This document shows, piece after piece, positions 1 through 40,204 of a stretch of DNA of 40,204 nucleotides. A program made the translations under genes and the position numbers. Numbering within the stretch: the first letter of the stretch is position 1; each line of letters opens with the position of its first letter. Location of the stretch: assembly GCA_005888365.1 (NCBI GenBank), contig VAWZ01000002.1, forward strand, positions 9,985-50,188, given 5' to 3'. The DNA comes from Actinomycetota bacterium. GTDB lineage: Bacteria > Actinomycetota > Thermoleophilia > Gaiellales > Gaiellaceae. The notes below the pieces were generated by a model. That model was not told the DNA's origin and ran no database searches. It saw nothing but the letters and a program-made list of their open reading frames with translations.

Positions 1-71
1 ACGCTCGCGGGCAGCAAAGCCACCCCGAACACCGACGCGACGAGCACGACACCGAAGAGAAGCCGCTTCAT
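1..71 (-). CDS. N-terminus of a secreted or lipid-free exported protein (cut by window edge)
   Basis: Only the first 23 codons are in the window. They read MKRLLFGVVLVASVFGVALL followed by PASV, a classic signal peptide with two basic residues, a hydrophobic core and small residues near the likely cleavage site. A strong ribosome binding site (GGAGGGAG) lies about 5 bases before the ATG, which supports the start. The mature protein is outside the window, so its function cannot be judged. Confidence 0.7.
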   Translation of the reverse strand, partial: MKRLLFGVVLVASVFGVALLPAS

Positions 72-417
72 ATTCTCCCTCCGAATCGGTTGCAGTCCTG
101 CTGGCGGCCGCTGCACGACGGACGCGCTACTGCGCAAACTCCTTCCGCTCGACGACGGCTTGCCAATCTGTCCGCGGCCTTCGCCGGCAGCCTCCGGCGA
201 CCGAAGACCTACCCGCTCGTCGTGCGATCAAAACGCAGTCCGCGGTGGCCGCTGCCTCACCGTTCGTGATCGCGAAGGACGAAAGCGACGACGACGACCT
301 GTTCCACATTGTCGTCGAGAGGCTGCCAGCCCGGGCGCTCCGCGGGGCGCTGCGACGCTTTCCAGTCACGGTAGATCGAATCGCCGCAATAGCCCACATT
401 CCGAAGCGACCGATTCA
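72..417. other. 346 bases with no supported gene
   Basis: Open frames cross this stretch on both strands, but none has a recognisable protein, a ribosome binding site or consistent codon bias. It carries the ribosome binding site and presumably the promoter of the exported protein at the left edge. The rest is probably spacer or further debris belonging with the decayed gene that follows. Confidence 0.5.
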
Positions 418-1012
418 ATGCGACGCATGGACCTCGATCCCGCGCCCTGGGCAGAGCCGCGCTACGACAGAGTCGAGTGGTATCCGTCCTTGGATGTGAA
501 TCACCTGCGGCGCGTCGGAGCCTTGGCACTCGATAACGGCGTAGGTGGCTGGTCGGTCAGTCAAACGAAGGGCGTCCGCGTTCTCGTCACGTACGACCAC
601 GCCCAGAGATGCGCTTGCTTGAACTGCGATGGCGATGGCACGTGGGTCGTCATTGACTGGACGCCATGCCGCTTCGGAGGTGATCGTCCCTGGTTTCTTT
701 GCCCTATGTGCGCGACGCGCCGCGTCAAGCTCCACCTCGTCGCGGGCACGTGGGGGCGTGCCGCGTATGTCACGCCCTGGGCTACGAGACTCAACGGCTC
801 GCGTGACAGGTTGCTGCTGAAGGCAGTGAGGCTCCGAAGCCGAGTTGGCAGACGACCGCCATGCTCGGCGACCTGATACCGCCGAAGCCAAGGCCTGGCG
901 CTGGCAGCGCTACTGCGGGCTTCACGAGCGGGTTTTCGCCGCGGAGCTTGAGGTGCTCTCGTCCCTCCGCACGTATTCCCTTCGCCTTCTCGATACGCCG
1001 GTGACCGTCTAG
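418..1012 (+). pseudogene. Frameshifted remnant of a conserved zinc-finger-like protein (GGxRPWFxCP family)
   Basis: Frame 1 (ATG at 418) encodes LDVNHLRRVGAL, then WTPCRFGGDRPWFLCPMC and RRVKLHL. Near 753 the homology jumps to frame 3 (GACRVCHALGYETQRLA, stop at 804). It returns to frame 1 (RDRLLLKAVRLRSRVG), moves to frame 3 (IPPKP near 875-890) and then to frame 2 (AWRWQRYCGLHERVFAAELEVL), ending at TAG 1010-1012. Joined, the pieces match in order the layout I recall for a hypothetical protein common in Proteobacteria and mobile regions: LDV..L.R.G.L, W.PC..GG.RPWF.CP, a second CxxC with a LxYxSQR-like tail, then PPKP and W..Y.RL. At least four frame changes mean the gene is dead unless the assembly is wrong. 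No function is known to me. The family assignment comes from memory and was not searched. Confidence 0.6.
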
Positions 1013-1055
1013 TGAACCTCGTCTATGGAGCGGGCAAGCTCGACCGACGACTGAA

Positions 1056-1073
1056 TCCGCTCCGTTGAGCGGA
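1056..1073 (-). terminator. Hairpin terminator of ssrA
   Basis: A perfect 7-bp inverted repeat, TCCGCTC and GAGCGGA with a 4-base loop, starts 5 bases past the mature 3' end of tmRNA. Only a few T residues follow it on the minus strand. Position and shape fit the transcription terminator and 3' processing region of ssrA. Confidence 0.6.
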
Positions 1074-1077
1074 ATTA

Positions 1078-1442
1078 TGGAGGCGGGGGGAATCGAACCC
1101 CCGTCCGCGGTCGCACCGGGCAGAACGTCTACGAGCGTAGTCCGTGCTTGATCTCACCCGCCGGCCGGTTCACGGACGACCAACCGACGGGCCAGCCATC
1201 CTTCAATGTCGCGCTCCGGGCGATTGGCTCTCCCTCGGCGCCGAGCCCGATAGTTGGCGCCGACTCCCGGGTCTCGGGCCGAACCCGGGTCGGCGTCGCC
1301 AGACCTAGCTTCTACTAGGCGGCGAGTGCGAGTTCGTTCTTGTTCGCACTTGCTTTGGTGCCGGTTGATTTACGAGGCCAACCGGCGACCTCGGCTCGCA
1401 GCTCTGCCGGAGAACCGACCACGTCGAAACCTGGTCGCCCCC
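1078..1442 (-). ncRNA. ssrA: Transfer-messenger RNA (tmRNA)
   Basis: On the minus strand the molecule starts GGGGGCGACCAGGTTTCGACG and ends GGGTTCGATTCCCCCCGCCTCCA. These ends form a tRNA-like acceptor stem of 7 pairs (one G-U) and a T arm. The terminal CCA is not fully encoded, since the sequence continues TAA after CCTCCA. An internal reading frame closes with ANKNELALAA and TAG (tag plus stop 1315-1353 if the resume codon is GCA, giving ASANKNELALAA). The exact resume codon cannot be fixed by eye. The RNA tags stalled nascent chains for proteolysis together with SmpB, whose gene lies 5 kb upstream on the same strand. Length is 365 nt, normal for a one-piece tmRNA. Confidence 0.95.
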
Positions 1443-1574
1443 GTATGTGTTGACTTTCCTAGGATAGCGGCGCACAGTGAAACGTAGGCCTTTCGGCGCT
1501 CTGGGTGTGCCGTCTGGCTCTGGATCTACTGGGGAAGTACGAAAGCTGCGAGGGGTAGACGGGAGGATCGGGTT

Positions 1575-2537
1575 GTGACAGTTCTTGTTGAGCGGACGTA
1601 CGTCGACCTCATCGAGCTGCGTGAGGCGGCGAAGGAGGAGGTCAAGAAGGTCGTCCTGGGGCAGGACCGAGCGGTCGAGCTCATGCTCGTCGCCGCTCTC
1701 GCCCGTGGCCACGTGGTCATCGAAGGGCCGCCGGGAAGCGCCAAGACCTTGATGGGAAGGGCGATCGCCCACATGCTGGGGGCGCAGTTCAAGCGCATCC
1801 AGTTCACGCCGGACACGACGCCGAGAGAGCTCACCGGACAGATGGTCAACCGCGGCGGAGAGCTGGTGTTCATGCCGGGTGCCGTGTTCGCGAACGTGCT
1901 CCTGGCGGACGAGATCAACCGCACGCCGCCGCGGACGCAGGCGGCGCTGCTCGAGGCGATGCAGGAGCGGCAGGTGACGGTCGAGGGCAGGACGCAGCGG
2001 CTGCCCGACCCGTTCCTCGTCATCGCGACGCAGAACCCGTTCGAGCACGAGGGTATCCATCCGCTCCCCGAGTCGCAGCTCGACCGCTTCCTGTTCAAGA
2101 TCGTGCTCGACTACGCGGACTCGGAGAGCGAGCTCGACATGCTCGACCTTCCGCACCAGGGCGTCGCCCCGGACATGCTCGGCGAGATCAGGCCTCTGCT
2201 CGGGGTGGTGGGCTTGGATCGCGCACGCGACGAGCTCAACTCGACGCTCGTCCCGGAGCAAGTCGCGCGCTACCTCGTCACGCTCGCACGGGAGACGCGG
2301 TCGCTGCCGGACGTCGAGCTCGGTGCGAGCTCCCGCGCGATCATCCACCTGCTGAGCGCGGCCAAGGCGAACGCCCGCCTGAACGGACGCCACAGCGTCT
2401 CCGCCGAGGATGTCCGCGAGATCGCGCCGTACGTCCTCCGGCACCGCTTGATCGTGCGGCCGGGGGCGAGCCAGGACGAGGCCCTTCGGCAAGCGCTCGA
2501 GCGCGTCCCCATGCCACTCGAGTCCGTCGCCGTCTGA
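1575..2537 (+). CDS. MoxR-family AAA+ ATPase
   Basis: This 320-residue protein has Walker A GPPGSAKT (51-58), Walker B VLLADEIN (about 109-116), a sensor region IATQNPFEHEGIHPLPESQLDRFLF and a C-terminal lid. MoxR ATPases act as chaperones that help mature protein complexes, usually with a von Willebrand factor A protein encoded next door. No such partner is adjacent here. The GTG start is supported by GGGAGG 8 bases upstream. The gene lies on the plus strand between ssrA and the Cox-type operon and converges on the latter. CoxD, which helps build the CO dehydrogenase active site, is a MoxR relative, so a role in maturing the neighbouring molybdenum enzyme is possible but only inferred from proximity. 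Confidence 0.9.
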   Translation: MTVLVERTYVDLIELREAAKEEVKKVVLGQDRAVELMLVAALARGHVVIEGPPGSAKTLMGRAIAHMLGAQFKRIQFTPDTTPRELTGQMVNRGGELVFMPGAVFANVLLADEINRTPPRTQAALLEAMQERQVTVEGRTQRLPDPFLVIATQNPFEHEGIHPLPESQLDRFLFKIVLDYADSESELDMLDLPHQGVAPDMLGEIRPLLGVVGLDRARDELNSTLVPEQVARYLVTLARETRSLPDVELGASSRAIIHLLSAAKANARLNGRHSVSAEDVREIAPYVLRHRLIVRPGASQDEALRQALERVPMPLESVAV

Positions 2538-2544
2538 GGAAGCG

Positions 2545-2575
2545 CCGGGGCCGCACCGCAAGGGAGCGGCCCCGG
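2545..2575. terminator. Bidirectional hairpin between convergent genes
   Basis: A perfect 10-bp stem, CCGGGGCCGC and GCGGCCCCGG with an 11-base loop, lies between the stop codons of moxR (plus) and the FAD subunit gene (minus). It has no T tract, as is common for strong GC hairpins in high-GC actinobacteria. Confidence 0.6.
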
Positions 2576-2581
2576 GATTCC

Positions 2582-3424
2582 CTAGCGTCCGGCAGCCTCC
2601 TCGAGAGCGCGCCGGCCGAGCACCGTCGCGAGATGACGCCGGAACTCCGCGCTGGCCGCGGTGTCGGACGACGGCTCGCTGCCTGAAGCGATGAGCGGTG
2701 CCGCGTCTACGATCGCCGCGCCGCCGGCGATCGCCTCCTCCGCCTGGGTCGCCCGGAGCGGAGTCGCTCCCATGTTCGTGAGCCCGATCGCCGCCCGTCC
2801 GATCGAGCCGTTCCTGCGCTCGACCAGTGTGGCGACCGCGACCGTCGCCCAGTCCTGAGCCCGGCGGCTCATCTTCATGTACGAGCAGCCCGTCGTCGAA
2901 GGGAGCTTCGGCACGCGGATCTCCACCAGCAGCTCCGTCGGCTCGAGCGCGGTTTGGAACACACCCGAGAAGAACTGCGCTGCCGGGACAATGCGTTCGC
3001 CACTCGGGCCGCGGATCACCATCTCGGCGTCGAGGGTGAGCATCACGGTGGGCAGGTCGGAGGCGGGGTCGCCGTGGGCGAGCGATCCGCCGATTGTCCC
3101 GCGGTGACGCACTTGCGGGTCTCCGACCTGCCCAGCCGCACTGGGGACGAGGGGACAATGCTCTTGCAGGAGCGGCGCCTCGACGACGTCCTTGTGCCTC
3201 GTCAGCGCCCCGATCGCGATGTGGTCGCCGGCATCGCGGACGTAGGAGAGGTCGCGGAGCCGTCCGATGTCGACGAGCAGCGATGGGCGGGCGAGGCGAA
3301 GCTTCATCGCCGGCAGCAGGGAATGGCCGCCCGCGAGCAGCTTGGCGTCCTCCCGCCCGCCGAGCAGCTCGAGCGCGTGCTCGGTGCTCTCGGCGACCTC
3401 GTAGTCGAACGTGGCGGGAATCAT
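2582..3424 (-). CDS. Molybdenum hydroxylase FAD-binding subunit (CoxM/CutM type)
   Basis: The 280-residue protein carries the two FAD-binding motifs of the xanthine dehydrogenase/CO dehydrogenase medium subunit: AGGHSLLP at 31-38 and TIGGSLAHGDPASDLP at 110-125. A C-terminal CO_deh_flav_C-like region follows. It passes electrons from the iron-sulfur subunit to FAD and on to an acceptor. The ATG overlaps the stop of the large-subunit gene by 4 bases (ATGA-type), so the two are translationally coupled. It is the last gene of a small-large-medium operon. The substrate cannot be told from this subunit. Confidence 0.93.
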   Translation of the reverse strand: MIPATFDYEVAESTEHALELLGGREDAKLLAGGHSLLPAMKLRLARPSLLVDIGRLRDLSYVRDAGDHIAIGALTRHKDVVEAPLLQEHCPLVPSAAGQVGDPQVRHRGTIGGSLAHGDPASDLPTVMLTLDAEMVIRGPSGERIVPAAQFFSGVFQTALEPTELLVEIRVPKLPSTTGCSYMKMSRRAQDWATVAVATLVERRNGSIGRAAIGLTNMGATPLRATQAEEAIAGGAAIVDAAPLIASGSEPSSDTAASAEFRRHLATVLGRRALEEAAGR

Positions 3425-5781
3425 GACTTCGCCTCCTCGATCGCGCGCCAGACTCGTTCCGGGGTTGCCGGCAGCTGGATGTCGCTGACTCCCAGATGCG
3501 AGAGCGCGTCGACGACGGCGTTGATCACGGCCGGTGTGGCCGCGATCGTCCCGGTCTCCCCCACTCCCTTCACTCCGAGCGGGTTCGTGGGGCTCGACGT
3601 CTCGATCCGGTCGGTCTCGAACGACGGGAGCTCTGCGGCGGACGGGACGAGGTAGTTCGTCATCGTCGTCGTCAGCAGATTCCCGTCCTCGTCGTAGATC
3701 CCCTCCTCGTAGAGAGCTGCCGAGATCGCCTGCGCGATCCCACCGTGCACCTGACCGTCGATGATCTCCGGGTTCACGGGAACGCCGACATCGTCGACCG
3801 CGACGTAGCGGACGAGCCGCGTGTCACCCGTCTCGGTGTCGACCTCGACGATCGCCGCATGGGCCCCGCTCGGCCAGGAGAAGTTCGGCGGGTCGTACAC
3901 CGCCGTCGCCTCGAGACCGGGCTCGAGGCCGTCCGGCAGGTTGTGCGCCGCATGAGCCTGGAACGCGATCTCCTGGATCGACATCGTCCGGTCCGGCGAG
4001 CCCTTGACGCTGAACGAGCCGTTCGCAAACTCGAGGTCGTCGGGCGAGACCTCGAGCTGGTGGCTGACGATCTCGCGCGCCTTCCCGATGATCTTCTGGC
4101 TCGCGTGCCAGAGCGCTACGCCGCCGACCGCGAGCGAGCGGCTTCCGTAGGTGTCCATGCCGAGCTGCGAGACGGCGGTGTCGCCGTGCAGTACCTCGAC
4201 CACGTCGACGTCGACGCCGAGCTGGTCGGCGACGATTTGTGCCCACGTCGTCTCGTGGCTCTGCCCGTGCGGCGAGGTTCCGGTGACGACCTGGACGGAG
4301 CCGAGCGGCTGCATACGGATCGTCGCGCTGTCCCAGCCGCCCACCGCGAAGCGGACCGCGCCGAGGATACGCGAGGGAGCGAGGCCGCACATCTCGGTGT
4401 ACGTGGAGAAGCCGACGCCGAGCTGCTTTACGTCGCCGTGCTCTCGGCGAGCTTTCTGGTCGGCTCGGATCGAGTCGAGATCCAGGAGCTCGAGCAGCTT
4501 GTCGAGCGCAGCGTGGAAGTCGCCCGCGTCGATCGTCAGTCCGGAGGCCAGCGTCGCGGGAAACTCGCTGATGAAGTTCTTGCGCCTGAGCTCGAGCGAG
4601 TCCATCCCGAGCTCCTCGGCGAGCGCCTCGATCGTGCGCTCGATGACGTAGGTCGCCTCCGGGCGCCCGGCTCCGCGATATGCGTCGGTCGGTGTCGTGT
4701 TCGTGAAGACCCCGGTGAACGTGACCGAGTAGTTGGGGATGTCGTAGGCGCCGTTGTAGATCCACGCGCCGAGCAGCGGGATTCCCGGCGTGACGAGCTG
4801 GAGGTACGCGCCCATCGCGCACTTCGCGTCCGACTTGACGGCGGTGATCTTCCCGTCCTTCGTCGCGGCGAGCGTGAACTCGTGCACGACGTCACGGCCG
4901 TGGATCGTGGCGACGTAGTTCTCCGCGCGCTCCTCCGTCCACTTGACTGGCCGCCCCAGCCGTCGCGCGAGCGCCGCCGCGAGGGCTTCCTCGGCGTAGA
5001 CGTTGAGCTTCGACCCGAAGCCGCCCCCGACGTCGGGCGCGATCACACGGATCTTCGACTCGGGGATGCCGAGGACGAGCTGGAGCGCGAAGCGCAGGAT
5101 GTGCGGCACCTGCGTCGCCGACCAGACGGTGAGCTCTCCGCCGGGACCGGCCTGCGCCACGACCGCCCGCGGCTCCATCGCGTTCGGGATAAGACGCGGT
5201 TGGACGTACCGCCGGGTGACGACGACGTCGGCAGCTTCGAGCGCGGCCTGGAAGTCGTCCGTCTCGAGCTTCCAGACGTAGCACTCGTTCGTGCCCAGAT
5301 CCGAGTGGACGATCGGCGCGCCTTTCTCGAGCGCCTTGTCGACGTGCGCGACGGCAGGGAGCTGCTCGTACTCGACCTCGACCAGCTCCGCAGCATCCTT
5401 CGCGAGGGCACGGCTCTCGGCCAGGACGACCGCGACGCCGTCGCCCTGGAAGCGTGTCTCGCCCGTCGCGAGCGGGAAGTGCGGCGGAATCTTGATGTCC
5501 TCGGTGACGGGCCACGCGCAGGGAAGCGAGCCCTGCCAGTCCTCGGCCAGCTCCGCGCCGTCCAACACGGCGACGACGCCTTCGGCCGCACGCGCGACGT
5601 CGGTAGACACGCGCGTGATGTGCGCATGTGCGTACGGGCTCCGCACGACCGCCATGTGGACCGTCCCAGGGGGCGCGATGTTGTCGACCCACGTCGCGCG
5701 GCCCCTGAGCAGAGACGCGTCCTCCTTGCGCTTGACCGACGTGCCGACGAAGGTCGTGGTCTTGGACTCGGTCACGGTCAT
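3421..5781 (-). CDS. Molybdenum hydroxylase large subunit, form II CoxL-like
   Basis: At 786 residues this is the expected length for the molybdopterin-binding subunit. It shows GGGFGSK (252-258), the active-site loop AYRGAGR (367-373) and a C-terminal GVGETG with the likely catalytic glutamate at 742. True aerobic CO dehydrogenases (form I) carry AYxCSFR at the loop. AYRGAGR marks the form II group, whose substrates are mostly unknown, so naming this a CO dehydrogenase would be unsafe. The gene directly abuts the iron-sulfur subunit gene and overlaps the FAD subunit gene by 4 bases. No dedicated maturation genes (coxE, coxF or a XdhC-like protein) are in the operon. Confidence 0.93.
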   Translation of the reverse strand: MTVTESKTTTFVGTSVKRKEDASLLRGRATWVDNIAPPGTVHMAVVRSPYAHAHITRVSTDVARAAEGVVAVLDGAELAEDWQGSLPCAWPVTEDIKIPPHFPLATGETRFQGDGVAVVLAESRALAKDAAELVEVEYEQLPAVAHVDKALEKGAPIVHSDLGTNECYVWKLETDDFQAALEAADVVVTRRYVQPRLIPNAMEPRAVVAQAGPGGELTVWSATQVPHILRFALQLVLGIPESKIRVIAPDVGGGFGSKLNVYAEEALAAALARRLGRPVKWTEERAENYVATIHGRDVVHEFTLAATKDGKITAVKSDAKCAMGAYLQLVTPGIPLLGAWIYNGAYDIPNYSVTFTGVFTNTTPTDAYRGAGRPEATYVIERTIEALAEELGMDSLELRRKNFISEFPATLASGLTIDAGDFHAALDKLLELLDLDSIRADQKARREHGDVKQLGVGFSTYTEMCGLAPSRILGAVRFAVGGWDSATIRMQPLGSVQVVTGTSPHGQSHETTWAQIVADQLGVDVDVVEVLHGDTAVSQLGMDTYGSRSLAVGGVALWHASQKIIGKAREIVSHQLEVSPDDLEFANGSFSVKGSPDRTMSIQEIAFQAHAAHNLPDGLEPGLEATAVYDPPNFSWPSGAHAAIVEVDTETGDTRLVRYVAVDDVGVPVNPEIIDGQVHGGIAQAISAALYEEGIYDEDGNLLTTTMTNYLVPSAAELPSFETDRIETSSPTNPLGVKGVGETGTIAATPAVINAVVDALSHLGVSDIQLPATPERVWRAIEEAKS

Positions 5782-6246
5782 CTAGCTCACCCCCGCTGCG
5801 GCGGCTGAAACTGCACGAACGATGTTGTGGTACCCGGTGCAACGGCAGAGGTTGCCCTCGAGGCCCTCCCGGATCGCGGACTCGCTCGTCGCCTTGCCCT
5901 CCTCGATCAGGCTGACGGCGGCGAGCACCATGCCGGGCGTGCAGTAGCCGCACTGGAGAGCGTGGTGCTCGTGAAACGCCTGTTGCACTGCGTGGAGCTG
6001 CCCGTTCGACGCGAGACCTTCGATCGTCGTGATCTCCAAGCCGTCGGCCTGGACGCCGAGCATCGTGCAGGACTTGACCGACTCTCCTCCGACGAGGACG
6101 GTGCAGGCTCCGCACGAGGACGTGTCGCAGCCGATGGTCGTACCGGTGAGCCCGAGGCGCTCCCGGAGCACGTAAACGAGAAGCTCACGGGGCTCCAACT
6201 CGAGCTCGTGGCGCGATCCGTTTACGGTCAGCGCTACGTGTCGCAA
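5782..6246 (-). CDS. Molybdenum hydroxylase [2Fe-2S] subunit (CoxS type)
   Basis: All eight cluster cysteines are present: C40, C45, C48 and C60 for the plant-type cluster, and C99, C102, C134 and C136 for the second cluster (CGYC and CRC). I place the start at a TTG (6246) giving MRHVALTVNG and 154 residues, the usual size, because GGAAGGAGG lies 7-8 bases upstream. The longer ORF-track start at 6432 would overlap smpB by over 100 bases and adds sequence with no homology. It is the first gene of the three-gene operon. Confidence 0.92.
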   Translation of the reverse strand: MRHVALTVNGSRHELELEPRELLVYVLRERLGLTGTTIGCDTSSCGACTVLVGGESVKSCTMLGVQADGLEITTIEGLASNGQLHAVQQAFHEHHALQCGYCTPGMVLAAVSLIEEGKATSESAIREGLEGNLCRCTGYHNIVRAVSAAAAGVS

Positions 6247-6316
6247 GGCACACCCCTCCTTCCCTGCGAGTTGGACAGGACGAGCGTACTCCTCCCGCAC
6301 GCTCTGTGCACGTTTG

Positions 6317-6781
6317 TCAGCGGCGCCGTCGTAGGGCTCGCTCGACCTGCCGCTTGGCGTCGCGGTCGGCGATCGCGTGGCGCTTGTCGTAGCGCTCCTT
6401 GCCGCGCGCGAGAGCGAGCTCGACCTTGGCACGCCCGTCCTTGAAGTACATCCGCGTGGGGACGAGCGTCAGCCCTCTCTCGCGCACCTTCCCGTAAAGA
6501 GAGTCGATTTCGCGCCGGTGCAGGAGAAGTTTGCGGTCGCGCCCGGGCTCGTGGGCGAAGCGTGCGCCCTGCTCGTGCTCGTCGATCGACGCGCCTACCA
6601 GCCAGGCCTCGCCGCCGCGGACCTCTGCGTACGCCCCCGCGAGGTGCACCTTTCCCGCGCGCGCGGCCTTCACCTCGGTCCCAGAGAGCACGAGCCCGGC
6701 CTCGAGCCGCTCGAGGAGCTCGTAGTCGAACCGAGCACGGCGATTCTCGGCGATCAGCTTGGTTCCGGTCGGCGCCGCCAC
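6317..6781 (-). CDS. smpB: SsrA-binding protein SmpB
   Basis: The 154-residue protein matches SmpB throughout: IAENRRARFDYELLE near the start, GLVLSGTEVKAARAGKVHL, the central YAEVRGGEAWLVGASI, and a basic tail GKERYDKRHAIADRDAKRQVERALRRRR that enters the mRNA channel. It binds the tRNA-like part of tmRNA and brings it to stalled ribosomes. The GTG start has no ribosome binding site but sits 7 bases after a TACACT -10-like box, so the message is probably leaderless. In many actinobacteria ssrA follows directly; here the molybdenum hydroxylase operon and moxR lie between. Confidence 0.96.
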   Translation of the reverse strand: MAAPTGTKLIAENRRARFDYELLERLEAGLVLSGTEVKAARAGKVHLAGAYAEVRGGEAWLVGASIDEHEQGARFAHEPGRDRKLLLHRREIDSLYGKVRERGLTLVPTRMYFKDGRAKVELALARGKERYDKRHAIADRDAKRQVERALRRRR

Positions 6782-6788
6782 GTCGGCA

Positions 6789-6794
6789 AGTGTA
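6789..6794 (-). promoter_or_regulatory. Putative -10 box of smpB (leaderless)
   Basis: TACACT on the minus strand ends 7 bases before the GTG start of smpB, where transcription would begin at or next to the start codon. No clear -35 box is seen. Confidence 0.4.
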
Positions 6795-6811
6795 GGGCCG
6801 CTAGATCGAGC

Positions 6812-6863
6812 TCCTACGCTGGGTTCCTACGCTGGCGCTTCTACGCTGGGCTTCTACGCTGGG
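6812..6863. repeat. Four-copy 13-14 bp tandem repeat
   Basis: The core TACGCTGG starts at 6815, 6828, 6842 and 6855, giving periods of 13, 14 and 13 bases within a unit close to TTCTACGCTGGGC. The rightmost unit contains the TAG stop of the cyclic-nucleotide-binding gene. The others fill the gap up to the smpB promoter. On the minus strand each unit carries an in-frame-independent CGTAG. Confidence 0.75.
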
Positions 6864-7258
6864 CTCTCGACGTCGCTGAGCCTGCGCGCGAGCTCCCGCA
6901 GCATCTTGAGCGCGAGCGACGGCTCGCTCTCGAGAAGGGCGAGAGCATCGTCCCGCGCCATGCTCAGGCACTTCGCGTGGGTCGCCGCGCGCACGCGCGC
7001 CACTCGACCGGAGGGGACGAGAAGCGCGACCTCGCCGAAGAAGCTTCCGGGCCCGAGCTCCGCGTGGAAGCCGCCTCGAACCTCGACGCTGACGGTTCCC
7101 TCCAGGACGACGTACATGCCGGATCCCGGATCGCCCGGCACCGCGAGCACCTGTCCCGGCTCGCATTCGATCACCGCGGCATGGGTGGCGAGCCGCTCGA
7201 GGCCGGCCTCCGAGAGGCCCTCGAAGAGCGGAACCGAGCGGAGCTCCTCGCGAGTCAT
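6854..7258 (-). CDS. Stand-alone cyclic nucleotide-binding domain protein
   Basis: From the ATG at 7258 (MTREELRSVPLFEGLSEAGLERLA) the protein is 134 residues and is essentially a single cNMP-binding domain. LFEGLSEAGL is the entry helix, and FGEVALLVPSGRVARVRA is the phosphate-binding cassette with its Glu and Arg. No helix-turn-helix follows, so unlike CRP it is not an obvious DNA-binding protein and more likely works as a sensor or partner subunit. The 554-residue ORF in the track only adds out-of-frame helicase sequence upstream. It starts 20 bases after the helicase gene and is probably co-transcribed with it. Confidence 0.85.
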   Translation of the reverse strand: MTREELRSVPLFEGLSEAGLERLATHAAVIECEPGQVLAVPGDPGSGMYVVLEGTVSVEVRGGFHAELGPGSFFGEVALLVPSGRVARVRAATHAKCLSMARDDALALLESEPSLALKMLRELARRLSDVESPA

Positions 7259-7278
7259 GCGCGGTTCATACCACGCGA

Positions 7279-8925
7279 CTAGCGGCGTGCCATCGCGGCA
7301 CAGCGGTCGCAGAGCGGGAACCACGGCGGGCACGAGCGCCCGCACGAGCGGCAGCGCCCGATCGTCGGAGACTCGACCTCGAGCCGAAGCCGAGCGACGA
7401 CGCGCTCGGCCGCCGCCTCTTCCAAGGCAGCGGCGCGCTCGATCGAGACACCTCCGACGCCGGGGTACTGCAGAGCGAACCAGCGGAGGATGCTCGCCGC
7501 GCGGCCCGCCTGCTCGGCGTCTTCGAGCGATGCGCCGCGAAGGCGTGCGGTGTCGAGGAGAAAGTTGAGCTGCGGACGCGCGACGGGATCGCCGGCGAGC
7601 GCGAGCGCGAGATTCGCGAGGAGCTCGAGGCCGTCCTCGTCGACGGGCGCGCTCACCAGCGTCCACGTGTCGCCGAGAGAGAGCCGACGGCCGCGATCTC
7701 GCAGGCGGCGTTGCACCGCGTCCAGGCGCAGCCGGATCGGTTGCAGCGACTCGACCGCGAGCCAGCTCTCGTGCGCCCACTCGCGGATAGCAACACGGTG
7801 CCACGCGACCAGGGCGGCGTCGAGATCGGCCGGCTCCTCGACGGAGAGATCCGAGAGCCGAGGCCGGATGCGAGCCTCGTCGACTACCCGGTAGCCCCTG
7901 TGTCCGCCGGGCAGCGGAACGTGCGGCTCGAGCGCCGACTCGACGACACCGGGGTCGGGGTCGCCCCAGACGAGGCCGGCGAGAACGCCCACGTGCCCAC
8001 GCTCGACGAGGCCGAAGCGTCCCGCCCGGCCCGCGATCTGCGCCAGCTCCCACGGGAGCAACGTTCGCCGCTCCTGCCCGTCGAACTTCGTCGTCTCCGC
8101 GAAGAGGAGCGTCTCGCAGGGGAGATTGACCCCGTGGCCGAGGACGTCGGTCGCGACGCACACGTCGGCGGCCCCCGAGAGAAAGCGTTCGATCTCCTCG
8201 CGGCGCGACGCGAGCGGCATCGCTCCGTAGAGGACGGCGACGCGGCCGGGGTAGAGCCGGTTCACCTCTCCGGCGAGGGCGAGAACCGCGCGGCGACTGA
8301 AGGCGACGACGACCGTGCCGGTCTTTAGCGAGCGGAGCGTCCGCTCCCCGACCCACTCGAGCGGGAGCTTCCGGCCGAAGACCTTGAGCTCTGCCTGCGG
8401 GAACGCGCGCTCGACGAGCGGCAACGCATCGAGCGCGCCGAGCAGGAGGATCTGTCGATATTCGCCGGCGAGCAGCAGTCGCGTCCACGCCGAGCCGCGC
8501 TCCTCGTCGTCGGCCCACTGCACCTCGTCGAGGACGAGAAGCTCACCCCTGCCCGGCGCCATCTCGACCGTGGAGCAGACGATCGGAGCACCCTCGTTCA
8601 CCCGCTCTTCTCCCGTGACAAGCGCCACGCGCTCCGCGCCGAGGCGTGCGCCGAGCCGGCGATGTGCCTCCTGCGCGAGCATGCGAAGTGGTCCCGCGTA
8701 CACGCCGACGCCGGCCGTGGCCAGCTCCTCGAGCGCGGCGTGCGTCTTTCCCGAGTTCGTCGGCCCGAGGTGGGCGACGACCCGCACCGGTGCTATCCGC
8801 CGCGAGGGGAGCGAGATCTCGATGCGCCTCTCGGCTGCGCGCACCGCGTGGGCCGGACGACGGCGCGCGCGCTCGGAGCGGCTGGGCCGCTTCTGTCGTC
8901 CGCCCGCGGTTCGTCGGTGGCGCAT
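7279..8925 (-). CDS. SUV3-like ATP-dependent RNA helicase with C-terminal zinc finger
   Basis: The 548-residue protein begins with a basic tail of about 45 residues. It then shows the SUV3 hallmarks: Walker A GPTNSGKT (54-61), GPLRMLAQE, a DEVQ box (133-136), VLYGAMPLASRREEIERF, VATDVLGHGVNLP and motif VI QIAGRAGRFG (296-305). SUV3 is the mitochondrial degradosome helicase, and bacterial relatives are scattered. The end carries CRSCGRSC and CDRC (C525 to C542), a likely zinc ribbon that could bind RNA or a nuclease. The ATG has no ribosome binding site, and a TACGGT -10-like box ends 6 bases upstream. It sits between ftsX and smpB, near trans-translation genes, so a role in RNA turnover or ribosome rescue is tempting but unproven. 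Confidence 0.88.
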   Translation of the reverse strand: MRHRRTAGGRQKRPSRSERARRRPAHAVRAAERRIEISLPSRRIAPVRVVAHLGPTNSGKTHAALEELATAGVGVYAGPLRMLAQEAHRRLGARLGAERVALVTGEERVNEGAPIVCSTVEMAPGRGELLVLDEVQWADDEERGSAWTRLLLAGEYRQILLLGALDALPLVERAFPQAELKVFGRKLPLEWVGERTLRSLKTGTVVVAFSRRAVLALAGEVNRLYPGRVAVLYGAMPLASRREEIERFLSGAADVCVATDVLGHGVNLPCETLLFAETTKFDGQERRTLLPWELAQIAGRAGRFGLVERGHVGVLAGLVWGDPDPGVVESALEPHVPLPGGHRGYRVVDEARIRPRLSDLSVEEPADLDAALVAWHRVAIREWAHESWLAVESLQPIRLRLDAVQRRLRDRGRRLSLGDTWTLVSAPVDEDGLELLANLALALAGDPVARPQLNFLLDTARLRGASLEDAEQAGRAASILRWFALQYPGVGGVSIERAAALEEAAAERVVARLRLEVESPTIGRCRSCGRSCPPWFPLCDRCAAMARR

Positions 8926-8931
8926 CCGCCC

Positions 8932-8970
8932 ACCGTAGCGGCCTGCCGCGACCTAGTGACACTGCGTCAC
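8932..8970 (-). promoter_or_regulatory. Helicase promoter with GTGAC-N5-GTCAC operator-like palindrome
   Basis: On the minus strand TACGGT (8937-8932) ends 6 bases before the ATG. The palindrome GTGACGCAGTGTCAC (8970-8956) lies 18 bases further upstream, at the -35 position. The same palindrome type occurs upstream of lpd and inside the E2 gene. Confidence 0.5.
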
Positions 8971-8998
8971 AAGGCACTCGACGCTCCGCCGGGCTGCG

Positions 8999-9877
8999 TT
9001 AGATCTTGAGGAACCTGCGCAGGGTGAGGCCCGAGCCGATCCCACCGATGCCGAGCCCAACGGCGATGAGGATCGTGCAGGTCCACACGAAGGGCATCGC
9101 GTGGACGTTGGGATCGTTCTGGATGTGCCCGAGGATCGCGGGCACCGCGACCGCCCGGCCGAGGACCAGGAGAGCGATTGCCGCCAGGGCTCCGAGCGCA
9201 CCGGTCAGCAGTCCTTCGAGCATGAACGGCCCACGGACGAACCAGTTCGTAGCTCCGACGAGCTTCATCACCTCGACCTCCCTACGGCGCGCGAAAATCG
9301 AGAGCCGGATCGTGTTCGCGATGTCGATGGTCGAGGCGACGAGCAGGATGATGATCGCGACCAGGAAGACGACCTGGATCGCGCGCGCGATCTGCAGGAT
9401 GCGCTGCGAGACCTCCTTGCCCCAGCGCACCTCGTCGACGCCGGGGAGCTTGGCGCCCTTGACCGCCAGGGCGATGTCCTCCGTGTCCTCCCCGCGCTTC
9501 GGAGTGACGTCGAACGACGCCGGCAGCGGGTTGGAGGCGAGGTTCGACGTGAGCTCCGGAGCACGCTTCCGCATGAGGTCGAGCGCCTTTGCCTTCGTGA
9601 TGAAGTCGATCCCGCCCGGTTTCACGCGCGGGTTCGCCTCGAGGAAGCGCCCGACGGCGTTGATCTGCTTCTTGGTCGCCGCGTCCGTCAGGAACACGTG
9701 GACCACGAGCTCCTTCTTCTTGTTGTCGGACCACGAGACGAGCCAGGTGCCGAGGCCGACGAAGACGCCGAGCAGGAACATCCCGACGAGGACGGTCGCT
9801 GCCGTGGCGAGCGTCGTCGACTTGTTTGCTCCGATCGAGCGCACCGCCTCCGACACCAAGAGACGGAACCTGATCAC
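8999..9877 (-). CDS. ftsX: Cell division ABC transporter permease FtsX
   Basis: At 292 residues it has a short cytoplasmic start, a first membrane helix (about 20-42) and a large extracytoplasmic domain (about 45-165) with KKQINAVGRFLEANPRVKPGG. Three further membrane segments near 170-195, 220-245 and 265-285 complete it. FtsX works with FtsE to activate peptidoglycan hydrolases at the septum. Its ATG overlaps the ftsE stop by 4 bases. The hydrolase or S41 peptidase gene that often follows ftsX is absent here and the SUV3-like helicase takes that place. Confidence 0.95.
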   Translation of the reverse strand: MIRFRLLVSEAVRSIGANKSTTLATAATVLVGMFLLGVFVGLGTWLVSWSDNKKKELVVHVFLTDAATKKQINAVGRFLEANPRVKPGGIDFITKAKALDLMRKRAPELTSNLASNPLPASFDVTPKRGEDTEDIALAVKGAKLPGVDEVRWGKEVSQRILQIARAIQVVFLVAIIILLVASTIDIANTIRLSIFARRREVEVMKLVGATNWFVRGPFMLEGLLTGALGALAAIALLVLGRAVAVPAILGHIQNDPNVHAMPFVWTCTILIAVGLGIGGIGSGLTLRRFLKI

Positions 9878-10803
9878 TCTGCGCCGTACCCGCCGCGCCG
9901 CTCGTCCCGGACGAGCTTCCCTTCCTCGAGCGCGATGACGCGCTTGCGCATCTTGTCGACCATCTCGCGGTCGTGCGTGACCATGAGGATCGTGGTCCCC
10001 GTGCGGTTGATGCGATAGAGGAGCTGCATGATCCCGACGGACGTGTCGGGATCGAGGTTGCCGGTCGGCTCGTCGCAGACGAGGAGCGGGGGATGGTTCA
10101 CGAACGCGCGCGCGATGGAGACGCGCTGCTGCTCGCCGCCCGAGAGCTCCTCCGGACGCGAGTTCATCTTGTGCGCGAGCCCGACCATGTTCAGCACCTC
10201 GGGCACCTTCTTGCGAATCTGTCCGCTCGACTGGCCTTGCACACGCAGCGCGTAGCCGATGTTCTCGGCGGCTGTGCGGTTCGGGAGGAGCTTGAAGTCC
10301 TGGAAGACGCAGCCGACGTTTCTCCGCAGCAGCGGAACCTTGGAGCGCTTGAGGCGGCCGAGGTCCCTCCCACCGACGATGATCCTGCCCTGGGTAGAAT
10401 CGAGCTCCTTCAGGATGAGGCGCACGACGGTCGACTTTCCCGAGCCGGACGCGCCGACGACGAAGACGAACTCGCCCTTATCGATCGTGAACGAGACACC
10501 GTCGAGCGCGACGACGTGCGGCTCGTACACCTTCTGCACGTCCTCGAACACGATCATCGTGGAGCCGCTCGGCTCCGCCTCAGCTGGCTGCCCAGCTTCC
10601 GCCGACACAGCTTCCGCCGGCCCAGCCTCCACAGGCCCGGCCTCGAGCTCACCCTCGAGGGTCTCGATCTGTTCGGGCTCTGGCTCGGCGAGGGCGGTCA
10701 TCGAAGTGTCGGGTTGAGACTCGTCTTCCAGCACCGGATCGAGGGTCGACGCAGCCGCAGAAGGCCGCTCCGGCTCATTGGAGGCGCCGATTCTAGCTGA
10801 CAT
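9874..10803 (-). CDS. ftsE: Cell division ATP-binding protein FtsE with N-terminal extension
   Basis: The ATPase core starts at Met83 ([18 protein letters not shown]). It contains Walker [10 protein letters not shown] (117-125), the signature LSGGEQQR, Walker B LLVCDEP, a switch histidine in VTHDREM, and the FtsE-specific [16 protein letters not shown]. Before it lie 82 residues that are acidic and rich in Ala, Glu and Pro, with repeats such as [18 protein letters not shown], which FtsE normally lacks. I keep the long start because its ATG is 12 bases after the prfB stop, while the internal ATG (10557) would leave a 258-base gap and has no good ribosome binding site. If the short start is real, the extension is untranslated. 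Confidence 0.93.
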
Positions 10804-10815
10804 ATCGGCGCATCT

Positions 10816-11923
10816 CTAGACGACTCTCCCGGCCGCCTTCGCGAGCAAGTAGGCGTGGACGAACCCGTCGAGACGGCCGTCGAGCACCGACTGCGCGTTC
10901 CCGACCTCGAAGTCCGTCCGGTGGTCCTTCACGAGCTGGTATGGGTGGAGCACGTACGAGCGGATTTGACTCCCGAAGCCGATGTCCTGCGCCGCGCCCC
11001 GCTCCTTCGCCAGCTCGGCCTCGCGCCGCTCCTCCTCGAGCTCGGCGAGGCGTGACTTGAGCACGCGCATGGCCGTCGCCTTGTTCGAGGCCTGGGAGCG
11101 CTCGTTCTGGCACTGGACGACGATCCCGGTGGGAAGGTGGGTGATCCGGACCGCCGAGTCCGTCTTGTTGACGTGCTGTCCGCCCGCGCCCGTCGCGCGG
11201 TAGGTGTCGATCCGCAGGTTGTTCTCGTCGATCTCGATCGGCGCCTCGTCGGGCAGCAGCGGCGCGACGACGACCTGCGCGAACGCCGTGTGACGGCGGT
11301 GAGCCGCGTCGAACGGCGAGAGCCGGACCAGCCGCTGCACCCCGCGCTCCGCCTTGAGCGTCCCGTACGCGTTCTCTCCCCGGACCGCCATCGTCGCGGA
11401 CTTCAACCCCGCTTCCTCGCCGGGGCTCGCCTCGAGCATCTCGGTCTCGAACCCGCGGTCGGACGTCCACCGCTGGTACATGCGAAGGAGCATCTCGGCC
11501 CAGTCCTGGGCGTCGGTTCCGCCGGTGCCGGCGTGGATCTCGAGGATCGCGTCGCCTGCGTCGTATTCGCCGGTGAAGAGAGCGTCCTCCTGCAGGCGCT
11601 CAAGCTCGTCCTCGATCGGAGTGAGCTGCTCCGCGAGCTGCTCCTCGAACGCCGGGTCGAGCTCGAAGAGCTCCTTCGCGTCCTCGTACTCGTGTTGCAG
11701 GCGCTCGTAGCGCGCGAGCCGGCGGCTCAGCCGGGCGTGGTCGGTCGAGACCTGCTGCGCTCGAGATTGATCGTCCCAGAAGCCCGGAGCCTGCATCTCC
11801 GTCTCGAGCGCCTCGCGCCGCTGCCCGATCCGCTCAGGGTCAAAGGTAATCACGGACCCAGGCGAGCTGGGCCCCGATCTGTTCCAGTCGCTCCGCGAGC
11901 GGCTTCCCGTTGGCCTCGGACAC
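10816..11923 (-). CDS. prfB: Peptide chain release factor 2, made by programmed +1 frameshift
   Basis: The first frame runs from a GTG at 11923 through MSEANGKPLAERLEQIGAQLAWVRDYL and meets TGA at 11842-11840. The main frame continues DPERIGQRREALE from the +1 position to 10816. Together they make 368 residues, the normal RF2 length. RF2 marks are the SPF tripeptide (about 202-204) for UGA/UAA recognition and GGQ (247-249) for peptide release. The ORF-track start at 11955 misses the real N-terminus. The gene follows secA in the usual order, separated by a secreted-protein gene, and precedes ftsE by 12 bases. Confidence 0.95.
11839..11845 (-). promoter_or_regulatory. prfB recoding site CTT-TGA-C
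   Basis: The minus strand reads TAC CTT TGA CCC at codons 26-29, the same slip site used in Escherichia coli prfB. When RF2 is scarce the ribosome pauses at TGA, slips one base forward on CTT and continues with GAC. The Shine-Dalgarno-like stimulator 3 bases before the slip site in E. coli is not clear here; only a GGGT is seen about 11 bases upstream. Confidence 0.93.
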
Positions 11924-11929
11924 GCGGCG

Positions 11930-11935
11930 ATGGTA
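11930..11935 (-). promoter_or_regulatory. Putative -10 box before the prfB GTG
   Basis: TACCAT ends 6 bases before the GTG start of prfB and no ribosome binding site is present, the same layout as at several other genes in this window. No -35 box is convincing. Confidence 0.3.
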
Positions 11936-11963
11936 GCCGAGGGCCGTGAAGGCATCCTCGAGC

Positions 11964-11998
11964 GACGGCGGCGGGTCTGTGAAAGAGCCGCCGCCGTC
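11964..11998 (-). terminator. Strong hairpin between the secreted-protein gene and prfB
   Basis: A perfect 11-bp stem, GACGGCGGCGG and CCGCCGCCGTC with a 13-base loop, lies 24 bases past the secreted-protein stop and about 40 bases before the prfB start. It lacks a T run. It most likely ends the upstream transcript, leaving prfB to its own promoter. Confidence 0.55.
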
Positions 11999-12021
11999 TA
12001 CGACTCGAGGACAGTTCGAGG

Positions 12022-12567
12022 TCAGGTCGAGACTCGAACTCCCAGGCCCGACGCGCAAGCAGCGTCCGCCTGAACGGTGAATCCCGTCGCGAGGTCGAAA
12101 GCCGCAGCCGGTACCGGCAAGGTCGACGCACGCACGTTGATCCTCATCGTCGCACCGTGAATCGAGAGACCGACCGTGGGCGTCGACGCGATCGAGCCGA
12201 GACAGAAATCGTTCGGCGCCGTCGCGCCGCTCGTAAGCGTCACCGTGTGCGCATGCCAGGCACGCGGGTTCTGCGTGGAGTCACGGCCGAGGACAGGGTG
12301 GATCGTCGCGACGAACGCCTTGTTCGTCTGCGCGTCGACCCACCCGAACCCCACGACGGCGTTCGGGCGGATGAACGCGTCCGGATGCCTCGGGATCGTC
12401 GCCTTCGTCGTGACCGACAAGAGGCCCGTGCTCTTGCTCTTCGAGACCGCCTTCCAGCGGACCACGCTGAGGTACGCGGGGCCCGGCGTCGAAGCAACCG
12501 CGATGCCAACTGCCATCAGGCTCAGTACGGCCATCGACGCGATTGCATGGGCGAGTTTGTGCCTCAT
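12022..12567 (-). CDS. Secreted protein of unknown function
   Basis: The 181-residue product starts MRHKLAHAIASMAVLSLMAVGIAVAS, a clear signal peptide with cleavage near residue 26-28. The mature part (about 150 residues) is rich in Thr, Ser and Val, looks beta-rich and has two cysteines in the C-terminal third. I recognise no family. GGGAG lies 8-9 bases before the ATG. It sits between secA and prfB, which are usually neighbours, so it looks like a lineage-specific insertion. Confidence 0.75.
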   Translation of the reverse strand: MRHKLAHAIASMAVLSLMAVGIAVASTPGPAYLSVVRWKAVSKSKSTGLLSVTTKATIPRHPDAFIRPNAVVGFGWVDAQTNKAFVATIHPVLGRDSTQNPRAWHAHTVTLTSGATAPNDFCLGSIASTPTVGLSIHGATMRINVRASTLPVPAAAFDLATGFTVQADAACASGLGVRVST

Positions 12568-12707
12568 CTCACATTCTCCCGGAGAACTACCCGTTCCTCG
12601 GGGGCAGGTGCGAAGGGCTAACAGAAGCCTTGCGACGAGCTCCCGCGGCTCCTCAGGCCGCCTGCCATATCGAAGCGTGCCGTCGGGCCTCAGGGGTCAG
12701 AACTCGG

Positions 12708-15371
<2,664 letters not shown>

Positions 15372-15376
15372 CGAGC

Positions 15377-15545
15377 CTAGGGGCCTGTCCGGGACGTGGC
15401 CACGGTGCACGACGTCCGGCACGCGTTGCAAGGCGAGGACGCAGGTCGCCCCGATATACACCCGTATCGGGGCGACCGAGGACGCAGCATTGCGCCGCGC
15501 GACGGATGTTGGGCGCGCTGGTTCATTTGCCGGACAGACCCCTAG
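15377..15545. mobile_element. MITE-like palindromic insertion with CTAG target duplication
   Basis: The element spans 15381-15541 (161 bp). Its terminal inverted repeats are GGGCCTGTCCGG and CCGGACAGACCC (11 of 12 match), flanked on both sides by CTAG (15377-15380 and 15542-15545). In the centre is a perfect 13-bp inverted repeat GGTCGCCCCGATA/TATCGGGGCGACC around an 8-base loop (15444-15477), bordered by two direct copies of GAGGACGCAG. The arms between also pair imperfectly, so the whole element can fold into one long hairpin. It encodes nothing. A 4-bp CTAG duplication fits the YTAR target of IS5-group transposases, which is established for that family. Assignment to it is inference, and no transposase is in the window. 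Confidence 0.7.
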
Positions 15546-15577
15546 GGTAGCGGGTCGCGGATCCGGAATCCGTGGCC

Positions 15578-16066
15578 CTACAGGGCCTCGACCTCCACCT
15601 CGAAGAGCCGGCCGTCGAGCCTCTGCGCGCGCACTACGTACTCGTTCGAGCGCGCGGCGCCGGTCCGTTCGAGCTCTGGCGGGACCGCAAGCGAGGGCAA
15701 CCCGTCGATGCGGGCGCGAGCCCCGGTCTCGTCGCGAACGACTTCGACGGCGTCCCCGCGCACGTCCGCCGCGAGCTCGACCACCTCGAGCGCGAGAGCC
15801 CCGACGACCCAGAGCTCCGGTCTGCGGACCCCGAGCGCGCGGTAGGGCGGCTCGATGGAGCCCGCAAGCGCGGCCGCGAGCAGGGCAGGATCGACCTCCG
15901 AGGTCGTAGCCTCGACCAGCAGCCTTCCCCCAGGCAAGGCGACGAGCTCGACCTCGTCGCCCGCGGCGCCTCCTGCGGCCACGGTCGTGACGGCGTCCCA
16001 CTCACGATGGCGGGCGAGCCCGGTGATGCCTGCCGCGAGCCACTGGCGGCTCGGATCGAGTGACAT
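15578..16066 (-). CDS. Hypothetical protein between hpf and secA
   Basis: This 162-residue protein (MSLDPSRQWLAAGITGLARHREW...) has no motif I recognise. It is acidic, Ala/Val/Glu-rich, with no signal peptide or membrane segment, and looks like an alternating alpha/beta fold. The ATG is 6 bases after the hpf stop and AAGGG overlaps the end of hpf, so it is translationally linked to hpf. It may have been co-transcribed with secA before the MITE-like element arrived. No function is proposed. Confidence 0.7.
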   Translation of the reverse strand: MSLDPSRQWLAAGITGLARHREWDAVTTVAAGGAAGDEVELVALPGGRLLVEATTSEVDPALLAAALAGSIEPPYRALGVRRPELWVVGALALEVVELAADVRGDAVEVVRDETGARARIDGLPSLAVPPELERTGAARSNEYVVRAQRLDGRLFEVEVEAL

Positions 16067-16072
16067 TGGCCC

Positions 16073-16468
16073 TTAGGCCGCGGCGTCGCCCTGCTCGGTC
16101 GCCGAGTCCTCGGGCGGCACGACCGGGACGGGAGGCGCCTCTTCGCGGTGACGCGCGGTCCGGCGAGGCTCGTGGGTGCGCTTGTCCCGATACCGCTCGA
16201 CCTGACGCTCGAGCTTGTCCACGAGTCGGTCGATCGCAGCTTCGTAGCTCAACGCAGACTCCCGGGCAACGAGCGTCGGGCCCTTCGTGTGCACGACGCC
16301 GTCGGCGGTGTGGTCGTCCGAGATCGACGGATTGTGTTCACGGGAGAGCGTGACCTCGACGAGCGTGAGGTCGTGCAGGCGCTTGTCGAGCTTCCCCAGC
16401 CGCTTCTCCGCATAGACCCGGACCGATTCCGGAAGACGCTCGTGGTGGGCCTTGACCTGAAGGCGCAT
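16073..16468 (-). CDS. hpf: Ribosome hibernation promoting factor, short type
   Basis: Starting at ATG 16468 (MRLQVKAHHERLPESVRVYAEKRLGKLDKRL) the protein is 131 residues. Its S30AE/HPF domain has the beta-alpha-beta-beta-beta-alpha pattern, including VEVTLSREHN, VVHTKGPTLVARES and YEAAIDRLVDKLERQVERYRDKR. A 25-residue low-complexity tail follows. It lacks the C-terminal dimerisation domain of the long HPF usual in actinobacteria, so it should behave as a short form. GAAAGGAG directly before this ATG makes the longer 160-residue ORF-track start unlikely. It lies upstream of secA as in many Gram-positive genomes. Confidence 0.9.
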   Translation of the reverse strand: MRLQVKAHHERLPESVRVYAEKRLGKLDKRLHDLTLVEVTLSREHNPSISDDHTADGVVHTKGPTLVARESALSYEAAIDRLVDKLERQVERYRDKRTHEPRRTARHREEAPPVPVVPPEDSATEQGDAAA

Positions 16469-16582
16469 GGCTCTCCTTTCGAGTCGCTGCCCCTTTGGAA
16501 CTCGCTTCAAAATGAGCGCCGTGTCGGCATGCGGCTCCTCTCGACGGGCGATCATTCTGGAACGAGTTCTTCGGACTCGAAT

Positions 16583-17239
16583 CTAGCGCACCGCTCTCGC
16601 CAGGGTCACGACCTCGACCCGGCGCGCGCCCGCTCGCCTGAGCGCGAACGCGCACGCGTCGGCGGTCGCACCCGACGTGTAGACGTCGTCGACCAGGGCG
16701 ACGGAAGCGGGTGCGGTTCCTGCTGCAGCCACCGTCCCGCGCGCGTTCCGGCGCCGCTCGGCGAGCGTAAGCCCGCGCTGACGCGGGAGCGTGCGTTTCC
16801 GCCGCAGGATCTCGATCACCGGGCGCTCCCAGAGCTGTCCGAGCGCGCGGGCCAAGCCTCGGGGCGGGACGTCGCCCCGCTCCCGTGCCCGCTTGGGATC
16901 GCCCGGAACGTACGCGATCGCTTCGCACTCGGGCCGCGGCACAACTTCGACGACCAGGCCCGCGGCGTGATCGGCGAGCTTTCGGCGGCCACGTTCCTTC
17001 CACTCGCGCACGAACAAACGCGCACGAGCGTCGTACGCGATCGCAGAACGGGCCCTGACGAAGGCGAGTCGGCGTCCCGAGCACTCCGCGCAGCGCAGGA
17101 CCGGCCATGCGCCAGGTGAGCCGCAACGCTCGCACACGGGCTCGTGCAGGCGAACGAGCGCGGAGCGGCAGGCGTCGCACAGCGGAGGGCCGAACCGAGC
17201 GCAGATCGCGCACCGCTCCGGCATGAGGAACTCGAGCAC
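16583..17239 (-). CDS. ComF-family phosphoribosyltransferase-like protein
   Basis: The 218-residue protein has two N-terminal zinc-finger pairs (C10, C13, C21, C24 and C36, C39, C50, C53). A type I phosphoribosyltransferase fold ends with the PRPP loop VDDVYTSGAT (183-192). ComF proteins take part in DNA uptake in competent bacteria; in others their role is unclear. A GTG at 17239 is used as start, and MPERC a few codons later is an alternative. It lies 114 bases upstream of hpf on the same strand, the usual comF-hpf-secA order. Confidence 0.9.
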   Translation of the reverse strand: MLEFLMPERCAICARFGPPLCDACRSALVRLHEPVCERCGSPGAWPVLRCAECSGRRLAFVRARSAIAYDARARLFVREWKERGRRKLADHAAGLVVEVVPRPECEAIAYVPGDPKRARERGDVPPRGLARALGQLWERPVIEILRRKRTLPRQRGLTLAERRRNARGTVAAAGTAPASVALVDDVYTSGATADACAFALRRAGARRVEVVTLARAVR

Positions 17240-17317
17240 GTCGAGATCGTCCGCACGCCGGCGTTACGCGTTTGAGGAGGAAGTGCGCCGAAATGTGCAC
17301 GCTGTTCCTCGCGGTTC

Positions 17318-18042
17318 CTACGTGCGGGCAGGGAAGAGCCGGTCAGCCTCCTCGAGCTGCTCCTTGGAGCCGATGTCGTACCAGTCTCCGGGAAAACGCC
17401 AAGTGTAGACGGGGGTTCGCGAGTAGAGCCACTCGGGCAGGCGGCCGGGTTGGTCCGGGTTGTTCCCCTCGGCGAGGTACTGCCTGATCAGCGGGAGCGC
17501 GCGTCGCGGGTAGTAGTAAAGAGCGACTGCGGCAAGGGTCGTCCTTGCTTGCTCCGGCTTCTCCTCCATGAAAAGGACGCGGCCGTGCTCGTCTACCTCG
17601 ACCTGGTTGTACTCGCGCATGAGGGCCACATCGCCGACGTCATGGACCGCGATCACGGGCGCGTCCGTCTCGCGGCCGTACTCGCCGAATCCCGAGATGT
17701 CGTCAGCGAACAGGTTGTCTCCCGCGACGACGACGATGTCGTCGTCGACCTGTAGCTCGTCGAGGACGAAGCCGACGTCCCCGATCGCCCCGAGTCGATC
17801 CTCGTTGCTCGCCGTGCCGTCGTTCACCACGGTCACTCGGTCCTTCCCGGCTGCCCACTTCTCGAAGTGGGGCGTGAACTTCGCGTTCGTCACGACGATC
17901 GTCTCGTCCACTCCCATCGCCTGCAGCCGCTCGTGCACCCGGTCCAGCATCGGCCGGCCCCCGACCTCGAGCAGCGGCTTCGGACGATCGAGCGTCAGCG
18001 GATAGAGGCGCGTCGCATAGCCCGCCGCGAGAACGAGAGCCT

Positions 18043-18046
<4 letters not shown>
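17318..18046 (-). CDS. Sugar-phosphate nucleotidyltransferase
   Basis: The 242-residue protein has the nucleotide-binding signature LAAGYATRLYPLTLDRPKPLLEVGGRPML near the start, VVAGDNLF as the metal-binding Asp loop, and FMEEKP. It has no C-terminal left-handed beta-helix domain, so it probably makes an NDP-sugar (glucose-1-phosphate thymidylyl- or uridylyl-type) rather than being a bifunctional enzyme. The ATG overlaps the mtnA stop by 4 bases, making it the third gene of ahcY-mtnA-nucleotidyltransferase. Substrate is not decided by sequence. Confidence 0.9.
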
Positions 18047-20282
<2,236 letters not shown>

Positions 20283-20306
20283 TCAGCTCGAAGTTCGTCC
20301 TCTGCC

Positions 20307-20651
20307 TCATGCAGCCAAAAGCCGTTCATGCTTGCGCTGCTCCCATTCGACCCAGCCCGGAGCCGGTAGGCCGTCAACTGCGTCGGTTCCCGCGAGCCAT
20401 GTGTCGACAGCGGCTCGCAGGGCAGGCTCCCGGCGAAGGCGCAGCGCGAAGGCGAGCTCGCCGATCTCGACGCCGAACACCTGCCGGAGCTCGGCGAGGC
20501 TGCGCAGCTGGTTCAGCTCGCGGATCCCGTACAGCCGGTAGCCGCTCTGCGCCCGGCGCGGCACGACGAGGCCCGCCCGCTCGAGATACCTGAGCATGCG
20601 GGCCGACCATCCCGATCTGGAGGCAGCTGCCCCGACGGAGAGCTCAGTCAC
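20307..20651 (-). CDS. MerR-family transcriptional regulator
   Basis: The 114-residue protein begins with the MerR winged helix: SVGAAASRSGWSARMLRYLERAGLVVPRRAQSGYRLYG. A helical linker follows, and there is no conserved metal-binding cysteine set. Its short C-terminal part is not a recognised ligand domain. It probably controls itself and ahcY, which follows by 39 bases. The GTG start lacks a ribosome binding site but is 7 bases downstream of a TAAGGT box, suggesting a leaderless message. Confidence 0.88.
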   Translation of the reverse strand: MTELSVGAAASRSGWSARMLRYLERAGLVVPRRAQSGYRLYGIRELNQLRSLAELRQVFGVEIGELAFALRLRREPALRAAVDTWLAGTDAVDGLPAPGWVEWEQRKHERLLAA

Positions 20652-20658
20652 GGGGGCA

Positions 20659-20675
20659 ACCTTAGCACGATCGTG
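20659..20675 (-). promoter_or_regulatory. merR promoter with CACGATCGTG palindrome
   Basis: TAAGGT (20664-20659) ends 7 bases before the GTG. One base further upstream is the 10-bp palindrome CACGATCGTG (20675-20666), preceded by TTGACA. The palindrome is placed where a regulator such as the MerR protein could bind. Confidence 0.4.
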
Positions 20676-20688
20676 TCAAGCTTGATCT

Positions 20689-21060
20689 CTATGGCGCAGA
20701 CGTTCCTTCCCGCCCGTAGTGGTCCTCGAGCCGCACGACGTCGTCGAGCTGCGGCGTCGAGACCTCGATCACGAGCGTGTCCTCGATCGCCGTCAGGCGG
20801 TGCACCGTGCCGGGACGGAGGTGGAGCGCATCGCCCGGCGAGATCTCGCGTTCCTCGAGCTCGCCGGCGACCTCGCCGAGCTCGAGACGCGCGCGGCCTT
20901 CGCGGACGAGCCACGACTCCTCCTTGACCTCGTGCACCTGGAGGCTCAGCGACTCACCAGCGCGCACGAAGAGGAGCTTGCCGGCGTACGTATCGGTCTC
21001 CGCCCATACGAGCTCCCAGCCCCACGGCTTGTCGACGCGCCGCGGCGTCACCTCGCTCAC
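20689..21060 (-). CDS. Cupin protein, mannose-6-phosphate isomerase type II-like
   Basis: The 123-residue protein is a single cupin: VDKPWGWELVW at the start, then SLQVHEVKEESWLVREGRARLELG and ISPGDALHLRPGTVHRL carrying metal-binding His/Glu. These match the C-terminal cupin domain of bifunctional mannose-1-phosphate guanylyltransferase/mannose-6-phosphate isomerase. Its ATG overlaps the stop of the nucleotidyltransferase gene by 4 bases. So the two halves of a ManC-like enzyme may be encoded as separate, coupled genes here. Confidence 0.85.
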   Translation of the reverse strand: MSEVTPRRVDKPWGWELVWAETDTYAGKLLFVRAGESLSLQVHEVKEESWLVREGRARLELGEVAGELEEREISPGDALHLRPGTVHRLTAIEDTLVIEVSTPQLDDVVRLEDHYGREGTSAP

Positions 21061-22169
21061 GAGAACCGCAACGCCTCGTCCGGGATGGTCTGATCGGCGC
21101 CGATCCTGAGGCCGTGGTCGACCGTGTTTCCCCGGCCGAGCTTGGCTCCCGGGCCGACGACGGCGAGGTTCCTCACGTCGCAGGACGCGCCCACGGAGGC
21201 GTGGTCGCCGACCACCGATCCGATGAGCGCAGATCCAGGGCCGACCGTCGCGCCCGCACCCAGGACCGAGCTCTCGACGACCGCTCCAGCGCCCACGCGA
21301 GCACCGCCGCCGAGGACGGCGAGGCTTCCCGCTCGTGCGCCTCGCTCCACGACCGCCTCCGGACCGACGTAGACAGGTGGCACGAGCCGCGCCCCTGGAT
21401 CGACGTGTGCCGAGGGATCGACGAGCGTGAAGTCCGCGCCGAGAACGTCACCCACCTCGGTTCGAAACGAGCGCTCGAGCACGTCTCGATGCGCCTGCAG
21501 GTACGACTCGGGCGTCCCCACGTCGAGCCAGTACCCGTCGAGCGCGAGCCCGAACACCGACCCCTCCTCGGCGAGGCGGGGAAACACGTCCCGCTCGATC
21601 GAGACCGATCGGCCCCCTGGCACGAGGTCGAGGACGTCTGGCTCGAGCACGTAGAGCCCGGCGTTGATGAGGTCGGTGTCGATCTCTTCGGGCCGGGGCT
21701 TCTCGAGAAAGGTCGAGACTCGACCGTCGGCGGCGAGCCGCACGAGCCCGTAGCGCGTCGGATCGGCCACAGGGGTGAGGAGGATGGTGGCGCGCGCGCC
21801 GGTCGCGCGGTGGAAGTCGACGAGATCCCCGAGATCGGCCTCACGAAGCGAGTCGCCGTTCAGCGCGAAGAATGTCGACTCCAGGTCGCGCGCGGCGAAT
21901 GCGATCCCTCCGGCTGTCCCGAGCGGCTCGGATTCGACGCAATACTCGAGGGCGAGCTCACCGTAGCTCGGGCCGAAGTGCGTCTCGATCTGATCCGGGA
22001 GATAGCCGCAGGAGACGATCCCCCGGCGAACGCCGTAGCGGCCGAGGTGCTCGAAGGTGTAGGCGAGGAGCGGCCGATCGACGAGGGGAAGCATGTCCTT
22101 GCGGATGCGCTCGGTGAGCGGACGCAGGCGCGTCCCCTGGCCTCCCACCAGGATGACCGCAGGCAGCAT
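21057..22169 (-). CDS. Mannose-1-phosphate guanylyltransferase-like nucleotidyltransferase
   Basis: From ATG 22169 the protein has 370 residues. The catalytic domain starts PAVILVGGQGTRLRPLTERIRKDMLPLVDRPLL and includes FALNGDSL, FLEKP and LINAGLYVLEP. The last 120 residues are hexapeptide repeats (left-handed beta helix) such as VDPGARLVPPVYVGPEAVVERGA. This two-domain layout is that of GDP-mannose or NDP-glucose pyrophosphorylases. The start shares one base with the stop of the UDP-glucose dehydrogenase gene (TAATG). The adjacent cupin points to mannose, but the substrate is not proven. Confidence 0.9.
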   Translation of the reverse strand: MLPAVILVGGQGTRLRPLTERIRKDMLPLVDRPLLAYTFEHLGRYGVRRGIVSCGYLPDQIETHFGPSYGELALEYCVESEPLGTAGGIAFAARDLESTFFALNGDSLREADLGDLVDFHRATGARATILLTPVADPTRYGLVRLAADGRVSTFLEKPRPEEIDTDLINAGLYVLEPDVLDLVPGGRSVSIERDVFPRLAEEGSVFGLALDGYWLDVGTPESYLQAHRDVLERSFRTEVGDVLGADFTLVDPSAHVDPGARLVPPVYVGPEAVVERGARAGSLAVLGGGARVGAGAVVESSVLGAGATVGPGSALIGSVVGDHASVGASCDVRNLAVVGPGAKLGRGNTVDHGLRIGADQTIPDEALRFS

Positions 22170-23452
22170 TACTCCACCTGGCGGCCGATGCCCTCGTACT
22201 GGAATCCGAGCTTGCGCAGCTCCGCTGCGTCGAGCATGTTCCGGCCGTCGACGACGAGGCGGTTGCGCATGCGGCTGGCAGCCTGCGACCAGTCGAGCTC
22301 GCGCAACTCCGGCCACTCCGTGACGAGGACAGCGGCATCGGCACCCGCGAGCGCGTCGAGAGCGGACCCGGCGATCTCGACCCCGTGGAGGAGCACTCTC
22401 CCGTCGGCGACCGGGTCCCATGCGGTCACGTCCGCACCCTCCGCGAGGAGTCGGCCGGCGAGGACGAGGCTCGGCGCCTCGCGCATGTCGTCCGTGCCCG
22501 GCTTGAAGGCGAGACCCAGGAGGGCGACCTTCTTGCCTCGCAGCGAGCCGAGGCGCCGCTGTAGCTTCGCGACGACGCGGCGCTTCTGCAGCTCGTTCAC
22601 CTCGATCACCGCAGACAGGAGCTGGAAGTGGTAGCCGGAGTTCCCGGCCAGCTGCTTGAGCGCCGAGACGTCCTTGCCGAAGCAGCTCCCACCCCAGCCG
22701 AGGCCCGCACGCAAGAAGTGAGGCCCGAGACGATGGTCGAGGCCCACGCCCGTCGCGACGTCGGTGACGTCTGCGCCCACGAGCTCGCACACGTTCGCGA
22801 TCTCGTTGATGAAGCTCACGCGCGTCGTGAGGAATGCGTTCGAGGCCAGCTTCACCATCTCCGCCGAGGGCACGCTCGTACGGACGATCGGCGCGTCGAG
22901 ACCTGCGTAGAGGGACGCAACGCGGTCGCCGTCCGTCTCCTCGAACGCACCGACCACGATCCGGTCCGGCCGCATGAAGCCTGCGATCGCCGTTCCCTCC
23001 GCGAGGAACTCGGGGTTCGAGACGTATCCGACGCTCGCGAGCCCGCGTGCGTCGAGAGCCGCCCGGACAGAGGCCCCGGTCCCGACGGGAACGGTGCTCT
23101 TCATAACCACGATCGGCCTCTCGACGTCGAGGTCGCGCGGGAGCTCGTCGATCACGGTCCAGACCGCCGACAGGTCAGCGTCTCCCGAGTACGTCGGCGG
23201 CGTTCCCACCGCGATGAAGAGGAACTCGGCGCCCTCGATCGCCTCCGCGACGTCGAGGGTGAAGGACATGCGCTTGCGGTTGCGCTCGACGAGCTCCTCG
23301 AGGCCCGGCTCGAAGATCGGCATCCGGCCCTCGTCGAGCACGGCGATCCGATCCTCGAGCACATCGCGCAGAACGACTTCGTGACCGAGCTCCGCGAAGC
23401 AGGCACCGGTGACGAGGCCGACGTATCCGGCGCCGAAGATCGAGATGTTCAC
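22169..23452 (-). CDS. UDP-glucose 6-dehydrogenase
   Basis: The 427-residue protein starts NISIFGAGYVGLVTGACFAELGHEV (NAD-binding Rossmann fold). It has FIAVGTPPTYSGDADLS, KSTVPVGTG, SNPEFLAEGTAI and the catalytic cysteine in GWGGSCFGKDV (Cys257), with GLAFKPGTDDMREAPS in the C-terminal domain. It oxidises UDP-glucose to UDP-glucuronate for capsule or wall polymers. I use the GTG at 23452, two bases after the LCP gene stop; the ORF-track start at 23785 extends into that gene. A family member using another UDP- or GDP-sugar (GDP-mannose) cannot be excluded. Confidence 0.93.
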   Translation of the reverse strand: MNISIFGAGYVGLVTGACFAELGHEVVLRDVLEDRIAVLDEGRMPIFEPGLEELVERNRKRMSFTLDVAEAIEGAEFLFIAVGTPPTYSGDADLSAVWTVIDELPRDLDVERPIVVMKSTVPVGTGASVRAALDARGLASVGYVSNPEFLAEGTAIAGFMRPDRIVVGAFEETDGDRVASLYAGLDAPIVRTSVPSAEMVKLASNAFLTTRVSFINEIANVCELVGADVTDVATGVGLDHRLGPHFLRAGLGWGGSCFGKDVSALKQLAGNSGYHFQLLSAVIEVNELQKRRVVAKLQRRLGSLRGKKVALLGLAFKPGTDDMREAPSLVLAGRLLAEGADVTAWDPVADGRVLLHGVEIAGSALDALAGADAAVLVTEWPELRELDWSQAASRMRNRLVVDGRNMLDAAELRKLGFQYEGIGRQVE

Positions 23453-23454
23453 GG

Positions 23455-25377
23455 CTACTTGACCTTTCCCAGTGGGCGGAGGCCCTTGGCGATCGCGAGC
23501 ATCGTCTCGTTCGACATGCTGTCGAGCAGCGTGTTGATCACCCAGTAGCGCGCCTTCGGGGTGCGCAGCACGACCATGTGCAGGTGCGGGCCGTTGTAGT
23601 ACAGGTCGTAGGCGCGACCGCCGATGTGCCGCGTGAAGCTGTCGTCTGCGAGCGCGGGCGCGTCGTCCCAGTTCGTCTCCTCCAACCCCCAGTACTCGTT
23701 CGAGCCCATGTGGTAGACGATCCTCACCGCCCGGTGCTTGTCCTCGATCGCGTAGAGACGTACCGGGGTCGTGCTGTCCACCCACGAGCTCCGCTCGATC
23801 GCCGTCGGCACCATGAGCGGGAAGCCGGTGCGCGAGCGGAGCCTGCGCAGGAGGTCGCGTGAGGCGCTCGCGCCCGAGGTGACGTTCGGAGGCTCGCGTT
23901 TCGGCGTCTCGTCGATCGGCGCGGACGCAAGCCGCTCGTGGAACGTCTGTCCGACCACAGCCGTCAGCATCGCCCCGTCCGCCAGACGTGAGAAGCGCGC
24001 GGGAAGACGCTTGACCTCAGCCGAGGCGAAGAGGTTCGCGACCTTGGCTGCGGCGAGCTGCGCCCCACGCCGCGTCCGGTCGTAGTAGATCTCCGTCTGG
24101 AAGTAGTTGAAGTTCGGAGCGTTCGCGGGGAGCCCGTTGGGCGGCGTGAGGATCCGATAGCCGCGCTGTCCGAGCAGATACCCCGCTGTCGACGCCGAGC
24201 CGGCTCGGCCGTTGCCGTTGAGGACGGTCACGGTCGTGTCCCCCGCAGCCGGCGCGGCCCTTTTGAGCTTCCGCCCGAGCGCGACCGCCGTCGCCTTCTC
24301 CGGCGAGGAGACGTCAGGGTGCGTGAACTCTGCGACCGCGCGCGAGACGTTCGAGGACGCCGTCGACAGCTCGGCATATCCCTCGAGCCCCTGGATCCTC
24401 GTCTGGAAGACGTGACCCTTGGGCAGGCCGTACGCGAACGCGGCGTAGGACTTGACGGTCCCGAAGGACACGTTGCTGCCGCCGCCCTGCGCCACGACGA
24501 CGTTGTCGGTGATCGTGTGCAGCACCTTGGGCAGCGAGCCGATGCTGAAGCTGCCGCGAATCTGGCTCTTGAACGCCTTCACGAACTGCTGCTGTCTCGC
24601 GACCCGATAGAGATCGGAGTCCGTGTGCCGGAAGCGTACGTAGTCGAGCGCGTCCCTTCCGTCGAGCTTCTGGTATCCGGGCTGGAGGTCGATCTTCGCG
24701 TAGCAGTAGCTGCAGGAGCCGCCGTTCGCGTTGAAGTAACGACGGTCGACGTCCATCCAGACTCCGCCCAGCTTGTCCACGAGCTGGACGAAGCCGAGGA
24801 AGTTGACCGTGATCAGGTAGTTGATGTCGAGCCCCGTCAGAGCCTTGACCGTCTGCAGCGAGCCCTGCGGGCCACACCTCGCGTAGGCGGCGTTGATCCG
24901 GTCCGTATACGGCGTAACTCCGGGGCAGTGGATCTGGACCTGCAAGTCGCGGGGGAACGAGAGGAGAGAGATCGACTGCGTCTCGGGATCGGCGCGCACG
25001 AGCATGATCGTGTCCGAGCGAGAGGGTGCGTTCTTGCCGTCGGACAGCCGGTGGTCGTAGCCGATCACCAGGGCCACCGCGGGCTTGTTCGCAGGCACGA
25101 CGTCGAGCTGCGCCGCAGCACGCTTCGTCGCGGGATCCTTCGGCGCGAGCGCGGCGACGGACTCGTGCAGATAGAGATAGGTGCCGCCCATCGCCCCCGA
25201 TACCAGGACGAGCGCACTGACGGCTGCCCACACGAGCGCCTGCGTCAGACGGGAGCGGGGCCGTCTCGGAGGCTGCGTGTAGAGATTGACTGGAGACAGC
25301 GTCCCTGGAGGAAGAACGGGCTTCCCGTTTCCCTCCGGCGCGACGCGCCCCAGTCCTCGTTTCAGGGTGGTTCGCAT
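23455..25377 (-). CDS. LytR-CpsA-Psr (LCP) family cell wall polymer ligase
   Basis: This 640-residue protein has a cytoplasmic start and a single membrane helix (about 45-70). The extracellular LCP domain contains RSDTIMLVRADPETQSISLLSFPRDLQVQI, NYLITVNFLGFVQLVDKLGGV and DALDYVRFRHTDSDLYRVARQQQFVKAF. A LytR_C domain (about 385-470) has TVTVLNGNGRAGSASTAGYLLGQRGY. A further domain of about 150 residues near the C-terminus (FPLMVPTAIERSSW to the end) is not one I recognise. LCP enzymes attach glycopolymers to peptidoglycan. It opens an operon with UDP-glucose dehydrogenase, the nucleotidyltransferase and the cupin, which supply sugar precursors. Confidence 0.93.
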   Translation of the reverse strand: MRTTLKRGLGRVAPEGNGKPVLPPGTLSPVNLYTQPPRRPRSRLTQALVWAAVSALVLVSGAMGGTYLYLHESVAALAPKDPATKRAAAQLDVVPANKPAVALVIGYDHRLSDGKNAPSRSDTIMLVRADPETQSISLLSFPRDLQVQIHCPGVTPYTDRINAAYARCGPQGSLQTVKALTGLDINYLITVNFLGFVQLVDKLGGVWMDVDRRYFNANGGSCSYCYAKIDLQPGYQKLDGRDALDYVRFRHTDSDLYRVARQQQFVKAFKSQIRGSFSIGSLPKVLHTITDNVVVAQGGGSNVSFGTVKSYAAFAYGLPKGHVFQTRIQGLEGYAELSTASSNVSRAVAEFTHPDVSSPEKATAVALGRKLKRAAPAAGDTTVTVLNGNGRAGSASTAGYLLGQRGYRILTPPNGLPANAPNFNYFQTEIYYDRTRRGAQLAAAKVANLFASAEVKRLPARFSRLADGAMLTAVVGQTFHERLASAPIDETPKREPPNVTSGASASRDLLRRLRSRTGFPLMVPTAIERSSWVDSTTPVRLYAIEDKHRAVRIVYHMGSNEYWGLEETNWDDAPALADDSFTRHIGGRAYDLYYNGPHLHMVVLRTPKARYWVINTLLDSMSNETMLAIAKGLRPLGKVK

Positions 25378-25428
25378 AACAGCCGACGAGCGCCTCCACG
25401 GGCGCCCGCCGTTCGGAGAATAGCTGGC

Positions 25429-26559
25429 TTACCTGAAGGCGGGAACGACGTCAGAGAGAGTTTTCGACAGAAAATCGATCTCCTCCGGAGTTCCCGCCGT
25501 GATCCTGAGGGCGTCGGGCGCACCGAATGGTCCCAGCGGACGGACGACGACACCCTTGCGCAGGAGAGCGCCGTGCATCGTCTCGGCATCGTCTCCGACC
25601 TCGACGAACAGGAAGTTCCCCACGGCGGGGCCTGCAAAGTCGAGACCGGCGCCTCGAATCGTCTGGGTGAGCAGCGCCATCGCCTCGCGGTTCGCGATCC
25701 TGCGCCGCTCGATCTCGCCGTGGTCGCCGAGGCTCGCAAGCGCTGCCTCCTGGCCAACGGAAGCGACGTCGAACGCGCGGCGAACCTTTGCGATCGCGGT
25801 CACGACCTCCTCGGAGCCGACCCCGTACCCCACCCGCAGTCCGGCGAGCCCGAAGATCTTGGAGAACGTCCGCAGGACGAGCACGCGCCGGCCGGCCTTC
25901 GCATACTCGGCGATCCCGTCCGGGTAGTCGGGGTCGTCGACGTACTCGAAGTACGCCTGATCGAGGACGGTCAGGACGTGCGGAGGAACAGCCGCGAAGT
26001 ACGCGTCGAGCTCGGCGCGCGTGTTCGTCGTGCCCGTCGGGTTGTTGGGCGCCGCGATGAAGACGAGCTTGGTCCTCGGCGTGACGGCTGCGAGGATCGC
26101 CTCGAGGTCGAACCGTCCGCGCTCAAGCGGCACCCGAACCGGCGTCCCGCCGACCTTGAGCGGGTCGAGGACGTAGCTCGGGAACGAGGGCCAGCCCGTG
26201 ACGGCCTCGTCACCGGGCCCGAGTGTCGCGAGCGAGAGGTAGCCGATGATCGCGTCGGCACCGGCGCACACTGTGATCTCCTCGAAACGGACCCCGTACC
26301 GCTCCGCGAGTGCCTGCCCGAGCCGATAGGCGCCGCCGTCCGGGTAGCGGTTGAGCTCGAGCGTCGCCCGCTCGATCGCCTCCAGCGCCGCCGGGAAGGG
26401 GCCGTACGGCCCTTCGTTGGAGGCCAGCTTGACGACCCGCTCGAGACCGAGCTCCCGCTGAACCTCCTCGACCGGCTTGCCCGGCTCGTAGGGGACGAGA
26501 CCCGCGAGTGCGGGACGGATCAGACTCGGATCGACGTCCGCGAGCCGAGCGCGCTTCAC
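25429..26559 (-). CDS. hisC: Histidinol-phosphate aminotransferase-like enzyme
   Basis: The 376-residue fold-type I PLP enzyme has VVKLASNEGPYGP near the start, PNNPTG (171-176), the PLP Asp in VLDQAYFEY and the PLP lysine in RTFSKIFGLAGLRVGYG (Lys234). It matches HisC, which makes histidinol phosphate from imidazole-acetol phosphate. Relatives act on aromatic amino acids, and no other his gene is nearby, so the substrate is less certain than the family. The ATG overlaps the stop of the small membrane protein gene by 4 bases. Confidence 0.88.
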   Translation of the reverse strand: MKRARLADVDPSLIRPALAGLVPYEPGKPVEEVQRELGLERVVKLASNEGPYGPFPAALEAIERATLELNRYPDGGAYRLGQALAERYGVRFEEITVCAGADAIIGYLSLATLGPGDEAVTGWPSFPSYVLDPLKVGGTPVRVPLERGRFDLEAILAAVTPRTKLVFIAAPNNPTGTTNTRAELDAYFAAVPPHVLTVLDQAYFEYVDDPDYPDGIAEYAKAGRRVLVLRTFSKIFGLAGLRVGYGVGSEEVVTAIAKVRRAFDVASVGQEAALASLGDHGEIERRRIANREAMALLTQTIRGAGLDFAGPAVGNFLFVEVGDDAETMHGALLRKGVVVRPLGPFGAPDALRITAGTPEEIDFLSKTLSDVVPAFR

Positions 26560-26837
26560 GCGGCCGCGCTGGGCTCCGGCTGCTCGTATGCGCTCAGAAC
26601 CGGGCCTTCACCTGCGATCGCGTATCCCTCGAGATGCTCCGGCTCGCGCTGACGACGAAGCATCACCGCGACGAGCACGGCGAAAACGCCGACGGACACG
26701 ATGCCGAGCGCGAGCAGGACGGGGAGCTTCCACGAGCTTCGCTTCCGCCCTGCGAGGGACAACCCGCGTCGCTTCCGCGAGACGGCCTGCAGCGTGAGGA
26801 ATCCGACGAGTGCGTTCTTCCTGTTGAAGATGCTCAC
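26556..26837 (-). CDS. Small single-pass membrane protein
   Basis: The 93-residue product has a basic N-terminal region (FNRKN, SRKRRG, GRKRSSWK), one membrane helix (about 37-60, LPVLLALGIVSVGVFAVLVAVML) and a short Glu/Pro-rich outer tail. The positive-inside rule puts the N-terminus in the cytoplasm. I recognise no family. It overlaps hisC by 4 bases and lies 36 bases after lpd, which may mean co-transcription only. Confidence 0.7.
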   Translation of the reverse strand: MSIFNRKNALVGFLTLQAVSRKRRGLSLAGRKRSSWKLPVLLALGIVSVGVFAVLVAVMLRRQREPEHLEGYAIAGEGPVLSAYEQPEPSAAA

Positions 26838-26873
26838 CGCTCCAGCGTAACCGACAGGACGAGCCGTCGCCGA

Positions 26874-28271
26874 CTACGTGCGGCGCCGGGGCGGGATGTG
26901 GATCGGGCGGCCGAGCGCGACGAGACCCGCTTCCTTGACGGCCTCGGAGAGGGTCGGATGGGCCGCGATACCGTCAGCCACCGTCTCGATCGTCGCCTCG
27001 GCGTCGAGTGCGACCACACCGGCTTCGACGAGGTCGGTCGCATGCGCCCCCACGATCACGATCCCGAGCAGCTCGCCGTAGGTCGTCTCGTGGATCGACT
27101 TCACCCAGCCGTTCGCCTCGCCGGTCATGACCGCCCGTGCGTTCGCCACGAAGGGGAACTTCCCGACCGCGATCTTCTCCTGCCCGAAACGCTCCGTCGC
27201 CTCGGCCTCGGTGAGCCCGACGCCCGCGATCTCGGGATCCGTGTAGATCGGACGCGGCACCGCCGGGTCGCCGATCTCCGACTCGTGGCCGCGCGCGTTC
27301 TCCGCGGCAATCTCTCCTTCGCGGAAACCCGTGTGAGCGAGCTGCCAGTACCCGGCGACGTCTCCTGCCGCATAGATGTGTGGGACCGAGGTGCGCCTGT
27401 GACCGTCCGTGCCGACGCCGGCCCGCTTGTCGAAGGCCACTCCTGCCTGCTCGAGGCCGAGGTCCTCGACGAGTGGGGCGCGGCCGACGGAGACGAGCAT
27501 GAGCTCGCATTCGACGGTCTCGCCGTCGCCGAAGTGGACGACGAGACCCGAGCCGGTGTCGTCGACCTGGGTGCACTGCTTCCCGAGCTGCGCGACGATC
27601 CCCCGCCGCGCGAACGTCTTCCGGAGCTCGTTGGTCGCCTCTGCGTCCTCCTGCGGGATGAGCGAATCGAGCATCTCGATGATCGTCACCTCGCTCCCGA
27701 AGCGTTCGAAGATGGAGGCGAACTCGCAGCCGATGATTCCGCCGCCCAGGATGACGAGGCGGCGCGGAACCTCGGTCTGGGCGAGAAGCCCGGTTGAGTC
27801 GACGCACCGCGGAGAGTCGAGCCCCGGGATCGGTGGCCGCATCGGATACGAGCCGGTCGCGACGATTGCGCTCTTGAAGGAGACGCCCTCTCCGTGCTCG
27901 AACGCGATCGTGTTCGCGCTCTCGAAACGTCCGACGCCCTGCAGCGCCGTAACGCCGTTCGCCTTGAAGAGCGATGCAACTCCGCTCGTCATCTGCTTGA
28001 CGACCGCGGCCTTCCATTCGTTCGCGACGCCGAAATCGAGGCGCGGCTCACCCGCGACGACACCGAGCTTCGGGTCGATCTCGCGGGCGGCGTGGAGCGC
28101 GTGCGCCGTCTGCGCCCAGGCCTTCGTCGGGATGCAGCCGACCCGCAGGCACGTGCCGCCGAGCTCGGACTCCTTCTCGATGCAGACGACTCTTGCCCCC
28201 AGCTGTGCTGCCCGGATGGCCGCTGTGTACCCCGCAGGACCGCCGCCAAGGACGGCAACATCGCATTCCAT
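26874..28271 (-). CDS. lpdA: Dihydrolipoamide dehydrogenase (E3)
   Basis: This 465-residue flavoprotein has the FAD-binding VLGGGPAGYTAAIRAAQLG, the redox disulfide GGTCLRVGCIPTK (C41 and C46), the NAD-binding VILGGGIIGCEFA, YAAGDVAG, and the C-terminal dyad AAHPTLSEAVKEA (His438, Glu443). It reoxidises the lipoyl groups of the E2 encoded about 550 bases upstream. It is separated from E2 by a GNAT gene and has its own promoter-like region with an operator-like palindrome, so it may also serve other lipoyl complexes. Confidence 0.96.
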   Translation of the reverse strand: MECDVAVLGGGPAGYTAAIRAAQLGARVVCIEKESELGGTCLRVGCIPTKAWAQTAHALHAAREIDPKLGVVAGEPRLDFGVANEWKAAVVKQMTSGVASLFKANGVTALQGVGRFESANTIAFEHGEGVSFKSAIVATGSYPMRPPIPGLDSPRCVDSTGLLAQTEVPRRLVILGGGIIGCEFASIFERFGSEVTIIEMLDSLIPQEDAEATNELRKTFARRGIVAQLGKQCTQVDDTGSGLVVHFGDGETVECELMLVSVGRAPLVEDLGLEQAGVAFDKRAGVGTDGHRRTSVPHIYAAGDVAGYWQLAHTGFREGEIAAENARGHESEIGDPAVPRPIYTDPEIAGVGLTEAEATERFGQEKIAVGKFPFVANARAVMTGEANGWVKSIHETTYGELLGIVIVGAHATDLVEAGVVALDAEATIETVADGIAAHPTLSEAVKEAGLVALGRPIHIPPRRRT

Positions 28272-28305
28272 TGCTCAGGAACCCTTTCTCCGCGAACTGC
28301 GGGCG

Positions 28306-28333
28306 ATCCTAGCCAAGTGACACCGTGTCACTT
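28306..28333 (-). promoter_or_regulatory. lpd promoter region with 19-bp palindrome
   Basis: AAGTGACACGGTGTCACTT (28333-28315) is palindromic apart from its central base. It is followed 3 bases later by TAGGAT (28311-28306), a plausible -10 box about 35 bases before the lpd ATG. A protein bound there would cover the promoter spacer and likely repress it. The core GTGAC-N5-GTCAC recurs upstream of the SUV3-like helicase gene. Confidence 0.55.
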
Positions 28334-28347
28334 GTCAGTGGCCATGG

Positions 28348-28815
28348 TTAGAGCTCGCGGCGCATCGTGACGGTGTCGCCGCCGTCTTCCTTGACGCGCA
28401 CGAACCCCTGCTTCTCGTAGAAGGCGAGCAGCGGCTCGTTGTCACGCTCGACGCTCAGGCTGAGCGCCGCATGCCGCTCGGTCCGGGCGCGCTCATAGAG
28501 CGCGCTGAGCAGAGCTTCGCCGATGCCGTGCCCTCGCCGGCTGGGCACGACGGCGATCGCGAGCTCCGGAGTCTCCTCGTCGACGAACCCGTAGCCAGGA
28601 TGCTCCCGCCGGAAGAGGCGATACCAGGCCGCGCCAACAGGAAATCCGTCCTCGACCGCGATCAGGGCCGTGTCTCCGGGCCGGCCCCAGCCCTTCACGT
28701 AGCGGGCCACCGGGCCAGGCTCCTCTCCGGGGCTCCGCTCGCGCCAGTAGTACGCGTGGTGGAGCATGTCGCGGAGGAATCGAACGTCCTGACGCCCGCC
28801 GCGCCGGATGACCAT
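28348..28815 (-). CDS. GNAT-family acetyltransferase
   Basis: The 155-residue protein has the GNAT acetyl-CoA motif A as VVPSRRGHGIGEALLSALYERA, preceded by the beta-strand GFVDEETPELAIA and followed by LSVERDNEPLLAFYEKQGFVRV. It would move an acetyl group to a small molecule or protein amine. It begins 9 bases after the E2 stop and so looks like part of the 2-oxoacid dehydrogenase operon; the substrate is unknown. Confidence 0.88.
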   Translation of the reverse strand: MVIRRGGRQDVRFLRDMLHHAYYWRERSPGEEPGPVARYVKGWGRPGDTALIAVEDGFPVGAAWYRLFRREHPGYGFVDEETPELAIAVVPSRRGHGIGEALLSALYERARTERHAALSLSVERDNEPLLAFYEKQGFVRVKEDGGDTVTMRREL

Positions 28816-28824
28816 CGCTACACG

Positions 28825-30111
28825 CTACAACGCCAGCGCTGGAGCCTCGACAAACGCCTTCACCGTCCTCAGAAACTCCGCGCCTTCGGATCCGTCGATA
28901 GCCCGGTGGTCGCAGGTGAGCGTCATCGTCATCGTCGGTGCAACCTCGAGCTCGCCGTCAACGACCAGAGAGCGGTCGGCGATGGCGCCAACTGCCAGGA
29001 TCGCGACCTGCGGCGGGTTGAGTACTGCGACGAACTGCTCGATCCCGTACATGCCCAGGTTCGAGATCGTGAACGTTCCATCCTCGAGATCCTGCAACTG
29101 CAGCTTTCCCTCCCGCGCCCGGGACACGAGATCGGCGCGGGCACTCGCGATCTCGCGCACCGTCTTGCGGTCGGCATCGCGGATAACGGGGACGACGAGC
29201 CCGTTCGGCGTCGCGACCGCGATCCCGACGTGCGCGGCAGAGTGGCGCCGGATCTGACCCTCGACGAAGTGTGCGTTCACGGCTCGGTGCTGCACGAGCG
29301 CCGCGGCGACGACACGGGTCAGCACGTCGTTGACCGTCGGCTTCACGTCGCCTTCGGCGACGAGCGCGAGCGTCTGCTCGCGCGTGGCGACGAGCTCGGA
29401 TGCGTCGGCGGTCACGGTGAGCTGGAAGACCGGCGCCTCCCAGGCCTCGGTTAGCCGGCGCGCGATCGTGCGCCTGATCGAGTTGAGCTCGACGACCTCG
29501 ACCTCGCCGACAGCCGGCGCCTCGGCGGGACCGGGCCGGCTGGGAGCCGCGCCGCGCTCGACGTCTTCGGCAACGATCCGCCCGTCCGGTCCTGTCCCAC
29601 GGAGCGAGGCGAGCTCGATCCCGCGCTCCCGCGCGATCCGGCGGGCGAGCGGGCTTGCCTTCACCCGTCCCCGAGCTTCCGCGCCCGCCGGAGCTCCGTG
29701 CGGAGCACTCGGCTCGCGTTCCACGGCTCGGCCTTGTGACGATCTGTCACTCGGCTCCGCCGGTTCCTTTCTCTCTCCCTCCGCGGCTGGTCGGGCCGCC
29801 TCCTCGGCCGGAGTCTCTTTCGGCTCGCTTGGCTCCGCCGGCTGCGGCTCGGGAGGCTCGAGCGAGACCTCCTCCCCTTCGGCACCGATGACGCCGACGG
29901 TCGTCCCGACGTCCACCTCTCCGTCGGAGACGACGATCTTCAGCAGAACTCCGTCCGCCTCGGCCTCGACCTCCTGTGTCACCTTGTCCGTGTCGAGCTC
30001 GTAGAGAGGGTCACCCTTCACGACGTTCTCGCCCTCCGACTTGAGCCAGCGGACGATCGTCCCTGCCTCCATCCCCTGGCCGAGACGCGGGAGCTTGACC
30101 TCGACAGCCAT
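28825..30111 (-). CDS. 2-oxoacid dehydrogenase E2 (dihydrolipoyl acyltransferase)
   Basis: At 428 residues the order is lipoyl domain (1-80, lipoyl lysine 43 in DTDKVTQEV), a Pro/Glu/Ala-rich linker, a peripheral subunit-binding domain (about 150-188, KASPLARRIARERGIELASLRGTGPDGRIVAEDV) and the catalytic domain. The last ends in CDHRAIDGSEGAEF with catalytic His402 and Asp406. ATG 30111 (MAVEVKLPRLGQGMEAG) is chosen over the longer ORF-track start because it begins exactly at the lipoyl domain, 2 bases after the E1 beta stop. It is the core of the complex with E1 alpha/beta and E3. Pyruvate, acetoin and branched-chain acids are all possible substrates. Confidence 0.94.
   Translation of the reverse strand: MAVEVKLPRLGQGMEAGTIVRWLKSEGENVVKGDPLYELDTDKVTQEVEAEADGVLLKIVVSDGEVDVGTTVGVIGAEGEEVSLEPPEPQPAEPSEPKETPAEEAARPAAEGERKEPAEPSDRSSQGRAVEREPSAPHGAPAGAEARGRVKASPLARRIARERGIELASLRGTGPDGRIVAEDVERGAAPSRPGPAEAPAVGEVEVVELNSIRRTIARRLTEAWEAPVFQLTVTADASELVATREQTLALVAEGDVKPTVNDVLTRVVAAALVQHRAVNAHFVEGQIRRHSAAHVGIAVATPNGLVVPVIRDADRKTVREIASARADLVSRAREGKLQLQDLEDGTFTISNLGMYGIEQFVAVLNPPQVAILAVGAIADRSLVVDGELEVAPTMTMTLTCDHRAIDGSEGAEFLRTVKAFVEAPALAL
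29736..29750. promoter_or_regulatory. Third GTGAC-N5-GTCAC palindrome, inside the E2 linker
   Basis: GTGACGATCTGTCAC lies in the part of the E2 gene coding the flexible linker. Its half-sites match those before lpd and the helicase. Being within a coding region it could be chance or a downstream control site. Confidence 0.3.
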
Positions 30112-30113
30112 GT

Positions 30114-31094
30114 CTAGGCGCGCGCGACCGTTCGCCGGACCGCGTCGAGCACGTCCGCAGCGTGCGGAACCACCCACTGCTCGAGCGCGGGCGCGAACGG
30201 GAGCGGCCCGAACTTCGCCCCGACCCGCTCGATCGGCGCATCGAGCCAGTCAAAGGCGCCGTGCTGCACGACGGCTGCGAGCTCGGCTCCGAAGCCTCCT
30301 CTTGTCACCGCTTCGTGCGCCGTGACGCAGCGAGTCGTCTTCCGCACGGACTCGAGAATCGTCTCCTCGTCGAGCGGCTGCAGCGTCCGCGGGTCGACGA
30401 CCTCGACCGAGATTCCCTCCTGCTCCGCGGCCTCTGCCGCCTCGAGAGCCTCGTGAACGAGCCGGCCGGTGGCAACAACCGTGACGTCCTCTCCCTCGCG
30501 GTGGATCCTCGCCCGCCCGAGCGGGATCGGCTCGAGCTCGTCCGGAACCTCGCCCTTGATCGGGTACAGGGTCCGATGCTCGAAGAAGAGAACCGGATTC
30601 TCGTCCTGAATCGAAGCCCAGAGGAGGCCGCGCACGTCCGCAGGCGTCGACGCGAAGACGACCTTGAGGCCCGGCACATGGACGAACCAGGCCTCGAGCT
30701 GCTGTGCGTGCTGCGCTCCCGGCGACCACCCGGCCCCACCCTGTGTTCGAATCGTCAATGGGACGGAGACCTGACCGCCCGACATCGTCCGGTGCTTCGC
30801 CGCCTGGTTGACGAGCTGCTCCATGGACAGCGTCAGGAAGTCCTCGTACATGATCTCGACCACGGGCCGCATCCCCTGCATCGCGGAGCCGATTCCGGTC
30901 CCGACGATCGCCATCTCGGAGATCGGGGTGTTGCGGATTCGCTTCGGCCCGAACTCGTCGAGGAGCCCCTGCGTGACGCCCATCGAGCCGCCCATCTCGC
31001 CGATGTCCTCGCCCATGAGGAACACGCGCTCGTCGGTCCGGAGCGCATGGGTCAGGGCGTCCCGCACCGCTTCGCGATACGTGACCTCAGGCAT
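30114..31094 (-). CDS. 2-oxoacid dehydrogenase E1 component beta subunit
   Basis: The 326-residue protein has EDIGEMGGSMGVTQGL near the start, NTPISEMAIVGTGIGSAMQGMRPVVEIMYEDF, a TPP-binding QAAKHRTMSGGQVSVPLTIRTQGGAGWSPGAQHAQQLEAWF region, and VVDPRTLQPLDEETI with VTAHEAVTRGGFGAEL at the C-terminus. It forms the heterotetrameric TPP-dependent E1 with the alpha subunit encoded just upstream; the genes overlap by 8 bases. Confidence 0.95.
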   Translation of the reverse strand: MPEVTYREAVRDALTHALRTDERVFLMGEDIGEMGGSMGVTQGLLDEFGPKRIRNTPISEMAIVGTGIGSAMQGMRPVVEIMYEDFLTLSMEQLVNQAAKHRTMSGGQVSVPLTIRTQGGAGWSPGAQHAQQLEAWFVHVPGLKVVFASTPADVRGLLWASIQDENPVLFFEHRTLYPIKGEVPDELEPIPLGRARIHREGEDVTVVATGRLVHEALEAAEAAEQEGISVEVVDPRTLQPLDEETILESVRKTTRCVTAHEAVTRGGFGAELAAVVQHGAFDWLDAPIERVGAKFGPLPFAPALEQWVVPHAADVLDAVRRTVARA

Positions 31095-32079
31095 AGACGT
31101 ACTTGAGTGCGTCCTCGGGCGGAGGGTCGGTCCCCGCCTTCGCGAACTCGACCGCTGCGGTCACCTCTGCGGTCGCTGCGGCGTCTATCGTCTCGAGCTC
31201 GGACTCCGAGAGCTCGAGCCGGGCGCGGAGGAGCTCGATCGGGTCCTTCGTCTCGCGTTCTCGCCGGAGCTCGTCCTTGTCTCGATAGACCTGCGGGTCC
31301 CCGACGTAGTGGCCGGTGAGCCGGTGGGTCCGCAGGTGAACGAGGACCGGGCCCTTGCCGGCGACCGCGTGCTCCCGCGCCGCGAGCGCCGCGAGGTACA
31401 CAGCCTCCACATCCTGGCCGTCTGCCTCGATCGTCTTCATCCCGTAGGCGAGCGCACGCTTGGCGAGCTCGTCGACCGGGAGCGGCAGCTGTTGCCTGGC
31501 GGGCGTCGACTCGGCCCAGCCGTTGTTCTCGAGCGAGAACACCGCCGGCACCTTCCAGAGCTGGGCGAGGTTGAGGGACTCGTGGAAGGTCCCGGTGTTC
31601 GTGGCGCCGTCGCCGAAGAACGCGACCGCGACGCGCGGCTCTCCGCGCATCTGGAACGCCAGGGCCGCGCCGACGATGCCCGGGATGCCGCCGGCGACCA
31701 CGGCATTCGCTCCGAGGTTCCCGACCGCGACGTCGTACAGGTGCATCGAGCCGCCGTATCCGCGCGAACAGCCCTCGACCTTCCCGTAGAGCTCGGCCAT
31801 GATCCGCTCGACCGGCGTGCCCTTCGCGATCGCGTGCGCGTGAGCGCGGTGCGTGGAGGCGATGACGTCGTCGCGCTCGAGGGCCGCGCACACCCCCGTC
31901 GCCGCCGCTTCCTGCCCGATCGCGACGTGGAGGAAGCCCGGAAGCTCCCCGGCGCGGAAGCGCTCCTCCACCTTCTCCTCGAACCGCCGGATGAGGAGCA
32001 TCTCCCGGAAGAAGCCCTTCAGCACCTCCTCGGAGACGCGCCTGCCACCGGACCCGGCCTTCTCCTCGACGGTCGCCAT
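31087..32079 (-). CDS. 2-oxoacid dehydrogenase E1 component alpha subunit
   Basis: The 330-residue protein shows STHRAHAHAIAKG, RGYGGSMHL and the TPP motif GDGATNTGTFHESLNLAQLWKVPAVFSLENN (156-186). GGSMHL is typical of pyruvate/acetoin-type alpha subunits more than branched-chain types, though this is not decisive. It is first in the operon E1alpha-E1beta-E2-GNAT. The ATG has no ribosome binding site; a CATAAT box ends 9 bases upstream, so the operon message is probably leaderless. Its start faces an unknown plus-strand gene only 26 bases away. Confidence 0.95.
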   Translation of the reverse strand: MATVEEKAGSGGRRVSEEVLKGFFREMLLIRRFEEKVEERFRAGELPGFLHVAIGQEAAATGVCAALERDDVIASTHRAHAHAIAKGTPVERIMAELYGKVEGCSRGYGGSMHLYDVAVGNLGANAVVAGGIPGIVGAALAFQMRGEPRVAVAFFGDGATNTGTFHESLNLAQLWKVPAVFSLENNGWAESTPARQQLPLPVDELAKRALAYGMKTIEADGQDVEAVYLAALAAREHAVAGKGPVLVHLRTHRLTGHYVGDPQVYRDKDELRRERETKDPIELLRARLELSESELETIDAAATAEVTAAVEFAKAGTDPPPEDALKYVYA

Positions 32080-32118
32080 GGACCGGCCATTATGCTGATC
32101 CGCCGATGCGGGCCGTCG
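32066..32118. promoter_or_regulatory. Compact divergent promoter with overlapping -10 boxes
   Basis: Between the E1 alpha ATG (32079, minus) and the plus-strand ATG (32106) lie 26 bases. Minus strand: CATAAT (32094-32089) with TCGACG (32118-32113) 18 bases upstream. Plus strand: TATGCT (32091-32096) with TCGACG (32066-32071) 19 bases upstream. The two -10 boxes overlap by 4 bases and each is 9 bases from its start codon. The two directions should compete, and both messages would be leaderless or nearly so. Confidence 0.5.
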
Positions 32119-32765
32119 ATCAGTGGCAGCTCATCGAAAGCGATCTCCAGGCCGACTGGGAGGAGCTCCGGCTCTCCTTCACGGCCGAGGACCGGGGCGC
32201 GACGGCAGGCGCTGCGGCCGTGCTCGCACCGCTGGGCCCAGGTCGCTACGGAGACGAGCTCCGTATCCAGATTCGGCGCTCCGGGAGCGGAGGGCCCGAG
32301 TTCCTCAAGAACCTCCTCCGCCGCCTCGACCGGAAGCGCCTCTGGGGGACGCTGACCCTCGTCGACGTCCGAGCCCCGACGACGCCCGCCGAGCCGGTTT
32401 CGCGGGAGGCCGCCGCTCCCCGTCCGCCGCTCGCCGAGGCGTGGGACGCGGCGCTCGCGACGCTTCCTCCGGACTGGAGCGACCTCCTCTGCGAGCTCGA
32501 CCTCGACTCGAGCGACTACATCGCACGCGCTGCGCTGCTCGGGGCCCCGCTGAATCCGACACGGGATCCCGCCACCCTCGCGCTCCGCTTTCGGGCCGCC
32601 GGTACGAAGGGATACGGCGCGCCGAGCGGGATGGTTCGGCGCTGTCTCGAGCGGATGGATGCGGAGAGGATTACCGGGACGCTCTCGGTCGTCACCTCCC
32701 TCTCGGACACGGAGAACGTCGCCACGCAGGGCCCGGTCTGGCGAATCGCGGGCCGCTCGGTCTGA
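32106..32765 (+). CDS. Unrecognised protein made of two related domains
   Basis: The 219-residue protein contains an internal duplication. Residues 7-88 and 113-197 align: ADWEEL with PDWSDL, LRIQIRRSGSGGPEFLKNLLRRLDRKRLWGTLTLVDV with LALRFRAAGTKGYGAPSGMVRRCLERMDAERITGTLSVVTS. Each copy is predicted as strand-rich with one C-terminal helix before the GTL strand. A Pro/Ala linker (about 90-112) joins them. There is no signal peptide, membrane segment or catalytic motif I know. It is divergent from the 2-oxoacid dehydrogenase operon and shares its promoter region, which is the only hint to its role. Confidence 0.8.
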   Translation: MRAVDQWQLIESDLQADWEELRLSFTAEDRGATAGAAAVLAPLGPGRYGDELRIQIRRSGSGGPEFLKNLLRRLDRKRLWGTLTLVDVRAPTTPAEPVSREAAAPRPPLAEAWDAALATLPPDWSDLLCELDLDSSDYIARAALLGAPLNPTRDPATLALRFRAAGTKGYGAPSGMVRRCLERMDAERITGTLSVVTSLSDTENVATQGPVWRIAGRSV

Positions 32766-32770
32766 GAGAA

Positions 32771-32807
32771 GAGCCGGGGGCCCACCGCACAGGCCGAGCC
32801 CCGACTC
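32771..32807. terminator. Possible hairpin between convergent genes
   Basis: GAGcCGGGG and CCCCGaCTC can pair as 8 bp with one mismatch around a 19-base loop, between the duplicated-domain gene and the cupredoxin gene. It is the only candidate stem in the 51-base gap and is moderate at best. Confidence 0.35.
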
Positions 32808-32816
32808 CGAGCCCCT

Positions 32817-33203
32817 CTAGACGATCTTCCTCGATCCGAACATGCTCGTCGGGTGCGCGTCGCAGCGGTACTTCAGCGTTCCGGCCTTCGTCAGCTTCAC
32901 CTTCCACGTCATCGAGCCGACGAACGAGATCCCGGTCTTCTTGCTCACGCCTCCGGGAGCGGAGAGGTGCGCGTTGTGGATGTTCGCCTTGTCGCGGACG
33001 AGGATCGTGTAGGTACCGCGCTTCATCGAGCTGAACGACTTTCCGGCCGAGGTCTTGAGCGTGATCGTGAAGCCCGGTCCGACCGTTAGGAGGAGCTTCG
33101 ACTTCGCAGTGATGGGGCTCGCGGCTTCGCCGGCGTGTCCGCTCGCCGCGGCGACGAGCCCGGCCACCGCGAGCGTCAGGATGAGTGCAGTTATTCGCTT
33201 CAT
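32817..33203 (-). CDS. Secreted cupredoxin-like copper protein
   Basis: The 128-residue protein has a signal peptide (MKRITALILTLAVAGLVAAASGHA). Its mature domain of about 100 residues carries a type 1 copper ligand set: His76 or His79 in NIHNAHL, Cys114, His117 and Met121 in YRCDAHPTSMFG. Such proteins carry electrons outside the membrane. No partner oxidase is nearby, so the redox partner is unknown. Confidence 0.85.
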   Translation of the reverse strand: MKRITALILTLAVAGLVAAASGHAGEAASPITAKSKLLLTVGPGFTITLKTSAGKSFSSMKRGTYTILVRDKANIHNAHLSAPGGVSKKTGISFVGSMTWKVKLTKAGTLKYRCDAHPTSMFGSRKIV

Positions 33204-33251
33204 GCCCCGTTTGTACGGGAGGCTTCGGCTATCGGTTTTAGAACTCGCTTC

Positions 33252-35546
33252 CTACGCGCGCAACTCGCCGCCGAAGCGGGCGCGGAGCAGGGCAATTATG
33301 GCGCCGCGCAGCTCGGCCGCCTCCGCATCGGTCAGCGTCCTCTCGGGTGACTGGAAGCTCAGGCGGAGTGCGACGGACTTGCGGTCGCCGTCGAGCTGCT
33401 CGCCACGGTAGACGTCGAATACGCGCGCCTCTCGAAGCAGCGGCCCGGCGGCCTCGTGCGCGGCCTCCACGAGCGCGCCGACCTCGACGTCCTCGTCCAC
33501 GGCGACCGCGATGTCCTGTCGCACGGCCGGGTAGGTGATGACGTCCTCGTACACGATGCGCTCCGGGACGGGCGCGAAGAGCGTTGCCAGGTCAAGCTCG
33601 AACGCGCCCCAGGTGCGCTCGAGCACGCAGGGATGAAGCTCTCCGAAGGCACCGGCGTCTGTCTCCGCCGTCTTGCCGGGGTGAAGCTGGCGATGCGAGC
33701 CACGCCGTACGCGAAGGTCGAGATGGAGCGCGCCGTACAGCGTCTCGAGAACGCCTTTCGTCTCCGCGTACCCGCCCTCGAGGATCCCTCCCAGATGCCA
33801 GCGCTCGTCCGGGAGCTGCTCGCCCGACGGAAGGTAGACGCGTGCGATCTCGAACAGGGCGAGGTCTTCCGCACCCGTGTCGAGCCCGGTGCGCGCTGCG
33901 TCGACGAGGCCCGGGAGAAGCGTCGTGCGAAGAACGGCCTGGTCAGCGCTCATCGGATCCGGAAGCCGGACCGCAGCGGGGTCGGGGTCCGACGCGACGA
34001 GGCTCCACGTGTACGCCTCCAGGAATCCGGCTCCGACGAGGACGTCCTCGACCAGCCTCCGCAAACGCTGATCGCGTGACAGACGTCCGCGAACGTGCCG
34101 TCGGAGCGGCATCGTGTGCGGAATCGCGTCCAGGATGGGCCGAGCGATCTCCTCGACGAGGTCGATCTCCCGCGTGACGTCGCGTGCCCGCCAGGTGGGC
34201 ACGGTCACCGTCCAGTCCTGATTCACCTCGAAGCCGAGCTTCTCGAGAGTCAGGCGCTGGTCTTCGGCTGCGAGTGTGCGCCCGAGCACGTGCTCTGTGC
34301 GCTCCGGGCGGAGACGAACGACCGGTCGCTCGGGAAGGCGTTCGTGGACGTCGACGTGGCCCGTCATGCCCGCGTCTGCGAGATCGACCAGCATGCGGCT
34401 CGCGAGCACCGCGGCCGGCTCGGCGAGATACGGGTCGACGCCCTTTTCCCAACGGTTCGAACCGGCGGTTCGAAGCGCGAGACGCTCCGAGGAGCGCAGG
34501 ATGCCGATCGGCTCGAAGTTCGCGGCCTCGAGCAGAATCTCAGTAGTCTCGTCGCCGACCTCGCTCTCCTCGCCGCCCATGATGGCGGCGAGGGCGACCG
34601 ACCGCTCGCCGTCCGTGATCATGAGATCGCTCGTTTCGAGCCGGCGGAGCGTGCCGTCGAGCGTTCGGAGCTCCTCGCCCGGCCGCGCGCGACGAACAAC
34701 GATCCTCCCGCCCGCGAGCCTTGCGCGGTCGAAGGCGTGCAGCGGGCTTCCCCAGACGTGCATCACGTAGTTCGTGACGTCGACGACGTTGGAGATCGAG
34801 CGCATCTCGGCGAGGTAGAGCCGGGAGCGAAGCCATTGTGGCGAGGGTCCGATCTTCACGTCGCGGAAGACGCGACCGATGTAGCGCGGGCAGCCCGCGG
34901 GGTCCTCGACGGTGACCACGACGGGCTCCCCGTCGACAACCGGTGGATCCTGCGGCGCCGGGGGGTGGAGGTCGCCGTCGAGGAGCGCCGCGACCTCTCT
35001 GGCCAGCCCGACCATGGAGAGGAGGTCGACTCGGTTCGGCGTCGGCACGACGTCGAGCACCTGGTCGTGGATCGGAAGCACGTCGTGCAAGGGCGTGCCC
35101 GGCTCCGGCCCTCGAGGGAGAACCATGATCCCCGCGTGGTCCTCACCGAGGCCCACTTCGTCTTCGGCGAGGATCATTCCGCGCGACTGTTGCCCACGGA
35201 GCTCGACCTCGCGGAGAGGCTGGTCGAGAACGGGCAGGAGCGCGCCGGGCAGAGCGACGGCGACCGTCGCGCCCGCCTCGAAGTTCCATGCCCCGCAGAC
35301 GATCTGGCGTGGATGTCCCTCACCGACGTCGACCTGGCAGACGCGCAGGCGATCCGCATTCGCGTGCGGTCGCGCTTCCAGCACGCTTCCCACGAGGAAG
35401 CGACCGAGGTTCCCGTCCACGTCGGGCACGCCGACGTCGATCACCCGCTCGACCTCGAGCGCCGAGATCGCGAGCCGGCGCGCTATCTCGCCCGCAGACG
35501 GATCGACAGTGACGTACTCACGAAGCCAGGAGAGCGGCGCGCGCAT
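33252..35546 (-). CDS. pheT: Phenylalanine-tRNA ligase beta subunit
   Basis: Starting at ATG 35546 (MRAPLSWLREYVTVDPSAGEIARRLAISALEVERV) the protein has 764 residues. It has the EMAP-type tRNA-binding domain (about 40-150, ARPHANADRLRVCQVDVGEG, GQQSRGMILAEDEVGLGEDHAGI), the B3/B4 editing module, the B5 domain, the catalytic-like domain and the C-terminal ferredoxin-like anticodon-binding domain (VFDVYRGEQLDGDRKSVALRLSFQ). Together with PheS it charges tRNA-Phe. The ATG shares one base with the pheS stop (TGATG). The ORF-track start at 35987 lies within pheS and is not used. Confidence 0.96.
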   Translation of the reverse strand: MRAPLSWLREYVTVDPSAGEIARRLAISALEVERVIDVGVPDVDGNLGRFLVGSVLEARPHANADRLRVCQVDVGEGHPRQIVCGAWNFEAGATVAVALPGALLPVLDQPLREVELRGQQSRGMILAEDEVGLGEDHAGIMVLPRGPEPGTPLHDVLPIHDQVLDVVPTPNRVDLLSMVGLAREVAALLDGDLHPPAPQDPPVVDGEPVVVTVEDPAGCPRYIGRVFRDVKIGPSPQWLRSRLYLAEMRSISNVVDVTNYVMHVWGSPLHAFDRARLAGGRIVVRRARPGEELRTLDGTLRRLETSDLMITDGERSVALAAIMGGEESEVGDETTEILLEAANFEPIGILRSSERLALRTAGSNRWEKGVDPYLAEPAAVLASRMLVDLADAGMTGHVDVHERLPERPVVRLRPERTEHVLGRTLAAEDQRLTLEKLGFEVNQDWTVTVPTWRARDVTREIDLVEEIARPILDAIPHTMPLRRHVRGRLSRDQRLRRLVEDVLVGAGFLEAYTWSLVASDPDPAAVRLPDPMSADQAVLRTTLLPGLVDAARTGLDTGAEDLALFEIARVYLPSGEQLPDERWHLGGILEGGYAETKGVLETLYGALHLDLRVRRGSHRQLHPGKTAETDAGAFGELHPCVLERTWGAFELDLATLFAPVPERIVYEDVITYPAVRQDIAVAVDEDVEVGALVEAAHEAAGPLLREARVFDVYRGEQLDGDRKSVALRLSFQSPERTLTDAEAAELRGAIIALLRARFGGELRA

Positions 35547-36592
35547 CAGAACTGCCTCAGCAGGCGCGGATCGTTCCGCCAGAGCTCTCTCAGATCGGGA
35601 ATGCCGTGCCGGAGCACGGCGATCCGCTCGAGTCCCCAGCCGAAGGCGAAGCCCGTGTACCGCTCCGCGTCGTAGCCGACGAACTCGAGGACGTTCGGAT
35701 CGACCATCCCGGCACCGCCGACCTCGATCCAGCCCGAATGCCGACAGACGGGACAGCCGGAGCCGTCGCAGATGTGACAGGACACGAGCGCCTCGATCGA
35801 CGGTTCCGTGAACGGGAAGTAGTGCGTCACGAACTGCGAGCGACGTTCCTGGCCGAAGAGCTCGCGGAGCAGGTAGTCGAGCGTGCCCTCGAGGTCGGCG
35901 AGCGTGATGCCCTCGTCGACTGCGAGCCCCTCGACCTGGTGGAAAATCGGAGTGTGCGTCGCGTCGGGGGTGTCGCGCCGATAGCACCGGCCGGGGCTGA
36001 CGATGTAGACGGGAGGCTCCTGCGTCTCCATCGTCCGAATCTGCGAGGGTGACGTTTCGGTCCTCAGCACCGTGTGCTCGTCGAGGAACAACGTGTGGAG
36101 CGGCGACCGGGTCGGGTGGACGAGCGGGAAGTTGAGGGCATCGAAGTTGTAGTGAGTCGTCTCGACCTCGCGGCCGTCGACGACCGTATAGCCGAGGCCG
36201 AGGAAGATGTCCTCGAACTCCCGCCGGATCTGCGTGATCAGGTGCAGGTGGCCACGGCGAACCGGGGTGCCAGGGATCGTGACGTCGACGCGCTCCTCGG
36301 CGAGGCGGCGGTCGAGCTCGAGCTGTCGGAGTTCTTCTTGGCGCACGCTGATGGCCATCTCGAGCGCCTCGCGGAACTTGTTGAGCTGCATTCCGGTGTT
36401 GCGGTCGCGAACTTCTCGAAGCGCGAGCTTGAGCTGGCTCTTACGCCCGAGGTACTCGACTCGCACGCGGTCCAAGTCTTCGGTCGAGGTTGCTTCTCGC
36501 ACTGCCCGCATTGCGGTCTCTTCCAGCGCCTCCGGGTCCACGGCGGCGACTGTAGCGGGATCGATCTCTTGCTTTTCGCTCATCGCTCTCAT
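35546..36592 (-). CDS. pheS: Phenylalanine-tRNA ligase alpha subunit
   Basis: The 348-residue protein has an N-terminal coiled coil (about 20-90) and then the class II core: motif 1 region LITQIRREFEDIFLGLGY, ETSPSQIRTM, motif 2 CYRRDTPDATHTPIFHQVEG, and motif 3 GFAFGWGLERIAVLRHGI. The insert CHICDGSGCPVCRHSGWIEV is the zinc-like loop seen in many bacterial PheS. MRAM and MSE three codons later are both possible starts. It is preceded by a leader of about 130 bases with its own promoter. Confidence 0.96.
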   Translation of the reverse strand: MRAMSEKQEIDPATVAAVDPEALEETAMRAVREATSTEDLDRVRVEYLGRKSQLKLALREVRDRNTGMQLNKFREALEMAISVRQEELRQLELDRRLAEERVDVTIPGTPVRRGHLHLITQIRREFEDIFLGLGYTVVDGREVETTHYNFDALNFPLVHPTRSPLHTLFLDEHTVLRTETSPSQIRTMETQEPPVYIVSPGRCYRRDTPDATHTPIFHQVEGLAVDEGITLADLEGTLDYLLRELFGQERRSQFVTHYFPFTEPSIEALVSCHICDGSGCPVCRHSGWIEVGGAGMVDPNVLEFVGYDAERYTGFAFGWGLERIAVLRHGIPDLRELWRNDPRLLRQF

Positions 36593-36612
36593 CTCGCTCG
36601 AGCAGAAGGGAC

Positions 36613-36685
36613 GGGGCAGCCCCTGCCTGGATGCGGAGAGGGCGGACTGCTACGCGCGCGTCGCTGCCCCGACTACAGGCCGGGG
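36613..36685 (-). promoter_or_regulatory. Leader hairpins upstream of pheS
   Basis: GGGGCAGC (36613-36620) can pair with GCTGCCCC (36663-36670). The CCCCG at 36667-36671 can instead pair with CGGGG at 36681-36685, so the two stems exclude each other, as in attenuators. A 23-codon frame (MTSSPRTALFMKPRPVVGAATRA, 36719 to about 36648) overlaps the second stem but has only one Phe codon. No T-box element is seen. A control role is speculative. Confidence 0.3.
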
Positions 36686-36729
36686 CTTCATAAAGAGCGC
36701 CGTGCGTGGGCTGCTCGTCATGCGCGTCC

Positions 36730-36758
36730 AGCGTAGCGCCCGACCCGTCTGCTGACAA
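36730..36758 (-). promoter_or_regulatory. Probable pheST promoter
   Basis: TTGTCA (36758-36753) and TACGCT (36735-36730) are spaced by 17 bases on the minus strand, close to the housekeeping sigma consensus. Transcription would start near 36723 and leave a leader of about 130 bases before pheS. Confidence 0.5.
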
Positions 36759-36769
36759 AGTGTGCGCCG

Positions 36770-37477
36770 ATGGCTCTCTACGACCCGATCGCCCGCATCT
36801 ACGACCCGTGGAGCCGGTCGGTGACGGAGGACGTCGGGTTCTACGTCGACCAGGCGCTCTCGGTCGGTGGCCCGGTCGTCGAGCTCGCCGTCGGCACCGG
36901 GCGGATCGCGGTTCCGATCGCCGAGGCGGGCGTCGCCGTGATCGGGATCGACGCGTCCCCCCGGATGCTCGCCTTCGCGGGCGAGGCAGCGAGAGCTGCC
37001 GGCGTCGAGGCGCTCGTCGATCTCCGGCTCGGCGATCTTGCCGACCCGCCGGTCCCGGAGCGCGTCCCGCTCGTGATCTGCCCGTTCCGCTCTCTCCTGC
37101 ACATGGAAGACGAGCCCGCGAAGCTTCGTGCGCTGCAGGCGGCCCGCGCGCTCCTCGTGTCGGAGGGCCGTTTCGTATTCGACGTGTTTGCGCCCAGCGC
37201 GGAGGACATCGAGGAGACGCACGACCTGTGGGTCGAGCGCGAGCCCGGAATCTTCGAGCGCGCGGTCTGGGACGAGAGCGCTCGGACCCTCTCCCTTTCG
37301 GTCCGCTCGGGCTCGGTCTCGGCGACGTTCGCGCTCCATTGGCTCTCGTTGCCGGAGTGGTTGCGGTTGCTCGACCTCGCGGGCTTCGAGGTCGAGTCGA
37401 CCTACGGCTGGTTCGACCTCCGCCCTCACGACGGCGAGGAGGACATGATCTTCGTCTGCCGCGGGCAGAGCAAATGA
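36770..37477 (+). CDS. Class I SAM-dependent methyltransferase
   Basis: The 235-residue protein has motif I VVELAVGTGRIAVPIAEAG, the acidic IGIDASPRML at strand 2, DLRLGDLADPP, and ICPFRSLLHMEDEPAKLRAL typical of the methyltransferase 25/UbiE-like group. The C-terminal strands include LLDLAGFEVESTYGWFD. The substrate is unknown. Its last codons (FVCRGQSK) already lie in the first unit of a 27-bp tandem repeat that continues past the stop. Confidence 0.88.
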   Translation: MALYDPIARIYDPWSRSVTEDVGFYVDQALSVGGPVVELAVGTGRIAVPIAEAGVAVIGIDASPRMLAFAGEAARAAGVEALVDLRLGDLADPPVPERVPLVICPFRSLLHMEDEPAKLRALQAARALLVSEGRFVFDVFAPSAEDIEETHDLWVEREPGIFERAVWDESARTLSLSVRSGSVSATFALHWLSLPEWLRLLDLAGFEVESTYGWFDLRPHDGEEDMIFVCRGQSK

Positions 37478-37559
37478 CTCGTCTGCCGCAGGCGGAGCGA
37501 CTGGCTCGTCTGCCGCAGGCGGAGCGCATGACTCGTCTCCTGCGGACGCGGGTCGTCGC
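37452..37559. repeat. 27-bp tandem repeat, four units
   Basis: Units beginning TCGTCTGCCGC or TCGTCTCCTGC start at 37452, 37479, 37506 and 37533, exactly 27 bases apart. Units 2 and 3 are nearly identical, 1 and 4 more diverged. Unit 1 overlaps the methyltransferase stop codon; unit 4 ends about 14 bases before the next gene. A 27-base unit keeps reading frame, and one frame reads RLPQAERLA-RLPQAERMT. Confidence 0.85.
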
Positions 37560-37573
37560 TTATCGTCCCGAGC

Positions 37574-38014
37574 ATGGGCGCATCGGACGCGGCGGATCCA
37601 GTCTCCTGGCTCCTGATCAGACCCGGATGGAAAGTTGTGTCATCGGACGGGCTGGAGGTGGGGCGCGTCGACGAGATCGCCGGCGACGACACGAGCGACA
37701 TCTTCGACGGCCTGGCCGTCGCCACGGGCGCCCTCGAGAAGCCGCGGTACGTCCCGTCCGAGCAGGTCGCCACGATCACGCAGGGAACCGTGATCCTGAA
37801 GCTCACTCGTTCGGAGACAGAGCGGCTGGAGGAGTACCTGGAGCCGGCCTCGAGCGAGGAGATCGAGCCGGACAGCAAGGGAGGACTCGGCGAGGAGATC
37901 GGCGCAGACGTTCGTGAGGTCGAAGGACGCGTGTTCGCGCCGACGCAACGGCACGAGCACTCGATGAACATCTGGAGGCGGATCGCGCTCTGGATCCGCA
38001 GCTGGAGACGCTAG
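37574..38014 (+). CDS. PRC-barrel-like protein with basic amphipathic tail
   Basis: The 146-residue protein has an N-terminal domain like PRC-barrel/DUF2171 proteins: WKVVSSDGLEVGRVDEIAGDDTSDIFDGLAVATGALEKPRYVPSEQVATITQGTVILKLTRSETERLEEY. An acidic linker follows, then a short basic, Trp-rich C-terminus (MNIWRRIALWIRSWRR) that could lie on a membrane. PRC barrels are adaptor folds; no specific role is known to me. It is 96 bases after the methyltransferase gene and converges with the MOSC gene. Confidence 0.75.
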   Translation: MGASDAADPVSWLLIRPGWKVVSSDGLEVGRVDEIAGDDTSDIFDGLAVATGALEKPRYVPSEQVATITQGTVILKLTRSETERLEEYLEPASSEEIEPDSKGGLGEEIGADVREVEGRVFAPTQRHEHSMNIWRRIALWIRSWRR

Positions 38015-38028
38015 GCGGGCACTCCCGG

Positions 38029-38445
38029 CTACACCAACTCGACGGCGTCCCCGAGCGCGATCTCGCCGCCCTCGACGACGTGGGCGAGCATGCCGCGGCG
38101 ACCGTCGAGCTCGGCGCGTAGTCCCTCGCGCAGCTCGTCCATGCGGTGACACGGCTCGCAGACCATCGTGATCTCGAGGACCGTCTCGCCCACGCGGACA
38201 CGCTGGCCGATCGGCCAGTCGTGCACGTCAGCGCCTTCCACCGTGACGTTCTCGCGGATCGCGCCCGGCGCAACGCCGACTGCGTCGAGATGCTCCTTGG
38301 ACGCGAGGAGCACTTCGCGTCGAGGCGGGTTCGCGTGGGCACAACCCTCGATCCCAAGCCCCTCGAGTGCGAGCACGCGCTCGCGCGCTGCGGACCGCCC
38401 CGTCCCGCGCTCCGGTGAGACGAACAAACCCGCGACCGATGCCAT
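38029..38445 (-). CDS. MOSC domain protein
   Basis: At 138 residues it is a minimal MOSC domain: REVLLASKEHLDAVGVAPGAIRENVTVEGADVHDWPIGQRVRVGETVLEITMVCEPCHRMDELREGL, then RRGMLAHVVEGGEIALGDAVEL. MOSC domains, as in the C-terminal part of molybdenum cofactor sulfurase, handle sulfur for molybdenum enzymes; the cysteines here are C96 and C99. The Cox-type hydroxylase in this window needs a sulfurated cofactor, so a link is possible but rests only on shared chemistry. The start is 6 bases after a TAGGGT box and appears leaderless. Confidence 0.88.
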   Translation of the reverse strand: MASVAGLFVSPERGTGRSAARERVLALEGLGIEGCAHANPPRREVLLASKEHLDAVGVAPGAIRENVTVEGADVHDWPIGQRVRVGETVLEITMVCEPCHRMDELREGLRAELDGRRGMLAHVVEGGEIALGDAVELV

Positions 38446-38451
38446 GTTTTC

Positions 38452-38467
38452 ACCCTATCGGTAGAGT
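38452..38467. promoter_or_regulatory. Divergent -10 boxes of the MOSC gene and lemA
   Basis: On the minus strand TAGGGT (38457-38452) ends 6 bases before the MOSC ATG. On the plus strand TAGAGT (38462-38467) ends 9 bases before the lemA GTG. Neither gene has a ribosome binding site. The whole divergent gap is 31 bases. Confidence 0.4.
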
Positions 38468-38476
38468 CGGGTAGCA

Positions 38477-39118
38477 GTGATCTGGGCTCTGATCATCCTC
38501 CTGGCGATCGTCCTGGTCGTCTTTCTGCTGATCGCCGGCCTCTACAACAGGCTCGTTCGCTACCGGAACGCTGCGAACAACGCGTGGGCGCAGGTCGAGG
38601 TTCAGCTCAAGCGGCGATGGGACCTGATCCCGAACCTGGTCGAGACGGTCAAGGGCTACGCGGCGCACGAGCGCGGGGTCTTCGAAGAGGTGACGGTTGC
38701 GCGGACGCGTGCGCAGCAGGCGCAGTCGCCGGCCGAGTCCGCCCAGGCGGAAGGAATCCTCGGGCAGGCGCTCGGACGTCTCTTCGCGGTCGCCGAGGCG
38801 TACCCCGACCTCAAGGCAAGCGAGAACTTCCGCGAGCTGCAGGGCCAGCTCGAGGGAACGGAGAATCAAATCGCGGTCGCGAGACAGACGTACAACGACT
38901 CGGTGCTCGCGTACAACAACGGAGTCCAGACCTTTCCGGGCGCAGTCCTGGCCGGCCCGTTCGGGTTCCGGACTCGCGAGTTCTTCCAGGTCGAGGAGCA
39001 AGCGGAGCGAGAGGCTCCGCACGTCGACTTCACGAGCGCTGCTGCCACTCAGGCATCCGCGGCTCCGGGACCGGAAGGCCCTGCTCCGACTCAGGAACCG
39101 CGGCGCGAGAGCTCGTAG
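38477..39118 (+). CDS. lemA: LemA family membrane protein
   Basis: The 213-residue protein starts with one membrane helix (IWALIILLAIVLVVFLLIAGLY). The LemA helical bundle follows: NRLVRYRNAANNAWAQVEVQLKRRWDLIPNLVETVKGYAAHERGVFEEVTVART, and FRELQGQLEGTENQIAVARQTYNDSVLAYNNGVQTFPGAVLAGPFGF. A Pro/Ala/Glu-rich tail ends it. LemA proteins are membrane scaffolds of poorly known function. A GTG is the start. Its 3' end overlaps the convergent rRNA methyltransferase gene by 28 bases. Confidence 0.93.
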   Translation: MIWALIILLAIVLVVFLLIAGLYNRLVRYRNAANNAWAQVEVQLKRRWDLIPNLVETVKGYAAHERGVFEEVTVARTRAQQAQSPAESAQAEGILGQALGRLFAVAEAYPDLKASENFRELQGQLEGTENQIAVARQTYNDSVLAYNNGVQTFPGAVLAGPFGFRTREFFQVEEQAEREAPHVDFTSAAATQASAAPGPEGPAPTQEPRRESS

Positions 39119-39771
39119 AGCGCGATCGCGCCCGCGGCCGCGACGTTCAGCGATTCCGCCGCCCCAGGCAGCGGAATGGTTGCGACGTCGTGACTAGGCG
39201 TCACCAGGCCGTCGGGAAGCCCCTCGCGCTCCCCGCCCAGAAGGAGGGTGAGCGGAGGCGTGAGGTCGACATCGGCAAGCGAAGCCCCGCCGTGGGCGAC
39301 GAGCGCGATGTGGCGAGCGCCGGGCTCTCGCCACGCGACGTGAGGCACACGAAAGACTGCCCCCGCGGAGGCTCGCAGAGCACGCGGGCCGAGCGGGTCG
39401 GCACAGCCTTCCGAAAGGGAGACCGCGGCGCCAAAGGCGTCGGCGGTGCGCAGAAGCGTCCCCACGTTGCCCGGATCGCCGACCCGCCACAGAGCAAGCG
39501 TCACCTCGCGCCGGCCGGTCGGGAGATCGGATCGTCGATAGACACCGACGACCCGCGGCGCATGTCCGAGGGTCGACAGAGCGCCGAGTAGCGCGGACTC
39601 CACGTTCTCGCCGGCCACGAGCAGCTCGACCGGGTCGATTCCTGCGCCGCTCGCCGCCTCGACCAGGTCCTCGCCTTCCACCGCGAAGAGCCCCGTCTCA
39701 TCGCGGTGCTTGCGGGCGGAGAGGAGCTTGCGGACGAGCCGCAGCTTCGCGTTGTGCGCCGAGGTGATCAG
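39091..39771 (-). CDS. TrmH/SpoU-family RNA 2'-O-methyltransferase, likely CTG start
   Basis: The SPOUT domain has the trefoil-knot motifs [28 protein letters not shown] and [22 protein letters not shown]. The ORF-track start (GTG 39681) gives 196 residues and cuts the N-terminal substrate-binding region. In frame upstream lies [35 protein letters not shown], which fits the usual N-terminus. No ATG, GTG or TTG precedes it in frame for at least about 60 bases; a CTG at 39771 does, overlapping the rplT stop as CTGA. With that start it is 226 residues. It likely methylates rRNA, being next to rplT and close to pheST. Confidence 0.87.
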
Positions 39772-40151
39772 GCGGCCTGAGAGCCCGATGCGCCGGACTC
39801 GAGCGCCGCCTTCGCACGGTCGGCGACCACCGCGAACGCCTTCGGATCGGACACGGCGAGATCGGCGAGCGACTTGCGGTCGAGCTCGATTCCGGCCTTC
39901 TTGACGCCCGACATGAATCGGTTGTAGGAGAGCCCGTTCGCGCGCGCGGCTGCGTTGATGCGCATGATCCAGAGCGAGCGAAACGTCCGCTTCTTCGCCT
40001 TGCGGTCCCGGTAGGCGTAGACGAGCGAGTGCTCGACCTGCTCACGCGCGAAGCGATAGCTCGACTTCTTGCGCCCGTAGTAGCCCTTCGCCTGCTCGAG
40101 GAGCTTCGCGCGCTTCTTGCGCGCGTGGACCGCACGTTTCACGCGGGGCAT
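39768..40151 (-). CDS. rplT: Large ribosomal subunit protein bL20
   Basis: The 127-residue protein is L20 throughout: [76 protein letters not shown] and the C-terminal [21 protein letters not shown] before the ATG is the ribosome binding site and lies in the end of rpmI. L20 acts early in large-subunit assembly and in several bacteria represses its own operon. Confidence 0.97.
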
Positions 40152-40154
40152 CGC

Positions 40155-40204
40155 TCAGCCTCCTCTCAGGAGCTTCTTGACGCTTCTCGCGTCGCTCCTT
40201 GCGA
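40155..40204 (-). CDS. rpmI: C-terminal end of large ribosomal subunit protein bL35 (cut by window edge)
   Basis: The last 15 codons read RSDARSVKKLLRGG and stop (TGA 40157-40155), three bases before the rplT ATG. SDARSVKKLL fits the end of actinobacterial L35, and the rpmI-rplT order is near universal. The rest lies outside the window. Confidence 0.8.
   Translation of the reverse strand, partial: ARSDARSVKKLLRGG

Follow-up and report, generated by a model that had tools for sequence, protein, structure and literature searches.

A predicted Suv3-type RNA helicase gene in the RNase R slot beside smpB in part of the Gaiellaceae

The window analysed here is a stretch of 40,204 nucleotides, and its source genome is a Gaiellaceae MAG of 2.66 Mb that is 92% complete. 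Open reading frames and a Pfam scan of the window give the gene order prfB-ftsE-ftsX-helicase-cNMP-smpB-xdhCAB, in which the name prfB is provisional. The features on which the analysis draws are the following:

1078..1442, minus strand: tmRNA gene with the tag ANKNELALAA, downstream of smpB and of an xdh-like operon
6317..6781, minus strand: smpB (tmRNA-binding protein), which in gene order borders the slot on the right (family scan)
6854..7258, minus strand: stand-alone cNMP-binding domain protein, 134 aa, a neighbour of the helicase at genus level (Pfam, locus comparison)
7279..8925, minus strand: predicted Suv3-type DExH/Q RNA helicase, 548 aa, with two RecA domains, an all-helical C-terminal domain and a zinc tail
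7300..7353, minus strand: putative zinc-ribbon-like C-terminal tail of the helicase, C525-x2-C528-x10-C539-x2-C542 (alignment of relatives)
8011..8040, minus strand: helicase motif VI, QIAGRAGRFG, residues 296-305
8518..8529, minus strand: helicase motif II, DEVQ, residues 133-136
8743..8766, minus strand: helicase motif I, GPTNSGKT, residues 54-61, invariant (alignment of relatives)
8999..9877, minus strand: ftsX, which in gene order borders the slot on the left (family scan)
9874..10803, minus strand: ftsE, a member of the conserved order prfB-ftsE-ftsX-slot-smpB (family scan, locus comparison)
10816..11955, minus strand: a gene that we take to be prfB (release factor 2) from features of its sequence and its position among the neighbours, part of the same conserved order

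The original prediction had placed the helicase and cNMP genes as a pair between ftsX and smpB, and family scans verified the neighbours FtsX, FtsE and SmpB. The tmRNA gene lies on the same strand, past smpB and the xdh-like operon, so that ssrA, smpB and the helicase gene all fall within 8 kb of one strand. Adjoining smpB on the minus strand (2582-6432) is a three-subunit molybdenum hydroxylase operon of the xanthine/CO dehydrogenase type, encoding FeS, Mo and FAD subunits, which is also kept in the window's own genus, in genus g23 and at several further helicase loci. At one locus (G003, L100:8145-8953) the interval from the cNMP gene to xdhC gave no match to SmpB, reflecting either an assembly gap or a divergent gene.

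Assignment of the helicase to the Suv3 type, originally made from the three motifs listed above, was confirmed by family and fold searches. The protein matches DEXQc_Suv3 (PF22527, E 9.9e-33, 113 bits against a cut-off of 27) and Helicase_C (3.9e-10), both above cut-off, and a profile of 18 relatives searched against the PDB gave Suv3 as its best match (6f4a, 1.9e-54), with the sequence match spanning the two RecA domains only. An AlphaFold model of the helicase reached a pLDDT of 92.3 and a pTM of 0.88 with a diverse alignment as input, which raised the quality from a pLDDT of 66.6 obtained with closely related sequences. Its best fold match is human Suv3 over nearly the full length (3rc3; E 2.7e-29, TMq 0.74, rmsd 3.6 A, 537 columns); other Suv3 entries come next, Mtr4, Ski2 and Hel308 follow at a TM of about 0.45, and among the fold matches listed a TMq over 0.5 is reached by Suv3 entries only. 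Residues 357-518 of the model, mostly helical and of high pLDDT, make up the all-helical C-terminal domain that follows the RecA domains and is covered by the Suv3 match. The N-terminal domain and the C-terminal dimerisation tail of mitochondrial SUV3 are not recognisable in the 548-aa protein, whose core starts near residue 45; both were counted as accessory parts and not as defining for Suv3 membership. The gene is under purifying selection (dN/dS about 0.06-0.14), and its product is regarded here as a bacterial Suv3-type, probably 3'-to-5', RNA helicase, predicted to unwind RNA. Another family of the class (f10) has frames of 730-950 aa that match PF22527 at about E 1e-9; we regarded these as other DExH helicases and left them out of the Suv3 count.

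A C-terminal C-x2-C-x3-C-x6-C-x2-C cluster had also been pointed out. It exists in this protein, but its fifth cysteine (C532) is lost in several genera and the five-cysteine cluster was ruled out as a defining motif, since C-x2-C-x10-C-x2-C alone is conserved across relatives. By alignment, this four-cysteine tail is kept in Gaiellaceae, other actinobacterial MAGs, Actinomadura violacea and one Chloroflexi MAG.

The helicase has the DEXQ domain, motifs I, II and VI, the all-helical C-terminal domain and the full-length fold in common with mitochondrial Suv3/SUPV3L1, the motor of human SUV3-PNPase and of yeast mtEXO (Suv3-Dss1), but differs in its short basic N-terminus, in its zinc-ribbon-like C-terminal tail and in its place in a former RNase R slot. 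Bacterial Suv3 homologues named 'helicase-related protein' (Azospirillum, Ideonella plasmids) are 43-47% identical over the helicase core, although they are about 735-750 aa long, against 548 aa here, and lie in different gene contexts. For a Rhodobacter Suv3 homologue, PMC10253155 cites Dmochowska 1999.

Where the helicase is missing, its position between ftsX and smpB is held by an RNase R-type gene. A tblastn search with one checked RNase R protein (from genome G016) located such a gene in 31/31 smpB regions of helicase-less Gaiellaceae, upstream of smpB and in the same orientation, and between ftsX and smpB in all 26 of the regions that show both; the proteins are 55-75% identical to the query. 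The same search gave no match in any helicase locus examined. The displaced gene encodes RNB plus S1, and its best curated model is TIGR02063 RNase_R (1.1e-123, positions 241-710, below the equivalog cut-off), a match whose start at model position 241 indicates that the N-terminal part is missing from the slot RNase R. In one helicase-less genome (G254) the order prfB-ftsE-ftsX-RNase R is kept and smpB sits on a different contig.

The mutual exclusion extends from the slot to whole genomes, as far as can be judged from samples made up mostly of draft MAGs. In a family sample of 61 genomes, a canonical RNase R-type RNB protein was found in 0/13 helicase-bearing and 45/48 helicase-less genomes (Fisher 8.5e-11, a value that ignores relatedness and is no count of independent events); helicase absence was judged by slot or not genome-wide in nine of the 48, without which the comparison is 0/13 versus 37/39. 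The three helicase-less genomes without canonical RNB (G018, G181 and G270) are 71-88% complete, and one genome of g23 (G176) gave no helicase match. Canonical RNB was likewise found in none of 19 further helicase-bearing Gaiellaceae, which makes 0/32 in all. The window's own genome gave no RNB exonuclease in a domain search, and a Pfam scan found no RNB match in the helicase protein, which without this nuclease domain cannot be an RNase R but only part of a substitute. Of the two nuclease partners named by the original prediction, PNPase is kept in the window's own genome, the one genome searched for it (921 bits combined), whereas canonical RNase R is absent. Outside the slot, 6/32 helicase-bearing Gaiellaceae carry a divergent RNB protein, with 26-34% identity to the RNase R of the slot, as a possible exonuclease supply. 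Divergent RNB loci (L256, L257, L258, L259, L260, L261 and L262) occur in Gaiellaceae with or without the helicase.

Beyond the family, RNase R adjoins smpB in 14 of 16 loci (11 genomes of the class and five of other classes), and its recurrence in other families and classes identifies it as the ancestral occupant of the slot. A link of the gene pair to RNA decay and ribosome rescue had been suggested from its neighbours, and it is stronger than could be seen from the window, since this place beside smpB originally belonged to RNase R. In a tree of PrfB, FtsE, FtsX and SmpB, helicase-bearing genomes split into two groups (g1+g23+g37 and g24+g33), and a single helicase clade is not rejected (p-AU 0.06), so one or two swaps may possibly have taken place in Gaiellaceae; with one or two events behind the pattern, the Fisher value overstates independence. 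RNB is present in 34/34 same-class relatives outside the family in a phylum sample, the listed class members without it being four that carry the helicase, and in 189/397 genomes of the sample overall. The 12 outgroup genomes with the helicase have no RNB gene at all (0/12), but their helicase genes lie away from smpB and roughly half of the phylum sample lacks RNB, so this is only consistent with replacement and lends it weak support.

The cNMP gene has a much narrower distribution than the helicase gene. Both are present as originally described, the cNMP gene encoding a lone 134-residue domain 20 bp from the helicase gene, and the protein matches cNMP_binding (PF00027, 1.1e-16, 61 bits against a cut-off of 27.5). 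Glu76 and Arg85 of the phosphate-binding cassette are invariant in 15 cNMP sequences, and the gene is under purifying selection (dN/dS 0.11-0.37). In 9/9 testable species of the window's own genus it comes after the helicase on the same strand, with 10-20 bp between them, and across Gaiellaceae it adjoins the helicase in 11 of 29 testable loci, these nine plus L199 and G111; in G111 the two genes are about 440 bp apart with an opposite-strand SemiSWEET-like gene in between. Profile searches included, the cNMP gene is absent from the other 18 Gaiellaceae helicase loci that extend far enough downstream, where the space holds a thioesterase-like, SPW-repeat or SemiSWEET-like gene or nothing, and from all 11 outgroup loci. 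Helicase-linked cNMP proteins form one clade (support 96/95) whose nearest relatives belong to helicase-less genomes. In G254 (L118:2133-3517) a related gene lies upstream of smpB at a distance of 1 kb, an antitoxin/PIN-toxin-like pair separating the two, and in G225 (L120:3406-3798) a related stand-alone cNMP gene sits in another core operon, between ybaB and recR with zero gap to ybaB. Other stand-alone cNMP proteins of Gaiellaceae likewise consist of one PF00027 domain, about 140 aa long, in which the cassette residues are conserved, but only the helicase-linked clade is fixed, in one genus, between helicase and smpB. No paper on stand-alone cNMP proteins was found in the open-access literature. 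With 31 matches to class III nucleotide cyclases and at least nine cNMP domains in 2.66 Mb, the window's own genome has a rich cyclic-nucleotide signalling repertoire.

The original prediction named absence of the cNMP gene from most helicase-bearing genomes as the outcome that would count against the pair, and at family level this is what the loci show, with close relatives of the cNMP protein in genomes that have no helicase. As a conserved module the pair was rejected outside the genus, and the cNMP gene joined the helicase gene later, as an operon neighbour within one genus and not as a general partner. A genus-specific functional link between the two is possible, and the protein, if it binds cAMP, might modulate the operon's products, which the main explanation does not need.

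In part of the Gaiellaceae, a branch of soil and water bacteria, a Suv3-type helicase gene takes the place of RNase R between ftsX and smpB, in a slot where RNase R is the ancestral state, and canonical RNase R and the helicase exclude each other. We consider it probable, though far from settled, that the helicase displaced RNase R in situ and feeds structured RNA to PNPase much as SUV3 does in mitochondria. RNase R degrades structured RNA unaided (PMC12320835) and is brought to non-stop mRNA by tmRNA-SmpB (PMC3949413), and in Gram-positives rnr and smpB are co-transcribed (PMC3534368). PNPase acting with a helicase can fill a role similar to that of RNase R, and E. coli does not survive the loss of both rnr and pnp (PMC5818665); human SUV3 partners PNPase, its C-terminal domain being tied to PNPase and RNA binding (PMC10253155). 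Given these precedents and the retention of PNPase, the simplest account is that the helicase took over the work of RNase R together with PNPase. It would unwind structured RNA with ATP, including non-stop mRNA released by tmRNA-SmpB, and hand it to PNPase, a canonical 3'-to-5' exonuclease, so that the two together may do RNase R's job in structured and non-stop RNA decay. The N-terminal domain is the most diverse part of SUV3, and residues 722-786 of the human tail are needed for dimerisation (PMC10253155); as neither part is recognisable here, PNPase binding cannot be assumed. The broader claim, that a bacterial lineage rebuilt the mitochondrial-type Suv3-PNPase machine in RNase R's place, with a separate motor unwinding structured and tmRNA-associated non-stop RNA, we put at even chances.

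Coincidence of gain and loss at one slot, with 0/32 exceptions, speaks against a bystander loss of RNase R, in which the helicase entered by recombination at the conserved flanks with an unrelated role (rRNA maturation or DNA transactions) and PNPase or other nucleases alone cover for RNase R. That account fits the small number of independent events, the dispensability of RNB in about half of the phylum and the outgroup helicases unlinked to smpB, but mitochondrial members of the Suv3 family act together with 3'-to-5' exonucleases (PMC5758563, PMC10253155), and we judge it unlikely while taking it seriously. Less probable again is the original proposal of the cNMP protein as a dedicated regulatory subunit, with cAMP or cGMP binding switching unwinding on or off. 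The close same-strand spacing throughout the genus, purifying selection on both genes, the invariant cassette Glu76 and Arg85 and the 31 cyclase matches all speak for it; as a general rule it fails on the 18/29 Gaiellaceae and 11/11 outgroup helicase loci without the gene, on other genes filling the space, on close relatives that sit near smpB or between ybaB and recR in genomes lacking the helicase, on the split pair of G111 and on the nine or more cNMP domains of the own genome. Yeast Suv3 pairs with an RNB enzyme in mtEXO (Suv3-Dss1; PMC5758563), and the divergent RNB proteins of six helicase-bearing Gaiellaceae could be read as partners of this kind in place of PNPase, but no RNB was found in the window's own genome or in 26 of the 32 helicase-bearing Gaiellaceae and G196 and G270, which have no helicase, carry divergent RNB as well, which leaves such a partner for the helicase of this genome unlikely and the reading as a whole highly improbable.

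Replacement of RNase R by the helicase would be an analogy in part and not one of descent. The rnr gene beside smpB in Gram-positives occupies the same chromosomal slot and serves the same structured and non-stop RNA decay that is proposed for the helicase, yet RNase R is an RNB and S1 exonuclease, whereas the helicase is predicted to be ATP-driven, has no nuclease domain and shows no homology to it. In bacterial degradosomes a helicase assists a phosphorolytic exonuclease, as may happen here, but RhlB and RhlE are DEAD-box enzymes and the slot helicase is Suv3/Ski2-like. Searches of the open-access literature turned up no paper in which a Suv3-type helicase replaces RNase R.

If the replacement is real, it is a clean natural exchange of an exonuclease for a helicase, possibly repeated, given the two Gaiellaceae groups and the unlinked cases in Actinomycetota and Chloroflexota, and would give a bacterial counterpart to the mitochondrial SUV3-PNPase machine. 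It suggests that the part of RNase R that is hard to replace is the opening of folded RNA, and that this can be provided by a helicase together with PNPase. Since many bacteria are without RNase R, smpB neighbourhoods are places in which to seek other substitutes. Elsewhere in the window, an S30AE/hibernation-factor-like gene lies upstream of secA (16073-16555, minus strand).

What the first reader, a model, noticed from the sequence alone, without database searches (positions are those of the whole stretch)
15377..15545. MITE-like element inserted five bases before the secA start codon
Seen: 12-bp terminal inverted repeats (11 matches), a CTAG duplication on both sides, a perfect 13-bp central palindrome, direct GAGGACGCAG repeats and a fully palindromic plan. 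Known: IS5-group elements duplicate YTAR sites. Inferred: this is a non-autonomous element that replaced the secA 5' region, including its ribosome binding site, and may now supply the promoter or a structured leader for an essential gene.
Basis: partly seen in the sequence, partly recalled or inferred. Interest (0 to 1): 0.75.

Follow-up and report, generated by a model that had tools for sequence, protein, structure and literature searches.

The report
Structured mobile DNA element before secA
A 161-base mobile element has landed between the promoter and the start codon of the essential gene secA, and it belongs to an apparently undescribed family (up to 150 or more copies per genome) whose ends vary but whose folded centre is conserved on one strand and sits almost always backwards relative to the genes around it.

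Summary
Window 15381-15541 is a MITE-like insertion flanked by CTAG duplications. Same-genus relatives G008 and G010 carry the empty site with one CTAG. It did not replace secA's 5' region. It landed between the conserved -10 box (TACCCT) and the start codon of a secA that looks leaderless in its family and has no Shine-Dalgarno.

The genome holds about 35 related elements. Whole copies with the window's ends number three. The rest share only a ~76-nt core inside arms of at least six end classes. The core has extensive covariation, no Rfam match, and a strand-specific fold (G.T mismatches far exceed A.C). It is spread over Thermoleophilia, from 1 copy per genome to at least 150. Two end classes match IS1182-like and IS982 transposons; no partner was found for the window's class.

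Where flanking genes could be called by homology, the structured strand is antisense to co-directional genes 51:10. In ribosomal-protein/rpoBC operons, which hold several times more copies than expected, all 21 are antisense.

Best reading: a trans-mobilised MITE carrying a functional single-strand structure, probably RNA, whose sense orientation hosts do not tolerate. The RNA step is inferred.

The parts
15377..15380 (.). left CTAG target-site duplication
   Evidence: sequence; a single CTAG at the same place in G008 and G010
15542..15545 (.). right CTAG target-site duplication
   Evidence: sequence; joined flanks read TACCCTAGGCTCGATG as in relatives
15381..15541 (+). inserted element, 161 bp, long imperfect palindrome; class A ends; core on the + strand, antisense to secA
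   Evidence: two other whole copies in the genome; empty orthologous site in G007
15381..15392 (+). terminal inverted repeat GGGCCTGTCCGG
   Evidence: same type of end in 14 of 399 genomes of the class
15530..15541 (-). terminal inverted repeat GGGTCTGTCCGG
15423..15498 (+). conserved structured core (covariance model R1, 78.3 bits, E = 1.8e-18)
15434..15444 (+). first conserved AGGACGCAG copy (5' side of the internal loop)
15477..15487 (+). second conserved AGGACGCAG copy (3' side of the internal loop)
15444..15477 (+). P2 hairpin; here a perfect 13-bp stem (15444-15456 / 15465-15477) that lacks the usual tandem G.A
15544..15549 (-). TACCCT, the probable ancestral secA -10 box, intact but now about 170 bp from the start codon
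   Evidence: TAnnnT 6-10 nt before the secA start in nearly all family members examined
12708..15371 (-). secA (ATG at 15371)
   Evidence: protein alignable from MSTTSFGKFE in relatives
15578..16066 (-). 162-aa ORF between hpf and secA, no Pfam family
16073..16555 (-). hpf (Ribosomal_S30AE, PF02482)

Best explanation
The feature is one copy of a family of ~165-bp non-autonomous elements of Thermoleophilia. Shown: it inserted at CTAG in front of secA with a 4-bp duplication, and nine own-genome copies have empty orthologous sites in a same-genus genome. Shown: family members share a ~76-nt core whose stems covary and whose fold is strand-specific (AGGACGCAG strand), while their terminal inverted repeats differ between copies of one genome. 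Partly shown: the ends are those of resident IS elements (two classes matched, to an IS1182-like and an IS982 element), so they are probably moved in trans by DDE transposases. Inferred: the core works as a folded single strand, most likely RNA, needed for the element's spread; when transcribed in the sense direction it harms the host operon (termination, cleavage or blocking), so antisense copies survive. At secA the probable consequence is that a leaderless mRNA now starts with ~165 nt of hairpin made of the non-conserved strand, with no Shine-Dalgarno, so secA translation and dosage should have changed.
For: Insertion and empty sites. Family: 36 core matches at E<0.01 in the own genome; at least 119 stretches by exact pattern in GTDB genomes, labelled Thermoleophilia, Solirubrobacterales, Gaiellaceae or Actinomycetota, with one record labelled Streptosporangiaceae and a few 'Actinomycetes'; 0 in viral contigs; at least 150 in one 4.6-Mb genome; one strong match in 2.0 Mb of a congener. 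Structure: 140 and 437 cells with both sides changed, 0/500 shuffles reach them. Strand: G.T over A.C in 59 versus 7 dereplicated copies, also in sense and divergent contexts; whole element folds better on that strand in 75 of 76. Ends: six or more classes in one genome; IS matches. Orientation: antisense 51 versus sense 10, p = 1e-7; 21 of 21 in r-protein/rpo operons; no replication-strand bias, 78:72.
Against: No autonomous partner for the window's class was found, and no core lies inside any of the autonomous IS found, so how the core aids spread is unknown. Transcription of the core strand was not observed. The window copy lost the tandem G.A of the core, so it may be inactive. Some Solirubrobacterales copies have short arms unique to each copy, and some copies sit at the same junction in distant genomes; both look more like stationary elements than like a TIR-driven MITE.
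Confidence: 0.7

Rival explanations
1. Ordinary MITE. The core is just shared ancestry of a decayed IS interior and has no function; the antisense bias and r-protein location are accidents of sampling.
For: TIRs, CTAG duplications, copy numbers varying from 1 to at least 150 between genomes, and empty sites are all usual MITE behaviour.
Against: In usual MITEs the ends are conserved and the middle drifts; here the middle is conserved and the ends drift. Compensatory changes exceed all shuffles in two sets. Strand-specific G.T excess. 21/21 antisense.
Confidence: 0.12
2. The conserved fold acts as single-stranded DNA, not RNA: a strand-specific hairpin recognised by a transposase or host factor, as with attC sites or IS200/IS605 and REP hairpins.
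For: Strand-specific folding independent of gene context; Y1 transposase genes are present in 34 of 61 relatives.
Against: Elements have TIRs and target duplications of DDE transposons; G007 has three Y1 genes but one core, and that core is not near them; no bias with respect to replication direction in a complete genome, whereas the orientation follows transcription.
Confidence: 0.2
3. The element is kept at secA and elsewhere because it benefits the host, for example as an internal terminator of antisense transcripts, a processing site or a leader that tunes expression.
For: Copies occupy the same junctions of r-protein operons in distant genomes (S11/S4 in four, L14/L24 in three, L22/S3 in three) and low-copy genomes keep copies there. 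Antisense placement fits a block on antisense transcription.
Against: secA of the other family members examined lacks it; a congener has one strong copy against about 35 here; the window copy has lost a conserved part of the core; arms differ between copies at one junction, so repeated insertion is possible.
Confidence: 0.2

Closest known systems
MITEs mobilised in trans by resident IS elements (BOX and RUP of Streptococcus pneumoniae, PMC3049150; review PMC2229807)
   Same: small, non-coding, intergenic, whole element folds on itself with its TIRs paired, TIRs resemble resident IS elements, found in transcribed regions
   Different: here ends vary within one genome while a ~76-nt core is conserved across taxa; strong antisense bias and r-protein operon excess; GC-rich
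ERIC elements and Correia elements (as described in PMC3049150)
   Same: mobile palindromic elements whose effect on transcripts can depend on orientation (ERIC: putative RNase E cleavage in one orientation; Correia: RNase III)
   Different: different taxa and sequence; no conserved core with two tandem G.A pairs is described for them in what I read; an orientation effect is only inferred here
REP/BIME palindromes (GTAG and CGTC families, PMC3733652)
   Same: high-copy intergenic palindromes, some reported inside longer palindromic sequences
   Different: REPs are 20-40 bp with a terminal GTAG or CGTC tag; this element is ~165 bp with TIRs and CTAG or YTA duplications, and is not linked to Y1 transposase genes here
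IS1182-like and IS982 family transposons with CTAG ends (L273, L290)
   Same: share 16-25 terminal bases and CTAG flanks with two of the end classes
   Different: they carry transposases and no core; no such element with the window's ends was found

Membership tests
MITE | short, no coding capacity, terminal inverted repeats | tested here: met
   161 bp, 12-bp TIR at 11/12
MITE | target-site duplication and an empty orthologous site | tested here: met
   CTAG on both sides; a single CTAG in G008 and G010; nine own copies with empty sites in G007
MITE | several dispersed copies in the genome | tested here: met
   three whole class A copies, about 35 core copies
MITE | ends shared with an autonomous transposon | tested here: inconclusive
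   met for two other end classes; not found for the window's class
IS5-group derivative | YTAR target duplication | tested here: met
   CTAG; but IS1182-like and IS982 elements here also have CTAG flanks, so this does not discriminate
IS5-group derivative | IS5-family transposase with the same ends | tested here: inconclusive
   none found among PF01609/PF13751 loci of 41-61 relatives nor by end pattern in 399 genomes
REP / RAYT system | terminal GTAG (or CGTC) tag and linkage to a Y1 transposase gene | tested here: not met
   Y1 genes are common but not linked to cores; no terminal tag in the elements
Known structured RNA (Rfam 15) | match to a family model | tested here: not met
   no relevant match in the window or 12 other loci
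Functional structured single strand (new motif) | covariation and strand asymmetry | tested here: met
Functional structured single strand (new motif) | transcript or activity observed | not testable with these tools
   no expression data at hand

The most novel reading that the evidence does not exclude
The core is a new class of functional RNA carried by a mobile element, possibly a self-cleaving or protein-bound motif built on two tandem G.A pairs. It destroys or terminates any transcript that carries it in the sense direction, so the element can only settle antisense in highly expressed operons, and some of these antisense copies have been kept for very long times in ribosomal-protein operons.
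Probability: 0.3. Interest if true: 0.87.

Novelty: new variant of a known kind. Interest (0 to 1): 0.66.

Why it matters
It turns a one-line curiosity into a defined, searchable family (a covariance model exists) with a sharp, testable rule: folded strand antisense to host genes. It offers a natural experiment on how bacteria tolerate strong RNA structure inside essential operons, shows a probably leaderless essential gene turned into a leadered one by a mobile element, and adds a candidate RNA motif that Rfam does not hold. An element whose ends vary but whose middle is conserved also reverses the usual MITE pattern and asks what a MITE core can do.

Tried and rejected
Insertion into tips of pre-existing hairpins: rejected for the long type, because empty sites in G007 contain no palindrome. 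Link to REP-associated Y1 transposases: rejected. Replication-coupled single-strand insertion: no strand bias, 78:72, in a complete genome, although the terminus was only taken as the antipode of dnaA. Core as part of an autonomous IS: none of 41 transposase loci has it inside the IS. G.T excess as a by-product of weakening mRNA hairpins in antisense copies: rejected, since sense and divergent copies show it too. Known RNA family: none. Plasmid or phage origin: one weak plasmid match covering 25% of the query, none in viral contigs. Promoter or terminator in the element by consensus: none. Hammerhead-like reading of CUGAGGA in some cores: rejected by inspection, because no GAAA partner is present. 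My first ORF-based orientation calls were crude and called the window 'overlap' or divergent; I rely on the homology-based calls. One search failed on a wrong frame and was redone. The last 0.2 Mb of G007 could not be fetched.

Full report
Observation. The strand read by secA is the minus strand; secA starts at 15371, with five bases between the ATG and the left CTAG.

It is a mobile insertion. In the same genome two further whole copies match at 75% and 73% identity, E = 2.8e-24 and 6.9e-20, and relatives have more. Upstream of secA, relatives read CCGGTACCCTAGGCGCG-ATG (G008, L234) and CCGGTACCCTAGGCTC-GTG (G010, L235), with a single CTAG, while the window reads CGCTACCCTAG-element-CTAGGCTCG-ATG. 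For nine own-genome copies, including the window, both flanks are syntenic in the same-genus complete genome G007 and the element is absent there. The clearest is L062: filled CCTC-CTA-GTGGTTGCC...GGCGACCAC-CTA-ATGCTCC, empty CCTCCTTAGTGCTCC. Target duplications are CTAG or YTA in the clear cases; in several others they could not be read. Empty sites hold no palindrome, so the arms travel with the element. A 67-bp deletion derivative with the same ends exists in G021 (L264).

What it did to secA. In nearly all family members examined (19 of about 20), a TAnnnT box, mostly TACCCT, lies 6-10 nt before the secA start codon, and only one has even a weak Shine-Dalgarno-like string. That geometry is the one known for leaderless transcripts (established knowledge). 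The insertion lies between this box (15549-15544, minus) and the ATG. So nothing was replaced; the probable consequence is a leader of about 165 nt. No promoter-like or terminator-like site was found in it by consensus. The leader would be the complement of the conserved strand.

A family defined by its middle. Most partial matches covered query bases 48-122. These places are elements with other ends. An alignment of 42 cores gives: arm GCGAGGC, then ARGGACGCAGGGAGC, a variable hairpin, GCGACYGAGGACGCAGC, then the other arm. The proposed pairs have 140 cells with both sides changed (shuffle mean 48, none of 500 reach it) and collapse when slid by one column. In 110 matches, mostly from other genomes, the count is 437 (shuffle mean 151; that alignment is fitted to the model). 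The hairpin is 93-96% paired. The nine-by-nine internal loop AAGGACGCA / GAGGACGCA and the tandem G.A of GGGAGC / GCGACY are nearly invariant. In genomes of another class (label f10) the loop changed in a coordinated way to AAGGCCGCA / GAGAACGCC. Rfam has no relevant match. The window copy has GGTCGC instead of GGGAGC, which made its stem perfect but removed the conserved mismatches.

Distribution. Covariance model R1 finds 36 copies at E<0.01 in the own genome, at least 150 (the reporting limit) in the 4.6-Mb contig JAOSKU010000001.1, and one strong copy in 2.0 Mb of G007. Viral contigs gave none.

Ends. In the own genome alone, 21 copies fall into at least six end classes. IS elements of relatives with CTAG ends include a 1125-bp IS1182-like one (L273, CTAGGAGAGATTGGCG / CTAGGAGGGCTTGGCG) and a 987-bp IS982 one (L290, CTAGATGATTGATGCCACGG). 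Their outer 19-25 bases match ends of core elements (L199, L138). The own genome has a fragment of a close homologue of the L273 transposase, 84% identical over 92 aa. No IS with the window's ends was found. No core lies inside an autonomous IS.

Strand. In the hairpin, G.T mismatches outnumber A.C 154 to 41; dereplicated, 59 copies have more G.T and 7 more A.C. A wobble is tolerated in a folded RNA or single-stranded DNA, and its mirror A.C is not, so the AGGACGCAG strand is the functional one. The whole element folds to -104 kcal/mol on this strand and -85 on the other (75 of 76 copies). The asymmetry is present in antisense, sense, divergent and r-protein contexts alike, so it is a property of the element and not of host transcription.

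Orientation and place. With gene strands called by homology to G007 ORFs, 77 copies were callable: antisense to co-directional genes 51, sense 10, divergent 10, convergent 6. A tblastn with G007 r-protein, rpo and EF proteins shows 21 of 203 copies inside the rpoBC-str-S10-spc-alpha operons, all 21 antisense. That cluster is roughly 32 kb of 2.6 Mb (1.2%, positions), so 2-3 copies are expected. Not all 21 are independent: about 12 different junctions are involved, and some junctions are shared by distant genomes (S11/S4 in L035, L044, L101, L111; L14/L24 in L036, L102, L203; L22/S3 in L086, L170, L203). Even 12 independent events would exceed expectation. None of the 21 is from the own genome; there, copies sit before secA and, by reading of the flanks, between genes that look like atpB and atpE, before a dnaJ-like gene and before a hemE-like gene. 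No bias with respect to replication was seen (78:72).

Mechanism. Best supported: a MITE moved in trans by resident DDE transposases through its ends, with a core that acts as a folded single strand. RNA is favoured over DNA because orientation follows transcription and not replication, and because no hairpin-type transposase is linked to it. That the sense RNA harms the host operon is an inference from the missing sense copies; an insertion mechanism with a built-in orientation is the alternative. Orientation-dependent transcript cleavage is reported for ERIC (described in PMC3049150), so the idea is not without precedent.

A loose end. In Solirubrobacterales many copies have short arms unique to each copy but still complementary, one site after a moaD-like gene is shared by two genomes with diverged yet complementary arms (L113, L168), and at another site the core is inverted between species (L136, L223). 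These look stationary, and I cannot tell whether they descend from mobile copies.

Novelty. Literature searches for MITEs or palindromic repeats in these taxa found nothing relevant, within an open-access library only. I file it as a new variant of a known kind (structured MITE), with a real chance that the core is a new RNA class.

Noticed in passing
window 11839-11845 (minus strand): CTTTGAC in prfB: the frame upstream ends ...WVRDYL-TGA and the RF2 body continues in +1 (TFDPERIGQ), the classic programmed frameshift of release factor 2.
   Followed up: partly
window 15578-16066 (minus strand): A 162-aa ORF without a Pfam family lies between hpf and secA; a similar reading frame seems present at that place in some relatives such as G007.
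   Followed up: partly
JAOSKU010000001.1 (L131 2940-3320 and other pairs): Core pairs at spacings of 105-108 and 164-167 bp in the same orientation. In L131 one element appears to be inserted inside the core of another, suggesting recurrent nesting.
   Followed up: partly
L264 around 1452-1519: A 67-bp derivative with both class A ends but no core.
   Followed up: no
L097 and L105 (G128): A variant with a much longer hairpin containing A5/T5-6 runs; it keeps AGGACGCAGG and CGAGGACGCC.
   Followed up: no
L136, L216, L223: The same gene end carries the core in opposite orientations in different genomes, as if the core had flipped between its arms.
   Followed up: partly
L113 and L168: The element follows a moaD/thiS-like gene in two Solirubrobacterales genomes; the outer stems differ in sequence but stay complementary.
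   Followed up: partly
L334 16251-19952 (G007): A surface-type protein with eight or so near-identical tandem repeats (ELTVTASSPPDGTYGDPAPTITPQYAGF...) next to a Y1 transposase gene.
   Followed up: no
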